Positions 1 through 64,000 of a stretch of 64,000 nt of DNA are shown piece after piece (positions within the stretch are counted from its first letter, which is position 1; each line of letters starts with the position of its first letter). Source of the stretch: Bacteroidota bacterium. GTDB taxonomy: Bacteria; Bacteroidota; Bacteroidia; B-17B0; Aurantibacillaceae. The notes under the pieces were generated by a model. The model did no database searches. It was not told where the DNA came from and saw nothing but the letters and a program-made list of their open reading frames with translations. A program made the position numbers and the translations under genes. The stretch covers positions 1-64,000 of the forward strand of contig JAQZBQ010000015.1 of NCBI GenBank assembly GCA_029237825.1. Reading direction: 5' to 3'.

Positions 1-573
1 AATGGTGGTTGTGTTAGAACAGCCATTAGCATCCGTTCCATCTACAGTATAAGTTGCCTGACTTGTTGGTGCAACTACGATGGATGAAGAAGTTTCATTC
101 GTGCTCCATGTGTAAGTATCCGCACCACTAACTGTTAGGATTACTGTTTGACCAGTACACATTAGAGTATTGGAAGTGGTTACACTTAACACTGGTAGCG
201 CATTCACTGTTACTGACGAAGTTGCCATGTTCTCACAACCATTACCATCGGTACCTGTTACAGTATACGTAGCATCCGCTGTTGGCATTGCTACACTGCT
301 TCCGTTAGAATACGTGTAAGTTAATGCTCCTGTTGGCACCATGGTGAATGATTGTCCTGCGCAGATAGTTCCGTTGTTTACAGATACACTCGGTAGCGCA
401 TTCACTGTCACTGATGAAGTTGCCATGTTCTCACAACCATTACCATCTGTACCGGTCACGGTATAAGTTACATCCGCTGTTGGCATTGCTACACTGCTTC
501 CGTTAGAATACGTGTAAGTTAATGCTCCTGTTGGCATCATGGTAAAAGATTGTCCTGCACAAATAGTTCCGTT
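1..573 (-). pseudogene. Out-of-frame continuation of the LamG/Ig-like surface protein (partial)
   Basis: Read on the minus strand in the frame shifted by one base from the gene at 503-2998, this stretch has no stop codon down to the window edge. It encodes further Ig-like/PKD-like repeats of the same kind: each has a CAGQSF start, a TYTYSNGSS core and a TGTDGNGCEN end. The last visible part is a diverged unit ending in DANGCSNTTI. It is clearly the rest of the same protein, separated by the 19-bp duplication at 556-593. The true C-terminus, probably with a T9SS sorting domain (inferred from the family), lies beyond position 1. Without the duplication the two parts form one open frame. Confidence 0.8.
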
Positions 574-808
574 GTGCACAAATAGTTTCGTTGTTCACCG
601 ATACTGTTGGTAGCGCATTCACTGTTACGGATGAAGATCCCATGTTCTCACAGCCATTCGCATCTGTACCGGTTACAGTATAAGTTGCATCTGCTGTTGG
701 CATTGCTACACTGCTTCCGTTAGAATATGTATAAGTTAATGCTCCTGTTGGAACCATGGTGAATGATTGTCCTGCACAGATTGATCCACTGTTAACTGTA
801 ACAACTGG
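196..808 (-). repeat. Tandem 198-bp (66-codon) Ig-like repeats
   Basis: The same landmark (TAGCGCATTC on the plus strand, or its close variant) recurs at 196, 394, 611 and about 809. Spacings are 198, 217 and 198 bp. The middle unit is 19 bp longer because of the duplication at 556-593. The units are nearly identical at the DNA level, which suggests recent amplification or ongoing recombination between copies. Each codes for one Ig-like/PKD-like surface module. Confidence 0.9.
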
Positions 809-2998
809 TGGCGCCAATGCTGTTGTGTACCCACTTACAACTGCACCGGGTGCTGTCCAGTTTGAAAATGAACCAGTTAAATTAAAGTTTAGCAAATTGC
901 TATTATGACTGTTCCCACTATTATCTATTAAAACAGTTTCTGAAGGATTGCTCATTTGGGCAATACCCTGATTAAAATGGTAATTTGCCAATAACCCAGG
1001 AGCATTTGCGGGAATCTCACAATTCATATACGTATTAATCTCACATTGTGTTCTTGCAACGTTCCAGATTCTAACGTCATCGAGATTTCCGTTAAAGAAA
1101 CAACCCCCAAATGGGTGTCTTCCAATATGTATATCGTTACCGGTATACGCATTTGAAGCTGATCCACTCGCTACTAATGTCCCGTTTACATACAGTTTCA
1201 TTGTTGATGTAGGGGCGTCATAAGTAACACAAGCATGGGTCCATGAATTTAATGGGAATTGTGCGGGATCCTGAACATAATTATAGGCTCCGCTGTTACC
1301 AGCTGCTAAAGAACCTCCTGATAAATAAAAAGGATCATCGCCTGAACTTACAAGATTATTACAGCTGTTACTGCTGGCATAAACCCATAATTCCTTTGTA
1401 TAAGAGTTGCCTGAAGGAATAATACTTCCGATATTGATATGGTCATCATTCCCGTCAAAATTTAAAGCTGAGGCCAAAGGACAAACGATAGGAGTGCTAA
1501 ATCCCGAAATGACAGCACCGGGAGAAATCCAATTGGATGTAGTTCCGGTTAACGCAAAATTGGTTAATGTACCGTTCATCGAACTGTTTGCTGCATCATA
1601 CAATGTTGAAACCGTGGTATTGATATCTGCCGGAAACCCTTGATTAAAATGGAAGTTAGTTACCAGGCCCGTTGCTGTTGTAGGAATTTCACAGTCCTGG
1701 TAGGAAATAATATCGCAACGTGTCCTTGCAACATTCCATAAACGTACTTCATCCAAATTACCATTGGTTTTAATTCCATACGTTCTTTCCACTCCGATTA
1801 ATAAAGAACTAGTGCTATTCACATCTAAACCAGAAACTGCACCATTAATTAGGGTAGCCTCTACGTTACCATCTACAAAAAGCTGCACCTGATTTAGAGA
1901 CCTTGTTACTACCATCGCCAAATGATGCCAGTTACCATCAGTTAAAACGGTAGCTCCAATTAAACCGTTACTAACGCCAAAGCTTGTTGAACCATTTGAA
2001 ATTTCAGCAGCAATACGGTTATTATATAATACCAGCTGAAATCCAACATTGGCACCGCTTCCTGCTTTTGCAACAATACCCGCATAATTAGGCTGTGAAA
2101 CAGATGATCTGAAATTTGCTTCGATCGTAAAATCTCCTGTACCAAAATTCAATGCTGCTTGATCCGGAACTGTAACAAAATCATTTACTCCATCGAAATT
2201 AAGCGCAGAAGCTGTAGGGCAAACCGATAATGTAGTATTACCAGTAACCACAGCACCGGGGGAAACCCAATTTGAAGTGGTACCGGTTAAATTAAAATTA
2301 ATTAAATTACCATTATTGGACGCAGCTGAATAATCCGTCAAAATGGTTTCTCCTGAATTACTACCAGAAGCCAAGCCCTGATTAAAATGATAATTACCCA
2401 CTAAACCGGCAGCGGTTGTGGTAATCTCGCTGTTCTTATAGATATTCAATTCGCACTCTGTTCTGGCAACATTCCAAAAACGTGTTTCGTCCATTGAACC
2501 TCCAAAATAGGCAACGTTGTAGTTTACCCAACCACTCAGGTTAGCAATGTTACTTCCCGAAGTTATATTCCTAGCGCCTGGCTCCATTTGCCGCGCTTGT
2601 AAAACACCGTCAACATAAATGCTCAATTCTAATCCGGATCTTACCAATGCGATGTGAGACCAGCTACCGGCCGTAATAAGATTATTAGGGGTGGCAATGG
2701 TGGTATAAGTAAATCCTCCATCGGCCAGTTCAGCAGTAACTGCCCCCTGATTGTTGAAGCCAAATGAAAACCAACTTCCCCAGGAACAACATTCACTGGT
2801 GCGATTAGAAATAACATAACCTCCATTAGAAGAATTGGGTTTAATCCATGTTTCAATTGTAAAATCTGATGTTCCCAAATTTGGATCTGAAATTTGAACA
2901 TAATCGTTTGTTCCGTCGAAATTCAAAGCTTCGCCGATTTGCGCTTTTAGTCCGCCAAAAAGTAGGGATAAAGCAATCAATAGTACATTTTTTTTCAT
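503..2998 (-). CDS. Large secreted surface protein with three LamG-like modules, frameshifted
   Basis: The 831-residue frame starts with a signal peptide (residues 1-19, ending in LKAQ). Three homologous modules of about 245 residues follow, each opening with ALNFDG (residues 24, 265 and 511). Each carries a W-x-H-x-A/C strand, a VDG/VNG turn, the RxWNVART block and a closing NWxSPGAV. This is the concanavalin A-like LamG fold, which usually binds glycans or proteins. From about residue 731 Ig-like repeats begin. At about residue 808 the 19-bp duplication shifts the frame, and the last 23 residues are junk before a stop at 503. The intact gene continues to position 1 and beyond. The protein is probably exported by the T9SS, though its sorting domain is outside the window. 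A good promoter lies just upstream. Confidence 0.85.
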   Translation of the reverse strand: MKKNVLLIALSLLFGGLKAQIGEALNFDGTNDYVQISDPNLGTSDFTIETWIKPNSSNGGYVISNRTSECCSWGSWFSFGFNNQGAVTAELADGGFTYTTIATPNNLITAGSWSHIALVRSGLELSIYVDGVLQARQMEPGARNITSGSNIANLSGWVNYNVAYFGGSMDETRFWNVARTECELNIYKNSEITTTAAGLVGNYHFNQGLASGSNSGETILTDYSAASNNGNLINFNLTGTTSNWVSPGAVVTGNTTLSVCPTASALNFDGVNDFVTVPDQAALNFGTGDFTIEANFRSSVSQPNYAGIVAKAGSGANVGFQLVLYNNRIAAEISNGSTSFGVSNGLIGATVLTDGNWHHLAMVVTRSLNQVQLFVDGNVEATLINGAVSGLDVNSTSSLLIGVERTYGIKTNGNLDEVRLWNVARTRCDIISYQDCEIPTTATGLVTNFHFNQGFPADINTTVSTLYDAANSSMNGTLTNFALTGTTSNWISPGAVISGFSTPIVCPLASALNFDGNDDHINIGSIIPSGNSYTKELWVYASSNSCNNLVSSGDDPFYLSGGSLAAGNSGAYNYVQDPAQFPLNSWTHACVTYDAPTSTMKLYVNGTLVASGSASNAYTGNDIHIGRHPFGGCFFNGNLDDVRIWNVARTQCEINTYMNCEIPANAPGLLANYHFNQGIAQMSNPSETVLIDNSGNSHNSNLLNFNLTGSFSNWTAPGAVVSGYTTALAPPVVTVNSGSICAGQSFTMVPTGALTYTYSNGSSVAMPTADATYTVTGTDANGCENMGSSSVTVNALPTVSVNNETICAQRNYLCRTIFYHDANRSINLHVF
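556..593 (-). repeat. 19-bp direct tandem duplication that breaks the reading frame
   Basis: Positions 556-574 and 575-593 are the same 19-mer with one C/T difference (TGCACAAATAGTTCCGTTG against TGCACAAATAGTTTCGTTG). The neighbouring repeat unit has only one copy at this place, and the unit is 217 instead of 198 bp, exactly 19 longer. Nineteen is not a multiple of three, so the protein frame is lost here. Confidence 0.92.
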
Positions 2999-3013
2999 AT
3001 TTTAATTTTGGCG

Positions 3014-3046
3014 CAATAGTACAGAAATCCTACCATTTTAACCAAA
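3014..3046 (-). promoter_or_regulatory. Bacteroidota-type promoter for the LamG surface protein
   Basis: On the minus strand the sequence has TTTG (3046-3043), a 21-base spacer, then TACTATTG (3021-3014). This is one mismatch from the Bacteroidota -7 box TAnnTTTG with a -33 TTTG at a normal distance. The start codon at 2998 would have a short leader. Confidence 0.55.
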
Positions 3047-3112
3047 TTGTGGGACGTACAGCCAATTAATGTATACGAACAACATTTGAAGGGATTTTTT
3101 AAGAAAAGGGAA

Positions 3113-3820
3113 TTACTTAAAGATTTCGGATAATTTAGGTTGAAACGTTCTTCCAACACTTAATTCCTGGCCATTAACAATCAGACTACCGGATTTGATT
3201 TCACTAACATGCTTTTTATTAACAACAAAGGATTTATGGATTCTCACAAAGCCAAAGGCAGAAAGTTGCTCCTCGAGTTCAGAGAGTGTCATTCTTACTA
3301 TCCTTCTTTCGTTTCCTGTTAAGTAAATGCATGTATAATTTCCATCGGCTTCCAACCATATTATCTGGGAATGAAACAATCTAACCATCGCACGCCCATC
3401 TTTTATAATTAATTCCTCATCTTCGCTTTGCTTTTGCAATTTTTTGGAAGCGCTAAACAATCCTAACTCGATAGCGATCAAGAGGTCCTCCTTCTTAAAG
3501 GGCTTCAAAATATAAGCGCTCGGATGCGTATGTTTCGCTTTTTCGATCATGGCCTTATCAGCGTGCGAAGTAATATAAATGAACGGAAGGTTAAAATGTG
3601 AATGCAATAAAAAACCAAGATCGATCCCTGAGCGTTCGTTGCCAAGGGCAATATCCGTTAAAACAAAATCAATTTTAGACGTGTTCAGGGCCTCGATTGC
3701 TTCATCAACTGTTTCAACAATTAAAACGTTTGAACAACCTTCTGCTTTTAAGAAATCTGAAATCGTTTCTGCTATTAATAACTCATCTTCAACAATCAGG
3801 AAACAGGAAGCGGGGATCAT
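3113..3820 (-). CDS. LytTR-family response regulator
   Basis: This 235-residue protein has a receiver domain at about residues 5-120, with the acidic pair E11/D12, the phosphoacceptor D56, T84 and K106 all present. A LytTR DNA-binding domain follows at about 135-235 (the FVRIHKSFVVN block is typical). Phosphorylation by the adjacent kinase should control binding to promoter DNA. It begins 13 bp after the kinase gene ends, so the two are one operon. The targets are unknown. No output gene is obvious from position, because the next gene downstream, the LamG protein, has its own promoter. Confidence 0.93.
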   Translation of the reverse strand: MIPASCFLIVEDELLIAETISDFLKAEGCSNVLIVETVDEAIEALNTSKIDFVLTDIALGNERSGIDLGFLLHSHFNLPFIYITSHADKAMIEKAKHTHPSAYILKPFKKEDLLIAIELGLFSASKKLQKQSEDEELIIKDGRAMVRLFHSQIIWLEADGNYTCIYLTGNERRIVRMTLSELEEQLSAFGFVRIHKSFVVNKKHVSEIKSGSLIVNGQELSVGRTFQPKLSEIFK

Positions 3821-3833
3821 ACGAATAAAGGTT

Positions 3834-5846
3834 CTATTTTTTGGAGTTCAGAACACTAAATATAATATTAAAAACCGCACCATCATCATTACTCGTGCTC
3901 AAGACTCCTTTAATTTGTTTAGTCATAATCTGCACTAATTTTAAACCTAAGCTACCCTCCCGTCTCTCTTGTGTAATTGGTAAGCCAACACCATTGTCGG
4001 AAACCATTAATTGCCATTGGTGTTGCATCTTACACGCTTTTAAAACAACATTCACCTTTCCATGATGGCTATTGTTGAATGCATATTTTATTGAATTTGT
4101 CACTAATTCATTCACAATCAACGCCACTGGTACAGCAGTTTTTGTTGGAAATCCTACCGGTTCAATTTCGGCGACAATTAAAATATTTTCATTCTTCGTT
4201 TTTAATATGTCCCTATGAAAGTCAAGCACTTTTTCGAGGTAATCTTTCATATTTATCTCCAACGGCGTATTTGTATCATAAAGTAACTCATGCAAAGCTG
4301 AAAGAGATTGAATCCTGTTCTGGCTTTGAGACAGGTATTCTTTCAATTTTTCGTCATCCGCACTATTAGCCTGAAGTGTCAATAAACTTGAAATAATCTG
4401 AAGATTGTTGTTAATCCGATGATGAACTTCCTGGAGCAACACATCCTTTCTTTGATCTTCCGCAGATAAAAAAGCTGCGAGCTCCTTTTTATTTACATAT
4501 GCCCTTCTCACAAAAAATAAACCTATACATGCCATCAAAAATACGACAATGAAAAACAGACGCCATTGTTTAGCGAGTTTATTTTCTACAGATAATTCGT
4601 ATACAATTCTGTCATTTTGAAATTTAGTTTCAGCAACTTTTTTGTTGAACTCGTGATTCATTTCTGTCCTTGTTATTGCCATCATGTTCTCCTTTGAAAA
4701 AAGGCTATCCTTAAATTCAATATATCTTTTATAAAACGAGAGTGCTTCCACCGGGCGATTCGTTTTTTCAAAAAATTCACTATTCCCCAGGCAGGCATGC
4801 ATTAAAAAATAATTAGATTTAGTCTCTTCTGCGATACGTAATGATTCCCTGTACGAAAGCTCTGCTTCCTTAATTTTTGAGACACCGTAGTAAGCCTGAC
4901 CGATTAAACCCAGGCAAAAAGACTGTTCAGCATTCAATCCGAGTTGCTTGTAATAGTCCAGAGCGCGTGTTAAATAGGGAAGTGCTTCATTAAAATTATC
5001 AATATTAGAATACATGATTCCAATGTTTTCAAGACAAACAGCAATGTTATCTATGTCTGAAATTTTTGCAGAAACCTCTGCGGCCATTTTAAAATAATGG
5101 AATGCTGAATCCTGGTACTGGAAGGATAAAGTTTTATTACTAGCTACAAAAGCGGAGTCGCAAAGCGCCTTAAAATAATGACCGATGTTTCCTGTAGTAA
5201 TACCAGTTAACTTTTCATCATGGATTTCTTCACTTATTTTTTTTGCACGACTATGGTAAAGAAAACTTTTGCTATAATTATTTATATCGCTATAAATAGA
5301 ACCTATGTTATTTAATTCAATAGCAATCCGCATCTTATTTCCCAACTTTTCATGAATACCAAGCGCTTTGTAGCAATATTCTAAAGATTCCTTATAATTA
5401 CCAATACTGGAAAATGTTCCGGCGATATTAGAATATAAGACGCCAACCTGCTCAAGGTCGCCGATTTGTTTAAAAAGCTCCAATGAACGAAAATAAAAAT
5501 CGTTAGCTTGTTGATATTTACTTTGCTTCTGAAACACATCACCCAAGGTGACGTAATACATACCTGTAGCTCTTATACCGGCCTTTTTCAGTGTTTTTTC
5601 TGAAGAGCTTTTCAATTTTTCTGAAAATAACCTTAACTGATAATTGTATAGGAGTGTATTATTAAAATCACTTAAATCATAGTATTTTTCAATCAGGGAG
5701 CCGAGCCATTTAACTTTTTCGGTATCAGACTTAGCTGTAAAATACAAATATTTATATTCTGTAATTTCTTTGGGAAGTTGATCCTGACCCTTTCCATAGA
5801 AAGCCGCAAAGTATAATGAAAACAAAATAATGAGAAACCCTTTCAT
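3834..5846 (-). CDS. TPR-containing sensor histidine kinase (HisKA_2 type)
   Basis: The protein has 670 residues. A signal peptide (about 1-20) is followed by a TPR solenoid at about 50-400 that should lie in the periplasm, one membrane helix near 427-450, then a cytoplasmic kinase. The phosphoacceptor region reads EVHHRINNNLQ, the HisKA_2/HWE-like form, and the ATPase part has NELVTNSIKYAF (N box) and DNGVGLP (G1). It pairs with the LytTR regulator 13 bp downstream. Periplasmic TPRs suggest it senses a protein or peptide rather than a small molecule; this is inference. This architecture is frequent in Bacteroidota. Confidence 0.92.
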   Translation of the reverse strand: MKGFLIILFSLYFAAFYGKGQDQLPKEITEYKYLYFTAKSDTEKVKWLGSLIEKYYDLSDFNNTLLYNYQLRLFSEKLKSSSEKTLKKAGIRATGMYYVTLGDVFQKQSKYQQANDFYFRSLELFKQIGDLEQVGVLYSNIAGTFSSIGNYKESLEYCYKALGIHEKLGNKMRIAIELNNIGSIYSDINNYSKSFLYHSRAKKISEEIHDEKLTGITTGNIGHYFKALCDSAFVASNKTLSFQYQDSAFHYFKMAAEVSAKISDIDNIAVCLENIGIMYSNIDNFNEALPYLTRALDYYKQLGLNAEQSFCLGLIGQAYYGVSKIKEAELSYRESLRIAEETKSNYFLMHACLGNSEFFEKTNRPVEALSFYKRYIEFKDSLFSKENMMAITRTEMNHEFNKKVAETKFQNDRIVYELSVENKLAKQWRLFFIVVFLMACIGLFFVRRAYVNKKELAAFLSAEDQRKDVLLQEVHHRINNNLQIISSLLTLQANSADDEKLKEYLSQSQNRIQSLSALHELLYDTNTPLEINMKDYLEKVLDFHRDILKTKNENILIVAEIEPVGFPTKTAVPVALIVNELVTNSIKYAFNNSHHGKVNVVLKACKMQHQWQLMVSDNGVGLPITQERREGSLGLKLVQIMTKQIKGVLSTSNDDGAVFNIIFSVLNSKK

Positions 5847-5867
5847 GTTAAACCGAATATAATAAAC

Positions 5868-6161
5868 TTAAAATAAAGTAAACGGACTCTCACCAAAGTA
5901 GAAGGCAACCCATAACACAATAATGGTAGTTAATACCAAACTCAAGGGAACAATCATACGAAATCTCATTCGGGATGCTTTATGGTAAAAGGGCGCTTTC
6001 ATTCCTAAAAATGTTCCCATTCCTCCTCCAATCAACGCTAAGAGTAAGAGGGTGAGTTCTGATATTCGCCATCCGTTTCTTTTACCCTGATATTTATCAA
6101 AAGCCATGAAAAGGTACGCCAACGCATTTATAAAAATTAGATAATGGATTAATACGTTCAG
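5868..6161 (-). CDS. DUF1294 small membrane protein, non-ATG start
   Basis: Residues DKYQGKRNGWRISE followed by a glycine-rich LLALIGGGMGTFLGM helix and a KAPFYHK segment match the DUF1294 family, small inner-membrane proteins of unknown function. The family normally has another hydrophobic helix before the DK motif. Translating upstream gives LNVLIHYLIFINALAYLFMAFDK with no stop, so the start is probably the CTG at 6161 (97 residues). The TTG at 6122 would cut that helix. There is no in-frame ATG before the conserved region. The kinase gene starts 21 bp downstream, so it may share a transcript. Confidence 0.75.
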   Translation of the reverse strand: MNVLIHYLIFINALAYLFMAFDKYQGKRNGWRISELTLLLLALIGGGMGTFLGMKAPFYHKASRMRFRMIVPLSLVLTTIIVLWVAFYFGESPFTLF

Positions 6162-6174
6162 AAGACTTACAGCT

Positions 6175-6202
6175 TAAAAAGGCCTCCCGGATTTAGGGCC
6201 TT
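6175..6202 (-). terminator. Rho-independent terminator after mscL
   Basis: On the minus strand AAGGCC, a 12-base loop containing a short CCC/GGG pairing, then GGCCTT runs into a T tract. It lies 9 bp after the mscL stop and would separate mscL from the DUF1294 gene. Confidence 0.6.
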
Positions 6203-6210
6203 GATTAATA

Positions 6211-6582
6211 TTATTTCTTAAGAGCGTCCCGGATTTCCATCAGGAGTTTATCAGTTATAGAAGGCTCTATAACTACCGGGGCTTCCGCTTCCTGTTTTTT
6301 CAGCGCTTTATTCACTCCTTTGATAATTAAAAATAATACAAACGCAATTACCAGGAAAGAGATAACCGACGCGATGAATTTACCTAACAGCATTCCACCC
6401 GGGGTCCATTGCTCAATATTCTCTGCTCCAGCCGCTTTAAGAGCTGGCTGCAATAGTATGGGAGTGATGATATCCTCGACCAAGGATGATACAATCTTAC
6501 CAAAAGCGGCGCCGATGATAACACCCACAGCAAGGTCAACAACGTTACCCCGCATGATAAATAATTTAAATTCTTTAAGCAT
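6211..6582 (-). CDS. mscL: Large-conductance mechanosensitive channel MscL
   Basis: The 123 residues give the usual MscL plan. A cytoplasmic amphipathic start (MLKEFKLFIMRGNVVDLAVG) leads into TM1 (VIIGAAFGKIVSSLVEDIITP). A short periplasmic loop, TM2 (FLVIAFVLFLIIKGVN) and a charged C-terminal helix follow. The channel opens under membrane tension and releases solutes during osmotic downshock. It starts 29 bp after the OmpA-type gene ends and is followed by a terminator, so it could be the last gene of that transcript. Confidence 0.95.
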   Translation of the reverse strand: MLKEFKLFIMRGNVVDLAVGVIIGAAFGKIVSSLVEDIITPILLQPALKAAGAENIEQWTPGGMLLGKFIASVISFLVIAFVLFLIIKGVNKALKKQEAEAPVVIEPSITDKLLMEIRDALKK

Positions 6583-6611
6583 ATTATTTTAAGTTTATAT
6601 AAAGTGAGTTT

Positions 6612-7619
6612 TTAATTACTTTCCAAAACTTTCAATAACTCATCGAGCTTAGGCGTTAAAATAATTTCAGTCCGTCTGTTTTTCTTTCTCGCTTCAGGTG
6701 TCTTAGCAGGATCTAACGGGAAAAATTCACCCCGGCCGGCTGATGTGATTCGTGTTGGTTCTGTCTTCGAATTTTGCAATAATATTTTGGTTACGGATGT
6801 AGCCCTCATTACACTCAAGTCCCAGTTATCTTTAATTTCTCCTGCTCCCTTCATCGGAACATCATCTGTATGACCTTCAACTAAGATATTGATCTCGGGA
6901 TTTTGTTCCAAAACCTTAGCAACATTTTTGAGCGCTTCCACGCCTTTAGGCTGAACAGCTGTTTTTCCACTTTCAAACAAAAGGGATTCATCCATACTTA
7001 CGTATACTTTTCCATTCTTCTGTGTAATCGTTAAACCTTTTCCTTCAAAACCTAAAAGGGCATCCTGAAGTTTCTTTTTCAATTCGGCTGTTGCCTGGTC
7101 CTTACTCTTCAAAATCCCTTCTAATTCACTTACCCTTGCTTCTCGCTTCTTCAATTCGGCTGAAAGCGCGTCAAGGTCTTGCTGTTGCTTATTCAATCTC
7201 ATTTCAAGCGCTTTAAGCTCATCTTCCTTTCTTAGCAGTTGTTCCTGCGTCATTTGTAATTTTCCACTTAGTGCTGCATTATCCCTTTCAGAACCAACTA
7301 ACATTTTGTTGTATTTGTCCAAAAGCTGATCATTTACCGCGTTAAGTTTATCGTATTTATTCTGGAGGAGCCGAAGATTTGTTGCCATGATGGAAGTATC
7401 GCGTTGTAAGCCTGCCAGTTCCTTTTCCTCTTTTGCAATTTTTTCAGTTAACGTGGCCAGCTTTTCTTCATTGTCCTGGTTGGTCTTTTTTAAGTTCGCT
7501 AAATCGGTTTCACAGGTCGTTAACTTCGACTTGGTTTCTTCCATTAAACGTTGCGGAACACATGAACTTAAAACAATGATGGCGCAGCTGAAGCTTAATA
7601 ATTTAATATTCATTTTCAT
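6612..7619 (-). CDS. OmpA-family peptidoglycan-binding lipoprotein with long coiled coil
   Basis: A lipobox LSSC places the lipidated cysteine at residue 20. Residues about 25-190 are a heptad-rich coiled coil. The C-terminal OmpA-like domain (about 205-330) carries the ILVEGHTDDVPM segment and the NRRTEI motif that binds diaminopimelate in peptidoglycan. It should tether the outer membrane to the cell wall. The coiled coil in front of OmpA resembles other Bacteroidota OmpA/MotB-like lipoproteins and is not a MotB, because there is no membrane helix after the signal. Confidence 0.9.
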   Translation of the reverse strand: MKMNIKLLSFSCAIIVLSSCVPQRLMEETKSKLTTCETDLANLKKTNQDNEEKLATLTEKIAKEEKELAGLQRDTSIMATNLRLLQNKYDKLNAVNDQLLDKYNKMLVGSERDNAALSGKLQMTQEQLLRKEDELKALEMRLNKQQQDLDALSAELKKREARVSELEGILKSKDQATAELKKKLQDALLGFEGKGLTITQKNGKVYVSMDESLLFESGKTAVQPKGVEALKNVAKVLEQNPEINILVEGHTDDVPMKGAGEIKDNWDLSVMRATSVTKILLQNSKTEPTRITSAGRGEFFPLDPAKTPEARKKNRRTEIILTPKLDELLKVLESN

Positions 7620-7633
7620 AAAGAATTATTAAA

Positions 7634-7641
7634 CAAAAATA
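7634..7641 (-). promoter_or_regulatory. Candidate -7 box before the OmpA lipoprotein gene
   Basis: TATTTTTG on the minus strand fits TAnnTTTG and lies 15 bp before the start codon at 7619. No clear -33 TTG is seen at the right distance. Confidence 0.4.
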
Positions 7642-7706
7642 AATTCTTTGAAAACGCATTTAAGAAGATCGGCAGCATTTTATTAACAAAAAACGCTTGC
7701 TAATTA

Positions 7707-8495
7707 TTAGTGTTTCGCACTTAAGGCCTTTTCTACGCGTGACGCAACAATTTCAGCCAATTGCGAGAAATAAGTATGAATGATTTTTGAAGGGTTATTG
7801 ATGTTATTTGGCAGATTGACTTCCGCAATTCCAGAATTTATTTCCCGGGCGTCGAGGGTGTAAACCGTATAATGCAAAAGGATTTTCCGCGAAGTACTGC
7901 TGGCTGGATCACCAGGTAAACCATTGAAGGATTTGATATCCAGTTCATTAATAAAAAGAAAAAGATCGGTTTTATATTTAGCGCCTAAATATGGCACCAG
8001 TGTCGCATTTTTCAATTTAGCGTTCATAAACCGCGCGTCACTATTACTTTCCACAGTTAATTGCCCGTTTGCAATTGCCTTCTCTTCTTTTTCCTTTACC
8101 GGTGCTTTATAGTTGTTTTGATCCGGCACCTTCATGTATTGGTAAGTCAAATACTGATAAATGTTTACGAGATCCTTTCTCGTTTTTACAGTATCGTCTA
8201 ACAAATCCACCACAGGCATCCGGCTTTTAAACTTTTTATAGAACTGTTCATTTAAGCCGTCTCTCATCACAGCTTTAATTTGCTTCGCGTTAAGCTTTGT
8301 TTCTTTGTTGATTTGGAAGTCGATTTCACTAAGATACATCCTGTTTTCAAAAGGAATCAAAAGGATCTGGTGCTTAAGGTTTCCTTCTTTCACTGCCGGT
8401 TTATTTCCTGAATTAATGGTTTTATCCTGTGCTAATAAACTACTGCTCAAAAAAACGGACAGCAAGCAAAAAAGTATTATAAATCGGTATATCAT
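7707..8495 (-). CDS. Secreted protein of unknown function
   Basis: The first 22 residues are a signal peptide ending LLAQ. The rest (262 residues in all) is soluble, with an ILLIPFENRMYLSEID stretch near the start and a central basic region. It closes with a helical segment (FSQLAEIVASRVEKAL). The LIPFENRMYLS pattern and the later FLFINELDIKS strand recall periplasmic or outer-membrane-linked proteins that bind other lipoproteins, but I do not recognise the family. It lies between rseP and the OmpA-type lipoprotein, all on one strand, so an envelope role is likely. Confidence 0.7.
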   Translation of the reverse strand: MIYRFIILFCLLSVFLSSSLLAQDKTINSGNKPAVKEGNLKHQILLIPFENRMYLSEIDFQINKETKLNAKQIKAVMRDGLNEQFYKKFKSRMPVVDLLDDTVKTRKDLVNIYQYLTYQYMKVPDQNNYKAPVKEKEEKAIANGQLTVESNSDARFMNAKLKNATLVPYLGAKYKTDLFLFINELDIKSFNGLPGDPASSTSRKILLHYTVYTLDAREINSGIAEVNLPNNINNPSKIIHTYFSQLAEIVASRVEKALSAKH

Positions 8496-8540
8496 TGCAA
8501 AACCCTCTCTATTACCTATAAGTTAAAAATTCAGCAAAGG

Positions 8541-9905
8541 TTACTTAAAAAAATGGACAAAGTCGTTTAAATTGGCATAAAGCATCAGGAAAAGAAGAAT
8601 GGCCATACCAACATACTGCGCATAGGTTAATACTTTTACACTTGGTGCCCTTCGTGTGATCATTTCATATAAAGTAAACACGACGTGGCCGCCATCCAAA
8701 GCAGGAATTGGTAATAAATTCATAAAAGCCAGTACAATGGAAAGAAACGCAGTACGGTTCCAAAAATCTTCCCAAATCCATTCTTCACCAAACATTTTGG
8801 ACATCGACTTGAAGCCACCTATGTGTTTATAACCACCGGTACTCGGAGTAAAAATCATTTTAAACTGACGCACATACTTATCAAGTTCCTGTCCGGTTTT
8901 TCTCACACCTGCGGGGAAAGATTCGAAAAACCCATACGTTTTTGTTTCTACGCTGATGATCCCCAACTTTATTAAATCATCCGGCCTTCCTGCAAAAGCA
9001 GCTTCAATCTTTCCTTCAGCAGAAACTTTTACCGGTACTGAAATGTTAGTTGCATTTCGTTCCACATTCAATGTAATTGTATTCCCGGCAAGGCTTTGCA
9101 GGTGTTGTTTCAATTCATCATGAAATTTTACCGGTATGGTATCATTGATTCCCACTACTCTGTCAAATTCTTTTAAGCCAGCATCTTTATTGATGGACCC
9201 TTTTACAAATTCTGCAAATATTGGCGGTGTGCGTGGATTGCCAAAACCGAATTTTTCTGAAGTAGCTATCTGATCAATAAAATTTTTAGGTAAAGTCAGT
9301 TCTACCTTTTTTCCGTTGCGATCAATCTGAACGGTTTGACCCAGTAGGATTTCAATTCTCAAATCATCCAGGTACTTTACCGGGTTCCCATCCACTGAAA
9401 TAATTTTATCCCCTGTTCTAAAGCCAACAGCCATTCCGAGCGAATCTGAACACTCAATGCCATCCTTTAAACTGCTCATTGGGATTTTCTTTTCTCCCCA
9501 GGTAAAAAGAATCATCGCATAAATAATAAATGCGAGGAGCACATTAACTATAATTCCTCCTAACATCACTATTAATCGCTGCCATGCCGGATGTGCCCTG
9601 AACTCCCAGGGTTCGGCAGGTTTTTTCATCTGCTCTGTATCCAGGTTTTCGTCAATCATCCCGGCAATTTGAACATAGCCGCCCATTGGGAACCATCCTA
9701 TACCATATTCTGTGTCGCCAATTTTCTTTTTAAAAAGAGAAAAGTTTAATACACCGGGTAAAGGGAATAAAAAATCGAAAAAGAGGTAAAATTTATCTAC
9801 CCGGATTTTAAACATACGCGCAGTAATAAAGTGCCCGAATTCGTGTAGCAAAATCAACAATCCCAGGCTGGCGATAAATTGCGCTATATTTATAAAAGTA
9901 CCCAT
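8541..9905 (-). CDS. rseP: Site-2 intramembrane zinc protease RseP
   Basis: This M50 family protease has HEFGH at residues 21-25 in the first helix and PALDGGH near residue 400, which supply the zinc ligands. A periplasmic PDZ region lies between the helices (DSLGMAVGFRTGDKIISVDG). At 454 residues it is normal for the family, which cleaves anti-sigma factors and leftover signal peptides within the inner membrane. It starts 2 bp after the dxr stop; the dxr-rseP pair is common in Bacteroidota. No anti-sigma factor is encoded in the window. Confidence 0.95.
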   Translation of the reverse strand: MGTFINIAQFIASLGLLILLHEFGHFITARMFKIRVDKFYLFFDFLFPLPGVLNFSLFKKKIGDTEYGIGWFPMGGYVQIAGMIDENLDTEQMKKPAEPWEFRAHPAWQRLIVMLGGIIVNVLLAFIIYAMILFTWGEKKIPMSSLKDGIECSDSLGMAVGFRTGDKIISVDGNPVKYLDDLRIEILLGQTVQIDRNGKKVELTLPKNFIDQIATSEKFGFGNPRTPPIFAEFVKGSINKDAGLKEFDRVVGINDTIPVKFHDELKQHLQSLAGNTITLNVERNATNISVPVKVSAEGKIEAAFAGRPDDLIKLGIISVETKTYGFFESFPAGVRKTGQELDKYVRQFKMIFTPSTGGYKHIGGFKSMSKMFGEEWIWEDFWNRTAFLSIVLAFMNLLPIPALDGGHVVFTLYEMITRRAPSVKVLTYAQYVGMAILLFLMLYANLNDFVHFFK

Positions 9906-9907
9906 AG

Positions 9908-11089
9908 TTATTTCTTAATTAATTCTGCCGTTAGTATTCTTGTTTCCTTATCACATTGAATGTAATCCTCAATTCCAGGGCTTTTGATCATTGGCATTTT
10001 TTCCATCGCTGAAGCAATGATATCACTCATTCTTAAAAAGCCTATTCTATCATCTAAAAAGGCCTGCACCGTTATTTCGTTAGCTGCATTCAAGACACAA
10101 GGCATGTTACCGCCTTTTTCCATCGCTTTGAAGGCCAGGCCTAAATTACTAAAGGTTTCGGTATCAGGCTTACGGAAGGTAAGCTCCGGATAGTTAAAAA
10201 AATCAAAACGCGGAAAATTCGTTTTGAGCCGTTCAGGATATGTAAACGCATATTGAATGGGTAGCTTCATATCGGGTAACCCCATTTGAGCCTTCATACT
10301 GCCATCTGTGAATTGAACGATGCTGTGGACAATGCTTTGCGGATGAACAATCACATCAATCTGTTCCGGTTTTAAATTAAACAACCATTTCGCCTCTATT
10401 ACTTCCAATCCCTTATTCATTAAGCTGGCCGAATCAATGGTGATCTTCGCTCCCATTGTCCAGTTAGGGTGTTTTAAAGCCTGTTCTTTGGTTACGGATG
10501 CAAGAAAATTCCGATCCTTATTAAAAAACGGTCCGCCGGAGGCAGTCAGGTATATTTTTTCAATTGGATTATCAAACTCACCTGCAAGGCATTGAAAAAT
10601 TGCCGAGTGCTCCGAATCTACCGGGTAAAGATTTACCGCATTTTCATATGCTAATTTAGTGACGATTTCGCCGGCAACCACCAGGGTTTCCTTATTTGCC
10701 AATGCAATAGTTTTCTTATGCTTTATGGCATTGATGGTGGACGCAAGGCCTGCGTAGCCAACTATCGCCGCCAGAACCAGATCAATGGTTTCCATTTCAA
10801 CAATCTGTTCAATGGATTTCAGGCCGGAAAAAACTTTTACATCATGTTGGAACAAAGCTTCCTTAACCTGTTGGTATTTATTTTCATCCCCAATTACAAC
10901 AGCGTTTGGCTTAAATTCAATTGCCTGTTGAATGAGTAAATCAGCATTACCATTCGCTACTAAAACTTCGACTTCAAAGTGCCTTGGATTGCTCCGTATT
11001 ACTTCCAGTGCCTGTGTACCAATACTGCCCGTACTACCCATGATGGCAATTCGTTTTGGGGCTCTATCCGGCTGTTGGTTCTGGTTCAT
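9908..11089 (-). CDS. dxr: 1-deoxy-D-xylulose 5-phosphate reductoisomerase
   Basis: Dxr makes 2-C-methyl-D-erythritol 4-phosphate, the second step of the MEP isoprenoid pathway, using NADPH. The NADPH-binding GSTGSIGTQAL motif is near the N-terminus. The substrate-site blocks LANKETLVVAGE, VDSEHSAIFQCL and SASLMNKGLE follow. At 393 residues it is full length. It feeds precursors to the polyprenyl diphosphate synthase at 22 kb. It is divergent from hemH with a 121-bp shared upstream region. Confidence 0.97.
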   Translation of the reverse strand: MNQNQQPDRAPKRIAIMGSTGSIGTQALEVIRSNPRHFEVEVLVANGNADLLIQQAIEFKPNAVVIGDENKYQQVKEALFQHDVKVFSGLKSIEQIVEMETIDLVLAAIVGYAGLASTINAIKHKKTIALANKETLVVAGEIVTKLAYENAVNLYPVDSEHSAIFQCLAGEFDNPIEKIYLTASGGPFFNKDRNFLASVTKEQALKHPNWTMGAKITIDSASLMNKGLEVIEAKWLFNLKPEQIDVIVHPQSIVHSIVQFTDGSMKAQMGLPDMKLPIQYAFTYPERLKTNFPRFDFFNYPELTFRKPDTETFSNLGLAFKAMEKGGNMPCVLNAANEITVQAFLDDRIGFLRMSDIIASAMEKMPMIKSPGIEDYIQCDKETRILTAELIKK

Positions 11090-11162
11090 TGAAGCGGCAA
11101 AAATGGCGAAAATTTTAGGATTTAAGAAATTATGTTTATAAAGTAGTTATCGGCAAATTGCT

Positions 11163-11170
11163 TATTTTTG
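11163..11170 (+). promoter_or_regulatory. Candidate -7 box before hemH
   Basis: TATTTTTG matches TAnnTTTG and lies 40 bp before the hemH ATG. A -33 TTG at the expected distance is not evident. Confidence 0.45.
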
Positions 11171-11210
11171 CCGCAAAATAAACACTTCCCTCCTACTTTC
11201 AGGATTTACT

Positions 11211-12224
11211 ATGAAACATAAAACAGCCATATTACTCTTACAATTAGGAACTCCCGACAGCCCTAAGAAGTCTGACGTAAGAAAATATTTAACTCAGTTT
11301 TTAAATGATGAACGCGTAATTGATATTCCGTGGCTATCACGAAAACTTTTAGTGAATGGCATTATTGTACCTTTTCGTTCAGGGAATTCTTCCAAACTGT
11401 ATAAAGCAATATGGGACGAACAAACCGGTTCACCATTGCTTAAACATACAGTAGATTTACAAAAAAAACTTCAGACGGCCGTTGGTGATGATGTAAAAGT
11501 AGAAATGGCCATGCGTTACCAAAGCCCTGGCATGGAAAGTGTTCTCGCGCGCATGAAAAAAGAAGGCTATCACAAAATAATTGTTTTTCCTTTATATCCT
11601 CAATACGCATCGAGCAGCACCGGAAGTTCACTACAGGAATTTATGCGCATTGTAAGCAAATGGTGGGTGATACCGGAAATCAGAATGATCAGCCAGTATT
11701 ACGATAATGAAGATTACATCAACTGCATGGCGAACCGCGCAAGAAAACACGACATCTCAACATACGACCATGTGATTTTTAGCTACCATGGCCTACCGGA
11801 AAGGCAAGTTGACAAGGTTTACGAAGACGGATATTTATGTAAAGACCATCATTGTGATACCGAACTCACTGAAACAAATTATTACTGCTATAAAGCGGGA
11901 TGTTACCATACCACTCAATCACTGGTAAAAAAATTAAATATTGCGGAAGGCAAGTACACCGTTAGTTTTCAGAGCCGGCTGAATGATAAGTGGTTGATGC
12001 CGTTTAGTGACAAAGTAGTGGAAGAGCTGGCAAAAAAAGGTGCTAAAAACGTTTTGGTTTTTTCACCGGCTTTTACCGCAGATTGTTTAGAAACGATTTA
12101 CGAAATTGGAACTGAATACCAGGAAATTTTTCACGAGCATGGTGGTGAAAAAATTCAATTGGTAGAAAGCCTGAATAGCGGTGACGATTGGGTGGAGACG
12201 ATTAAAAAGATTTGTTTGAAATAG
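11211..12224 (+). CDS. hemH: Ferrochelatase
   Basis: Ferrochelatase inserts ferrous iron into protoporphyrin IX at the end of heme synthesis. The N-terminal LLQLGTPDSP motif and the catalytic FSYHGLPERQ histidine support the call, as do the SFQSRL block and the late FSPAFTADCLETIYEI segment with the metal-site glutamate. The 337 residues are full length. A cysteine-rich insert (C-x4-C, then C-x4-C within about 20 residues) lies after the catalytic histidine; whether it binds a cluster cannot be told. It is transcribed alone. Confidence 0.96.
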   Translation: MKHKTAILLLQLGTPDSPKKSDVRKYLTQFLNDERVIDIPWLSRKLLVNGIIVPFRSGNSSKLYKAIWDEQTGSPLLKHTVDLQKKLQTAVGDDVKVEMAMRYQSPGMESVLARMKKEGYHKIIVFPLYPQYASSSTGSSLQEFMRIVSKWWVIPEIRMISQYYDNEDYINCMANRARKHDISTYDHVIFSYHGLPERQVDKVYEDGYLCKDHHCDTELTETNYYCYKAGCYHTTQSLVKKLNIAEGKYTVSFQSRLNDKWLMPFSDKVVEELAKKGAKNVLVFSPAFTADCLETIYEIGTEYQEIFHEHGGEKIQLVESLNSGDDWVETIKKICLK

Positions 12225-12244
12225 CCGTCTAAAAGACACTCTTT

Positions 12245-13684
12245 TTAATCCTTAACGAATTTCAACGTTTGAAATTCACCCGAACCATTTATTAAATTAA
12301 TAGTATATATTCCTTTTTTTAACTCTTCAATATTAAGAGTACCACTATATTCAAAATTGTCGAAAGATATTTCTTTAACTAACTGACCTTTAAAATCAAA
12401 AATAGAAATTTTCTTTTTTACAAAAAGAGCGTCATCGAAACTGAAATTCAATTCAGACTTCCCGGGATTAGGATAAACTGAAAACAAAAGATGTTTGCTA
12501 GGATTATTTATATTAACAATTTGGAAAATTTTTTGTTTTTTAGCAAAGTCAAAATATGACAACCTATAGAACGTATATTCAGTCTCGACATACGAATCTA
12601 TTAAAGAGTATACTTTTTTTGAAGTCGAATTACCATTTGCTTTGACTCGCCCCAAATCTTTAAAATCAATTCCATTATTAGAGTATTCTATTAAATAATA
12701 ATCAATATCTGATTCCGACAAAGACGACCACTCGAGATAATTCTCTTTACCTTGTTGGTAACCATAAAAATACAATAAATCAACAGGTAATAGCTGAGTG
12801 TTGGACGCGGCTATTGAAAACGTACAGTTTGCACCAGCATTACCATCAATACCAATAGTTATTTTCTGTCCTGGGGTTAAACCAGTAATTGTTGTTGTGA
12901 CCGCTCCTCCTGAACCTGTTGTATTTCCAAGATAGGTTAGAGACGTTGTACTAGTACCGGTACAGGAACCCGACCAATACCCTATTTGAAACCCCGATCC
13001 TCCTCCCACGCAAGAAATATTTGTTATACTTACAACGACTGTACATGGTGAAACACATAATGTGTTTGTTGTAAATGAGTACCAAATATTATTTTCTAAA
13101 GATCCTGCGCCAAATTGCGATGGAGGAGGATCAGTTGGGGACGCAGTTGCACACAGATTACTTCCCGCTTGCGTTACTGAAGATATTTGCTGGGGTGAGC
13201 CGCATAGATCGTTGGTAATCACAGCGGTTTTTGTACAAACAGAAAGAGAACCCGCAGTGCCACTCCATACTCTAAGATAATAACATGAATTTGCCGCTAA
13301 ACCCAATCCTGCAGTAGTAAATTCTGTTCCTGTTCCCGCCACTCCTCCACAAGCTACCGACCCTCCCACATACGAACAAGCCGCATCAAAAATAGAGAAT
13401 TCATAATTACCCGAGGCAGTTCCATTTGTGACATCGAACCCGACGCAACTACCCGAGGAATTTGTGCAAAACTTCAAATAGGTTACTCCACCTGAACCAC
13501 CATATCCATTTCCGACGCATCCAATTGCTGAGCCTGTTGTACCATTTGACTGACTGTAACAAGTACTCGTACCATTAGGAGTACCAGTATTTATCGCAGT
13601 AGCACAAGACGAGCCCGTTTGGCTAAATAACTGTTTTACAAAGAAAAATAAAAAATAAAAACAACAAATCCTAAGCACGTTCAT
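12245..13684 (-). CDS. Cysteine-rich secreted protein with T9SS type-A sorting domain
   Basis: A signal peptide (to FSQ, residue 22) is followed by a domain rich in Gly, Ser, Thr and many paired cysteines (about 23-300), probably disulfide-bonded after export. A linker beginning LLPVDLLYFYGY leads to a fibronectin-like segment at about 300-395. The last 80 residues are a T9SS type-A sorting domain, with SVYPNPGKSEL at its start and GxYTINL near its end. The function of the N-terminal domain is not recognised. It starts 3 bp after the small gene upstream, so they are one unit. It converges with hemH. Confidence 0.82.
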   Translation of the reverse strand: MNVLRICCFYFLFFFVKQLFSQTGSSCATAINTGTPNGTSTCYSQSNGTTGSAIGCVGNGYGGSGGVTYLKFCTNSSGSCVGFDVTNGTASGNYEFSIFDAACSYVGGSVACGGVAGTGTEFTTAGLGLAANSCYYLRVWSGTAGSLSVCTKTAVITNDLCGSPQQISSVTQAGSNLCATASPTDPPPSQFGAGSLENNIWYSFTTNTLCVSPCTVVVSITNISCVGGGSGFQIGYWSGSCTGTSTTSLTYLGNTTGSGGAVTTTITGLTPGQKITIGIDGNAGANCTFSIAASNTQLLPVDLLYFYGYQQGKENYLEWSSLSESDIDYYLIEYSNNGIDFKDLGRVKANGNSTSKKVYSLIDSYVETEYTFYRLSYFDFAKKQKIFQIVNINNPSKHLLFSVYPNPGKSELNFSFDDALFVKKKISIFDFKGQLVKEISFDNFEYSGTLNIEELKKGIYTINLINGSGEFQTLKFVKD

Positions 13685-13687
13685 AGA

Positions 13688-13978
13688 TTAGTTTTTTGGT
13701 TTGTACTCAATAATCAAACTACCAATTTCTCTGCGATAAAAGATATCGCCATTCACATTATATTTTAAATAACCCTGTTCTTCTGGAGATGGAATTAATT
13801 CTCCACTGCTTATCTTCGTTTCTATCTGAGTTGGCTTTAACGTATCAGAAATCCCTTGATTAATTTTGGAAATATTTGAAACACTTCCGACTGCGATCTG
13901 ACATTGAAGAAAGTTAAACATTCCCAGGAAGAATATAATACCATAAATTACTCTAAATTTTACCATCTCCTTTTTCAT
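13688..13978 (-). CDS. Small secreted or membrane-anchored protein of unknown function
   Basis: It has 96 residues, with a hydrophobic N-terminal helix (VIYGIIFFLGMFNFLQCQ) that is a signal peptide or possibly a lipoprotein signal. A short polar tail follows and includes YLKYNVNGDIFYRR. I chose the ATG at 13978. The TTG at 13993 sits inside the -7 promoter box and cannot be the start. The gene precedes the T9SS protein by 3 bp and may act with it; no family is recognised. Confidence 0.65.
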   Translation of the reverse strand: MKKEMVKFRVIYGIIFFLGMFNFLQCQIAVGSVSNISKINQGISDTLKPTQIETKISSGELIPSPEEQGYLKYNVNGDIFYRREIGSLIIEYKPKN

Positions 13979-13990
13979 TTTTTTGCTAAC

Positions 13991-13998
13991 CAAATATA
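13991..13998 (-). promoter_or_regulatory. -7 box for the 13.9-12.2 kb secreted unit
   Basis: TATATTTG on the minus strand is a perfect TAnnTTTG and ends 12 bp before the ATG at 13978. A TTTTG lies only 12 bases upstream of it, closer than the usual -33 distance. Confidence 0.5.
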
Positions 13999-14182
13999 GA
14001 GAAAAAGGCTCAAAATGTTATTATAATCACACGAAAAAATAAAATTTAACATTTATAAACCCGTAACACACCTAAAATATTTAGCAATTGATCGAAAATA
14101 GATTCAATATTCCGTTAGTTAGTATCTCAAATTTTTTTATGATTACGGAGTATTTCGAAACCCCAAAAATGATATCTATATT

Positions 14183-14190
14183 TAAATTTG
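14183..14190 (+). promoter_or_regulatory. -7 box before pabB
   Basis: TAAATTTG is a perfect TAnnTTTG, 27 bp before the ATG at 14218. The final TTG could be taken for a start codon but is better explained as promoter. Confidence 0.5.
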
Positions 14191-14217
14191 CAAAAGCCTT
14201 CAACACCCTTTAAGTTT

Positions 14218-15363
14218 ATGCCAAAAAGCTACTCCAATAAGCCTGCTAGTTTTACATATTATTCAAATAAAAAATATATTTTTCTATTTGAATCCAATAA
14301 AAATTTACGTGGCTTTAACAACATGCTATTATCCACTAAAGTTGGCCATAAATCTCTTAACTTTAAATTAAACGGTGTCTTTTTCCTCAATTATGACTAC
14401 AAGAAGAAACAGGCGAAAAATTCAACTAAAAACAACAATCCTCTATCTTTCGTAAGAGCTTCTAAGTTTGAAATTGATGAATCATTTGCTTGGACAGATA
14501 CTTTTCCCAATGAAGTGAAATACTTAAAAGACAAAATCTCAATTAAACCAACAATTACAAAGGGCCAGTATCTCGAAAAAGTTAAAGCGTTAAAACAACA
14601 CATACAGGACGGAGATATTTATGAGATAAATTACTGCATTACCTTTGAAGCCCATGACGTGACTATTGACCCATTGGATATTTACCAAAAATTGAACGCC
14701 ATTAGCAAAGCGCCGTATTCTGCATTGGCAAAGTTCGACAAACAGTATATTATTTCTTCGAGTCCCGAATTATTTTTAAGTAAGAAAGGAAACAAACTTA
14801 TTTCCAAACCCATCAAAGGAACGGCAAGACGTGGCAAAACAAAAGAAGAAGATGAACAATTAAAATTGTCACTTAGAAACAGTCTGAAAGAACAAACGGA
14901 AAATGTAATGATTGTGGATGTAGTACGCAATGATTTGTCACGCATCGCCAAAAGAGGGACCGTTCAAGTAGAAAAATTATTTGATATTGAAACCTACGAA
15001 CAGGTTCATCAAATGGTAAGCACGGTGAGTTGCGAGTTAAAAGACAATGTTACCTTTGAAGAAATTATTGAAGCTACTTTCCCAATGGCCAGCATGACCG
15101 GTGCGCCAAAAATCCGTGCTATGGAGCTGATTGACCAATATGAACTGTATAACCGCGGCCCGTATTCCGGGGCTTTAGGGTACATCGACGAAAACGGTGA
15201 TTTCGAGTTAAGTGTATTAATTCGTAGTATTTTTTATGACGAAGAAAAACAATACCTCAGCTTTTCTGTGGGCAGCGCAATTACCGCCCTTTGCGACCCG
15301 GAAGAAGAATATGAGGAATGCCTCTTGAAAGCGAAAGCCATGATGGATGTTTTGTCATCGTAA
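14218..15363 (+). CDS. pabB: Aminodeoxychorismate/anthranilate synthase component I (PabB-like)
   Basis: This is a chorismate-binding enzyme of about 381 residues. Its second half holds the family blocks: GDIYEINYC, SSSPELFLS, KPIKGTARRG, DVVRNDLSRIA and GAPKIRAMELID. It most likely makes 4-amino-4-deoxychorismate for folate. The short length and the PIKGTARRG form favour PabB over TrpE, but no pabA, pabC or trp gene is adjacent, so the assignment rests on the protein alone. I start at the ATG at 14218; the upstream TTG at 14188 lies within the -7 box. Confidence 0.8.
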   Translation: MPKSYSNKPASFTYYSNKKYIFLFESNKNLRGFNNMLLSTKVGHKSLNFKLNGVFFLNYDYKKKQAKNSTKNNNPLSFVRASKFEIDESFAWTDTFPNEVKYLKDKISIKPTITKGQYLEKVKALKQHIQDGDIYEINYCITFEAHDVTIDPLDIYQKLNAISKAPYSALAKFDKQYIISSSPELFLSKKGNKLISKPIKGTARRGKTKEEDEQLKLSLRNSLKEQTENVMIVDVVRNDLSRIAKRGTVQVEKLFDIETYEQVHQMVSTVSCELKDNVTFEEIIEATFPMASMTGAPKIRAMELIDQYELYNRGPYSGALGYIDENGDFELSVLIRSIFYDEEKQYLSFSVGSAITALCDPEEEYEECLLKAKAMMDVLSS

Positions 15364-15489
15364 CCGTCGCAAATCCGATGCTATTCTTTTGGGAATTAAT
15401 ACGTTAGTCAAAAAATAATTATGTCCATTCATTTTATTATTACCTTCGCGCGTCCTTAATTACTTCACTTCGACTTTAATACGATTACC

Positions 15490-17415
15490 ATGAAATTAAA
15501 TGCGGCTTTGCTATTATGCTTAATGCCATTGTCTTTTTTATCACAAAACGTTGGTATTAGCGCTACCAGCGGTTTCACCCCTAATCCAAACGCGATGCTT
15601 GATATTGATGTTTCCTCATTGGGTTCGACCTCAAAAAAAGGATTGTTGATACCCAGGGTAAGCCTTTCATCTATTGCTGATAACGCCACCATTCAGGGAC
15701 CCAGTACGTCGCTTTTGGTTTATAACACGAATACTGCGGGTACAGGATCCACGGCAGTTTCTGCCGGATTTTATTACTGGGACGGGTCAAAATGGGTAGC
15801 GTTTTCAGGAACAGGGGGAAAAGATTGGTCTTTACTTGGCAATGCCGGAACTGCGGATGGTACCAATTTTATTGGCACCACGGATAATGTCGCATTGAAT
15901 TTTAAAGTTAATAATACAAAAGCCGGGAGAATTGACCCGCTTGGTCCGGTATTTTTAGGCGTAGGATCCGGCAGTGTAAATACGGGCGCTTATAATACCG
16001 GCTACGGTTTCCAAACATTATCCAAAAATACTTCCGGTGATTTTAATACTGCAGTCGGTAATTTCGCTTTAAATGCCAATATAGTGGGTACCTATAATTC
16101 CGCAATTGGTGCCGGCGCCCTAGCCGCAAATACTTCAAGTTTTAATACAGCAAATGGCCCATATGCACTTTATGCCAATACAACAGGCAGTTTGAACACG
16201 GCAACGGGAATGAGCGCATTACAATCAAATACTTCAGGAAATTCTAATACAGCTAATGGTGCTTACGCCTTATACTCATCAACCGGAAGTTCAAATACTG
16301 CTGTGGGGATTAATACACTTTATTCTAACACTGCTAACTTTAATACAGCTACTGGAGCAAACGCATTAAGATCGAATACTTCAGGCGCAAACAATACTGC
16401 TGTCGGCTTTTCAGCACTTACATTAAATACTGCAAGTTCAGATAATACTGCTATTGGGAAAAATGCCCTTGCAAACCATATAGGATCGGCAATTCAGGGA
16501 TTTAACACTGCCGTAGGATCTGGCGCGTTACAATTAAATACAACGGGTAATGAAAATACGGCTATAGGTTTAAGCGCCTTATATTTTAATAAAACGGGAA
16601 TATATAATACAGCCAGTGGTTCTTCAGCCATGATGAACAATACTGCAAGCTATAATTCAGCACATGGCGCCTACGCTTTGTATGCGGCAACGGGAAGTTC
16701 AAATACTGCAAATGGAGCTTATGCGCTTAACAAAAACACAACGGGAAATTTAAATTTTGCAGGCGGGGTTAATGCCTTATTCACAAATACCGCCGGTAGT
16801 TTAAATGTAGCTGTGGGTGCAAATGCATTGCAATTGAGCACCACTTCCGGATCAAATACAGCCGTGGGCGCTAACGCGTTAATCGCAAACACAACAGGAA
16901 GCCTGAACGTTGCCTTAGGAACAAACGCTGGAAATGCGATAACTACAGGAACCAATAATATTGCCATTGGTTTTAATGCACAGGTTGCTTCAGCAACAGG
17001 GTCTGATCAGATAAGAATCGGAAATACTACCCATACCTTAGCAACTACACAAGTTGCATGGACAACAACCTCCGACCGGCGATGGAAGTCAGATATCAGA
17101 AACAGTGATTTAGGATTGGAGTTTATTAAAAGTTTGCGTCCTGTTTCTTACACGCGTAACAATGATCCCGGCCAAAAACTGGAATATGGCTTTATTGCAC
17201 AGGAAATTGAAGAAGCCCTTCTCAAACACGGCACAAAAAACCCCGGAATTATCAGCAAAGACGACTCCGGCATGTTAGGCGTTCGTTATAATGATTTGCT
17301 GGCGCCAATGGTCAAAGCAATCCAGGAGCAGCAGCTTACTATTGAAGACCAGAAAAAACGAATTGATCAACTTGAAAAAACGATCAAAGAACTATCTGAA
17401 AAAATTAACAAGTAA
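15490..17415 (+). CDS. YadA-head-like repeat adhesin with S74 intramolecular chaperone domain
   Basis: After a signal peptide (residues 1-18, ending FLSQ) and a start domain (about 20-150) typical of Bacteroidota tail-fibre-like proteins, about 20 repeats of 16-17 residues follow. Their form is NTAxGxxALxxNTxGxx. This is the pattern of a trimeric beta-roll like the YadA head. The C-terminus from the TTSDRRWKSDI motif on is a peptidase S74 (endosialidase chaperone) domain, followed by a coiled coil at the very end (IEDQKKRIDQLEKTIKEL). S74 domains help trimer folding and then cut themselves off at the serine of the SDxR motif. The downstream gene starts 3 bp later. Confidence 0.87.
   Translation: MKLNAALLLCLMPLSFLSQNVGISATSGFTPNPNAMLDIDVSSLGSTSKKGLLIPRVSLSSIADNATIQGPSTSLLVYNTNTAGTGSTAVSAGFYYWDGSKWVAFSGTGGKDWSLLGNAGTADGTNFIGTTDNVALNFKVNNTKAGRIDPLGPVFLGVGSGSVNTGAYNTGYGFQTLSKNTSGDFNTAVGNFALNANIVGTYNSAIGAGALAANTSSFNTANGPYALYANTTGSLNTATGMSALQSNTSGNSNTANGAYALYSSTGSSNTAVGINTLYSNTANFNTATGANALRSNTSGANNTAVGFSALTLNTASSDNTAIGKNALANHIGSAIQGFNTAVGSGALQLNTTGNENTAIGLSALYFNKTGIYNTASGSSAMMNNTASYNSAHGAYALYAATGSSNTANGAYALNKNTTGNLNFAGGVNALFTNTAGSLNVAVGANALQLSTTSGSNTAVGANALIANTTGSLNVALGTNAGNAITTGTNNIAIGFNAQVASATGSDQIRIGNTTHTLATTQVAWTTTSDRRWKSDIRNSDLGLEFIKSLRPVSYTRNNDPGQKLEYGFIAQEIEEALLKHGTKNPGIISKDDSGMLGVRYNDLLAPMVKAIQEQQLTIEDQKKRIDQLEKTIKELSEKINK
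15985..17027 (+). repeat. Tandem 48-51 bp repeats coding 16-17 residue beta-roll units
   Basis: About 20 imperfect units code for NTAxG and AL motifs spaced 16-17 codons apart. The DNA has diverged between units, so the array is old and held at the protein level, unlike the recent repeats at 196-808. Confidence 0.85.
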
Positions 17416-17418
17416 AAT

Positions 17419-19038
17419 ATGTTTAATTTACTTTTTCATATAAATCTGCAATCAAAAAAAATGGCGTTCCTGCTATTGACGCTTATGTTTAGGGCGAGTG
17501 TGTGTTTTTCCCAGGGATTGGTAAATAACGGTGCTGAAATCGTTCTTACAGGTACCGTTCAAATGTATATTGACGGAATAGACGGAAACTATACGAGCCA
17601 ATCGTCTGGATCGGTTACTCCGGCCTCATTATCTGTAATTTCTCTTGAAGGAAACTGGATTAACAATTCGCCCAATGTTGGGTTTACGATTGATGGAGGA
17701 GAAGTCGTATTAACGGGAAACACGCAGACGATAACAGGAACAAATGCAACTGCGTTCTATAATCTGTCACTTGCTGGAAACGGTGTGAAAACACCGGCAA
17801 TTAATTCAACAACTGTTGGTGGCCAGACAAATTTCACAGGAACATTGTCTGTTGGCACATCCACACTTGATTTAAATAGCAACCGCATTGATATTACCAA
17901 TAGTTCTACAACAGCTATCACCCGATCCAGCGGTTACATCGTCAGTGAAACGCCCTTATCGGTTAACCCAAGTATTATCCGATGGTACCATCGAACCTCA
18001 GGCGGCACACGCATCTATCCATTTGGTGTTGATGGCGCGTATATTCCTTTTACACTTAACATCACCGCCAGCATGACAAATACAGCAGGGTATGTCGATG
18101 TTTCTACCCGAAGTACGCCTTCAGATAATACGCCCTGGGCAGGGCCGGGGGATGTTGCTGCAGTAAGCCATATGTATTCACCAAATAATCTCTACAGCGA
18201 CGGAAGTATTCCCGCAGTAATTGACCGATGGTGGAATATTGAAAACAGCGATCCGTTAACCGCTGACCTTACCTTTAGTTATCGGGGATCAGAAAATACA
18301 TTAGATCCATTATATTCAGGAGGTTTTTTAGGTGCACAGTATTGGGATGGGAGCGGTTGGATGCCTGATAACGCAACAATCGGGACTTCGGCAGCGGTAA
18401 CTTCAGGGGTTGGTACCGTCTCGGCACCAGGCATTTCAAAATTCTGTCCATGGGTTTTATCAGCGTTGTTATCGCCTTTACCTGTAGAGTTACTAAACTT
18501 TGAAGCTCGCTGTGTACAAAATACTATTGCCTTCGAATGGTGTACCGCTTCTGAAACCAATAATAGTTTTTTTTTCCTTGAACAATCTGCTGACAATATT
18601 ACCTACCAGACAATAGCAAACATATATCCGCATAGTAATCAAAACGAGCCACGCTGTTACAATCATTTAACGAGTTCGTCATCGTCGCCACTAAATTATT
18701 TCCGACTCTCCCAAACTGATCAAAATAAAAATACGAAACTTTTAAAGATCATATCCTTAGAATCCTGTCATGACATAACCAATCAAATGATACTTACAAA
18801 TAACGGTTCCAGGAATATAGGCCTCATTCTTCATGCAGACTGGCAACAACATTTGCAATTACAAGTACATAACACCCTGGGTCAGCTAGTTGAGATAAAA
18901 GAACTTGATGCTGTGAAAGGCGATAATTTTATTTCAATCGTGTTGACGAATGTTTCGAACGAAATATATTACGTTTCTATTTATGACGCTGATGAAAAAC
19001 GCATCAGTAAAAAAATCGTTATAACTGATCTGAATTAG
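17419..19038 (+). CDS. Secreted protein with T9SS-like C-terminus, partner of the S74 adhesin
   Basis: The 539 residues begin with a signal peptide (SKK then MAFLLLTLMFRASVCFSQ). I keep the ATG at 17419 because the lysines before MAFLLL form the positive n-region. The body is beta-rich with a pattern (GGEVVLTGNTQTITG, then FYNLSLAG) seen in Bacteroidota surface proteins. The stretch LSPLPVELLNFEA introduces a fibronectin-like part at about 355-450. The last 80 residues resemble a diverged type-A sorting domain (LQVHNTLGQLVEIKE, then IYYVSIYD). It follows the S74 adhesin by 3 bp, so they should be made together. Its stop codon abuts that of the convergent M1 gene. Confidence 0.8.
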   Translation: MFNLLFHINLQSKKMAFLLLTLMFRASVCFSQGLVNNGAEIVLTGTVQMYIDGIDGNYTSQSSGSVTPASLSVISLEGNWINNSPNVGFTIDGGEVVLTGNTQTITGTNATAFYNLSLAGNGVKTPAINSTTVGGQTNFTGTLSVGTSTLDLNSNRIDITNSSTTAITRSSGYIVSETPLSVNPSIIRWYHRTSGGTRIYPFGVDGAYIPFTLNITASMTNTAGYVDVSTRSTPSDNTPWAGPGDVAAVSHMYSPNNLYSDGSIPAVIDRWWNIENSDPLTADLTFSYRGSENTLDPLYSGGFLGAQYWDGSGWMPDNATIGTSAAVTSGVGTVSAPGISKFCPWVLSALLSPLPVELLNFEARCVQNTIAFEWCTASETNNSFFFLEQSADNITYQTIANIYPHSNQNEPRCYNHLTSSSSSPLNYFRLSQTDQNKNTKLLKIISLESCHDITNQMILTNNGSRNIGLILHADWQQHLQLQVHNTLGQLVEIKELDAVKGDNFISIVLTNVSNEIYYVSIYDADEKRISKKIVITDLN

Positions 19039-21450
19039 CTATTCAACCATAAAGGATTTACTAATAATTGTTTCGTTATTTTCAATAAGGGTTAAAATGT
19101 ATTTTCCTTTCGCCAAATCCCTAATAGAAATGCTATTTTCATGCGTTACCGGATTTAGCCCTTTAACTTTTCTACCTTGCAAATCATAAATATAAAGCGC
19201 CGTTGCACCATTGCATTTGTAATTTTCAATATTTACATTTAAAACAGCAGAGGCCGGATTAGGGTAAATCACTAACTGGGAGTGTTTACTAATTTTTCGA
19301 TCAGCTACACCTGTTAAAATATTGCTTTGACCATTTGCAAAAACATACTCTCCCGATTTTAACGTATCAGCAGTAAAAAAACCTGTTCGTGTACCAATTT
19401 TAAATTTGGTGTAACCTTGCACTTCATGCCAGTCGTCTGCTGCGTTTTTACGATAAAGCAGGATTAAACTGTCGCCGTTAACAACGGTTAAACAGGTATC
19501 CATATAACCGTTGCCTGATAATGATTTATTTCCATCGTAATTGAACCGGATTTTAGACGCAAACCCTGAGGCAAAAAGGCCGTCTATTTTCCAGTAATGT
19601 TGCGAATTCAACCGGTAATTATATAAATTATTTTTAATAGGATCTGGTGTCACAATATTATGTTCGATCCTTACTAGTGAAGAATCCACTCCTTTATTGG
19701 ACACAATGAGATTAGCACGGGCCAAACCAAAAGATATCGTACCGGTTGACTTTACCGTTTTGTATTCCGAAGAAATGGCATCACTGATCTTGGATTCTAC
19801 ATTGATGCCGGTATAAACAGGCTTAACGTTTGTAGTAAGCGTAAAAGACTGAAGCGCACCCGACATGGATATTGTTTTTACTTCTTTATTCCATGAACTG
19901 TTCATAAACGTAAGTTCGAGGGGTACGCCAGTGTAATAAGCCGGAGCTCCAAAGAGCTTTTGCTTAACATACACCACTGAGGTAAATGGTGCCACGGTTC
20001 CGGTTGTTTTTACTGAGTCAATTGAGAAGTGAGGCCAGCCACCTGACATTACCCAATTATCAAAAAACGGTATCAAATTCTGTCCTGATGAATTTTGTAA
20101 AAGGTCTCTGAATTCAAGGCTGTTCATATTCCTATATGCTTTTTGCTGAAGCACATATTTTAAGCCTGTGAAAAAGGCGGCATCGCCCATGTAGGATCTT
20201 AGCGTATGCGCAACATCGGCACCTTTTCTATACACATGGTCGCCATAAGTATATGCATGCGGCACACCAGACACTGCGCGAAATCCTTTCTCTTTCAGAT
20301 GAACATATCGTATGAGCTCATCATGAATACTTTTAACCTCATTAATATATTTAGAATAATTATATGTCCATTCCAGAAACAGCCGCTCACTGTAGCTTGC
20401 CATTCCTTCGTTTAACCACATATCTTCCTGTGTTTCACAAGTAACAAGATCTCCCCACCAATGGTGCGAAAGTTCATGAGCCATCAGTTCTGATTCGTAG
20501 GCAATGGATGTTGCCGCCTGCGGATAAGCAATGTTGGTGGCATGCTCCATTGCACCACTACTAAATGGGACCAGGCAATAACCTACCCGGTTCCAGACAT
20601 AGGGTCCAAAATAATTTTCGAAACCAAGAATGGCATTTGGCAAATGGATGAATCCGTTCTTCAAAGCCGTGGTATCGCTTGGCCTGGCTGCGAGAATAAT
20701 TGGAAGATTTCCATTTGCTGCGTTAATATTCCAGTTAACCTGTGTGTAATCCGCAACTGCAACAGAGGCTAAATAAGAAGGAATTTCCTTATTCAAAACC
20801 CAATGCCGCGTATGAACAGATCCGTTTATAATATCCGACATGAGGATACCATTGCAGAAAGATGTTTTACTTAGGTCTGTTGTGATCTTAAATTCATAAA
20901 GCGATTTTTCAACAAAATTATCGAAACACGGAAACCAAACCCTTCCGTAATTGTGAGGCTTCGCGCCAAAACCTACTCCTAAGTTGTATGCATAATTACC
21001 GCTGAAGGAAAAACCACCCCAACCTGCGGGATCACCTTGCGGAATTCCGTGGTAAAAAACGGTTAGTTCAACTGTATCCGAACTATTTAGAATGTTTGCA
21101 AATTGAACCCGCAACAGGGTGTCGTTATAAGAATAGTTGAGTGTAGTACCTTGTTTTTTAACGCTGTCGATCGTCATTTTGAGAAGATCCAAACTAACAG
21201 CACTTTGATTGCTGATTCTAGGCGTAAGTTTTATTGTGGTAAACCCTTTAATTTTTTTGTTGGCAAAATCAGTAATATCAAGGTTAACGGAATATTTTAG
21301 GACATCAAAGGTGTCACTTCTCAGATTTTCAGCACTATAATAAAGCGATGAAGTTGTTTGTGCCTTCTGATGCTGACAACTGATTTCCTGCGATAAGCCA
21401 TTTCTAACAACGAATAATACTAAAAAGTAAAGGAAATAGAATGCTTTCAT
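19039..21450 (-). CDS. M1-family zinc aminopeptidase with T9SS sorting domain
   Basis: The protein has 803 residues and a signal peptide (to GLSQ). The M1 catalytic core has the substrate motif GAMEHATN, the zinc site HELSHHWWGD and the third ligand in NEGMASYSE. The usual HExxH-x18-E spacing is kept. It should trim N-terminal residues from peptides outside the cell. The last 85 residues are a type-A sorting domain (LVIYPNPASAVLN, then GKYILTLIEN), so it is exported by the T9SS. No other gene is tightly coupled; the MORN lipoprotein gene ends 65 bp upstream. Confidence 0.93.
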   Translation of the reverse strand: MKAFYFLYFLVLFVVRNGLSQEISCQHQKAQTTSSLYYSAENLRSDTFDVLKYSVNLDITDFANKKIKGFTTIKLTPRISNQSAVSLDLLKMTIDSVKKQGTTLNYSYNDTLLRVQFANILNSSDTVELTVFYHGIPQGDPAGWGGFSFSGNYAYNLGVGFGAKPHNYGRVWFPCFDNFVEKSLYEFKITTDLSKTSFCNGILMSDIINGSVHTRHWVLNKEIPSYLASVAVADYTQVNWNINAANGNLPIILAARPSDTTALKNGFIHLPNAILGFENYFGPYVWNRVGYCLVPFSSGAMEHATNIAYPQAATSIAYESELMAHELSHHWWGDLVTCETQEDMWLNEGMASYSERLFLEWTYNYSKYINEVKSIHDELIRYVHLKEKGFRAVSGVPHAYTYGDHVYRKGADVAHTLRSYMGDAAFFTGLKYVLQQKAYRNMNSLEFRDLLQNSSGQNLIPFFDNWVMSGGWPHFSIDSVKTTGTVAPFTSVVYVKQKLFGAPAYYTGVPLELTFMNSSWNKEVKTISMSGALQSFTLTTNVKPVYTGINVESKISDAISSEYKTVKSTGTISFGLARANLIVSNKGVDSSLVRIEHNIVTPDPIKNNLYNYRLNSQHYWKIDGLFASGFASKIRFNYDGNKSLSGNGYMDTCLTVVNGDSLILLYRKNAADDWHEVQGYTKFKIGTRTGFFTADTLKSGEYVFANGQSNILTGVADRKISKHSQLVIYPNPASAVLNVNIENYKCNGATALYIYDLQGRKVKGLNPVTHENSISIRDLAKGKYILTLIENNETIISKSFMVE

Positions 21451-21515
21451 GCGGTATTTTTATCTAAAGTTAATGAATTTTAGATAAGCGTAGTTCACAG
21501 CAAACATGAAATGGT

Positions 21516-22010
21516 TTAATATACCAATCCGGTTTCAATATCATTACGGTATGCACGTCGATCAACTTCTTTACCAAGACTGTCATAAAACAGCCATAGA
21601 CTGTCTTTTAAATCATTTTTATACCAACCGGTATAAAACGTTTTGCCATTTGGATGAAAAACTGTAGTAGCACCATGTTTTTTCCCTTGGTCATAAAAAC
21701 AATCACTCCATTTCAAACCGTTTTCGTAAAACGCCATCCATTCACCATGGCGTTTACCGAATCGGAAAAAGCCAGAAAATTTAATAACCCCATTTGGATA
21801 TTTATCAATGTAGTCGCCGGTATAATCTGCATCAGGAGGAACGATGCTGTATTTACCTAATTCACCAGAAACCTTAGCCGGATTATGATTTTTGCTTTGC
21901 GCAAGTGAATCTGTTTTGATTGAATCAATTCCTGTATTAGTGGTGTTTTTACATTTTGAAAATAAAACTGTAAGTAGGGTTAACGTAGCAAAAATGAATA
22001 ATTTGTTCAT
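21516..22010 (-). CDS. MORN-repeat lipoprotein
   Basis: A lipoprotein signal places the acylated cysteine near residue 20 (LFSKCKN). The rest (164 residues in all) carries about four MORN-type repeats with YPNGxxKxxGxFxxGKxHGxW spacing. MORN repeats form a flat beta sheet that binds lipids or proteins. Databases often call such proteins YwqK-family antitoxins, but there is no toxin gene here. It starts 2 bp after the polyprenyl synthase gene ends and is probably co-transcribed with it. Confidence 0.82.
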   Translation of the reverse strand: MNKLFIFATLTLLTVLFSKCKNTTNTGIDSIKTDSLAQSKNHNPAKVSGELGKYSIVPPDADYTGDYIDKYPNGVIKFSGFFRFGKRHGEWMAFYENGLKWSDCFYDQGKKHGATTVFHPNGKTFYTGWYKNDLKDSLWLFYDSLGKEVDRRAYRNDIETGLVY

Positions 22011-22012
22011 GT

Positions 22013-22996
22013 TTATTTTTTTCTTTCTATGGAATAATTAATGAGTTGAACAAGGCTTTGTTTAGAAGCACTTTCCGGTAATACTTGAAGTTGCGATAAC
22101 GCTCTGTCTTTATATTGATGCATAATTTTTTCCGCATACTGTATACCACCTTTTCTAATAACAAATTCAATCACTTCAGAAACTTTTACGGGATCATTAT
22201 TATAATTTTTCACAATATTAATAATCTTTCTTTTTTCGAACCAGGTACTGTTATTCAACGCAAATATCAATGGAAGTGTCATTTTCTTTTCCTTAATATC
22301 AATGCCTGTTGGTTTACCAATAGAGGTGTCATCACCAAAATCAAAAAGGTCATCCTTGATCTGAAAAGCGATACCGGTATTAATACCGAACTCTCTGAAC
22401 TGATTAATCACCGTTTCGTCATTGGTTACGGAAGCAGCGCCTGCAGCACAACATGCCGCAATCAACGCAGCCGTTTTTTTGGTAATGATTTCAAAATATA
22501 CGTCTTCGGAAATGTCAAGTTTGCGCGCCTTTTCAATCTGCAATAGTTCGCCCTCACTCATTTCCCGAACTGCGTGACTAACAATTTTAAGCAAGTGAAA
22601 ATCATTATTGTCCAAAGAAAGAAGTAAGCCACTCGAAAGCAAAAAATCGCCGATTAAAACAGCAATCTTATTTTTCCATAAAGCGTTTACACTGAAAAAA
22701 CCCCTGCGTTCATTACTGTCATCTACCACATCATCATGTACTAAAGTTGCTGTATGGAGGAGTTCTATCAATGAAGCTGCCCTGTATGTGCTTTCATTAA
22801 TTACGCCCGCGCTCTGGGCACTTAAAAACACAAACATGGGCCTGATTTGTTTTCCTTTTCGCTTAACAATATAATTCGTGATCTTATCCAGCAAGGGCAC
22901 GCTGGTCTTCATCGACTGTTTGAACTTAATTTCAAACTCGTCCATGTGTATGGAAATGGGCGCTTTTATCTGATCTACTGTGCTACTCACCTTCAA
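22013..22996 (-). CDS. ispB: Polyprenyl diphosphate synthase (octaprenyl/heptaprenyl type)
   Basis: This trans-prenyltransferase has the first aspartate-rich motif HDDVVDDSNERRG and the second IKDDLFDFGDD. It also has GKQIRPMFV near the N-terminus and GKPTGIDIKEKKMTLPLI after the second motif. It makes the long isoprenoid chain of menaquinone from the products of the MEP pathway that includes dxr. The likely start is a TTG at 22996 (327 residues); a GTG two codons later is also possible. A near -7 box (TATATTTA) lies just upstream. Confidence 0.92.
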   Translation of the reverse strand: MKVSSTVDQIKAPISIHMDEFEIKFKQSMKTSVPLLDKITNYIVKRKGKQIRPMFVFLSAQSAGVINESTYRAASLIELLHTATLVHDDVVDDSNERRGFFSVNALWKNKIAVLIGDFLLSSGLLLSLDNNDFHLLKIVSHAVREMSEGELLQIEKARKLDISEDVYFEIITKKTAALIAACCAAGAASVTNDETVINQFREFGINTGIAFQIKDDLFDFGDDTSIGKPTGIDIKEKKMTLPLIFALNNSTWFEKRKIINIVKNYNNDPVKVSEVIEFVIRKGGIQYAEKIMHQYKDRALSQLQVLPESASKQSLVQLINYSIERKK

Positions 22997-23078
22997 TAAG
23001 TGCCGTAAATATATGGTTTAAAAAATTGACTTTATAATTATCTTGGCGTATTTAAACTTAATTAGGATGGCCTTAAAA

Positions 23079-23111
23079 TAAAAAGTCCTTTCACTTTGAA
23101 GTGAAAGGACT
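23079..23111 (-). terminator. Strong rho-independent terminator
   Basis: A perfect 13-bp inverted repeat (AGTCCTTTCACTT at 23084-23096 and its complement at 23099-23111) with a two-base centre is followed on the minus strand by a T-rich tract. It ends transcription of the gene at 23166-23603 and isolates it from ispB. Confidence 0.88.
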
Positions 23112-23165
23112 GTAGCAATTTTAAAAAGTTTAACCCTTAATTATACCTTGTTCAATTGCTTTATT

Positions 23166-23603
23166 TTAATTCAGATTGAGGGCAGGAATTTTTCCTTCCT
23201 TAATCAAATTCAATGTTTTTTGTTTATGGTCTTCAAAACTTCCAAATGCCAAAGCATCTAACATTTCAGACCGTGACATATTAGGGTTGCCAAATTGCTT
23301 GCGAATGTCTTCTGAACAACGGTCAACATACTTTTCAAATTTATTGGGAGCCCATAAATAATCCTTTTTCACGGCTTCCTTTTCTATTTTGAATTCCTCA
23401 GGTAATCCACCTTCAATTTTGGATTTAATTTCCAAACCTTCATAAGATTTCGGTAATTGACGATTGTCAAACAAAAACGGCTTAGAAATCATGATCACAT
23501 GCTTCTTACGTTTTGGGTCAATCATGGATAATCCTTCAATTCTAAGCCCCTTTTTTTTAAGGGAACCGAATTTGGTTTCAAAATTTTTTAATATCTCAAA
23601 CAT
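23166..23603 (-). CDS. Conserved-looking cytoplasmic protein of unknown function
   Basis: This 145-residue protein is charged, with no signal peptide or membrane helix. The first half (FGSLKKKGLRIEGLSMIDPKRKKHVIMISKP) looks like a beta-hairpin domain. The second half is helical and has a possible cysteine at residue 93. The gene has its own good -7 box and a strong terminator, so it is a single-gene transcript and probably a real, expressed protein. I do not recognise a family. Confidence 0.7.
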   Translation of the reverse strand: MFEILKNFETKFGSLKKKGLRIEGLSMIDPKRKKHVIMISKPFLFDNRQLPKSYEGLEIKSKIEGGLPEEFKIEKEAVKKDYLWAPNKFEKYVDRCSEDIRKQFGNPNMSRSEMLDALAFGSFEDHKQKTLNLIKEGKIPALNLN

Positions 23604-23625
23604 GGCGATAAGTTACAGTTATTAA

Positions 23626-23633
23626 CAAAGGTA
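23626..23633 (-). promoter_or_regulatory. -7 box for the orphan gene at 23.2-23.6 kb
   Basis: TACCTTTG on the minus strand is a perfect TAnnTTTG, 22 bp before the start at 23603. No convincing -33 TTG is present. Confidence 0.5.
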
Positions 23634-23815
23634 CGCCTGAAAATGTTAATAAACTAACTTATTAGACGAAGCAAAAAAACCACCCTACGAAAAAATGTGG
23701 AAAGTACGTTTAAAACCGGTTAATTTGTAGTTTAAAGAACATTCATAATCGTGTAATTAACTGACATTCAATAGATTAAATAATTTAGAACGTACTGTTG
23801 AAAACCTAGCATTGA

Positions 23816-26539
23816 TTAGGCAAACCTAACCTTTTGTTGTGCTCCGAAATCCAGGATACGGTCAATAAAATCGAGAGGCTTGTACCCATTGATTGCAGCC
23901 TGATGATAAATACAAGTAGCCGGTGTCATTCCGGGAAGTGAGTTTACCTCAATAAAAATTACCTCAACACGGCTCACATCATATATACGCACAAAAGCGT
24001 CGATACGGCAATACCCAACAATATTTAAAACTTTAGCCGCCGCACCCAGCGTCTCTTTCACTTTATCCGAAATCAGTTGCCTTTCCTTTTCATCCCGGGA
24101 ATACCGTGCCGGCGTAATATTTTGTCCCTGACCTGCCAGAAATTTCTCTTCTAAACTTAAAATATCACCTTCGGCAAGCGCTTCTGATGCTTCAAACACT
24201 TCGTATTCAATATCGCCCTTCGCATTAAATCGGGTAAGCATACCCCCGGTAATTTCTAAAAAATGTGCAGCTCCATTTTTGCTAATGAGTTCTTCAACCA
24301 GTATAACCTGCTTTTTCGGAAATTCTTCTTTTGCTTTTATATGCAGCGTTTCGGCAGCCTTCATATCAAATTCCTCGGTTTCTCTGAACATAAGAGTTGC
24401 AAAGGCTTCAAACTCTTCAAAATTCTTAATTTTCTTAACAGCACTACTGCATCCATCATCAACCGGTTTAGCGATTAAAGGGTACACAAATTCATTTTTC
24501 AGCCAGGATTTTATTTCTTCCTTCTTGTGTAGCCATTCGTCAGAACTGATGAGGCAATGTTTGGCAGCAAGAAATCCATTTTTCATCAATATTTCATTTG
24601 TTCTGAATTTATCAATGGTGATGGATGAACTTTCCTTTCCTGAACCGTTATACGTTAAGCCCACTTTCTCAAGTTCTTCCTGAACTGCACCGTCTTCTCC
24701 TGGCCGCCCATGCAACGCAATAAATACCTGTTTAACTTCTTTAGAAAGATCGGTATAACTTACCTGCTTAGGTTCAATTAAATTTTGCGGAGAACCGTAT
24801 TTATCAGTGATCGTTTTGCATTCCTGAATTATATCAGCAATCACTTTGTGCGTTTTCCAATTATCAACTTTATCTCTGATATCGTCCGCATTATCTTTTA
24901 ATAAAGCATTTATCGGAATCTGATACATCACATGCTGTTTGTTATTCATGGTTAAAAACACTGGAACAGGAGCATATTTTGCGGATGAAGCCAGCTTCTC
25001 AAATATATTTCTTCCACTTTCAACGGAAATATGCCGTTCGGAGGAATAGCCACCTAAAATCACTGCTACCGGTATCTTGGTATTATGAGCGTTCTTTTCA
25101 TCCTGAAGCGAGGACTCCAGCCTTTGCAATATTAAATTGTAAATAGATGCACCTTTACTTCCTTTTATGCGTTTGCATAAGGAGGCACGGATAATTAAAG
25201 TCAAAAACTGAGAGGGCGTTAAGCCGATTTCAGCTGCCTGATGAAAGAAAAAGGACGAAGGCATCATACCCGAAGTGGTGTTGGGATCATTTAAAAATAC
25301 TCTTCCATCCTTGCTTAAAAATCCGTCGATTCTTGCATATACATCAAAGCTTAGTTCTCCAAAAAGCCGTTCACACTCTTTACGAATGGCATTAATTTGG
25401 TCATCACTCGCTTCAATAGGTGTAATTTTTCTCGACAGTCCAGGTAAATATTTACTTCGGTAGTCAAAGAGCTCCTTGCCCTTTCTAATTTCTGTTGGAG
25501 GCAACGCAATTGGCTTATTATTCGAATCAGTGTCTTCCAGAACAATACATGAAAATTCTTTTCCTTCAATAAAACCTTCAACAAGTACGGTGCTCTCTCC
25601 ATCAAGCGCTTCCAACACAAATCCTTCCGTTAAATGGCAATTGTTATTGAGATACGAAATGAGCTCGTACTGATTATAAAAAACCAATTCATCATTGCTT
25701 TGGATTTCGTTTACCAAACCTAAATTTATTTTTAGTGGCATTCCTATTCCTTCGCGGATGTCGGATAAAGAACGTACAAATTCAATTTTTTGGATATCCG
25801 TTAACCTGTTCCATTCACTGGAATCAAGCCATTTTGTAAAGAGCGCTTTTTCAATCGCCGTCATGAAGGCACTTTGATTATCTTCATTTAAAATGGTAAT
25901 CCCAATGGACGAACCCTGGTTTGCCGGTTTAATCACCATTGGAAAGCCAATAGTTGATTTTGCTTCTTCCCATGAATGATTATCCGTTCCATTTATCCAA
26001 GCTTCCCTATCAATAACAAAATATTCAGGGCAATTAAATCCGGCATTCACCATGAAGCGTTTTTGCACACTTTTATCTATACCGATAGCACTGGGTAAAA
26101 TACCGCTTCCTGAATAAGGAATTTGCAGGTACTCAAGCAGCCCTTGTATGCGACCATCTTCACCGTATGGTCCATGAAGAGCGAGAAATGCGAAATCAAT
26201 TAATGAAGGTAATTCGTGGGGGAGAATTTTTTTTCCGATTTTAAGAATTAACTCGTCCTGTTGTAGCGTAGTTAACTTTCCTAAGTTTTCGGCGTAATAC
26301 TGAAAATGCTCATTGTTGGCTGGAATAAAGTCAACCGGTGGATAAAAATCACGAATGGTGCCTTTGTAAACATAATTCCAATTCAATAAAATAAAATTTC
26401 CGAAAGAGTCAACAAACAACGGTATTGCCTCAAATATGGATTTATTTAAATTATCGTAAACCGTCCTTCCACCGGCAAAAGAAATTTCACGTTCTTTTGA
26501 ACGTCCTCCAAATAGAATTCCAATCTTTATCTTCGACAT
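23816..26539 (-). CDS. ddl: Tandem double D-alanine-D-alanine ligase
   Basis: The 907-residue protein holds two complete ATP-grasp ligases joined by a short linker (about 470-490). Ddl normally has about 310-370 residues. The first half has GGRSKEREIS, HGPYGEDG, GSGILPSAIGIDK and RIDGF. The second half has GGYSSERHIS, HGRPGEDG, GSGKESSSITIDK and RIDAF. The metal-binding end is normal in the second half (IEVNSLPGMTP) but altered in the first (NDPNTTSGMMP: Asp where Glu is usual, SG for PG). Either half could make D-Ala-D-Ala for peptidoglycan, with the first perhaps weakened. The halves are diverged, so the duplication is old. The gene stands alone, away from any mur cluster. Confidence 0.88.
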   Translation of the reverse strand: MSKIKIGILFGGRSKEREISFAGGRTVYDNLNKSIFEAIPLFVDSFGNFILLNWNYVYKGTIRDFYPPVDFIPANNEHFQYYAENLGKLTTLQQDELILKIGKKILPHELPSLIDFAFLALHGPYGEDGRIQGLLEYLQIPYSGSGILPSAIGIDKSVQKRFMVNAGFNCPEYFVIDREAWINGTDNHSWEEAKSTIGFPMVIKPANQGSSIGITILNEDNQSAFMTAIEKALFTKWLDSSEWNRLTDIQKIEFVRSLSDIREGIGMPLKINLGLVNEIQSNDELVFYNQYELISYLNNNCHLTEGFVLEALDGESTVLVEGFIEGKEFSCIVLEDTDSNNKPIALPPTEIRKGKELFDYRSKYLPGLSRKITPIEASDDQINAIRKECERLFGELSFDVYARIDGFLSKDGRVFLNDPNTTSGMMPSSFFFHQAAEIGLTPSQFLTLIIRASLCKRIKGSKGASIYNLILQRLESSLQDEKNAHNTKIPVAVILGGYSSERHISVESGRNIFEKLASSAKYAPVPVFLTMNNKQHVMYQIPINALLKDNADDIRDKVDNWKTHKVIADIIQECKTITDKYGSPQNLIEPKQVSYTDLSKEVKQVFIALHGRPGEDGAVQEELEKVGLTYNGSGKESSSITIDKFRTNEILMKNGFLAAKHCLISSDEWLHKKEEIKSWLKNEFVYPLIAKPVDDGCSSAVKKIKNFEEFEAFATLMFRETEEFDMKAAETLHIKAKEEFPKKQVILVEELISKNGAAHFLEITGGMLTRFNAKGDIEYEVFEASEALAEGDILSLEEKFLAGQGQNITPARYSRDEKERQLISDKVKETLGAAAKVLNIVGYCRIDAFVRIYDVSRVEVIFIEVNSLPGMTPATCIYHQAAINGYKPLDFIDRILDFGAQQKVRFA

Positions 26540-26650
26540 GACTTACGACTTAAAATGTAATGGTTAAAGGTAACTTCAGATTGAAAAAATCAGGCATTTG
26601 GCAAAAGAAACTATGAACCAAAGAATGTTAAAAGCGCGAATTAAACCGTA

Positions 26651-27733
26651 TTAAAAACACTCGCCAATGGTGAAATAAAAGCCCCTGTTTTGTGGATCCG
26701 CATATCCGTAATCCATTCGCAAGTTCAGGTTCTCTTTTTCTAATAGGGTTAACCGTATTCCGCCTCCAAAACTACTTTTCAGTGTTGACACCTTCATTTT
26801 TTCAGGCGATTGGTAAACGTCACCAATTCCTCCAAATATACATGCGCTCACCTTCCAGAAAAGATGTGCTCTGTATTCAACAATTGCTGAATACATCGAT
26901 TGATCCCTGTAGCGTCCCTGATAAAATCCCCGCAGGTTCCCTGCTCCACCTAAGGCAGCCATTGAGCGATACGGGGTTTCACCTACAGTGAGGTAGTTAT
27001 ATAACTGAAAGGCAATTACCTGCCTTTTAAATGTAGTTGCAAACAATCGCACTTCGGCCGTCCATTTATTAAACGAATAACTGGAAGCAATCTCCTTATT
27101 GTAGCTTAAAAATTGCGACTGAATAAATATCCCTTTCGTTGGCCAATATGTAGAGTTGCGTGTATCATAACTGGCGGTTAAACCTAATCCCAGAATATGG
27201 TAATTCGTTTTTCCCGGAAACGACAAGGAATCCATTAATCCATCCGGGCGGTAGCTTATTTTAAAGATATTTTGAAAGTCGGCCGCAAACCCAAAGAAGT
27301 TATGTCTTAAAAATTTACGTTTAAGATGCGGCGTTACAACAACCTGCTCAAAAACATACCGTTCAACATCAGAATTTTTAGAGTATGTTCCAATGCCCCA
27401 GAAATTGTCAGGAAAATAGCTATGGGAACTGTTGAAGTAAAAAATATACCTTTCATTGGGGAAATATATGGTCGCATCCAACGCCTGAATATTTTGTTGT
27501 CTTTGAGAAAAAATTCCCAATAAGGTAATTACTGAAGTACGGGTGGATGTATCTTTTTTATGCGAGGTTTTAAAATTAGCAGATGTGGATAATCCGTAAG
27601 CCCAGCCCGTTTCGGGAGTGCGGAACAATACAGGAATTGCCAGATAGTTAACAGTTTTAGCCGTATCAATTCTGAATTGAGAATAAACACAACACGGAAA
27701 GCAAATAAGTGATATGAAAATTATGAAACGCAC
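26651..27733 (-). CDS. Outer-membrane beta-barrel protein of the Omp85/surface antigen type
   Basis: A signal peptide (to VYSQ, about residue 19) is followed by alternating strands of an outer-membrane barrel. The block AALGGAGNLRGFYQGRYRD is the LRGF/GRYRD signature of the Omp85 barrel. The protein ends in a strand with a terminal aromatic (FTIGECF). With 360 residues there is no room for POTRA domains, so it is the barrel-only form (like the D15 surface antigen C-terminal domain), not BamA itself. The role is unknown; it may insert or move proteins or lipids. It lies 37 bp downstream of the predicted nuclease gene. Confidence 0.82.
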   Translation of the reverse strand: MRFIIFISLICFPCCVYSQFRIDTAKTVNYLAIPVLFRTPETGWAYGLSTSANFKTSHKKDTSTRTSVITLLGIFSQRQQNIQALDATIYFPNERYIFYFNSSHSYFPDNFWGIGTYSKNSDVERYVFEQVVVTPHLKRKFLRHNFFGFAADFQNIFKISYRPDGLMDSLSFPGKTNYHILGLGLTASYDTRNSTYWPTKGIFIQSQFLSYNKEIASSYSFNKWTAEVRLFATTFKRQVIAFQLYNYLTVGETPYRSMAALGGAGNLRGFYQGRYRDQSMYSAIVEYRAHLFWKVSACIFGGIGDVYQSPEKMKVSTLKSSFGGGIRLTLLEKENLNLRMDYGYADPQNRGFYFTIGECF

Positions 27734-27770
27734 TTCTGGGAAGGTAGAAATTAAGAACCAAGGCGAAAAA

Positions 27771-29249
27771 TTAATTTACGCGCATTCTGAAATAATCCAA
27801 TAACTGATAAGTAATAAGGGCGTCCATTTCGCAATATTCAATCAACTCAACTTTTTTTTGTTCGGCTTCTATGGGATTCAATCCGAGAAAACTTTCATAA
27901 ATGTACATGGCGCTGATGCCCGACTGAACTTCAAGATTGTTAAACCCGTCATCCTTATTAACAAGAGGAGCCATGCTTTTCAAAGTAAAATTACCGTTCA
28001 TATCGGGGTGATAATAATATCCTTTCCTGATTGGCTCGGCAAGGTCTATAATTTTGCTCTTTAATAATTCAATATCATTCCGATAATGAGGAAACAGCTC
28101 GGCCAGTTGATTTAAAACGGTTTCTTCCAGGGATTTATCAAACATGAGAATGGATTTAAAATCCTTAGTAACAAATAAAATTCTTTCTAAAAATTCCTTT
28201 CTTAAATCATCTTCGATAGGCTTAAAATAACTAAACGTTTGTACTTCTCCCTCATTTTCAGAAACCATAGAAAACAAAAACGGAATTTGCTGGAAAGGCT
28301 TTGTTCCCTGATAATAGGGTATCGCAGGCATCCACACTTCAATATCTAAACTACAAAAAGGTGCCTCAACTTTCTGGATGAACATACTTATATCTTCCCG
28401 TTCAATTTGTTCCTTTTGTTCAATGGCTGCCTTAACCTGTATTTTAACTTCTTTCTTATGGATGGTATTAATATCTATTTCATCAATGCGCTTAATGTTC
28501 TGATCATACAAATCGAACATAGCCTGTTTAGTGAGTTTTCCAAGGGCTAAAACTGATGACTTATCATTCGTATTTTTCCAGCAGGTTCCTAGAAAATCGC
28601 AATCATATGGCTGAAAACAATGTGTACCAATCTTAATATCGGGAACTTTCGATTGTTCAAGCGTAAGTTTAGCGACGCTGGTTTTATGAGCGAAATAATT
28701 CACATTTTTAACTGCATCTTTTAAAACAGAAGTTGTCTTAAATAATTTCGTGATATCCAAATCTCCTTCCAGCACATATTTGGGATTTAACGTCAGAAGA
28801 TTAAAATCAAACAATTCGGGCAAACAATTTTTAACCACATAATACTGAAAACAGGCATCTTTCACGTAAGTATCTGTAATTTTCAAAGAACTCTTAACTT
28901 CATATGCAACCCATTGATCGTTTTGTTTAGTAAGAATATCTACCATCACTAATAAATCGTCGTAAATAAAGGTTGCCTCGTAAATCGTCTCACATCCATT
29001 CGCTATTAATTCTGAAGTTTTTTGTGCAAAGAGGAGGGAATCACGTTTTTCTGTTTCTGTAACATCTATGCCACCTGGGAACAACTTTTGCGCGAATAAA
29101 CCAACGTCCGTTCCGCGTTTAAAAATAAACTGTTTTTCTTTCGAGAGCGAATCCCGTAAATACGGATGGTTTTTATACAGGTAAAAATGCTTTAAACATT
29201 GTTCAGCCTTAATGAAAGCAGATTTACTAATAGGAGAACTCATAAACAT
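27771..29249 (-). CDS. DUF2779-type predicted Fe-S nuclease with RNase H-like domain
   Basis: It has 492 residues. The N-terminal part looks like a Cas4/RecB-type PD-(D/E)xK nuclease: D104, E117 and K119 (in YEVKSS) and Q135. Four cysteines could hold an iron-sulfur cluster: C18 alone, then C211, C217 and C223 spaced C-x5-C-x5-C. The C-terminal part matches DUF2779: SLDIEVW (D302, E304) and YCEMDALITYQ near residue 481, an RNase H/DnaQ-like acidic set. The natural substrate is unknown. The start overlaps the end of the glycosyltransferase gene by 10 bp. Confidence 0.8.
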   Translation of the reverse strand: MFMSSPISKSAFIKAEQCLKHFYLYKNHPYLRDSLSKEKQFIFKRGTDVGLFAQKLFPGGIDVTETEKRDSLLFAQKTSELIANGCETIYEATFIYDDLLVMVDILTKQNDQWVAYEVKSSLKITDTYVKDACFQYYVVKNCLPELFDFNLLTLNPKYVLEGDLDITKLFKTTSVLKDAVKNVNYFAHKTSVAKLTLEQSKVPDIKIGTHCFQPYDCDFLGTCWKNTNDKSSVLALGKLTKQAMFDLYDQNIKRIDEIDINTIHKKEVKIQVKAAIEQKEQIEREDISMFIQKVEAPFCSLDIEVWMPAIPYYQGTKPFQQIPFLFSMVSENEGEVQTFSYFKPIEDDLRKEFLERILFVTKDFKSILMFDKSLEETVLNQLAELFPHYRNDIELLKSKIIDLAEPIRKGYYYHPDMNGNFTLKSMAPLVNKDDGFNNLEVQSGISAMYIYESFLGLNPIEAEQKKVELIEYCEMDALITYQLLDYFRMRVN

Positions 29250-30361
29250 TGTTCTATGCTATTCCAAACCAGGTCGGCTGATTTATCCCATGAAAAAATA
29301 TGTTTCCTGACTTTACCCCTTTCTATGAGCAGATTCCGAAGCTCAGGTTTGTGATAAAGATTTAGCATACCTTCACAAATACTGTTCACTTCGAATGGAT
29401 CCACAAGTAATCCGGCGTCGCCAACTATTTCAGGCATACTGGTTGTATTACTACAAATAACCGGGGTGTCGCACTGAAACGCTTCAACAATCGGAATACC
29501 AAATCCTTCAAAGTAAGGAACAAATGCCAGTGCAAAAGCGCTTGCCATCAGTTTTTCCAAATCTTCCTGGGGCTGCCGGCCAGCGAAAATAATATCGTCT
29601 TTAAATCGAGACTTATCAATTACCCGTTTCACATCACCTTCACTGGCATACACAGCACCTACTAACACGAGCTTAAAATCTGAGCAAGAGCGTTCTTTAA
29701 ATAAATCAAATGCTGCAATTAAACGGTTTAAATTTTTCCTCGGGCTTTGAGATCCCACAAACAGGAAATAAGGTTTCCCCTGCGAAAATTTTTCACGGAT
29801 GATTTGTTGAGACGGATCGGAGAGTGCTGCGAACCCTTCATTAATTCCGTTATAAACCACATCAATTTTGGCACTATCAATTCGGTAATGGGTAGAAATA
29901 TCCTTCTTGCTGTATTCAGAGACCGTTGCTACCCGTGTAGCCAGTCTTGCGTACTTCGGAAAAAAATGATTATAGTATTTACTCGTTAAAAATTTCAGAT
30001 CCGCAGGATTATGCAAAAAATTGATATCATGAATAACCGGCAACTGCTTACATCGTGCACCCGGAGATAAAAACCCATCCGGAGAAAAAAATAAATCAGG
30101 TTTCATCCGGTTTAGCAAACTTTTAACTGATAAATGAAACCATGTGTAGTATAAAAAAGGGTGACGAGCCTGCGGCCCCACCACCAACGGTGTGACATTA
30201 TCCGAAAAAATAAATTCGTCATGGTAATTCCGATCAAACAAAAAAACAAAATGAATGTCCGGATTCTTCTGTGTAATCCGCTTCAGTGTTTGATAACTGA
30301 ACCACCCAATCCCATCTAATTTATTATGGATTAAAAGACGTGTATTTACTACAATTCGCAA
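29240..30361 (-). CDS. GT4-family glycosyltransferase
   Basis: The 373-residue protein has the GT-B fold. LFVGSQSPRKNLNRLIAAF opens the donor-binding half, and EGFGIPIVEAFQCDTPVIC is the conserved ExFGxPxxEA nucleotide-sugar motif. DAGLLVDPFE follows. It probably adds a mannosyl or other hexosyl residue to a surface glycan. The start is a TTG at 30361; the family's usual start (MRIVVNTR) fits it well. It overlaps the nuclease gene downstream by 10 bp. Confidence 0.88.
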   Translation of the reverse strand: MRIVVNTRLLIHNKLDGIGWFSYQTLKRITQKNPDIHFVFLFDRNYHDEFIFSDNVTPLVVGPQARHPFLYYTWFHLSVKSLLNRMKPDLFFSPDGFLSPGARCKQLPVIHDINFLHNPADLKFLTSKYYNHFFPKYARLATRVATVSEYSKKDISTHYRIDSAKIDVVYNGINEGFAALSDPSQQIIREKFSQGKPYFLFVGSQSPRKNLNRLIAAFDLFKERSCSDFKLVLVGAVYASEGDVKRVIDKSRFKDDIIFAGRQPQEDLEKLMASAFALAFVPYFEGFGIPIVEAFQCDTPVICSNTTSMPEIVGDAGLLVDPFEVNSICEGMLNLYHKPELRNLLIERGKVRKHIFSWDKSADLVWNSIEQCL

Positions 30362-30434
30362 GACTTAATTTAATGCAAATTAAACCAAAATTTATAGGAA
30401 AAAAATGCCTTTGTCTAAAATCTTTTCAGGAATA

Positions 30435-32300
30435 CTACACAAGAACAAGCGGTATAGAAATCTTGTGACGAACACCCTCTACCGTTGTTCCAAACAACAG
30501 ATCTTTAAATCGGGTATGCCCATGAGTCCCCATCACCAGCAAATCACAATCACTTACAAGCGCGGGAATAACAGTTTTTGGATTACCAAATCCCAGTTTA
30601 AATTCACAATTATAACCCTGATCATTAAGTTGATCTTTATAGGCTAATAAATTCTTACTATCCTCTCCCCGTTCGTGATCCGCGGTTTCTTCTCCATACA
30701 TGACAGCATTCGTAGTTTCAAGAACATGAATTAAAATGTAATGAGCCTCTTTTCCCCCAAGCTGAAGCGCCTTGTTGATTGCTTTGTTATCGCTTAAACT
30801 AAAATCAACTGTAACTGCAATGGATGAATAAGGCTTTTGATTTTCAAATGTGATCTTTTGTAAATCACCGTGAAACTGAGTGGAATGTTCCCGTGGTACT
30901 TTCTTAATTAAAGGTTCAAAAACTATAAACAACAGGATACCTAAACAAACAATCATAAATGGAATCACTGTGGTCCAAATGATGATCGGATGATCTGCCT
31001 CCGCCAACCAATCGGTTACTTTGTTCACCAGCATCTGACAGTTTAAAAATACGATTACAGTTACCGAAACCCATGAAGCAATCTTTTGCCATGTGGGAAT
31101 AACAAATTCACCCATGCGTTTTTTATTGCTCACAAAATGAATTAAAGGGATAATTGCAAAGCCTAATTGCAAACTCAGGATGACCTGACTCATTACCAAT
31201 AAATCACCGGTTTTTTCTTCACCCATAAAATAGATTGTTAAAAAAGCCGGAACAATTGCAATCAAACGGGTTAGGAGTCGCCGGATCCAGGGCTGGAGAC
31301 GTAAATTTAAATAACCCTCCATAATTATCTGGCCGGCAAGTGTTCCTGTAACGGTTGAACTCTGGCCTGCGGCAATCAAAGCCACCGCAAAAAGGAGCGG
31401 TGCGAGCGTGCTCCCCAGCATAGGAGTCATCATTCGATGAGCATCCTGAATTTCGCTCACCTCAACGCCTGTATTGAAAAACGTAGTGGCTGCAATTATC
31501 AGGATAGCGGCGTTCACAAACAAAGCGAGGTTTAATGCAACTGCACTATCAATAATATTAAACCGAATAGCCTTTTTCATTTCGAGAGGAGAACGCTCAA
31601 ACTGGCGGGTTTGCACAAGTGAAGAATGCAGGTACAAATTGTGCGGCATGACGGTAGCGCCTATGATACCTATGGCGATATAGAGTGCATTTTCATTTTC
31701 AAAACCGGGAATTAAACCTTTTGAAATTTCCACTACATCGGGCTGGGCAATCAGCAGTTGAATAAAAAAGGATACTCCAATGATGGCGACGAGCGAAATA
31801 ATGAAGGCTTCCAGTTTCTTTATTCCGGCATTCAAAAGAAACAATAAAACAAAGCTGTCTAGTACTGTAATGCAAACACCCATTAAAATAGATACAGAGG
31901 GAAATAACAAATGGATACCAATTGCCATCCCAACTACCTCAGCTAAATCACATGCCGCAATAGCAATTTCTGCTAATGCATACAAAAAGTAATTTACAAA
32001 TTTTGAATAGTGGTCTTTTGATGCCTGCGCTAAATCCCTTCCGGCAACCACACCCAGGCGTATGCAATGGCTTTGAAGCAAAAGGGCAATAATGTTACTC
32101 ATTACTAAAACCCAAATCAGGCTATAGCCAAACTTACTTCCTCCTTCAATATCCGTTGCCCAATTCCCAGGATCCATGTAGCCTACACTTATCATGTATG
32201 CCGGTCCAATAAAAGCAAGTAACTTCCTTATGCCACCTTTACCGGATGTACGAACAGAAGAATGAACTTCATCCAGGGATTTATGTGAAGAAGATGCCAA
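30435..32300 (-). CDS. mntH: NRAMP-family divalent metal transporter fused to a UspA domain
   Basis: The first about 460 residues are an NRAMP proton-coupled Mn/Fe transporter. The metal-site motif DPGNWATD is in TM1 and MPHNLYLHSSLVQTR in TM6, with about eleven helices in all. After a charged linker comes a UspA domain (about 480-621) with the ATP-binding motif G-x2-G-x9-G-T (GTHGHTRFKDLLFGTT). The soluble domain should sit in the cytoplasm and could gate transport in response to ATP or stress; this is inference. It starts 1 bp after the lptB stop, so the two share a transcript. Confidence 0.93.
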   Translation of the reverse strand: MASSSHKSLDEVHSSVRTSGKGGIRKLLAFIGPAYMISVGYMDPGNWATDIEGGSKFGYSLIWVLVMSNIIALLLQSHCIRLGVVAGRDLAQASKDHYSKFVNYFLYALAEIAIAACDLAEVVGMAIGIHLLFPSVSILMGVCITVLDSFVLLFLLNAGIKKLEAFIISLVAIIGVSFFIQLLIAQPDVVEISKGLIPGFENENALYIAIGIIGATVMPHNLYLHSSLVQTRQFERSPLEMKKAIRFNIIDSAVALNLALFVNAAILIIAATTFFNTGVEVSEIQDAHRMMTPMLGSTLAPLLFAVALIAAGQSSTVTGTLAGQIIMEGYLNLRLQPWIRRLLTRLIAIVPAFLTIYFMGEEKTGDLLVMSQVILSLQLGFAIIPLIHFVSNKKRMGEFVIPTWQKIASWVSVTVIVFLNCQMLVNKVTDWLAEADHPIIIWTTVIPFMIVCLGILLFIVFEPLIKKVPREHSTQFHGDLQKITFENQKPYSSIAVTVDFSLSDNKAINKALQLGGKEAHYILIHVLETTNAVMYGEETADHERGEDSKNLLAYKDQLNDQGYNCEFKLGFGNPKTVIPALVSDCDLLVMGTHGHTRFKDLLFGTTVEGVRHKISIPLVLV

Positions 32301-32301
32301 A

Positions 32302-33027
32302 CTATTTTCTTAATTCAAAATTACTTCCGAGATAAACGCGTCTCACCATTTCGTCATTTGCAAGGTCTTCCGCTGAGCCCGATTTAATGACTTCGCCGGC
32401 GTATAATAAATAAGTTCTGTCTGTGATATTCAAAGTCTCATGAACGTTATGATCGGTGATTAAAATACCAATATTTTTATCTTTTAACTTCCTTACAACA
32501 CTTTGAATGTCTTCAACGGCAATAGGGTCAACACCTGCAAATGGCTCATCAAGCAGAATAAATTTGGGATCAGTAGCAAGGGCCCTTGCAATTTCAGTAC
32601 GTCTTCTTTCGCCACCCGATAACTGGTCGCCCAGATTCTTTCGTACATGATGTAACGCAAACTCATCCAATAAACTTTCAACTTTGTACTGTTGTTCTGC
32701 TTTCGTCTTTTTAGTCATTTGCAGAACTGCCAGTAAATTATCTTCGATGCTCAATTTCCTAAAAACCGAAGCTTCCTGTGGTAAATATCCAACGCCTAAC
32801 TGCGCCCTTCGGTACATAGGTTCGTCTGTAATATCTCTGTCGTCTAAATAAATTTTGCCTGAATTGGGTTTTACCATCCCTACAATCATATAAAACGAAG
32901 TGGTTTTACCTGCGCCATTTGGTCCAAGAAGTCCAACAATTTCACCTTGCCGCACCTGAACACTCACATTTTTTGCAACCGTTCTGCTTTTATATTTCTT
33001 GACTAAATTTTCTGAGCGAAGTATCAT
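32302..33027 (-). CDS. lptB: LPS export ABC transporter ATPase LptB
   Basis: LptB powers the LptFG transporter, which lifts lipopolysaccharide out of the inner membrane. The 241 residues contain Walker A ([12 protein letters not shown]), a Q loop ([12 protein letters not shown]), the [15 protein letters not shown] signature, Walker B with the catalytic glutamate ([10 protein letters not shown]) and the H-loop (ITDHNVHET). The [11 protein letters not shown] block is characteristic of LptB. It is upstream of mntH by 1 bp and has its own -7 box. Confidence 0.96.
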
Positions 33028-33043
33028 ATATGACTATTTGATT

Positions 33044-33051
33044 CAAATATA
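33044..33051 (-). promoter_or_regulatory. -7 box before lptB
   Basis: TATATTTG on the minus strand is a perfect TAnnTTTG, 16 bp before the lptB start. A TTTG lies about 25 bases further upstream, a little beyond the usual -33 spacing. Confidence 0.5.
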
Positions 33052-33100
33052 AACAAAACTAAAGGCGTTAAAATTACAAAAAATGTGAACGACACTTCCC

Positions 33101-35569
33101 TTAAAACGCAAGCTGAAACCCGAACTTTACTCCGAAATTATCAATTGCTTTTGGTCTTAAATAGGTTGAGCGCCACAGGGCATCTATCCTGAATACTTTA
33201 AAAATATTTTCAATGCCAGCGCTAAATTCAACATATGGCTCGTTATCAAGAGCATTTAATGTATTGGGGAAAATCAAGGTTCTCCTGTTCTTCTCGTTTA
33301 CACTTCCCCACAAAGCTTTACAGGTTACTACTTCGCGCCAGCGCAACTTTTTCAAATAAGGAATTTTATTAAATACCAATCCCTCAAAATGATGAAACAC
33401 GCCGACGGAAGCGTACTGGTCGCTCGCAAATTCGTAGTATTTCATCATGTTAAATGACATATAATCATACACGTATGTTTCATTCCCGCCATGCAGCTCC
33501 ATCAATGGATAAGGCACGGCGCCATAAATTTTCCCGACTTCAGCAGTATAATCTGTATAGCCTAATAATGATATCAATCGTATCCTATCACTGATATTTA
33601 ATACGAGTTTATGGTAATCATACTCTCCCCTGAATGCATTTTGCAGCGACTTGGCATAATTAATTTGAAATACAGGCCATTTTGTACCAAGGCTGATACG
33701 GGAGAAGTCCCCGCTTATGAACTTCTCTTTGTAAGCAAACCGAATATTTAGCCTTGCTTCGGTATTCTTTATATTCTCTTTTGTACCGATGCTTCCATCA
33801 TTTTTATAATACAGGTATGTATTTGCAATCAATGGTGTAATGGTTCTTCCGGCTAAGGTTATACGCGAAGTTAAACCGTCAAGCCATTCGCGTTCAAACC
33901 AAGCGTAGGTTTGATCAACACGGGTTAAATTAGTTAACGGACTAGTTCTGAACAAGGATGCGAAAATATTATCCTGTGAAAAACCATTCTGGCTCTGTCC
34001 CAAAATCTCGTAATCGCTTTTATAAGTCATCCCGATTAACTGACGATGAGGCTTTTTGGATATAAAACTTTTAAAACCAAGGCTGTATTTAAACTTTTCA
34101 TCTTTAAAACCATAAGCAACATATCCCTGCAATTCGTACCATCGGCTAAATTTACTGCTGGTTCGTCCCCCGAAACGCAACCTTGTTCCTTCAATTCGGT
34201 TGTAACTTACAAGATTAAAATACGGACCAATCTCAAAATTATTTACCACTTTATAACCTGATACAAAAATGGTAAAGATGTCGACCCATGTTTTATATAC
34301 CGGCAATGTTTTAATAGTATCTATCATGTGGTAAATTTTCTTTTCCCTGACTGAAAGGCTATCGTGCCGTCTTGCATCCCAAAACGCATCCGAATGTTTC
34401 AATGCTGAATCCTCCACAACTATTTTATCTCCTAAATCGTAAAATTTTGTATCCCTCGGTTGATTGATTACAAAATCCTTATAAGACGTGGTTTTTCGGC
34501 CGTAAATACCAACCTGGTTTTTATTCATCGCAAAATCAATGATCAACCGGTCCTTACTTAACATCCAGGTGCTATCCACCCGTGTAAACTCCTGAACAAT
34601 ATTCGCAGCATTTATAAAATTGATATTGGCGTCCTTTGGGATACTCATCTCCAATCGCTTCACAGCCCAGGTGGTATCCGCAATCCACATGTTTCCACTA
34701 AAGCATAATTCCTGAGGTCTTTTGGATTTAAATCGGATCTGATAACAACGGGTACTTCCAATAAATAAACTATCCTCTAAATAAAACTTATAATAAAAAA
34801 ACGCGTTGTCCGAGATGGGGCTAACAAAATCCTTATTAAATACTAAAATGTTATTATCATAAATATTAATATTCTGGTACATATCGCCCATTACCGACGT
34901 TACACTTGTATTTTCAATACCGGTGACTTTACTGGCTTTAATAACCTCCTTTTTCAAAGTTGGGTTACTCCGGTAATACATATCCGAGATGGCTTCTGTA
35001 ATAAAGATAGGCAATGATGGTTTTTCACCCGAATTGGAACTATCAACATTATCAAAAACAAACTGAATAGGTTTAAATATTTTTCGCTCACGCATTTCTT
35101 TCGGAATGCGGTTCAAATCGAATTCAACTTTATTGTAGGTTTCGTACTGGTATGCTCCGAGGCGGCGTCTATTATTAAATTCCTTGTTTGCAATTACATT
35201 CCTGATAATTCGATGAGCTGGATTTTCGCCAGCTTTTACTACCACCTCAAGCAAATTTACACCTTCCAAAACCATCGGCATATTTACTGTCTGAGTCTCG
35301 CCACGCTTTAAGGAACGACTAAGCTTTTTATAACTTACATAAGAGGCAATAATGGAATCCCCGAGTTGGGAAGTTGTGATTGAATAATTACCGTCGAAAT
35401 CCGTCGTTGCTCCAACGGTAGTTCCCTTTATTAAAACCGGAACAAAGGGTAATGGTTCTTTTGACTCAGAGTCGAACACCTTGCCGCTAATTGTATAACT
35501 TTGCCCCAGAAGTGCCGGGCATAAGAAAACAAAAAGCAAAACCGCTAAAATTTGAAGTAACCTGGCCAT
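33101..35569 (-). CDS. Outer-membrane protein with carboxypeptidase-regulatory-like and DUF5686 domains
   Basis: After a signal peptide, an Ig-like carboxypeptidase regulatory domain (about residues 25-105: ISGKVFDSESKEPLPFVPV, then TTDFDGNYSI) comes first. A DUF5686 region follows, with strands of an outer-membrane barrel to the end (FGVKFGFQLAF). DUF5686 proteins are common in Bacteroidota and look like receptors without a plug. The function is unknown. I start at the ATG at 35569 (822 residues), which begins MARLLQI; a GTG 27 bp upstream adds an unlikely LLLSSLIL stretch. It lies just upstream of lptB, leaving a 73-bp gap. Confidence 0.85.
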   Translation of the reverse strand: MARLLQILAVLLFVFLCPALLGQSYTISGKVFDSESKEPLPFVPVLIKGTTVGATTDFDGNYSITTSQLGDSIIASYVSYKKLSRSLKRGETQTVNMPMVLEGVNLLEVVVKAGENPAHRIIRNVIANKEFNNRRRLGAYQYETYNKVEFDLNRIPKEMRERKIFKPIQFVFDNVDSSNSGEKPSLPIFITEAISDMYYRSNPTLKKEVIKASKVTGIENTSVTSVMGDMYQNINIYDNNILVFNKDFVSPISDNAFFYYKFYLEDSLFIGSTRCYQIRFKSKRPQELCFSGNMWIADTTWAVKRLEMSIPKDANINFINAANIVQEFTRVDSTWMLSKDRLIIDFAMNKNQVGIYGRKTTSYKDFVINQPRDTKFYDLGDKIVVEDSALKHSDAFWDARRHDSLSVREKKIYHMIDTIKTLPVYKTWVDIFTIFVSGYKVVNNFEIGPYFNLVSYNRIEGTRLRFGGRTSSKFSRWYELQGYVAYGFKDEKFKYSLGFKSFISKKPHRQLIGMTYKSDYEILGQSQNGFSQDNIFASLFRTSPLTNLTRVDQTYAWFEREWLDGLTSRITLAGRTITPLIANTYLYYKNDGSIGTKENIKNTEARLNIRFAYKEKFISGDFSRISLGTKWPVFQINYAKSLQNAFRGEYDYHKLVLNISDRIRLISLLGYTDYTAEVGKIYGAVPYPLMELHGGNETYVYDYMSFNMMKYYEFASDQYASVGVFHHFEGLVFNKIPYLKKLRWREVVTCKALWGSVNEKNRRTLIFPNTLNALDNEPYVEFSAGIENIFKVFRIDALWRSTYLRPKAIDNFGVKFGFQLAF

Positions 35570-35658
35570 TAAAATTAATGAACTTAAAAGTAACACTTAT
35601 TTTAATAAATACTTCAACTTTATTTTAGAAAAATGATTATAATTGAACTACCTATCTT

Positions 35659-37176
35659 ATGAATAAATATGATGTTGTAATAATCGGAAGTGGGCTTGGA
35701 GGTCTTTGTACAGCTTATATTTTAGCGAAACATGGCAAGAAGGTTTGTGTGTTGGAAAAAAACAGACAAATTGGTGGATCGTTGCAAATATACAGCAGGG
35801 ATAAAACCGTTTTTGAAACTGGCGTTCATTACGTTGGAGGTTTAGCGGAAGGGCAAAACCTAAACCGTTACTTTCACTATTTCAACATCATGAAAGACCT
35901 GAAGTTGCAAAAATTAAATGAAGATGCGTTTGATGTAATATCCTTTGAAGGTGATGATCAGCTTTATCCACATGCGCAAGGTTATGATAATTTTATTGAA
36001 CGCTTAGCAGAAATATTTCCCCACGAGCGTAAAGCGTTGGAAATTTACATCCAGAAAGTAAGGGAAGCATGTGCGGATTTCCCAATGTATAACCTCTCCA
36101 ACGAAAAGAAAGACTTCACCAATGCCTGGCATTTGCAGATTGATTCGGAATCGGTGATCAATTCTATTTTCACTGACAAAAAATTGCAAAAAGTAATAGG
36201 TGGAAATAACATGCTATATGCCGGTGTAGCTGGTAAATCACCATTCTACGTTCATGCCCTTGTGGTCAACTCTTACATCGAAAGTTCTTACAGATGTATT
36301 GACGGAAGCGCCCAGATTGCCAAAATTATGAGTAAAAACATTAAGGCTATGGGCGGCGAGATTTTAAATTACCATGAAGCTACTCGCTTCGTTTTTGATG
36401 GGAATGAAATTGAATCGGTTGAACTGACAAACGGTGAACGCATAGAGGGAAAAACATTTGTGTCAGCGATCGACTTAAGCAAAACCATTGATATGGTTGA
36501 AGGGCCCCAATTAAGGCAGGCTTATAAAAACCGGATTAAAAGTCTGGAATATACAACATCCGCTTTCCTGCTAAATGTTGTAACTAAGCCCAATTCGTTT
36601 GAACATTTGGATCATAATATTTATCACCTGGTTAATCCCGATGTATGGGCCGGCCCTTTTTATGATGTCAATAAATGGCCTGAATCAGTTGCCGTTTTTG
36701 GAAATACAAATTCAAGACACCCGGGCTTCACCGAAAATTTTACAGCGATGGCTTATATGCGCTTTGAAGAATGTGAAAAGTGGGCTAATACGAAAAACAT
36801 CATACCTAACTGCGTCAACTATCGAGGAGATGATTACGAAGCCTTTAAAAAAGAGAAGTCCGAAAAATTATTGGATCTGTTGGAAAAGCGTCTTCCTGGA
36901 ATACGTTCCAAAGTTCAATCGTATACAAGTGCCACGCCAATAACCTACCGGGATTATATTGGCGGAAAAGACGGATCCTTATATGGTGCCATAAAAGATT
37001 ATAAAGAGCCCTTAAAAACATTCATCACTCCACGAACAAAGGTGAACAACCTTTTCCTCACCGGCCAGAATTTAAATCTCCACGGAGTTATGGGTGTAAC
37101 CGTTAGTTCCGTAGTTACCTGTACTGAAATATTAGGTGATCCTGACCTGATCACAAAAATCAGAAATGCCACTTAA
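35659..37176 (+). CDS. FAD-dependent oxidoreductase of the phytoene desaturase/retinol saturase family
   Basis: The protein has 505 residues and starts with the dinucleotide-binding motif VVIIGSGLGGLCTAY and the second glycine block CVLEKNRQIGGSLQ. It ends with the FAD-contacting LTGQNLNLHGVMGVTVSS. The middle ETGVHYVGG motif is closest to all-trans-retinol 13,14-reductase-like members. The substrate cannot be told; a carotenoid or another polyunsaturated lipid is possible. The flavin reductase gene starts 23 bp downstream, suggesting a joint redox function. Confidence 0.87.
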   Translation: MNKYDVVIIGSGLGGLCTAYILAKHGKKVCVLEKNRQIGGSLQIYSRDKTVFETGVHYVGGLAEGQNLNRYFHYFNIMKDLKLQKLNEDAFDVISFEGDDQLYPHAQGYDNFIERLAEIFPHERKALEIYIQKVREACADFPMYNLSNEKKDFTNAWHLQIDSESVINSIFTDKKLQKVIGGNNMLYAGVAGKSPFYVHALVVNSYIESSYRCIDGSAQIAKIMSKNIKAMGGEILNYHEATRFVFDGNEIESVELTNGERIEGKTFVSAIDLSKTIDMVEGPQLRQAYKNRIKSLEYTTSAFLLNVVTKPNSFEHLDHNIYHLVNPDVWAGPFYDVNKWPESVAVFGNTNSRHPGFTENFTAMAYMRFEECEKWANTKNIIPNCVNYRGDDYEAFKKEKSEKLLDLLEKRLPGIRSKVQSYTSATPITYRDYIGGKDGSLYGAIKDYKEPLKTFITPRTKVNNLFLTGQNLNLHGVMGVTVSSVVTCTEILGDPDLITKIRNAT

Positions 37177-37199
37177 TTTTTTATTCAACCAAATTTTAT

Positions 37200-38048
37200 A
37201 TGCTCACGATTGACCCAAAAGAAACGCCGGTACCTCAACTTCATCAATATTTATTAGGTGCCGTGGGCCCGCGTCCCATCTGTTTTGCAAGTACCGTTGA
37301 TATTGCCGGAAACCACAACCTTGCTCCATTCAGCTTTTTTAATGTGTTTTCGGCCAAACCACCTATCGCTATTTTTTCCCCCAACCTGAGCGGTAAAACC
37401 GGCAAAGCCAAAGACACACACTTAAATATAAAAGAAGTGCCCGAGTGTGTGATTAATATTGTAGATTTTAAAATGGCCCAACAAATGAGCCTAGCAAGCA
37501 GCCCGTATGATAAAGGTATAAATGAGTTCGTTAAAGCCGGATTTACACCCCTGGCTTCCGACCTTGTAAAGCCAATGAGAGTAAAAGAAAGCCCGGTTCA
37601 AATGGAGTGCCGGGTTTTTGAATTAAAAGAAATAGGCAATTGTAATCTCGTGATGTGTGAAATCGTTAAAATTCATATTAATGAATCGGTATTGAATGAA
37701 GCAAAAATGATTGACCAGCAAAAAATTGACCTGGTTGCACGTATGGGCGGTAACTGGTACTGCCGCGCGCATGGGGATGCGTTGTTTGAAATAGAAAAAC
37801 CAATCACTACTTTAGGTATTGGCTTTGATAACATTCCGGATACAATTAAAAATAGTACCATATTAACCGGAAATAATTTAGGACAATTGGGAAGTGTAGA
37901 AGCGCTCCCAACATCAGAAGAGATTTCTACTTTTAAAACTTCATTCAACCATTCTTTTTCTTCTGAAAATGAAAAGCACCTTTACGCTAAAACTTTATTG
38001 GAGGCAAACAAAGTAAAGGAAGCCTGGAGCGTTTTATTAATGAAGTAA
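37200..38048 (+). CDS. Flavin reductase-like FMN-binding protein
   Basis: The first two thirds of the 282-residue protein match the flavin reductase family, which has a split-barrel FMN fold. PRPICFASTVDIAGNHNLAPFSFFN is the typical FMN-binding opening, followed by the KDTHLNIKE segment and GNCNLVMCEIVKIH. Such proteins supply reduced flavin or act as small oxidoreductases. The last about 80 residues are an extra helical tail of unknown role. It is 23 bp after the FAD oxidoreductase gene, its probable partner. Confidence 0.85.
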   Translation: MLTIDPKETPVPQLHQYLLGAVGPRPICFASTVDIAGNHNLAPFSFFNVFSAKPPIAIFSPNLSGKTGKAKDTHLNIKEVPECVINIVDFKMAQQMSLASSPYDKGINEFVKAGFTPLASDLVKPMRVKESPVQMECRVFELKEIGNCNLVMCEIVKIHINESVLNEAKMIDQQKIDLVARMGGNWYCRAHGDALFEIEKPITTLGIGFDNIPDTIKNSTILTGNNLGQLGSVEALPTSEEISTFKTSFNHSFSSENEKHLYAKTLLEANKVKEAWSVLLMK

Positions 38049-38091
38049 CCAGAATTATTTGAATATTTTTAATCATCTAAAAACATAAAAC

Positions 38092-38934
38092 ATGAAAAAA
38101 CAGCTTGTCTTTATTTCTCTATGTGCTCTCTCTGTGTCTACAAAAATTATCGCGGGCGATCTTTTTCCAAAAGAAAAAAAAACCTTTTCATTAGGTGCGA
38201 AAACTTCAGGAATGGCGGGCGATGGGGATGTATTAAAATCGCCAAAACAGGTAATCAAATTAAATTTAACCCAACTTGCATTACGCAATATTTCATTACA
38301 ATATGAATTTGGTTTTCACAAAAATTTTTCTGTTGCATTAGGCGGAAGTTACCTTTTACCTAAAGACATTCCTTCGCAATTATTCGCACCATCATCTAAT
38401 GGTTCTGGATATCAGCTCCCGAGATTTGGAGGCTGGGCCGTTACACCTGAAATACGGTTTTATCCTGGAAAGAAAGTAAAACATCAGGCCCCGCATGGAT
38501 TCTACCTAGCGCCCTATTTCAGATATTCCAAGTATAATTTAAACTCCGATTATGTGAATATTGATTCTACATCAGGGGCACAACAAAACTACAATGTTAC
38601 AGCATCTTATGCCGGATTTACAGCCGGTTTAATGATTGGATCTCAATGGTTGATTGGAAAACATTTTTCTATTGACTGGTGGATAATAGGCGGAGGGTAT
38701 GGCAAAGCAAAATTTAATATTCACGCCGTATCTACTGATGGCAGCATTAATATGTCACCACAGGAGCAAGCTGATTTAAGAAGAGACATTCAGGATAACA
38801 TTGGTGAACTGGGAAGTTTTGGAAATGGAGAAGTGACCATTGAAACAACCAACAATTCTGCAACAGCAACAGTAACAGGTTTGCCGATGACCAGTATTCG
38901 TGGGTTTGGCCTGACGCTTGGTTTCTCTTTTTAA
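38092..38934 (+). CDS. Outer-membrane barrel protein (DUF3575-like)
   Basis: A signal peptide (to about residue 22) precedes a small barrel of about 8-10 strands. Motifs such as NLTQLALRNISLQYEFGFHKNFSVALGG and APYFRYSKYNL are typical of DUF3575 proteins, and the last strand ends in aromatic residues (GLTLGFSF). The role is unknown. It lies 43 bp after the flavin reductase and is followed by a strong terminator, so it may end that operon. Confidence 0.8.
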   Translation: MKKQLVFISLCALSVSTKIIAGDLFPKEKKTFSLGAKTSGMAGDGDVLKSPKQVIKLNLTQLALRNISLQYEFGFHKNFSVALGGSYLLPKDIPSQLFAPSSNGSGYQLPRFGGWAVTPEIRFYPGKKVKHQAPHGFYLAPYFRYSKYNLNSDYVNIDSTSGAQQNYNVTASYAGFTAGLMIGSQWLIGKHFSIDWWIIGGGYGKAKFNIHAVSTDGSINMSPQEQADLRRDIQDNIGELGSFGNGEVTIETTNNSATATVTGLPMTSIRGFGLTLGFSF

Positions 38935-38957
38935 CAGTATTCAACCTTCAAAAAAAT

Positions 38958-38986
38958 AGACCCTCTTTACGGAGGGTCTTTTTTTG
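38958..38986 (+). terminator. Rho-independent terminator, probably bidirectional
   Basis: AGACCCTC (38958-38965), a six-base loop and GAGGGTCT (38972-38979) form an 8-bp stem, followed by seven T's. A run of A's upstream makes it work on the minus strand too, so it may also end the M49 peptidase transcript. Confidence 0.9.
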
Positions 38987-39008
38987 TTATGCAAATTCCT
39001 TATCGCTG

Positions 39009-41090
39009 CTAATTCTCAACCGGCAAAAAACTGTAATTTTTACCGTACTCAAGCATTTGCTGAGAAAAATTGTCCGGGTATTCAATTTTTACGTCTGCGA
39101 TTTTCCCTGTTTTTATAACCGGGACTAACTTAGGTTGAATAAAACCCTGGTACGGGGCCATCGCCAGTTTTTTATAGCGCTCTAAAACTTCTTTGTGTAA
39201 AGTTTGATCTACTTTAACACCATAATTCTCAATCAAATCTTTTCCGGCTTTATAATCGCCCTGCGACTTAATACGCTGTATCTCCCTTAATAACTCACCA
39301 AACAAAGCGCGTAATTTCTGGTAATCATGGATGATAAAATAGGTTTTCCCGTTTTCCTGTTTCCTTTCAATCACATTTTCCTTTTTTCCCCTTTCAAAGG
39401 CCCATGCAGATATCATTTGTCGGTTACGCATATGTGCTTCTTCAATGTCATCACCCAATTTTAAACGGGATAACTGAACCATCAATCCTTTGGTAATGTA
39501 TTCATCATAAGAAGCCTTGCCATAATCCAGTGAAGGCATGACACCGAGGTCTACCAATTTCTGATCCAATAAATAATATAATGCTACTAAATCAGCGCGG
39601 CCTTCTTCTAATGCTGAAGCATAATTTTTAAGGGTCTCGTGTGGTTGACCTACGCCGGGCTCAATTTGCCCGCTGGCATGCCCAATTACCTCATGCATAT
39701 CGGTGTGTAATTTATCGGCCAGTCCTGCATATGCCAGCACATTCTTCCGGATGGCATCTGAGTAATAAAATTCGTTAACAACGCTACCGCCTGCAGCCTG
39801 GTCGTATGCTTCAACAATATTACCAAGATTTACCGATTTGGAACCATGAGTTTCCCTGATCCATTCATTATTTGGAAGGTTAATTCCAATTGGTGTGGAG
39901 GGTGCAGCGTCACCACTTTCCATCACGGCGTTTATTACTTTGGCCGAAATACCCTTTACATTTTTCTTTTTATGCTCCGGGAATAAAGTAGAATTATCTT
40001 CAAACCATTGAGCATTTGCACCAATTGTAGCAATCCGTTTGGAGGCTTCAAAATCTTTTACCGATACAACTGATTCATATGAACCTTTTTTTCCCAATGG
40101 ATCTTCGTAAACTTCAATGAATCCATTCGTAACATCAATTGCACTTTCAGTATCCTTTACCCAAGCAATATTATAATCATCGAAATCTTTTAAAGATCCC
40201 GATTTGTAAAACTTTACCAATTTTTCAAGTGCGAGTTTTTGTTCAGCGTTTTCAGACACGGTGATCGCTTTTTCCAACCAATACACAATTTTTTCAATTG
40301 CCTGAGTATACATCCCACCTACTTTCCAGACTTTTTCTTTAATTACACCGTTTTCTTTTACCAGTTTACTATTCAAGCCAATCATCACGGGAGTTTTACT
40401 GGTACGATCAACCTGCTGCTCATAAAACTCAATAGCTTCCTGCTGAGTTACTCCTTCGTAGAAATTAACCGCTGAATTTGTGATTAAGTCTTTTGAAGCG
40501 TCCAGGCTAACCTTTTTTGGGGCGATTTTTGGATCATAAATAATCGGCAAAATACGAGCGGAAAAATCTTTAACCGTTTCGCCGGATTTTAAAGGCAATA
40601 ATTTTGAATCGGCGGAAAGAATTAGTTTCGAAAAATATTCCTGCGAACAATCCGGAAAAAATTTCTCACTGCCATAATGATGATGAATTCCTCTGCTAAA
40701 CCAAACCCTTTTCACATACACCATAAAGTTCTTATAGTCCTCGGACTTTTTATCAAGGGTTGAAGTCTCAACGATAGCATCTAAGGTTTTGCGAATGGTC
40801 AAATTATATTTATAATTCTGGTCCCACGCAATGTCCCGACCGCATAAAGCCGCTTCCGACAAATAGTATAATAGTTCCTTTTGCTTCAGCGATAGTTCAT
40901 TAAATCCAGGCACTTCGTAACGGAGTATCCTCAAATCAGCAAACTGTTCGCTGATATAATTAAATTTAGGTTCCTCTTTTATCACGGTTTTTTTTGAATA
41001 AGGTTCATGATGTAAATTTTCATTTCCCTGGTTAAAGGAACTGAATATTATGGCCGCCGAAACAGGAAGTAATAGTAGCTTTGTTCTCAT
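39009..41090 (-). CDS. M49-family dipeptidyl peptidase III-like zinc peptidase
   Basis: The peptidase has a zinc-binding HEVIGH, the M49 form HExxxH with a one-residue insertion, and the third-ligand block EEGRAD about 50 residues later. M49 enzymes cut dipeptides from the N-terminus of short peptides. An N-terminal signal (MRTKLLLLPVSAAIIFSS) suggests a periplasmic or secreted protein, though it has no sorting domain. I start at the ATG at 41090 (693 residues), where the signal sequence begins; the longer frame to 41138 adds 16 residues that do not look like a signal. Confidence 0.9.
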   Translation of the reverse strand: MRTKLLLLPVSAAIIFSSFNQGNENLHHEPYSKKTVIKEEPKFNYISEQFADLRILRYEVPGFNELSLKQKELLYYLSEAALCGRDIAWDQNYKYNLTIRKTLDAIVETSTLDKKSEDYKNFMVYVKRVWFSRGIHHHYGSEKFFPDCSQEYFSKLILSADSKLLPLKSGETVKDFSARILPIIYDPKIAPKKVSLDASKDLITNSAVNFYEGVTQQEAIEFYEQQVDRTSKTPVMIGLNSKLVKENGVIKEKVWKVGGMYTQAIEKIVYWLEKAITVSENAEQKLALEKLVKFYKSGSLKDFDDYNIAWVKDTESAIDVTNGFIEVYEDPLGKKGSYESVVSVKDFEASKRIATIGANAQWFEDNSTLFPEHKKKNVKGISAKVINAVMESGDAAPSTPIGINLPNNEWIRETHGSKSVNLGNIVEAYDQAAGGSVVNEFYYSDAIRKNVLAYAGLADKLHTDMHEVIGHASGQIEPGVGQPHETLKNYASALEEGRADLVALYYLLDQKLVDLGVMPSLDYGKASYDEYITKGLMVQLSRLKLGDDIEEAHMRNRQMISAWAFERGKKENVIERKQENGKTYFIIHDYQKLRALFGELLREIQRIKSQGDYKAGKDLIENYGVKVDQTLHKEVLERYKKLAMAPYQGFIQPKLVPVIKTGKIADVKIEYPDNFSQQMLEYGKNYSFLPVEN

Positions 41091-41166
41091 TATTATTTTT
41101 TTTCTTACAAGGTTAAGCTTAAAAAAATGCATTTGCAACCAGGTACCACCTTTCTTTTTTAATGGT

Positions 41167-41174
41167 TATATTTG
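41167..41174 (+). promoter_or_regulatory. -7 box for the gene at 41.2 kb, near-leaderless
   Basis: TATATTTG is a perfect TAnnTTTG and ends only 6 bp before the ATG at 41181, so the transcript would start at or next to the start codon. No -33 TTG is seen at normal distance. Confidence 0.4.
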
Positions 41175-41180
41175 TGTATA

Positions 41181-42674
41181 ATGGGTAAATTCATCTACAT
41201 TTTTTTGCTGACGTTTTCCTTAACGCAAACTGCCGCAAGCCAATCCATTAAAAAAAACCTCCTGTCAGCAAACGCGATCCAATTTAGACAATCCATTTAT
41301 GTATATGGCTACGAACAAGCGTTTGGAAACCTTTCATTTAAATGTTTTTCCTATTCAAGGAGCCTTCAATTACTAGATAGTGTAAGTATTTCACTTGGTA
41401 AGCATTCCGTTTCGGATTATCTTGAAATAACTGCCGATACATTACACGACGTTCTGAATTTTTATTTCCAATTGGCTAACAAAAAAAATGACGTGAGCAT
41501 TTTCCGGGTCAATGACACTTTACACCCGATAGGGTTTACAGTAAACACGGACGCAAATCACATCAATTCGTTCTCAGCCTTTTTGGATGAAAAGTTTTAT
41601 TTCCGTGAAAATCTCTACACACTCCGAGCAGTTAATGATTCGATAGACAAACAATTTTACCTCTCCCGGTATGCGTTAAAAGATCTTACCAAGCCTTTTG
41701 AATATGAATTTAAATGGCAATATCCACTCGAACGCAAGCACGTACATAGCGCGTACATATTATATGCAGATTCAGTAATGGTGTTATTGTCTGCTCACGT
41801 GTCGAATGGTGAAAAAAAAGGGCAATGGATATTGCGTATAGATGCGGCCACAGGAAAGGTTCTTCGAGGCACAAAATTAAACCCGAAAGGAGACGCACGC
41901 CATTTTTTAATGTCAAAATTGAGTTTTGATAAGAAGGAAAAACAGATAGACATCATAGGCAGCGTGTATGAAGGGAAGATGATTGACTTTAACACCAAAA
42001 CTTCTGATTTCACTAATCAGGCAAAAAACCATAAGTTATTTCTAATTAAAATCGACAGCGCAGGCGAAATCATTGAACGTATTGAAATACCTTTTCCGCT
42101 TCCCATACAAACCCAATCCGGGAACATGCTGCAATCGTTCCATTTAAAAATCAGGACATTTGATAAGCAGCCGGATGGATCTTATGTTGTTTGGGCTGAC
42201 ATTTACGAACAATCCATGCCAAACGTTTTTAATTATTACAGCACCTGGAAATTCAACCTTGTACCAAACGACGTGAATTATTCGGTGAAGCGCAGTCCGT
42301 TGTACATCACCTCTCTGGCAGTTCCAAATCTTATCAGTAATAAAAAAGGCGACACGTATGGTAAATTTCTATTGAAAGACATCAGCGAATATGACCGCAT
42401 GAAACTAAAGATGCCATTAAACGATGTAATGATACACCACGGCACCAACGCCAAGGACGATCCTTATTTTATTCTTAAAAAAACAGATATTACCAGTTCT
42501 AAAAAATCCTACTACTATGTATATCCGATGATGAATAAGCTTTCTTACAAAAGTATTTTAGACACTCAGCAAGGGCAACATGTAACAATTTTTTTTACCG
42601 GTGTAACAACATTTATTACCTTCCTCACTAATATTGGCAATAATGAATTTGAACTAAAATTAACCTCTTTATAA
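41181..42674 (+). CDS. Secreted protein of unknown function
   Basis: The signal peptide MGKFIYIFLLTFSLTQTAASQ is followed by about 475 residues with many alternating hydrophobic strands. It has DSV and DTL turns (LQLLDSVSISLG, then FRVNDTLHPIGF) that look like a beta-propeller or WD-like fold, but I cannot identify the family. The start is the ATG at 41181; a TTG at 41172 overlaps the promoter. The OsmC gene starts 7 bp later and may be co-transcribed. Confidence 0.72.
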   Translation: MGKFIYIFLLTFSLTQTAASQSIKKNLLSANAIQFRQSIYVYGYEQAFGNLSFKCFSYSRSLQLLDSVSISLGKHSVSDYLEITADTLHDVLNFYFQLANKKNDVSIFRVNDTLHPIGFTVNTDANHINSFSAFLDEKFYFRENLYTLRAVNDSIDKQFYLSRYALKDLTKPFEYEFKWQYPLERKHVHSAYILYADSVMVLLSAHVSNGEKKGQWILRIDAATGKVLRGTKLNPKGDARHFLMSKLSFDKKEKQIDIIGSVYEGKMIDFNTKTSDFTNQAKNHKLFLIKIDSAGEIIERIEIPFPLPIQTQSGNMLQSFHLKIRTFDKQPDGSYVVWADIYEQSMPNVFNYYSTWKFNLVPNDVNYSVKRSPLYITSLAVPNLISNKKGDTYGKFLLKDISEYDRMKLKMPLNDVMIHHGTNAKDDPYFILKKTDITSSKKSYYYVYPMMNKLSYKSILDTQQGQHVTIFFTGVTTFITFLTNIGNNEFELKLTSL

Positions 42675-42681
42675 TTGCGTC

Positions 42682-43098
42682 ATGAAAAGAACGGCAAGTG
42701 CACACTGGCAAGGGAATTTAAAAGAAGGCAAAGGCACGCTTTCTACAAGTAGCGGAATTCTTAAAAGTGCGCCCTATAGTTTTACAACACGGTTTGAGGA
42801 AGGAAAACAAGGTACCAATCCGGAAGAATTACTTGCTGCAGCTCATGCAGGTTGTTTTACGATGGCTGTAAGTTCTATGCTCACTGCAAAAGGATTTACA
42901 CCTGACAATCTCAGGTCGGAAGCGCAGGTAAGCATGGAAGGCCTTGCCATTACAGGCGTGCATCTTAAAATTTCAGGATATGCTCATGGTTTAAAGAAGG
43001 ATGAATTTGTCTCCATCACTGAAATGGCTGCTAAAACGTGTATCATATCAAAAGCACTCAATGTGGCCATAACCTCCGAGGCTACATTTGAACACTAA
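42682..43098 (+). CDS. osmC: OsmC/Ohr-family peroxiredoxin
   Basis: This 138-residue protein reduces organic hydroperoxides. The catalytic pair is C58 (HAGCFTMA) and C120 (KTCIISKAL), with the GTNPEELLAAAHAGC block typical of OsmC. It should protect against oxidative damage. It follows the unknown secreted protein by 7 bp. Confidence 0.94.
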   Translation: MKRTASAHWQGNLKEGKGTLSTSSGILKSAPYSFTTRFEEGKQGTNPEELLAAAHAGCFTMAVSSMLTAKGFTPDNLRSEAQVSMEGLAITGVHLKISGYAHGLKKDEFVSITEMAAKTCIISKALNVAITSEATFEH

Positions 43099-43111
43099 TC
43101 AGAAGACTGAA

Positions 43112-43318
43112 TTACTTTTTAATACTACCTTTCAGTTTATTGTATTCGCTAAGCGATTGTTTCCACTCTGATTCCACAACTTGCTTTTTTGCAACCGTTT
43201 CGGAACTTGGCTCTCCGTGAATCGATTCTTCTTTTTCACATTCAGCTTTGAGGGATTCTAAGTTCGAGATTTTTTCATTAATCTCTTTGTTGAGGGATTC
43301 TAATTTTTCTTTTGACAT
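43112..43318 (-). CDS. Small coiled-coil protein of unknown function
   Basis: All 68 residues are a heptad-rich helix (LESLNKEINEKISNLESLKAECEKEE), with one proline-bearing break (HGEPSSETV). It has no signal peptide. A well-formed promoter upstream (43359-43390) supports it being a real gene. It could be a small partner protein or a scaffold. The OsmC gene converges on it with a 13-bp gap. Confidence 0.6.
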   Translation of the reverse strand: MSKEKLESLNKEINEKISNLESLKAECEKEESIHGEPSSETVAKKQVVESEWKQSLSEYNKLKGSIKK

Positions 43319-43659
43319 TCTAAAACGTGTATTATAAAATGTGCCTATAATACACTCTCAAAAATAATAGACGGAACTAAAAATTTCAAATACTTTTGGC
43401 GACTTTTTTTCAACACTCACCGAATTTATCTTAAAAAAATGTAACACAGTATATGGAATTATATAAGTGGTCGAAAAAAAAATTTGTAAGTTATTCATAT
43501 TCAGCGACGAGAAAATTACATTTTCTCCCAAAAAAAAAGTTTTTAAAACAGTCTTTGCGGTTCGAATTAATATCTAATTTATCTCTCGCTCATCCCAAAC
43601 CTAAAAATGGAAATAAGCCGAACCTTTTGTCTATTTTTACAAGATATATTCCTTCCCAT
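43319..43659 (+). other. 341-bp non-coding stretch
   Basis: It is AT-rich and holds the promoter of the coiled-coil gene (43359-43390) and the upstream region of the gene at 43660. An open frame from 43453 runs into the latter, but its residues (MELYKWSKKKFVSYSYSATRK) do not resemble a signal peptide, so I treat it as leader. I see no other feature. Confidence 0.6.
43359..43390 (-). promoter_or_regulatory. Bacteroidota-type promoter for the coiled-coil gene
   Basis: On the minus strand TTTG (43390-43387), a 20-base spacer and TATTTTTG (43366-43359) form a complete -33/-7 pair at standard spacing. The leader to the start at 43318 is about 35 bases. Confidence 0.65.
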
Positions 43660-43833
43660 ATGTCCACAAAATTTTGGATTTTCCTGATAGTTATATTTTC
43701 CGCATCGGTTTTGTATGGCCAAAAAGATTCACTTATAAAAAAGAGCGAACTGGTTTATAAAAATGTTGATGAAAAAAAGCCTTTGAAAAGACTAACCTTT
43801 TCGACACCGATAATATTGTGCGGCTACTGTTGA
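43660..43833 (+). pseudogene. N-terminal fragment of the transglutaminase-like TPR protein (frameshift)
   Basis: The ATG at 43660 opens a good signal peptide (MSTKFWIFLIVIFSASVLYGQ) and then KDSLIKKSELVYKNVDEKK, leading to LKRLTF at the T-run 43798-43801. In this frame it stops soon after, at 43833. One extra T in the four-T run would join it smoothly to the next frame (LTFFDTDNIVRLLLISHD). It is therefore the 5' part of the gene continued at 43818-45227. Confidence 0.75.
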
Positions 43834-45227
43834 TTTCTCACGACAAAAACAAAGTTTACCAAGACGAAAAAGCTATACAACAAATTAATGAATGTGTAAA
43901 TTATTTAACTTCTGAGATTGGAGCTAAGTCAGAAATCAAAAAAGTGAAATATGTCTATGATTATGTTCACAAGAAATTTCTAAAAATATACAAACTAGAA
44001 AATAGTTTTTCAGATATTTTTTCCAAGGGAGAATACAATTGCGTCTCGGCTTCCGCATTTTACGCAATTATTTTTACCAAACTTAAAATCCCTTTTAATG
44101 TCATTGAAGCTCCTCAACACGTATATCTGGTTGCTTATCCCCAAACGCATAAAATTCTTCTTGAAACTACGAGCCCAGAGAAGGGATATTATCAATTTAA
44201 TGACAATTTCATTTCTCAATACATTAAAAGTTTATATGGTGCAAAACTCATTTCAAAGGATGAATTTGAAAGTAATACTACCAACCAATTGTTTGACAAA
44301 TACTATTTTAGTTCAAAAGGTTTATCGCTGCAAGAAATAGTAAGTCTACAATACAGCAATTACGCCGTATATGATATAGAACAAAAAAAATACGATGAAG
44401 CAATAAATGAAATAAAAAAGGCTTACTTTCTAAATCCCTACGAACGAAATCAATTCATCCTGAAATCATCCCTGATCTATTCTATTCAAAACAATAATTA
44501 TGATGGAAAACAACATGTAAACAATCTCGCTCTGATTTGTCGATTTAACAATGGAAAACACGAGGAAATAAGTAGTGAAAAAATTAAAAATGAGTTTGTA
44601 AGATTAACCGAAAATCAATTAATCAACAATTCAAACTTTGATTTGTACAGTGAGTCATATAACACGATTATAAAGGAAATTACAGACACACTATTAAAGA
44701 GCCAAATATCTTTTCACTACCATTTTGAATTATCACGTTTAGGTTATTTGAGTAATAAAGATACATTATATGAGCTTCCTCATCTTCGTGCAGCTTATGA
44801 AATAAATCCCAAAAACGCAAATCTTCAGTCATTGATATTGAGCTATTTGGAAAAACAAATGAGAGTAATGGATGAACCAAAAAAACTAATAAACATAATG
44901 GATCTGAATTCACATAACTTTAGTTTTTTGAAAGAGAATTCAGGATTAAATGGTGTAAAGGCAAACTGTCTTTTGGAACTGGCGTATCAAAATTTTGCTA
45001 TTCACGACATGAAAAGCGGAGAACGATACCTGAAGGAATTTGAGACCCTGATCCTGGAGCAAAAGGAAACACGGGCGGATGACAATTTTATTGAAAAGGC
45101 ATACGCCTTTGCTGCTGGAATTTATTACAAGCAAGGAAACGTTGCAAAATCGAGACAATTCTTAAAAACCGGATTACAATATGCGCCAGATAATTTCGGA
45201 TTGAAACTAAGGTTGAATCAGTTATAA
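43818..45227 (+). CDS. Transglutaminase-like protein with TPRs, main frame of a frameshifted gene
   Basis: The long frame (469 residues from the GTG, but really continuing from 43660) has a transglutaminase-like domain. The catalytic-type cysteine is in EYNCVSASAFYAIIF and the histidine in IEAPQHVYLVAYP, with TTSPEKGYY after it. The family includes SirB1-like proteins with a Cys-His pair that may be peptidase-like. The rest is helical with TPR character (DEAINEIKKAYFLNPYERN, then NVAKSRQFLKTGLQYAPDN). The single-base shift at 43798-43801 separates the signal peptide. A sequencing error or a true mutation is possible. It converges with the MORN gene with a 4-bp gap. Confidence 0.78.
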   Translation: MRLLLISHDKNKVYQDEKAIQQINECVNYLTSEIGAKSEIKKVKYVYDYVHKKFLKIYKLENSFSDIFSKGEYNCVSASAFYAIIFTKLKIPFNVIEAPQHVYLVAYPQTHKILLETTSPEKGYYQFNDNFISQYIKSLYGAKLISKDEFESNTTNQLFDKYYFSSKGLSLQEIVSLQYSNYAVYDIEQKKYDEAINEIKKAYFLNPYERNQFILKSSLIYSIQNNNYDGKQHVNNLALICRFNNGKHEEISSEKIKNEFVRLTENQLINNSNFDLYSESYNTIIKEITDTLLKSQISFHYHFELSRLGYLSNKDTLYELPHLRAAYEINPKNANLQSLILSYLEKQMRVMDEPKKLINIMDLNSHNFSFLKENSGLNGVKANCLLELAYQNFAIHDMKSGERYLKEFETLILEQKETRADDNFIEKAYAFAAGIYYKQGNVAKSRQFLKTGLQYAPDNFGLKLRLNQL

Positions 45228-45231
45228 ACTA

Positions 45232-46095
45232 TTAAAAATGATTGGCAGAAGCGTTGAAACTGATTGTTTTGATCATTTGGTTTCCCAGTCTCGTCCTTCG
45301 ATAAGCGGCTAGTTTCACCTTTTCCATGACAAAATTTCCTTTATAAACAGAGAATTGTAAAACAAAATTATCGCCTCTTTTTTCTAATCTTTGAATTTGG
45401 GTTACCGCATTTCCTGTATCTTTCTCAGAAATCCTGAAAACTTCATCTTCAGGATGTGGATTTTCAAGCGAAACAACGTAATATAATTTGTTTTCCAAGT
45501 TCACTTTATTTTGTTCTGTATAATTAATAGCAAAATCGTTATCTATTACCTGTCCATTCTCGTACCATTCTTCTGTACCTATACATAAGTTATTATTACT
45601 ATAAAACGATATGCTTTTGCGTTTGCCAGAATTGTAAAATGTTTCTTGCCTACCATGCTTTGATCCTTTCTTAAAATTATAATGTTCAATTAAATGGAGT
45701 GACTTATAAGAATAATTTAATACCTGACCATCTAACAAATCATTATCAAAACACATCTCAGAATATAATTTCCCTGTCTCGTTAAACTTTTTCCAGCAAC
45801 CGCTCTTATTGCCTTCATTATGAATTTGTATCGCAGCTAAGTTCCCATTCAAATGGTAGTACAAAGCTGAATCAACATTCTTTCCCTCTTTAAAATGCTG
45901 TATTGTTTTCAAATTCCCATTCTCAAAATATTCTTTTAACACGCCATGCTTCTTGCCATTTTTAAATTCAACTGTTTGACATACTTTATCCGTCCCTGGG
46001 AACAAAACGGTTTTGACGCCGTTCTTTCCATCAAATGAATTACTACAGGAATACAAAATTGAAATAGAAAACAATATTAAATAGGTAAATTTCAT
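45232..46095 (-). CDS. MORN-repeat lipoprotein (second copy of the type)
   Basis: The lipobox LYSC puts the acylated cysteine near residue 17. About six MORN-like repeats follow (NGKKHGVLKEYFENGNLKTIQHF, EWYENGQVIDND). A beta-rich end of about 80 residues comes after. It is related in type to the protein at 21516 but longer. It begins 8 bp after dnaE ends, so it may be read through from that operon. The function is unknown. Confidence 0.82.
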   Translation of the reverse strand: MKFTYLILFSISILYSCSNSFDGKNGVKTVLFPGTDKVCQTVEFKNGKKHGVLKEYFENGNLKTIQHFKEGKNVDSALYYHLNGNLAAIQIHNEGNKSGCWKKFNETGKLYSEMCFDNDLLDGQVLNYSYKSLHLIEHYNFKKGSKHGRQETFYNSGKRKSISFYSNNNLCIGTEEWYENGQVIDNDFAINYTEQNKVNLENKLYYVVSLENPHPEDEVFRISEKDTGNAVTQIQRLEKRGDNFVLQFSVYKGNFVMEKVKLAAYRRTRLGNQMIKTISFNASANHF

Positions 46096-46103
46096 AAATC
46101 TCT

Positions 46104-49100
46104 TTAATTCAGTTCATAGGTTAAGCTTCCGATTTTATCAAGTTCGTTCATCAATTCTGTACTTACTGCGATTTTCTGAGACTTGGAGAACAATTTAACG
46201 CTCATGTTTTCTGAAACGTCTTCCACAAAAAACTCAACACTGCATTTTCCCTGTGACGAATTAAAAATAGATTCGATATTTTCAATCAGCTCGTCATTCA
46301 GGGCATTAATATCAAGTTTTAATTTCATGGAAGAAAAAATATTCTCCTTCACCGTTTCCAGCAATTCTATTTTTTGAATTTTTAATTCAAGGCTACCAGG
46401 TTGATTATATCGCTCCTGCACTTTCGCCTTTACATACACAAATAAAGGACTCACCATAAATTTACTGTATTCAACAAAATCTTTTCCAAACAACATCAAT
46501 TCCACTGAACCGTGGTAATCTTCAATGATTAATTTACCAAAAGCATTTCCTGTTTTACTGGTTCGGTTTTCAAATCCGGTAATCACGCCTCCAAACGTCA
46601 CATCCTTTCCTTTAAAAGGTTCAAGGCCGGCTTTCAATTGTGCGCAGTTAGCATTGCATTTATGTTCAATAATCAACTTGTAAGGATCCAAAGGATGACC
46701 TGAAATAAAAAACCCTACTACTTCTTTCTCCCTCGCTAATTCTTCGAGCTTGCCCCATGGCTCAATTTTATTTGGTAACTGAGGCTCTGTAATTTCAATT
46801 TCATCGTCGCCACCAAACAAGCTTGCCTGCGATGTGTCGTTCCCGAGACTCATCTGATTGCTATATTTAATCATGCGATCAATTAACGTTGTGCCGTCCA
46901 TTAAGTCAGGAACAAAGAACATTGCGCGGTGCACACCTTCGAAACTGTCAAAACCTCCTGCAAGAGCCAAGCCCTCTAAAGATTTTTTATTGACGCTTTT
47001 ACTATCCAGGCGTTTTGCCAGATCAAAAACAGAAGTAAACTTACCGTTAGCGTTTCGCTCGTCAATGATATTGTTCACCGTGTTCTCTCCTACACCTTTG
47101 ATCGCCCCCATTCCAAAACGAATATCCGTTCCTCCTGGAATTACAGCGAACTTCGCAAAACCCTCGTTGATATCCGGGCCAAGAACTTTAACCCCCATAC
47201 GTTTGCACTCTTCCATTAAGAACGAAATCGCGTCAATGCTTCCGGCATGATTTAATACCGAAGCCATAAACTCTGAAGGGTAATGCGCCTTGATATATGC
47301 AGTTTGAAAAGCTACATAAGCATAACAAGTTGAATGCGATTTATTAAACGCGTAACTAGCAAATGCCTCCCAGTCTTTCCATACTTTTTCTGCCACCACC
47401 GGATCATGATTGTTGGCTTTGCAATTCTCAATGAATTTGCCTTTCATCTTATCCAGCGTTGCCCGATCCTTTTTCCCCATGGCTTTACGCAATGTATCGG
47501 CATCACCCTTGGTAAAATTGGCAAGCTTTTGAGACAATCGCATAACCTGCTCCTGGTAGACAGTGATACCATACGTTTCACCCAGGTATTCATCCATACC
47601 TTCAAGGTCAAAAGTTACCGGCTCACGGCCATGTTTACGATTGATGTAATTTGGAATATAAGCCAAAGGTCCCGGACGGTACAGAGCGTTCATAGCGATC
47701 AAATCGTTAAAACTATCTGGCTTCAAATCTTTCAGTGATTTCTGCATACCGGCGCTTTCGTACTGGAACACGCCATTTGTTTCGCCACGTTGAAATAATT
47801 CGTAAGTCTTTTTATCATCCAATGGAATCGCATCAATATCAATGTCAATCCCATGGTTTTGTTTGATATAGCTTAAAGCATCTTTTATGATGGTTAATGT
47901 TCTTAAACCGAGGAAGTCCATCTTTAACAAACCCGCGCTCTCAGCTACCGAGTTATCAAATTGGGTAACGAGCATGTCACTGTCTTTTGCCTTAGTAACA
48001 GGAACGAACTTCACCATTTCATCGGGTGTAATAATCACTCCACAGGCATGAATGCCGGTGTTGCGTAAACAGCCTTCCAACTCATAGGCTTGTTTTAAAA
48101 CATCCGCTTCCTGCGTTTTTTCCTCTGATAATTTTCTGAAATTATACGATTGTTCAACTACCTCACGTTTATCCTTGATCTTATCCATGTACTTCTGATC
48201 AATTCCTCCGGGCTTTAGTAAGGCTTTTAGTTTAGCATCGAGGCTATCCGGAAATGCTTTCGCCAAACGATCGGCGTCTGGTAACGGTAAATCCAAAACG
48301 CGTGCCGTATCCCGGATTGCTGACTTTCCACCCATGGTTCCATAGGTGATGATTTGGGCCACCTGGTTAAAACCATATTTATCAATCACATATTTAATTA
48401 CTTTATCACGGCCTTCATCATCAAAGTCGATATCAATATCGGGCATGCTGATACGATCCGGATTTAAGAACCGCTCAAAGAGCAAATCGAACTTAATAGG
48501 ATCTACATTGGTGATCCACAAACAATACGCGATGGCGGAACCCGCTGCAGAACCACGACCCGGGCCCACGGCAACTCCCATTTCACGGGCTTTTGAAATA
48601 AAATCCGCTACGATCAGAAAGTAACCGGGATATCCCATCCGTTCGATGGTTGCCAACTCAAAACTAATCCGTTCCTTGATCTCAGGCGTCATATCGGAAT
48701 AACGCTTGTGTGCGCCCTGCCACGTGAGATGAGACATGTAAATGAACTGTTCCGCAATAACCAGCATTTCTGCTTTCTGAACCTCAATAGCCTCAGGTGA
48801 CAAATTTTTCTCTAACCATCCTTTTTCTTTTAAAGCTATAATGCGTTGATGGGATGCGTTAATTTCCTCACGGTTTGCTTCGATAAAGTCCTGTGCGATT
48901 TCAAACTTAGGCAATAAAATATCTCTGCCTAACTTAAACTGCTCAACCTTGCCGACAATTTCGTTAGTCATGTCAATTGCCTCGGGCATGTCGGCAAACA
49001 AATCAATCATCTCCTTGGGAGATTTAAAATAGAATTCTTTGTTTTGAAGTCCGTAGCGGAAACCCCGGCCACGCCCTACCGGTGTGGATTTTTTTTCACC

Positions 49101-50573
49101 GTCTTTTACGCACAACAAAATATCATGCGCGTCAAAGCCATTTTTATCCAGGTAGTAATTGCTGTTCGCTGCAAAATATTTAACGTTATACTTTGCAGCA
49201 AACCTTAACAATACGTCATTTACGTGATTTTCTTCCTGGAGATCATGACGATTAAGCTCTACATAAAAATCATCACCAAATAATTCTTTATACCATACAA
49301 ATGCTTCTTCGGCTTGTTCTTCTCCTACATTCAAAATTAATGACGGAATTTCTGCTGATAACGAACCCGTCGTGGCAATCAATCCATCCTTAAATTGTAA
49401 AAGCAGATTCTTATCAATTCGCGGGACGTAATAAGCGCCGTCAATCAATCCTGTGGAACTTAACTTTGATAAATTCTGATAACCAATTCTGTTCTTAGCA
49501 ATAAAAACCTGTGTATAGCCATTGTCCTGCTTGGTTTTATCTTTATGGTCTTTGCAGATAAACAACTCGCAGCCAATGATACATTTTAATTCGTTTTGCA
49601 ACACACCTTCCTTCTCGCCTTTTGCAATTGCAGCATTGTGATCCTTTACTCCTTTATTATGCTTATCGATTGCCTGCCAGAATAAAAATGCACCATACAT
49701 GTTTCCGTGATCAGTAAGTGCAACAGCCGGCATATCATAAAATACCGCCTTTTTAACGAGTTCTTTGACATCGCTTGTAGATTGCAATACAGAAAACTGG
49801 GTATGATTATGCAGGTGGGAAAATTTAAGTTTACCTGAGTCGCTAAGCGGTGAAGCTGCTTCAATTTTCTGGTTTTCTGAAACGGGTTTCTGACTTTTAC
49901 GTTTCTTCCATGCCTGTTCATGCTGGAATAATTCAGATAAATCCGGAGCCTGGTAAAAAATCTGGCTTAATTCAGTGGATGGAAGTTCAGCAACCCTGGT
50001 AATTCCTCTCTTTAAAATTTCAAAGAAAACTTTTCCGGTTGCCAGAACGTCAAATGCAGCATTATGCGCTTCCTCAAATTTATCATTAAATAATTTTGAA
50101 TATAATTCAGTTAATGTTGGCCATTTAAATTTGCCTCCACGTCCCCCAGGAATGGCGCAAAACTCCGTGGTTTGATCATTCTTGGTATCGATAAAGGGCT
50201 TGCCCGCTAATACATTCTGAAAACCACTACGTAACAGTTCTGCACCAATGATGTTATTATCAAATTCAATATTATGTCCGCATAAGTAAGTACATTGACT
50301 CACAACCTCCGTAAAATCTCTTAAAACAGATTTTAAATCCTGACCTTCCTCCTGGGCCCTCTCGTTAGTAATGCCATGAATCTGTACAGCGTTGAAGGGA
50401 ATAGTGTATCCTTCCGGCTTAATGATTACGGAATTACTGGAAATTAATTTTCCGGTAACGTCATGCAATTGCCAGGCCACCTGAACCATGCGGGGCCAAT
50501 TATCAGAATCGGACAAAGGTGCATTGTAGTTACGTGGTAAGCCGGTAGTTTCGGTATCAAAAATTAAAAACAT
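46104..50573 (-). CDS. dnaE: DNA polymerase III alpha subunit fused to an N-terminal DnaQ-like exonuclease
   Basis: The 1489-residue replicative polymerase starts with a DEDDh proofreading domain (about 1-200): FDTETTG (D6, E8), GHNIEFD and HNAAFDVLAT. A PHP domain follows from about 255. The polymerase core has the triad PDIDIDFDDEGRD and the GRGSAAGS motif, and the OB fold and C-terminal part are also present. The PHP site looks worn: ANSNYY replaces TNDVHY and GSLSAE replaces GCxxGE. This fits proofreading by the fused DnaQ domain instead. Fused forms are known in Bacteroidota. The MORN lipoprotein gene follows by 8 bp. Confidence 0.96.
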   Translation of the reverse strand: MFLIFDTETTGLPRNYNAPLSDSDNWPRMVQVAWQLHDVTGKLISSNSVIIKPEGYTIPFNAVQIHGITNERAQEEGQDLKSVLRDFTEVVSQCTYLCGHNIEFDNNIIGAELLRSGFQNVLAGKPFIDTKNDQTTEFCAIPGGRGGKFKWPTLTELYSKLFNDKFEEAHNAAFDVLATGKVFFEILKRGITRVAELPSTELSQIFYQAPDLSELFQHEQAWKKRKSQKPVSENQKIEAASPLSDSGKLKFSHLHNHTQFSVLQSTSDVKELVKKAVFYDMPAVALTDHGNMYGAFLFWQAIDKHNKGVKDHNAAIAKGEKEGVLQNELKCIIGCELFICKDHKDKTKQDNGYTQVFIAKNRIGYQNLSKLSSTGLIDGAYYVPRIDKNLLLQFKDGLIATTGSLSAEIPSLILNVGEEQAEEAFVWYKELFGDDFYVELNRHDLQEENHVNDVLLRFAAKYNVKYFAANSNYYLDKNGFDAHDILLCVKDGEKKSTPVGRGRGFRYGLQNKEFYFKSPKEMIDLFADMPEAIDMTNEIVGKVEQFKLGRDILLPKFEIAQDFIEANREEINASHQRIIALKEKGWLEKNLSPEAIEVQKAEMLVIAEQFIYMSHLTWQGAHKRYSDMTPEIKERISFELATIERMGYPGYFLIVADFISKAREMGVAVGPGRGSAAGSAIAYCLWITNVDPIKFDLLFERFLNPDRISMPDIDIDFDDEGRDKVIKYVIDKYGFNQVAQIITYGTMGGKSAIRDTARVLDLPLPDADRLAKAFPDSLDAKLKALLKPGGIDQKYMDKIKDKREVVEQSYNFRKLSEEKTQEADVLKQAYELEGCLRNTGIHACGVIITPDEMVKFVPVTKAKDSDMLVTQFDNSVAESAGLLKMDFLGLRTLTIIKDALSYIKQNHGIDIDIDAIPLDDKKTYELFQRGETNGVFQYESAGMQKSLKDLKPDSFNDLIAMNALYRPGPLAYIPNYINRKHGREPVTFDLEGMDEYLGETYGITVYQEQVMRLSQKLANFTKGDADTLRKAMGKKDRATLDKMKGKFIENCKANNHDPVVAEKVWKDWEAFASYAFNKSHSTCYAYVAFQTAYIKAHYPSEFMASVLNHAGSIDAISFLMEECKRMGVKVLGPDINEGFAKFAVIPGGTDIRFGMGAIKGVGENTVNNIIDERNANGKFTSVFDLAKRLDSKSVNKKSLEGLALAGGFDSFEGVHRAMFFVPDLMDGTTLIDRMIKYSNQMSLGNDTSQASLFGGDDEIEITEPQLPNKIEPWGKLEELAREKEVVGFFISGHPLDPYKLIIEHKCNANCAQLKAGLEPFKGKDVTFGGVITGFENRTSKTGNAFGKLIIEDYHGSVELMLFGKDFVEYSKFMVSPLFVYVKAKVQERYNQPGSLELKIQKIELLETVKENIFSSMKLKLDINALNDELIENIESIFNSSQGKCSVEFFVEDVSENMSVKLFSKSQKIAVSTELMNELDKIGSLTYELN

Positions 50574-50620
50574 GATTGAAGATATTTATGAATACAGTTT
50601 TATGCGTTAAAATATTAGAA

Positions 50621-51079
50621 TTATGAGGCCCTCATTCTTGAAACATGTCCTATGGCATCATCGATTGAATTCAAGTACGTAACCTGAATGCCGTTCAAAA
50701 TTTCGGATGTATACTTTTTAAGGATTTCATGTTTCCCTGCATTTACAGCTTGTTTAAACCATTCCTGCTGAGGGAGAATTTTATAGTGATTAGTTAAGCC
50801 TTTATGTTTAACAGAAGGTTTCCAGATTGCAAAATACCACTCCATACTGGGCTGATGGAAAGTCCGAAGATTATGCTTATCAAACAACAGATGATGGATT
50901 GTTTGCGTTTCCATCAGATCAGATATGGTAAGAAATATATTTTTAAAATTCTCAATCGGGATATATTCGACATCTGCGATACACATGGCAAAACTCAATT
51001 CGCTATTGTAATACACTGATGCATAGGAACACTTACTTATCAGCTTAAATTCAAATCCCAAATAATCTAATTTCTCCAT
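50621..51079 (-). CDS. SpoIIAA-like candidate protein
   Basis: The 152 residues have no signal or membrane helix. The pattern DKHNLRTFHQPSMEWYFAIWKP, then HYKILPQQEWFKQAV resembles Bacteroidota proteins of SpoIIAA/STAS-SEC14-like fold, but identification is tentative. It ends 47 bp before dnaE starts and follows a SpoIIE phosphatase gene by 2 bp. In partner-switching systems a SpoIIAA-like protein is the substrate of such phosphatases, which fits its position; this is inference. Confidence 0.6.
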   Translation of the reverse strand: MEKLDYLGFEFKLISKCSYASVYYNSELSFAMCIADVEYIPIENFKNIFLTISDLMETQTIHHLLFDKHNLRTFHQPSMEWYFAIWKPSVKHKGLTNHYKILPQQEWFKQAVNAGKHEILKKYTSEILNGIQVTYLNSIDDAIGHVSRMRAS

Positions 51080-51081
51080 CT

Positions 51082-51969
51082 TTAAAATTCTAAAATCATA
51101 AACGAAACGTCATCCGTTTGCATGTTAGTATTCTTCCAGTCAACATGCGCCTTATCAATTATGTCTCTCAGCTCATCTACTGGCTTATGCCTGTTGTTCT
51201 CTATTATCTGCTTAAATCTGGAACGCGTAAACTTTCGGTCTGACACTCCGCCAAACTGATCGATCAAGCCATCAGAATATAAAATCAATTTATCTCCTGA
51301 TTTAAAATTCAACGCATAATCTATGTATTCCGATGCTGCATGTTCTCCCACTGCATATCTTGTATATGGCAAATCCGTTAATGGGCCATCCGCAGGCACA
51401 TATAAACATTTACCTTTTGCCGAACAATAAGACAGTTTTTTTGTTTTAGAAGAGAAATAAAAAACAGAACCTTCCATATGAGCTATCGACTGACTTCCAT
51501 TAAACGTATTGTGTAATTGATAATTTAGCAGCTTTACCAAAGCACTTGGACTATCAATTTCCATTGACACCGTTAGCTCATTCAACATTAATAAGCCACT
51601 TATGCTTAACATAGCCGCGGGAATGCCGTGACCAGTAGAGTCGAATAAACCAAACACTACTCCATGGCCAGTGTTTTTAATAAAAACAGTATCGCCGCCA
51701 ATTCCAATCTGCTGCATAACTTTATAGCACGCGTCAGTAAAAAAAACCTTCAATACTTCCGCATCAGGCAATAACGATTTCTGAATAATAGAGGCGAACT
51801 GTATACTTGAAAAGATGTCTTTGTTTATCTCCGCTATTGCCTCATTTTTCTGTTTTAAATCGTGCTGTATTTCCATCAGATAATGGGTAGTGCGTGATAA
51901 CATGTCCTCTTTTGCCTGAAGCTGTTCTTTGTAAAACGAAAGTTCCGATATTTCCTGCTGCTTTATCAT
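51082..51969 (-). CDS. SpoIIE-type PP2C phosphatase with coiled-coil N-terminus
   Basis: The N-terminal about 70 residues are a coiled coil (EQLQAKEDMLSRTTHYLMEIQHDLKQK). The PP2C/SpoIIE domain has IGGDTVFIKN, FGLFDSTGHGIPAAMLSISG and the metal-site ends KLILYSDGLIDQFGG and NMQTDDVSFMIL. The metal aspartates are D119-type (DSTGHG) and DDV. It should remove phosphate from Ser/Thr on a partner protein. Its start overlaps the PH-domain gene stop by 4 bp (ATGA), and the SpoIIAA-like gene follows by 2 bp. Confidence 0.9.
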   Translation of the reverse strand: MIKQQEISELSFYKEQLQAKEDMLSRTTHYLMEIQHDLKQKNEAIAEINKDIFSSIQFASIIQKSLLPDAEVLKVFFTDACYKVMQQIGIGGDTVFIKNTGHGVVFGLFDSTGHGIPAAMLSISGLLMLNELTVSMEIDSPSALVKLLNYQLHNTFNGSQSIAHMEGSVFYFSSKTKKLSYCSAKGKCLYVPADGPLTDLPYTRYAVGEHAASEYIDYALNFKSGDKLILYSDGLIDQFGGVSDRKFTRSRFKQIIENNRHKPVDELRDIIDKAHVDWKNTNMQTDDVSFMILEF

Positions 51970-52514
51970 TTATTCTTAATGACGTTTTTAATTTCAATTA
52001 ATTCGTTTTTAATTTGCAGCAACAATTCGGTGGTATTTGAAGCTCCCTCAGTAACGGACGTTGAACCAAATCCATGCTTTTGATTGACAACTTTTTCCCT
52101 TTGTATTAAAATTTGGGACTTAAAATTTTCCGAACATTCAATTCCAAGCATGCTCATCATATTTTGATTATGCGGCCCACCACCACCGGCAGTTTCAATT
52201 TTGATAAGTGTCAACCCGAAATAGCGAAGCGCGGGTCCGCCAACAAAAGAGAGATCCTGTATGTTCTCAACCGGAATTGTCTTCTCAATATGCACAATTA
52301 GTCCTTTTGAAAACGTGAGATTTTTATTGGTAAGTTGGCAAGAAAGGGTCTTGAAATATTTCGCACTAATCCACTGTCCTAAACCAAAGATCCAAAAAGG
52401 AATTAAAAGCCACCCAATTATGGAAGTAATCAGGAAGAATAATACTACAAAAAAAATGTATGTTTTAACTTTTGGATTAAACGTTGCTTCGTTTAAAATG
52501 ATTTCATCCGTCAT
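51966..52514 (-). CDS. PH-domain membrane protein (bPH2/YdbS type)
   Basis: Two helices (about 20-50) lead into a bacterial PH domain with ECTVENIQ-like pattern (KTIPVENIQDLSFVGGPALRYFG). A glycine-rich turn and a helical C-terminus (ELLLQIKNELIEIKNVIK) follow. The family sits in the inner membrane and may bring partners to it. It overlaps the phosphatase gene downstream by 4 bp, so the two are translationally coupled and likely act together. Confidence 0.82.
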   Translation of the reverse strand: MTDEIILNEATFNPKVKTYIFFVVLFFLITSIIGWLLIPFWIFGLGQWISAKYFKTLSCQLTNKNLTFSKGLIVHIEKTIPVENIQDLSFVGGPALRYFGLTLIKIETAGGGGPHNQNMMSMLGIECSENFKSQILIQREKVVNQKHGFGSTSVTEGASNTTELLLQIKNELIEIKNVIKNK

Positions 52515-52573
52515 TTCTTAAAGATAAGCAATAAGAAAAAAAACACCGATAATTGTTGATATTTGCTCAGAAA

Positions 52574-53926
52574 TTAGAATCGTATTCCGATTACACACAC
52601 ATCGTCCACCTGCTCCAGGCCTCTCTTCCAATCACTTAACTTTTTAACAAGTTTATGATATTGTTCCTCCATGGGCTCACTTTGCACTTCCAGCAGAAAT
52701 TCTTCAAGTTGTTTGTACTTAAATTTCTTTCCTTTTGGGCCGCCAAACTGATCGGCATAACCATCCGTAAACAGATAAAATATGTCTCCATTTTTTACAT
52801 TCAAACAATGGGTGGTAAAAGCGGACGGATTATCAGTCTTTCCAATTGGCTGTTTATCCGCTTTAATTTCCTTTAATTGGCTTTCATTAGCTGAAACCAT
52901 CCATAATGGATTATTGGCCCCCGCCCATTTTACCTCATTGCCATGGATACTTAGAAGCGAAATATCCATACCATCCTGTATATTTCCACCGTTTTTCGAA
53001 AAGGACTCTAAAACCAATTCACGGGTTTTATCCAAAATCTGCCCCGGTTCAATGAGATTAAATTCCTTTACTGCCCGGTTCAAGGCGTTACAGCACACTA
53101 CCGAAACAAGGGCTCCGGGAACGCCATGACCTGTGCAATCCGCAACGGCAATTAAAAAAATGTCACCGGTTCTCTCTGCCCAATAAAAGTCGCCGGCCAC
53201 TATATCCTTAGGTTGATAAAAAATAAAAGATTCAGGAAGACTTTCCTGGATAAAATGAATGGATGGGATAATAGCTTCCTGTATGCGTTTTGCATAATTG
53301 ATACTATCAGTTATCTCTCTGTTTTTCTCTTTGACTTCTGTCAGTATGTCCTGCAATTTTTCCTCAGCTATTTTTATTCGGATAATTTGATTTCCAAACA
53401 CTTTGTTCCATCCAAACAAACTCAAAGCCAGAATAGTAATGCCAACTACAATCAATAATCCGGCTCCTGGCCAGTGCATCTCTTTAAACAGGTACCCAAT
53501 TATTAACCCAGCCAGTCCAATTAAATCGCCAATTGAAAGCAAAGCCGCATGCCAGGTCTTATCAGTGAACTGCATCCATTTTTCAATGCGGTTTTTGGTT
53601 AATAAAGGAAGGTATGTAAAAGATAAAAAACAACCGGTAAAAATAGCGAGCGGGGATAACCCAGGAATATGCCAACGACATATAAATGCAGTCGTAATAA
53701 ATACACAGAGCGCCATTCCGATTAATAAAAGTATCAACGCGCTTCTTTTTCGCTTAGGCAAAGGCTGCTCAAAAAATAAAAAAGATAAGCCGAAGAACGA
53801 AGCCAAAACTCCGGCCAGAAGGACAAAATACGGAACGGGATTCTTTTCCTGATATTGGATGACTGCAATGCCTGTAATCATTAACACAACTCCAGCCAGA
53901 ATTAAAACGATCCCTTTCTTTTTCAT
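52574..53926 (-). CDS. Membrane-bound SpoIIE-type PP2C phosphatase
   Basis: About six membrane helices in the first 180 residues are followed by a short coiled coil. A SpoIIE domain comes next (about 210-450), with KDIVAGDFYWAE, ADCTGHGVPGALVSVVCCNAL and FYLFTDGYADQFGGPKGK. The last motif, EQVDDVCVIGIRF, completes the metal site. It may sense a membrane signal and dephosphorylate the same partner as the second phosphatase. It starts 26 bp after the heptose-kinase-like gene ends and is 59 bp from the PH-domain gene. Confidence 0.9.
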   Translation of the reverse strand: MKKKGIVLILAGVVLMITGIAVIQYQEKNPVPYFVLLAGVLASFFGLSFLFFEQPLPKRKRSALILLLIGMALCVFITTAFICRWHIPGLSPLAIFTGCFLSFTYLPLLTKNRIEKWMQFTDKTWHAALLSIGDLIGLAGLIIGYLFKEMHWPGAGLLIVVGITILALSLFGWNKVFGNQIIRIKIAEEKLQDILTEVKEKNREITDSINYAKRIQEAIIPSIHFIQESLPESFIFYQPKDIVAGDFYWAERTGDIFLIAVADCTGHGVPGALVSVVCCNALNRAVKEFNLIEPGQILDKTRELVLESFSKNGGNIQDGMDISLLSIHGNEVKWAGANNPLWMVSANESQLKEIKADKQPIGKTDNPSAFTTHCLNVKNGDIFYLFTDGYADQFGGPKGKKFKYKQLEEFLLEVQSEPMEEQYHKLVKKLSDWKRGLEQVDDVCVIGIRF

Positions 53927-53952
53927 TAAATGATCTTAAGAGTTTCTTTTAC

Positions 53953-54978
53953 TTACAAGCTCGTCCAGGTAGTTAATCCTTTTTGCGTAAATTTAAACGA
54001 TTGAATTTTTCCACCTAAACCCTCGATAGCCCTTGCGACTTTTATTTTCGTTACCCCAGGGCAATAGAAAAACATAAAACCACCGCCTCCGGCTCCTGAA
54101 ATTTTTCCTCCAGTTGCACCTGCCATTAAAGCTGTTTCATACACATTGTCAATCAAAGAATTGCTAATAGAATGAGCTATCTGCTTTTTATTTAACCATC
54201 CAAAACGAAGAATCTCACCTATGTGGTGAAGATCTCCCCGAAGCAAACTATCTTTCATCTGTTGTGCCTGTTCCTTTAAATGATGCATGGCTTCAACCGA
54301 TTTTGAATTATTATTTTTCACATTCTTAACCTGCTCGTTGATAATAGTTGCAGATAAGCGTTGAGTCGCCGTAAAATAAAGAAGAAGATTAAACTCCAGT
54401 TCATATAGCACTTCATCTTTTAATTGTAAAGGGTTTACAATCACTTTATCATTTTCTAAAAACTGCATAAAGTTCACACCACCAAACGTTGCAGCGTACT
54501 GATCTTGCTTTCCACCGCTCATGTTTAAATCAACACGTTCTATTTCATAAGCCAAATGCGCAATATCGTAATTACCAAGCGGTAAATTCAACCATTCAAC
54601 GAATGCACCAATCAATGACACAACAATTGTAGAGGAAGTTCCCAAACCGGAACCCTGAGGGGCCTCAATATAGGAAGTCAAACGAAACGATAAGGGCTTC
54701 AGATTAAATTGTTTCACGATCCGGTTATAAACACCAATAAACAATTCAAAACCTTCCGCTAATTTCAACTCCTCTGCTGATCTCACCGACATACAGAGGT
54801 TGCTTCCATCAATGCAAAATTCTATCATTCCATTATCCAACGGTTCTAAACTTGCATACGCGTAAAGGTCAATAGTGGCATTTAAAATAGCACCGCCATA
54901 AATATCGCTGTAGGGGGAAACATCTGTTCCTCCACCAGCCAATCCAATCCGTAAGGGCGCTCTGCTTCTGATAATCAT
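53953..54978 (-). CDS. hddA: GHMP-family sugar kinase, heptose 7-phosphate kinase-like
   Basis: The 341-residue kinase has the three GHMP motifs: APLRIGLAGGGTDVSPY, GSGLGTSSTIVVSL and GGKISGAGGGGF. The GGGTD start with the following SPYSDIYGG is typical of D-glycero-D-manno-heptose 7-phosphate kinase (HddA). This makes the nucleotide-activated heptose precursor for surface polysaccharide. It heads the signalling group downstream, which may be chance. A -7 box lies 23 bp upstream. Confidence 0.8.
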   Translation of the reverse strand: MIIRSRAPLRIGLAGGGTDVSPYSDIYGGAILNATIDLYAYASLEPLDNGMIEFCIDGSNLCMSVRSAEELKLAEGFELFIGVYNRIVKQFNLKPLSFRLTSYIEAPQGSGLGTSSTIVVSLIGAFVEWLNLPLGNYDIAHLAYEIERVDLNMSGGKQDQYAATFGGVNFMQFLENDKVIVNPLQLKDEVLYELEFNLLLYFTATQRLSATIINEQVKNVKNNNSKSVEAMHHLKEQAQQMKDSLLRGDLHHIGEILRFGWLNKKQIAHSISNSLIDNVYETALMAGATGGKISGAGGGGFMFFYCPGVTKIKVARAIEGLGGKIQSFKFTQKGLTTWTSL

Positions 54979-55000
54979 ATTAATGTAACATTGTAATACT

Positions 55001-55008
55001 CAAATATA
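55001..55008 (-). promoter_or_regulatory. -7 box before hddA
   Basis: TATATTTG on the minus strand is a perfect TAnnTTTG, 22 bp before the start codon. The -33 element is not clear. Confidence 0.5.
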
Positions 55009-55030
55009 ACTTTAGATTTCTAATTGAATT

Positions 55031-55038
55031 TAACTTTG
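55031..55038 (+). promoter_or_regulatory. -7 box before the cupredoxin gene
   Basis: TAACTTTG is a perfect TAnnTTTG, 49 bp before the ATG at 55088. A TTTAG lies 15 bases upstream, only a weak -33 match. Confidence 0.4.
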
Positions 55039-55087
55039 AAAAACTTTTATTATATTTATTATATGTTAAACCCTTAAAATGTAAACT

Positions 55088-55702
55088 ATGAAAAAAATCT
55101 ACTCGCTACTTTTTCTTGCTCTTTTAAGTTTAGGAATGAATGCCACTTCTTACACCGTATCCATTGCGGGAACAAGTTATTCTCCTGCTACCTTAACGGT
55201 CTCTATTGGAGATGTGGTAACCATCCAGGCAAATCCAAGTCACCCGTTAGTGGAAGTTACGCAGGCGACCTGGGCTTCCAATAGCAATACCCCTTCAGGC
55301 ACCGGCTTTGGCACTAAAACCAGTAATTATACATTCACCGTGACTTCGGCCAATACCATCTACTATGTATGTCAGTTACATGTAGGGATGGGCATGAAAG
55401 GCATGATAACCGTGGGAACTACAGGCATTTATGAGGCCAGTACAATGAGTCACGTGGAAGTGTTCCCCAACCCTGCCAAAGATCACTTCACAGTAAAATT
55501 TAATTCAAGCGATAATGCCGTAAATATTAAATTATATTCAATTTGTGGTCAGGAAATGGAAGGCTTTTCGGTTAAAAAAGATATCACTGGGGGCATTACG
55601 ACAATACATGTTGAACTCAACAACAACATTCCTGCGGGCGTTTATTTTTTACAACTGTCATCAAATTCAAAGAAAATAACCAGAAAATTGATAATTGATT
55701 AA
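55088..55702 (+). CDS. Blue copper (plastocyanin-like) protein with T9SS sorting domain
   Basis: After a signal peptide (about 1-19) comes a cupredoxin domain (about 20-112). The type-1 copper ligands are H52, C95, H98 and M103, with the C-x2-H-x4-M spacing exactly as in plastocyanin. The last 80 residues are a type-A sorting domain (VEVFPNPAKDHF, then AGVYFLQLSS), so it is exported by the T9SS to the surface or medium. It probably carries electrons or stores copper outside the cell. It is a single-gene transcript, closed by a terminator. Confidence 0.93.
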   Translation: MKKIYSLLFLALLSLGMNATSYTVSIAGTSYSPATLTVSIGDVVTIQANPSHPLVEVTQATWASNSNTPSGTGFGTKTSNYTFTVTSANTIYYVCQLHVGMGMKGMITVGTTGIYEASTMSHVEVFPNPAKDHFTVKFNSSDNAVNIKLYSICGQEMEGFSVKKDITGGITTIHVELNNNIPAGVYFLQLSSNSKKITRKLIID

Positions 55703-55715
55703 CCTTTAATTACCA

Positions 55716-55754
55716 AAAAGCCTGCTGGGAAAATTTCCGGCAGGCTTTTTTTTG
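55716..55754 (+). terminator. Rho-independent terminator after the cupredoxin gene
   Basis: AAAAAGCCTGC and GCAGGCTTTTT pair, with a partly paired TGGGAAA/TTTCC centre, followed by more T's. The A-run on the left lets it also serve the convergent glycosyltransferase gene. Confidence 0.88.
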
Positions 55755-55758
55755 TGTC

Positions 55759-56895
55759 TTAATTCCTGATCGAAAGGAACAATCGATACACTTCATCTAC
55801 AAATAATTTCCAATCATATTTCTTCTTTTCAATGATCATGCCCTGGGTCAATTCATCCATCCGGTTGTTTGAAAAGTAATCACTGATCGCCTCGGCAATT
55901 GCTTTCCCACTTGGTTCAACTACATACCCTGCTTTTCTATCCGGAATAATTTCTGATAATCCACCTACATTTGTAACAAGGGTTGGCACTTCAAAATGGA
56001 ATGAAACCTGAGTGACACCGCTTTGTGTCGCGTTACGGTAAGGCAGTGCGACTAGATCTGCTGAAGAAAAATAATACCTGATATCTTCATTTGGAATAAA
56101 TTTAGCGTGCAGATGTACCCTATGGCCAATACCTAATTTTTCAATCAAATCAAGGTATGTCTGTTTATCATCATAAAACTCCCCCGCAATAACCAAATCG
56201 ATCGTTGGATCCGAATTCAGTTCAGCAATCGCTTCTAATAACAGATCAAGGCCTTTATATTTCCTGATTAAACCAAAAAAAAGTACCAGCTTTTTATCCA
56301 GGGGCAAGCCAAGGTTTAACCTCGCTTCAGACTTCTCTACCTTATCACCAAAAGATGTATAAAGGGGATGAAGTAAAAACTTCTTATACGGGCTTGCTGT
56401 AAATTTGTCAAGATCTTTCATCACCGCTTTACTCATTGTAATATACCCATCACAGGCTTTAATAAAGTAACGGGAAAAAGTTGAATCACCTGCGCGCTTC
56501 TCATGTGGAATTACATTATCAGTAATTGCTAATACTTTTATACCACTACGTTTAATTAACCTGGCAATAGTACCAAGCGCGGGCCCCATAAAAGGTATCC
56601 AAAAACGACATACAACAAAATCAGGCTTTTGACTTTTTATAAACTGCGCCGTTTTAATCCAGGAAAAAGGATTTACAGAGTTGATCAGCGTGTGTATTTT
56701 CAAATGCTTCGGACTGATACCGCTGGTATCAAATTGCGTGCTACCGGGAAACAAAAAATTAGGGTATTGCAAACTATAGGAAATAATTTCGCAGTGATGG
56801 CCTTCCTTAACAAACGCTTCACAAAACAACTCGTCAAACGTTGCCAGTCCTCCGCGAAGCGGATATGCCGGACCTATGATAAAAATTTTTGCCAC
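55759..56895 (-). CDS. GT4-family glycosyltransferase
   Basis: The 378-residue GT-B enzyme has the opening GPAYPLRGGLATFDELF, the acceptor-side loop and the donor half LVLFFGLIRKYKGLDLLLEA. The late ALPYRNATQSGVTQVSF takes the place of the usual ExFG motif and is common in one GT4 subgroup. The N-terminal GGLATFD block suits a surface glycan or lipid-linked sugar enzyme. It begins 2 bp after the M16 gene stop, so the two share a transcript. Confidence 0.87.
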   Translation of the reverse strand: MAKIFIIGPAYPLRGGLATFDELFCEAFVKEGHHCEIISYSLQYPNFLFPGSTQFDTSGISPKHLKIHTLINSVNPFSWIKTAQFIKSQKPDFVVCRFWIPFMGPALGTIARLIKRSGIKVLAITDNVIPHEKRAGDSTFSRYFIKACDGYITMSKAVMKDLDKFTASPYKKFLLHPLYTSFGDKVEKSEARLNLGLPLDKKLVLFFGLIRKYKGLDLLLEAIAELNSDPTIDLVIAGEFYDDKQTYLDLIEKLGIGHRVHLHAKFIPNEDIRYYFSSADLVALPYRNATQSGVTQVSFHFEVPTLVTNVGGLSEIIPDRKAGYVVEPSGKAIAEAISDYFSNNRMDELTQGMIIEKKKYDWKLFVDEVYRLFLSIRN

Positions 56896-56897
56896 TT

Positions 56898-58181
56898 TTA
56901 TTTTTTCCCCACAACAAGTTCTATCAGGTCTTCTTCCTGCAGGTATTTATTAGCAAGTTCCTGAATTTCCTTCGGCGTGATGGTTTTTACCGCTTTGAAA
57001 TAGTTTTCAAAATAATCGTACCCTAAACCAAATTCCCATATCGCTTTGAACTTATCGGCTAGTGAATAGGGGCCATCTACACTTCTCAAAAACTGACCTA
57101 AAACATAATTACGAACCGTTTCTAATTCTTCATTGTTTACCGGTTGTTCCCGCAGTAATTTTATTTCTTTATAAATTTCAGACAACGTATTATTAGTCAC
57201 ATCTACCCCAACTTCAGTAGATATAAAAAAATACCCTCCGTTTACCAACGAAGCCAATCCACTGCCAATCCCATAAGTGTACCCTTTATCCTCGCGGATA
57301 TTTGCCATTAACCGGGAACCAAAATATCCGCCTAATACTGTATTTAATACCTGAAATTTAAAGTAATCTGGATCCTTCTTGTTAAACAAAAGCCTTCCCA
57401 CACGAACAGCTGATTGAATAGCATCCGGCTTTTCAATAAAATGCGTACGCTGCTTAGTGGTGTCGAGCATTACTGAAGGTGACTGGATTAGGCCAACATC
57501 TCCCCAGGATTCCTTACCAAAAAAGTGATTAAGGGTATCTATCAAATTTGATGAAAGCTTTCCCGAAGCAATGATTGTGCAGTTTCCGGAATGGTAATGC
57601 GTTTTATAAAAGGCTTTCAGATCTTCAACTTTTAGTTTGTCAAAATCTTCGTCTTTCACCGCAATTCCGTAGGGGTGTTTTTCACCAAAAATGAGTTCTG
57701 TAAAACGCCTTCGCGCTAATACATTTACTTTCTCTGAATTAACTATATGCTTCTGCTTTTTGTTTGACATATAGATATCAAACTCGTCTTTTGGAAAGGT
57801 AGGGTGCTTTATGATATCTTCAACGTAGTGGAGACTCTTGTCGAGATACTTATTTAAACTATACAAGGCCAGCGAAGCATAATCCTGATCCACTGAACAT
57901 TCGAAAAACGATCCAAAAAAATCTATGTTATCTGATAGTTCGTTGGCACTATAAGTTGTGGTACCTGTTTCCAATAAGTTATTGGTAGCCGATGCCAAGA
58001 GTGGCTGGGATTGATAATACATCCCGGCTTTAAACAGGAATTCGATCTTGGTTAACTCCTGGGAACCACTATCAATCGTGAACACTTTAATTCCGTTGGA
58101 TAAAGTATGTTCAACCGCATGTTGAATATCAATTTTTTCAATTGTCTTAAATTCGGGTGCTATTTTTCGGTTTAAGGTCAT
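56898..58181 (-). CDS. M16-family peptidase subunit lacking the zinc site
   Basis: The 427 residues have the M16 fold, with the conserved C-terminal pair in NIREDKGYTYGIGSGL. At the place where an active subunit has HxxEH, it reads SATNNLLETG, so zinc cannot be bound. In heterodimeric M16B proteases one subunit carries zinc and the other the Arg/Tyr pair; this is the second type. No active partner is encoded in the window. It is upstream of the GT gene by 2 bp. Confidence 0.87.
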   Translation of the reverse strand: MTLNRKIAPEFKTIEKIDIQHAVEHTLSNGIKVFTIDSGSQELTKIEFLFKAGMYYQSQPLLASATNNLLETGTTTYSANELSDNIDFFGSFFECSVDQDYASLALYSLNKYLDKSLHYVEDIIKHPTFPKDEFDIYMSNKKQKHIVNSEKVNVLARRRFTELIFGEKHPYGIAVKDEDFDKLKVEDLKAFYKTHYHSGNCTIIASGKLSSNLIDTLNHFFGKESWGDVGLIQSPSVMLDTTKQRTHFIEKPDAIQSAVRVGRLLFNKKDPDYFKFQVLNTVLGGYFGSRLMANIREDKGYTYGIGSGLASLVNGGYFFISTEVGVDVTNNTLSEIYKEIKLLREQPVNNEELETVRNYVLGQFLRSVDGPYSLADKFKAIWEFGLGYDYFENYFKAVKTITPKEIQELANKYLQEEDLIELVVGKK

Positions 58182-58328
58182 GGCTTAAATTTACAGAATT
58201 TACTGCGATTTGTTTAATCTGTGTAAATTTAGAATATCCCTCACTTATACAAGGCTACAAGGTTTATATGTTTCAAAAGAAAAGGATTAAAACAAAATAA
58301 AGACAATAGGTTAAAGAAATGCACTAAA

Positions 58329-58667
58329 TCACAACGCTTTTTTAAGCGACAGGAGCTGCTCTTTGATAGTCTTCAACTTATCGATCACTTCTACTTTAAC
58401 CTGGTCAGACTCCTTAACTCCCGCTTTGAGTTTATCTTTGGCGCCCTGCAATGTATATCCTTTCTCTTTTACGAAATGGAAAATCAATTTAAAATTTTCG
58501 ATATCTTTTTTGGTAAAGAGTCGGTTACCCTTTTTATTTTTAGAAGGCGTAATAACATCAAACTCTTTCTCCCAAAAACGGATGAGCGATGTATTAACAT
58601 CAAACATATCCGCTACTTCACCAATGGAATAAAATAATTTTTCTGTTTCTTTCTCAAGTAATGCCAT
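58329..58667 (-). CDS. MerR-family transcriptional regulator
   Basis: The 112-residue protein has the MerR winged helix at about 10-80 (YSIGEVADMFDVNTSLIRFWEKEF, then NRLFTKKDIENFKLIFHFV). A short coiled coil follows for dimer contact. It has no effector-binding domain, so it may act as a simple DNA-binding protein; Bacteroidota carry such short forms. I start at the ATG at 58667. It lies 147 bp upstream of the M16 gene on the same strand. Confidence 0.9.
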   Translation of the reverse strand: MALLEKETEKLFYSIGEVADMFDVNTSLIRFWEKEFDVITPSKNKKGNRLFTKKDIENFKLIFHFVKEKGYTLQGAKDKLKAGVKESDQVKVEVIDKLKTIKEQLLSLKKAL

Positions 58668-58671
58668 CAAC

Positions 58672-58679
58672 CAAATATA
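58672..58679 (-). promoter_or_regulatory. -7 box before the MerR gene, near-leaderless
   Basis: TATATTTG on the minus strand is a perfect TAnnTTTG, ending 4 bp before the ATG at 58667. A TTTG lies about 24 bases upstream. The transcript would begin at or near the start codon. Confidence 0.45.
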
Positions 58680-58750
58680 AATAACTAATTACTTTCAGCG
58701 TTTCAAAGTTTTTCAACAAAAGAAGTAAAGGAATTAACATTAAGGGCAAA

Positions 58751-61111
58751 CTACCTTCGCTCACTCATGACTTCAAATGGAATATTAAGTGTTTCTCCAG
58801 AGTTATCCGACAAGGACAACATGTGCTTCCCTTTAGTAGGATTCATTCCCATTTGGTGAATGTCTCTCGTTGAACCAATCAACACACCATCCAAATGCCA
58901 AAATACCGTGTTGGCAGCCTGGCGATGGGCAACCTCAAAAACGGTTTGTCCCTGTTTCCCAGTTAACTCATAGGGTATATAAATAATTGTTCCTGCTTTA
59001 GGATAAACCATTTCCATTGACCGGTTTACTTCAGGCTCACATCCGGCGCGCCAGGGCGGCAGCGTTTTATATAAAGGGTTTTTAGTTTTAAAATAAAATT
59101 CCTGAACCGGTGGTAGAATAAACCAGGAAACAGTTTTCATATTCAGTGGGGATTCGCACGCATCAGTAACCCGGAACTTCTCTGTAGGATCAACGTGAAT
59201 ATGTTTATGGTAGGTGCAAACCATCGATGGCTGACTATGTTTTGGAATGCGCTCATTGACTTTATCGGGACATTGCGGAGACACAAGGCAACCGCTCTGC
59301 TTACATACCTGTATCCATTTCAGATCGCCGACAGGGGCTTGAAACCATTGCGACTTAGGAAGAGAACCGAAAATTTCGAATAACACAGGAGCCGCTGCCG
59401 AAATTCCCGTAAGTCCTGGACGTCCTTCACCATCCGCGTTCCCCACCCAAACGCCAACAACATAATTTGATGAAACACCGATTGCCCACCCGTCGCGGAA
59501 ACCATAACTTGTGCCCGTTTTCCAGGCGATTTTTTGAGCATTTCCAATCCTCTTCCAACTGGCATCAATATCGGGCCTTCCAACCTCAGCCATCGATTCA
59601 AACATTAACCAGATGCTTGAAGCCAAAATAACCGTACGCTGCGTGTTTCCCCGAGCACGTTTTTTGGAAGCTAAAAAATATGACGGTTTATCCCAAGTAT
59701 CATTTAGGAATTCTTTCTTCTTCCCTTGATTATTTAAAAGTCTGGCCATGTTGGAATAAGAAGAGCACATCTCCCATAAGCTTGCCTCTCCGCCTCCAAG
59801 TATCAGCGAGAGTCCATAATTTTCTGCCGATCTGTTTAACGTTGATATTCCAATCTGCCGCATTCGATCAAGAAATTTATCAACTGTATAACTCTGCAGC
59901 ATCTTAACCGCAGGAATATTTAAACTTCGGGCAAGTGCTTGCTTCGCTGGAACCGCACCGTCAAATGAAAAGTCAAAATTTTGCGGAACATAACCTGCAA
60001 TTTGAGTTGGAACATCAGGAACAAGCATGTTGGGTAAGAGCTCTCCGTCATTCAACATAAAAGCGTACAGGTAAGGTTTCAGTAAACTCCCGGTACTTCT
60101 GTTTGAGCGGATTATATCAACGTCTTCACCATGCGGTTCAAGGTCTCTTAGCACTGTATTTCCCACATAAGACAAAACCTGGTTTTTATTTACATCTAAA
60201 ACCAAAGCGCACAAATTATGAATTTCATTCTGCTTTAATATTGCGCCTCTTCTTGAAACAATATCGCGAACACGATTCTGGATTTCAGGATCAAGGCTGG
60301 TTCTGAATAAATTTTCCGAAGGATTCTCTCTCAATGCCAGATTGAGAAGGTGTCTTGCACGGTCTGGTAAAGGGAATGGTTTTTCCGGCAAAGGCTCCTC
60401 TATGGCCAACCGGTATGTTTCCTCATTGATATACCTGGAATTAAATAGCTTTAATAATAGTTTATCACGCTTCGCCTTTAAATGCTGTTGATTTTTACCC
60501 GGATAGATAATGGACGGAGAATTGGGAAGAACCGCCAGGGTTGCACATTCTGCCCACGATAAATTCAATAACGGTCGCCCAAAATAACGCCAGGAAGCTG
60601 CCTCAACACCAACCACATTTGTTCCAAAGGGCGCGTGAGATGCGTACAACTTTAGGATTTCTGCCTTTGAATGTGTAAGCTCAAGACGGAGCGCCAAAAT
60701 CACTTCTACAAGTTTCTCAAAATATGTCCGCTTTCGATTCTTGCGCATAAGGCGCGTAACCTGCATCGTAATGGTACTACCACCACTTACAATCTTTCCG
60801 GCCTTTTGGTTTTGAACAATGGCTCGCCAAATAGAAACAGGATTAATTCCGGGGTGTTGGAAAAAGAATTCGTCTTCAAACGCTAAAATACTATATACAA
60901 AACGGTGATTGAGGTGATCGCTTTCCGGAAACCTCCATTGCCCGTCCGAGGCTATTTTAGCTGATAGTAAATTTCCTTTCCGGTCATTTAATATGACAGA
61001 ATAACTATCTTTAAATAAAGGCTTTGGTAGGCAATTCAAAAACCACAGAAGCAATACAAGGAGTGTAACAATGAGATACGATCTCTGTCTATGTGCTTTT
61101 ATTAAAAACAA
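58751..61111 (-). CDS. pbpC: Penicillin-binding protein 1C
   Basis: PBP1C is a bifunctional peptidoglycan synthase. After one membrane helix (about 12-30) comes the GT51 glycosyltransferase with the catalytic EDEFFFQHPG and GGSTITMQ motifs. The transpeptidase part has the active serine in STGSLLKP, SYSN and KTGTSYGFRDGW. The C-terminal BiPBP_C domain (about 690-786) is the PBP1C mark. The start is a TTG at 61111 (786 residues), the only fitting one before an in-frame stop. The usual alpha-2-macroglobulin partner gene is not adjacent. PorP/SprF lies 40 bp upstream. Confidence 0.94.
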   Translation of the reverse strand: MFLIKAHRQRSYLIVTLLVLLLWFLNCLPKPLFKDSYSVILNDRKGNLLSAKIASDGQWRFPESDHLNHRFVYSILAFEDEFFFQHPGINPVSIWRAIVQNQKAGKIVSGGSTITMQVTRLMRKNRKRTYFEKLVEVILALRLELTHSKAEILKLYASHAPFGTNVVGVEAASWRYFGRPLLNLSWAECATLAVLPNSPSIIYPGKNQQHLKAKRDKLLLKLFNSRYINEETYRLAIEEPLPEKPFPLPDRARHLLNLALRENPSENLFRTSLDPEIQNRVRDIVSRRGAILKQNEIHNLCALVLDVNKNQVLSYVGNTVLRDLEPHGEDVDIIRSNRSTGSLLKPYLYAFMLNDGELLPNMLVPDVPTQIAGYVPQNFDFSFDGAVPAKQALARSLNIPAVKMLQSYTVDKFLDRMRQIGISTLNRSAENYGLSLILGGGEASLWEMCSSYSNMARLLNNQGKKKEFLNDTWDKPSYFLASKKRARGNTQRTVILASSIWLMFESMAEVGRPDIDASWKRIGNAQKIAWKTGTSYGFRDGWAIGVSSNYVVGVWVGNADGEGRPGLTGISAAAPVLFEIFGSLPKSQWFQAPVGDLKWIQVCKQSGCLVSPQCPDKVNERIPKHSQPSMVCTYHKHIHVDPTEKFRVTDACESPLNMKTVSWFILPPVQEFYFKTKNPLYKTLPPWRAGCEPEVNRSMEMVYPKAGTIIYIPYELTGKQGQTVFEVAHRQAANTVFWHLDGVLIGSTRDIHQMGMNPTKGKHMLSLSDNSGETLNIPFEVMSERR

Positions 61112-61151
61112 GTCCCTGATTTATGGAAGCTTACTTTTAGATAGATGGCTA

Positions 61152-62189
61152 TTACAAACCGTGTTCGCGTTTACGCTTAAATAAGGCATCATCCAGCGAC
61201 ATGAACTTAATAAACACTTCAAATCCGCCATTCATATTACTGGCCGCTTTGTATTTCGAAACATTTAAATCATAAGCTAAACCGATCGCATATTTTCCCA
61301 TATCTAAACTCAATTGGGGAATAATAGCATCTTTTAAACGGTAATATATCCCAATATTAATTCCTGTTTCTGATTTAACCCCAGTTAACTTTGTTGGGTT
61401 TTTAAAGCGATACCGGAGATGCGTACCCAGCGTCAACTCTGTAGCTGTAGCCTGTTTCAGGTAAATCACGCTCGGCAAAAATGAAATTTTGGTGCCCTTG
61501 ATATCCATGCGTGCCTGTATGTTTCCCACAAATCGCATCGGTAACTGATAGGAAGATCCCGAGGCGAATTTCTGTACGGGTTTATTGATGTGATGAACCG
61601 CGCCACCAATTTTTAAACTAAAAATATCGTCTCTTAACATGTCGACTGTAGCTGATGAGAATTCATAGTTTAATCCAGCGCCCACATCCGAACTTAAAAA
61701 TGAGGTGTAGGTCACAGCCTCACCACTGCCAAGTGTATTATCAATTTCCTTTCCGTTATATTGGCTTCCATAAGTCAACGACGCGTAACTGGCGCTGTTT
61801 TGATTAAAACCCATATACAAACCACCACCAAGTTTACTGTTTTTACCAGTCTTTAAAATTCCGTTAATATGAATCTGTGCTTGTGTAGTGCCTAACTTAG
61901 CCACTCCTGCCCTATCATTAAATACAAATAACCCAAGGCCGAGGTAGGCTTTGTTTTTCTTTGTCTTTAAAGTTGATGCGTCAACTGAAATAGCCATAGT
62001 TTGAAAGGCATTTCCCATCGCCATCCACTGGTTTCTGTAGTTGGCCGTAGCCCTGAAATAACCATTCATGAATCCTGCATTGGCAGGATTTAACCATAAG
62101 GGCGCATCATGTATTTGCGAAAAGTGAACATCCTGGCCAAAACCTAACGATGAAATGAAAAGCGTTATAAAGCATACATATTTTTTCAT
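61152..62189 (-). CDS. PorP/SprF family T9SS outer-membrane protein
   Basis: A signal peptide (to GFGQ) precedes the family start DVHFSQIHDAPLWLNPANAGF, the constant PorP/SprF opening. The barrel ends in a short basic tail. The family helps the T9SS export and attach proteins with type-B sorting domains, often one encoded next to it. That is the case here: the CotH type-B protein lies 33 bp upstream. The 345-residue length is normal. Confidence 0.94.
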   Translation of the reverse strand: MKKYVCFITLFISSLGFGQDVHFSQIHDAPLWLNPANAGFMNGYFRATANYRNQWMAMGNAFQTMAISVDASTLKTKKNKAYLGLGLFVFNDRAGVAKLGTTQAQIHINGILKTGKNSKLGGGLYMGFNQNSASYASLTYGSQYNGKEIDNTLGSGEAVTYTSFLSSDVGAGLNYEFSSATVDMLRDDIFSLKIGGAVHHINKPVQKFASGSSYQLPMRFVGNIQARMDIKGTKISFLPSVIYLKQATATELTLGTHLRYRFKNPTKLTGVKSETGINIGIYYRLKDAIIPQLSLDMGKYAIGLAYDLNVSKYKAASNMNGGFEVFIKFMSLDDALFKRKREHGL

Positions 62190-62222
62190 AAAAATGATTT
62201 TAGTCTAAAAACAAATATTGAA

Positions 62223-64000
62223 TTACCTGATTAACGTGACGTTTCCTTTAATAATTTTTTCTTCACCATCGCCTTTCACGTAATTTACGAGGTATGCATA
62301 AACCCCGGTTTGGGCTGGAGTTCCCTTAAAATTACCATCCCATCCTTTGGTTGCGTCCGACGAAGAAAATACCTGTTCTCCCCAACGGTTCCATATTTGC
62401 AGGGTCATGGATTTTACATTCCTGATGCCCAATGCTTCAAACATATCGTTGCGCCCGTCACCATTAGGCGTGAAGGCTGTTGGAAACAAAACCTCCTTCG
62501 TTTTTTCATTATAGTGGGCAACCACATTATCACCTGTTACCAATTGAATTGCGACACTATCATTTGTTGTATTAGGAGACGGGACGTGATTCTTAAACTC
62601 CCAGTGATCAAATTCATACAGGGCAGTATCGAGAACTGTTTGCTCGAACGTCATTTTCACTCCGCCAAAATATTTCCCTGTCCAGGTGAAATCATTGAGC
62701 CAAATGGAATTTAATTTCACATTCCCTGCACCCGGAGGATCAACATCTACGGTAATCTGGAATGGACCGGTTACATTGTAGCAATTTACAATCGTCGAAT
62801 CAATCAGGATACAGCGTTTTGTAATTTTAGCTTGCAATGTATCCATATTATCTTTCCATTCCTGCATCGTACCTCCCCATTTTGCAATTTGTCGAGGCAT
62901 TTCCGGTGTTAAGATGGATTTGAAGTAGTTAAAATGAGGAAGAATCCGGTCACACTTTAATGCCGTGTTAATTAAATCTGCATACCGGTTAATGTAAAAT
63001 GACTTAAAATCGGGATTGGTTAAAAGCTTATCCAGAATTTGTGGATGGCCTTCACTTGGGTTGGTATTACTGGCGAACACGTCCGTATAATCACAGGGCA
63101 TCGAGTTCATATCCGTAGTAGGTAGGTTGGTAAAATTTTCACCTAAATCGTAAACATTGTCCATGTCCCACATCCAGTAGCGCCATTTCTTTTTGTCTCC
63201 CTTAGTCGCACGACCTCTCCACCATGCGGTATTCCAGTTGATAAAATCAGAATTCACTAGGTATGAATTATATACCATGTAATCCACAAGGCTTTTAAAA
63301 TTCAATTTACTCTCCACATAAGCATAATTGGCCACATTGGTCATCGAATTAGCCATGATAAAATTATACAGGTTTACCCAGCCGGTATCGCTTCCGTTAC
63401 GTATTTGCAAACTACCCCAGTAAGCCAGATTATCAATACTATCAGCAGGCTGGTCGTAGTAATAGTCTGTATAATCACCTTCAAAAGCTTCCCGTAATTC
63501 ATACACTCCCCAATACGCGCCATTTTTAAAAACAATTACATGTTTGTTTCGTCGTCCATCCAGTTCAAGCCCTTTTTGAAAAGCATAAGATTGAACAAAT
63601 GCGTCACGCATATGGCAACTAGGTTTTCCTGTATTATTTTCCGAAGAATAATTATCAGAAGCAGCAGCTTTCAGCATGACGTGTTGAAATTCTTTGCGTG
63701 GACTCACATCGTTCATTTGCGGGTCTGCAAAAAACTGGTGCTTGTAAGCATTGTTGTACCCGTATTCATCAAACGTTTCCACGTCAATTCCGCGTTGGTC
63801 GTAGGCCCAGGAATCATTTCCGTGTTTATCGGATGTTCCATAACCTTCTGTTTTAAATGCCTGGTTCTCGAAATATTCAAAATGTGTAGCTGGCTTGTTC
63901 TGAAAACCGTTAAACAATTGGTTAAGCGGTCCGCCACCCGAAACGGATACAACACCAAAATGAGAGTCGATGGTTTCGTTAATAAAATAAGTATTCGTCT
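62223..64000 (-). CDS. CotH-kinase domain protein with T9SS type-B sorting domain (5' partial)
   Basis: The frame stays open to the window edge, so the start lies beyond 64000. A CotH-type kinase domain has RWRYWMWDMDNVYDLGENF-like motif (KKWRYWMWDMDNVYDLG), the family's metal-binding DxDN. The YINRYADLINTAL stretch is also typical. A short beta domain (about 430-500 of the visible part) follows. The end is the type-B gliding-motility sorting domain (FPTAFTPNGDGRNDMFEALG, NRWGEQVFSS, GVYAYLVNY). The PorP/SprF gene is 33 bp downstream. CotH kinases phosphorylate surface proteins in other phyla; activity here is unproven. Confidence 0.9.
   Translation of the reverse strand, partial: TNTYFINETIDSHFGVVSVSGGGPLNQLFNGFQNKPATHFEYFENQAFKTEGYGTSDKHGNDSWAYDQRGIDVETFDEYGYNNAYKHQFFADPQMNDVSPRKEFQHVMLKAAASDNYSSENNTGKPSCHMRDAFVQSYAFQKGLELDGRRNKHVIVFKNGAYWGVYELREAFEGDYTDYYYDQPADSIDNLAYWGSLQIRNGSDTGWVNLYNFIMANSMTNVANYAYVESKLNFKSLVDYMVYNSYLVNSDFINWNTAWWRGRATKGDKKKWRYWMWDMDNVYDLGENFTNLPTTDMNSMPCDYTDVFASNTNPSEGHPQILDKLLTNPDFKSFYINRYADLINTALKCDRILPHFNYFKSILTPEMPRQIAKWGGTMQEWKDNMDTLQAKITKRCILIDSTIVNCYNVTGPFQITVDVDPPGAGNVKLNSIWLNDFTWTGKYFGGVKMTFEQTVLDTALYEFDHWEFKNHVPSPNTTNDSVAIQLVTGDNVVAHYNEKTKEVLFPTAFTPNGDGRNDMFEALGIRNVKSMTLQIWNRWGEQVFSSSDATKGWDGNFKGTPAQTGVYAYLVNYVKGDGEEKIIKGNVTLIR

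Follow-up and report, generated by a model that had tools for sequence, protein, structure and literature searches.

A two-module D-alanine-D-alanine ligase of Bacteroidia with different invariant changes in its two active sites

A 907-residue protein of a Bacteroidia genome carries two D-Ala-D-Ala ligase (Ddl) modules in one chain, and the double Ddl is a real, widespread two-module form of an essential enzyme, apparently unstudied in bacteria. Our tentative reading, put forward as one joint claim, has three parts: D-Ala-D-Ala is made by the first half; the second half is still able to ligate, with a different acceptor or different kinetics; and this fusion, as the sole Ddl, has taken the place of the single enzyme across much of the class. 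Ddl is essential and is a target of D-cycloserine, and the Tyr/Phe switch in its active site underlies intrinsic vancomycin resistance in lactobacilli. As the sole Ddl of roughly 40% of the Bacteroidia genera sampled, a two-site form with invariant opposite changes would be a testable case of subfunctionalisation.

Architecture and active sites of the double Ddl

The window, that is, the whole 64,000-nucleotide stretch of contig JAQZBQ010000015.1 that was analysed, holds the gene as one open frame on the minus strand, with an ATG start and zero internal stops. The earlier note had read the product as two complete ligases in one protein, and the reading frame, the Pfam matches and the predicted folds agree with it. 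The protein contains two Dala_Dala_lig_N and several Dala_Dala_lig_C stretches, two copies of each lying above the curated cut-offs. Equivalent residues are numbered after E. coli DdlB, whose sequence was verified against 1iov and 2dln. The features are as follows.

23816..26539, minus strand: double Ddl gene, 907 aa, one open frame and the genome's sole PF01820 gene
25160..26539, minus strand: first Ddl module, residues 1-460, from alignment and predicted fold
25901..25915, minus strand: GSSIG loop of the first module, Ser210 corresponding to DdlB Ser150
25625..25888, minus strand: insertion region of about 70 residues (218-305) in the first module, lacking from DdlB in the alignment and modelled as mostly helical
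25439..25474, minus strand: omega loop of the first module, ELFDYRSKYLPG, with Tyr360, Lys363 and Tyr364 at DdlB Tyr212, Lys215 and Tyr216
25265..25291, minus strand: metal/oxyanion loop of the first module, NDPNTTSGM, residues 417-425, with Asp418 at DdlB Glu270 and Ser423 at Pro275
25076..25159, minus strand: helical linker joining the modules, residues 461-488, from the secondary structure of the model
23819..25075, minus strand: second Ddl module, residues 489-907, from alignment and predicted fold
24440..24454, minus strand: GCSSA loop of the second module, with Cys697 (invariant) at DdlB Ser150 and Ala700 at Gly153
24131..24166, minus strand: diverged omega loop of the second module, DILSLEEKFLAG, with Leu796 at Tyr212, Lys799 at Lys215 and Phe800 (invariant) at Tyr216
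23927..23953, minus strand: normal metal loop of the second module, IEVNSLPGM, residues 863-871, with Glu864 and Asn866 at Glu270 and Asn272

The HGxxGEDG, DK and RID blocks that had been listed for both halves are all found, as HGPYGEDG at 122-129 and HGRPGEDG at 610-617, as Asp-Lys pairs at residues 155-156 and 643-644, and as Arg-Ile-Asp at 403-405 and 845-847. AlphaFold2 modelled the whole protein with a pLDDT of 81.6 and a pTM of 0.83. The first half superimposes on the DdlA-type structure 3i12 (Z 37.0, rmsd 2.9 over 332 residues), and the second half, modelled alone with a pLDDT of 82.1, on the Ddl structure 3tqt (Z 29.2, rmsd 3.5 over 320). Stretches with pLDDT below 50 are mainly the two omega loops, including that of the second half, so the shape of its pocket is a low-confidence prediction.

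Each half by itself falls below every NCBIfam Ddl cut-off that was compared. The first half scores 226.1, 221.5 and 216 bits against cut-offs of 262, 243 and 245.65, and the second half 146 bits against 243. The whole protein passes only through the summed scores of its halves, and automatic annotation calls it plainly 'D-alanine--D-alanine ligase', though neither half alone reaches a curated cut-off.

To describe the active sites, we counted residues in 106 non-redundant doubles (mutual identity below 88%), which include 37 family or genus representatives and reach down to 37-38% identity, and in 11 further doubles, some of them highly divergent. E15, H63, K97, K144, E180, K215, R255, D257, N272 and G276 are invariant in both halves of the 106, where one second half is gapped at N272 and G276. 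In the 907-residue protein, the first module keeps the equivalents of E15, H63, K97, K144, S150, E187, K215, Y216, R255, D257, N272, G276 and S281, and the second module those of E15, H63, K97, K144, E187, K215, R255, D257, E270, N272 and G276. The catalytic set is complete in the second half, and complete in the first except for E270. An Ala at Glu187 of the second half, seen in the initial alignment, was dropped, as the larger alignment has Glu in all.

The differences between the halves are fixed. The first half carries E270D and P275S in 106/106 and keeps Ser150 and Tyr216 in 106/106; Y212 and S281 are also kept, with M usually at 278 and F at 282. The second half retains E270, N272, P275, G276 and T278 (a PGMT loop) and shows S150C, Y216F and S281T, Cys150 and Phe216 being present in every one of the 106. 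Its omega loop also has L at 212 (I in one double) and D211S, and position 282 is usually C (L282C). In the 11 further doubles the signature is unchanged except at 282, apart from one K144R, in the first half of locus L224. For comparison, among the phylum's single Ddls Tyr216 occurs in 46/46 and Glu270 in 44/46.

The earlier note had described an altered metal site in the first half only. The replacement of IEVNSLPGM by NDPNTTSGM there stands, in a refined form: Glu becomes Asp with Asn kept, which on sequence is a conservative change at the Mg ligand, as an acid remains. The note did not mention that the second half is altered too, at S150C, Y212L, Y216F and S281T. The assignment of Phe800 to the 216 column, made by alignment, is secure, because two observations agree: in the HMMER alignment, EEKFLAG of the second half falls on the omega loop of DdlB, the Y216F mutant 1iow scoring slightly above the wild type, and Phe also occupies this column in a Ddl of Latilactobacillus curvatus.

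Distribution, locus and origin

The earlier note had suggested a search for another ddl in the genome. A PF01820 profile search of the source genome (99.7% complete) matched nothing but the double Ddl gene and found no second ordinary ddl. Other PF07478 matches were rejected as extra Ddls, as those proteins are without PF01820. The genome encodes MurF and a MurF-Alr fusion, thus an alanine racemase; because MurF and Alr are present, D-Ala-D-Ala must be made in these cells, and the double Ddl is probably now its only source in cells that carry it. The MurF-Alr fusion and the separate MurF coexist in this genome (C14:11264-13639, C28:112719-113969). Three frames of about 870 aa match both Mur-ligase and ATP-grasp models (C22:137326-138909, C13:63564-65267, C7:23364-24899) and resemble cyanophycin synthetase paralogues.

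Using the second half as the query and E <= 1e-50 as the threshold for an orthologue, we found it in 156 of 396 Bacteroidia genomes and in 78 of 195 genera (about 40%), from 39 families as counted by hand. All 65 searched genomes of the source order, each at least 90% complete, have the double Ddl family. PF01820 matches exactly twice in 62 of these 65, once in two and three times in one; the exceptions are consistent with broken contigs and a probable contamination. Within the source family, 85 of 87 genomes match, nearly all by one open frame of about 900 aa or by pieces cut by contig ends. These 85 genomes, together with the deep clades described below, led us to reject an assembly artefact or a recent tandem duplication. 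A sample of the wider phylum outside Bacteroidia yielded no double, its matches being single Ddls of the ordinary kind with E-values of about 1e-16 at best, and a plasmid search with the second half returned only distant single Ddls, with identity below 60%. In some families (f51, f61), double and single forms occur in different genomes.

Several individual records deserve mention. A contig titled Candidatus Saccharibacteria (L050) carries a Bacteroidia-type double Ddl with 69% identity, and one is also present on several contigs under the title Chitinophaga pinensis; these titles look like those of mislabelled MAGs. One double-Ddl genome also has a single Ddl-like frame of 336 aa on a small contig (G086:C52:44-1000), probably a contamination. 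L224:5751-9344 (plus strand), from a Bacteroidia genome of family f61, encodes a 1197-aa fusion of Ddl, Ddl, a transmembrane helix and PASTA domains; other sampled f61 members have a single Ddl.

Outside the source family, the usual gene order is a Ham1-like NTPase, the double Ddl, a PASTA protein, a secreted-type protein of about 630 aa and an S4-domain protein. PASTA genes adjoin the single ddl too in relatives (L152, L219); therefore, the double form sits where ddl is normally found. In the source genome the PASTA gene is unlinked to the double Ddl (C27:6950-7351, C22:178576-178737), and its neighbours in the window encode a polyprenyl synthetase, a member of the Omp85 family and a 145-aa protein. 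The latter, at 23166-23603 on the minus strand, lies directly downstream of the double Ddl and has no Pfam match; its relatives occur near the double Ddl in 14 of the fetched loci.

In a maximum-likelihood tree, from which three single-Ddl rows badly aligned at key positions were left out, the N halves and the C halves each group in a clade of their own (both 100/100), and one branch (99/95) separates them from DdlB and all the singles. This suggests that one ancient in-frame duplication and fusion of ddl is likely, though not proven, as the branches linking the N and C halves are long (1.1 and 1.8) and attraction between them is possible. Conservation is near equal in the two halves, with a mean identity of 0.52 versus 0.55, 123 versus 124 near-invariant positions and a pairwise correlation of 0.91. 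Neither half appears to be drifting, because conservation is about equal, and for the same reason a decaying second half was rejected. Apart from the fixed substitutions, both halves retain their catalytic residues, which makes simple decay unlikely.

Roles of the two halves

Published work on the acceptor pocket bears directly on the roles. Phe or Tyr at the 216 position decides between depsipeptide and dipeptide activity (PMC5996685). Ligases whose only product is D-Ala-D-Ala conserve Ser150 and Tyr216, and DdlB with Ser150 changed to Ala and Tyr216 to Phe has weak D-Ala-D-Lac activity (PMC7691350). Because this rule is broken in the second half, that half is the candidate for an altered acceptor. 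The first half, where the omega loop is normal and the Glu15/Ser150/Tyr216 pocket for the acceptor is intact, is for these reasons the putative D-Ala-D-Ala enzyme.

We tentatively propose that the first module carries out the essential D-Ala-D-Ala synthesis, in which Asp replacing Glu270 would still supply a carboxylate for Mg. The second module may stay catalytically competent, as suggested by its invariant ATP, Mg and oxyanion residues, with an acceptor pocket presumably re-shaped by S150C, Y212L, Y216F, S281T and L282C. It would most likely join D-Ala to a substrate other than D-Ala, or work with different kinetics, and both modules would act inside one covalent pseudo-dimer. On the other hand, Asp at 270 could cripple the first half, and Cys and Phe of the second half could mark a regulatory site and not a catalytic one. 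No D-Lac or D-Ser pathway linked to the double Ddl gene was found among its neighbours. A van-type resistance cluster was also considered and rejected, as vanHX-like dehydrogenase and dipeptidase genes are absent beside the double Ddl. M15 (VanX-type) peptidases are encoded on other contigs of the source genome, and this family is matched in Bacteroides ihuae as well.

The second half might instead be a regulatory or structural partner, which would bind ATP together with D-Ala or D-Ala-D-Ala, ligate to no useful extent, and stabilise or tune the first half, like the other protomer in an ordinary Ddl dimer. We consider this rather unlikely taken by itself, and nearly as likely as the preferred reading. 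The omega loop is the most changed part of the second half (Y212L, Y216F, D211S), and this half alone lies far below every NCBIfam Ddl cut-off (146 versus 243 bits). Ddl dimers recur across the family (PMC6899670), and the pTM of the full-length model suggests that the halves are packed in a defined way. However, the equivalents of Lys215, Arg255, Asp257, Glu270, Asn272 and Gly276 are all invariant in the second half, and if this half served only as a scaffold or sensor, there would be no need for the full phosphoryl-transfer and oxyanion set to persist over so many families.

The earlier note had suggested the roles the other way round, with the second half as possibly the ordinary enzyme and the first half as a weak or regulatory ligase, or one for a different D-amino acid or hydroxy acid as in vancomycin-resistant ligases. 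It is true that the textbook E-x-N-x-x-PGMT loop is found in the second half, whereas the first half has D-P-N-T-T-S-G-M, with Asp and Ser in all 106 doubles. Yet the second half has invariably lost Ser150 and Tyr216, the mark of strict D-Ala-D-Ala ligases (PMC7691350), whereas the first keeps both. The first half is also closer to the Ddl models (226 versus 146 bits at best) and to known structures (Z 37.0 versus 29.2). An altered acceptor fits the second half better, with Phe at 216, than the first with its normal residues. The roles are therefore probably reversed as judged from these residues, and we give the original assignment a slim chance.

A division of labour on one reaction, resembling CarB, seems to us very unlikely. 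One half would form the acyl phosphate and the other would complete the bond or consume the product, with transfer between the two sites. The invariant lesions are complementary, in the metal loop on one side and in the acceptor pocket and omega loop on the other, and the halves evolve in step and remain fused in 39 families. Against this, Ddl chemistry needs one ATP and one site, each half has residues enough alone, and nothing points to a tunnel. Equally hard to credit is that both halves are equally good D-Ala-D-Ala ligases whose substitutions are neutral lineage features fixed early: both have all core catalytic residues, but non-standard residues at specificity positions that are totally invariant across the group argue for constraint, and all 46 of the phylum's singles that were compared have Tyr216.

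Comparison with known systems

In fold, domain order and catalytic residues, each half resembles the E. coli DdlB/DdlA type. Ligases of that type, in contrast, are single modules, usually homodimers, that retain all of Ser150, Tyr216 and Glu270. F-type D-Ala-D-Lac ligases (Leuconostoc LmDdl2, Lactobacillus Ddl) have Phe at 216, like the second half, and a residue other than Tyr at this position (Phe or His), which marks the Van and F types, occurs in the second half only (Phe800, invariant). In L. curvatus Ddl, Ser150 and Leu282 are retained and the omega loop is nearly normal, whereas the second half has Cys150, Leu212, Thr281 and Cys282. The second half lies below the cut-offs of the NCBIfam D_ala_D_lac (83.7 versus 550 bits) and D_ala_D_ser (68.1 versus 520 bits) models.

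The chlamydial MurC-Ddl fusion (NF011171) likewise joins a Ddl to a wall enzyme, but its partner is MurC and not another Ddl; the double Ddl scores 166.5 bits against this model, whose curated cut-off is 1015. CarB of carbamoyl phosphate synthetase has two homologous ATP-grasp halves with separate roles in one chain. It belongs to another subfamily with another chemistry and serves as an analogy only.

The earlier note had also considered that a double Ddl might be trivially common and well studied. The form is indeed common, while no study of it in bacteria was found: for tandem Ddl in bacteria no paper turned up in a search confined largely to openly accessible articles.

The closest published architecture is that of land plants, where a single gene present across the plant lineage encodes two putative DDL enzymes fused together (PMC9954125). 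Compared by its published description, the plastid DDL of Physcomitrella and Arabidopsis shares two fused DDL modules per chain with the Bacteroidia double Ddl, though it is eukaryotic and acts in plastids. For the moss Ddl, the highest identity is reported to homologues from the Fibrobacteres-Chlorobi-Bacteroidetes group (PMC9434261). We view as doubtful the combined claim that the second half actively ligates a different acceptor, or is a channelled partner of the first, and that the plant plastid double DDL descends from the same fusion. If it were true, one essential protein would give much of Bacteroidia either two D-Ala-D-X products or a single product made by divided labour. The double Ddl is a candidate bacterial source of the fused DDL of land plants, the origin of which has been described only as lying on the Bacteroidetes-Chlorobi side.
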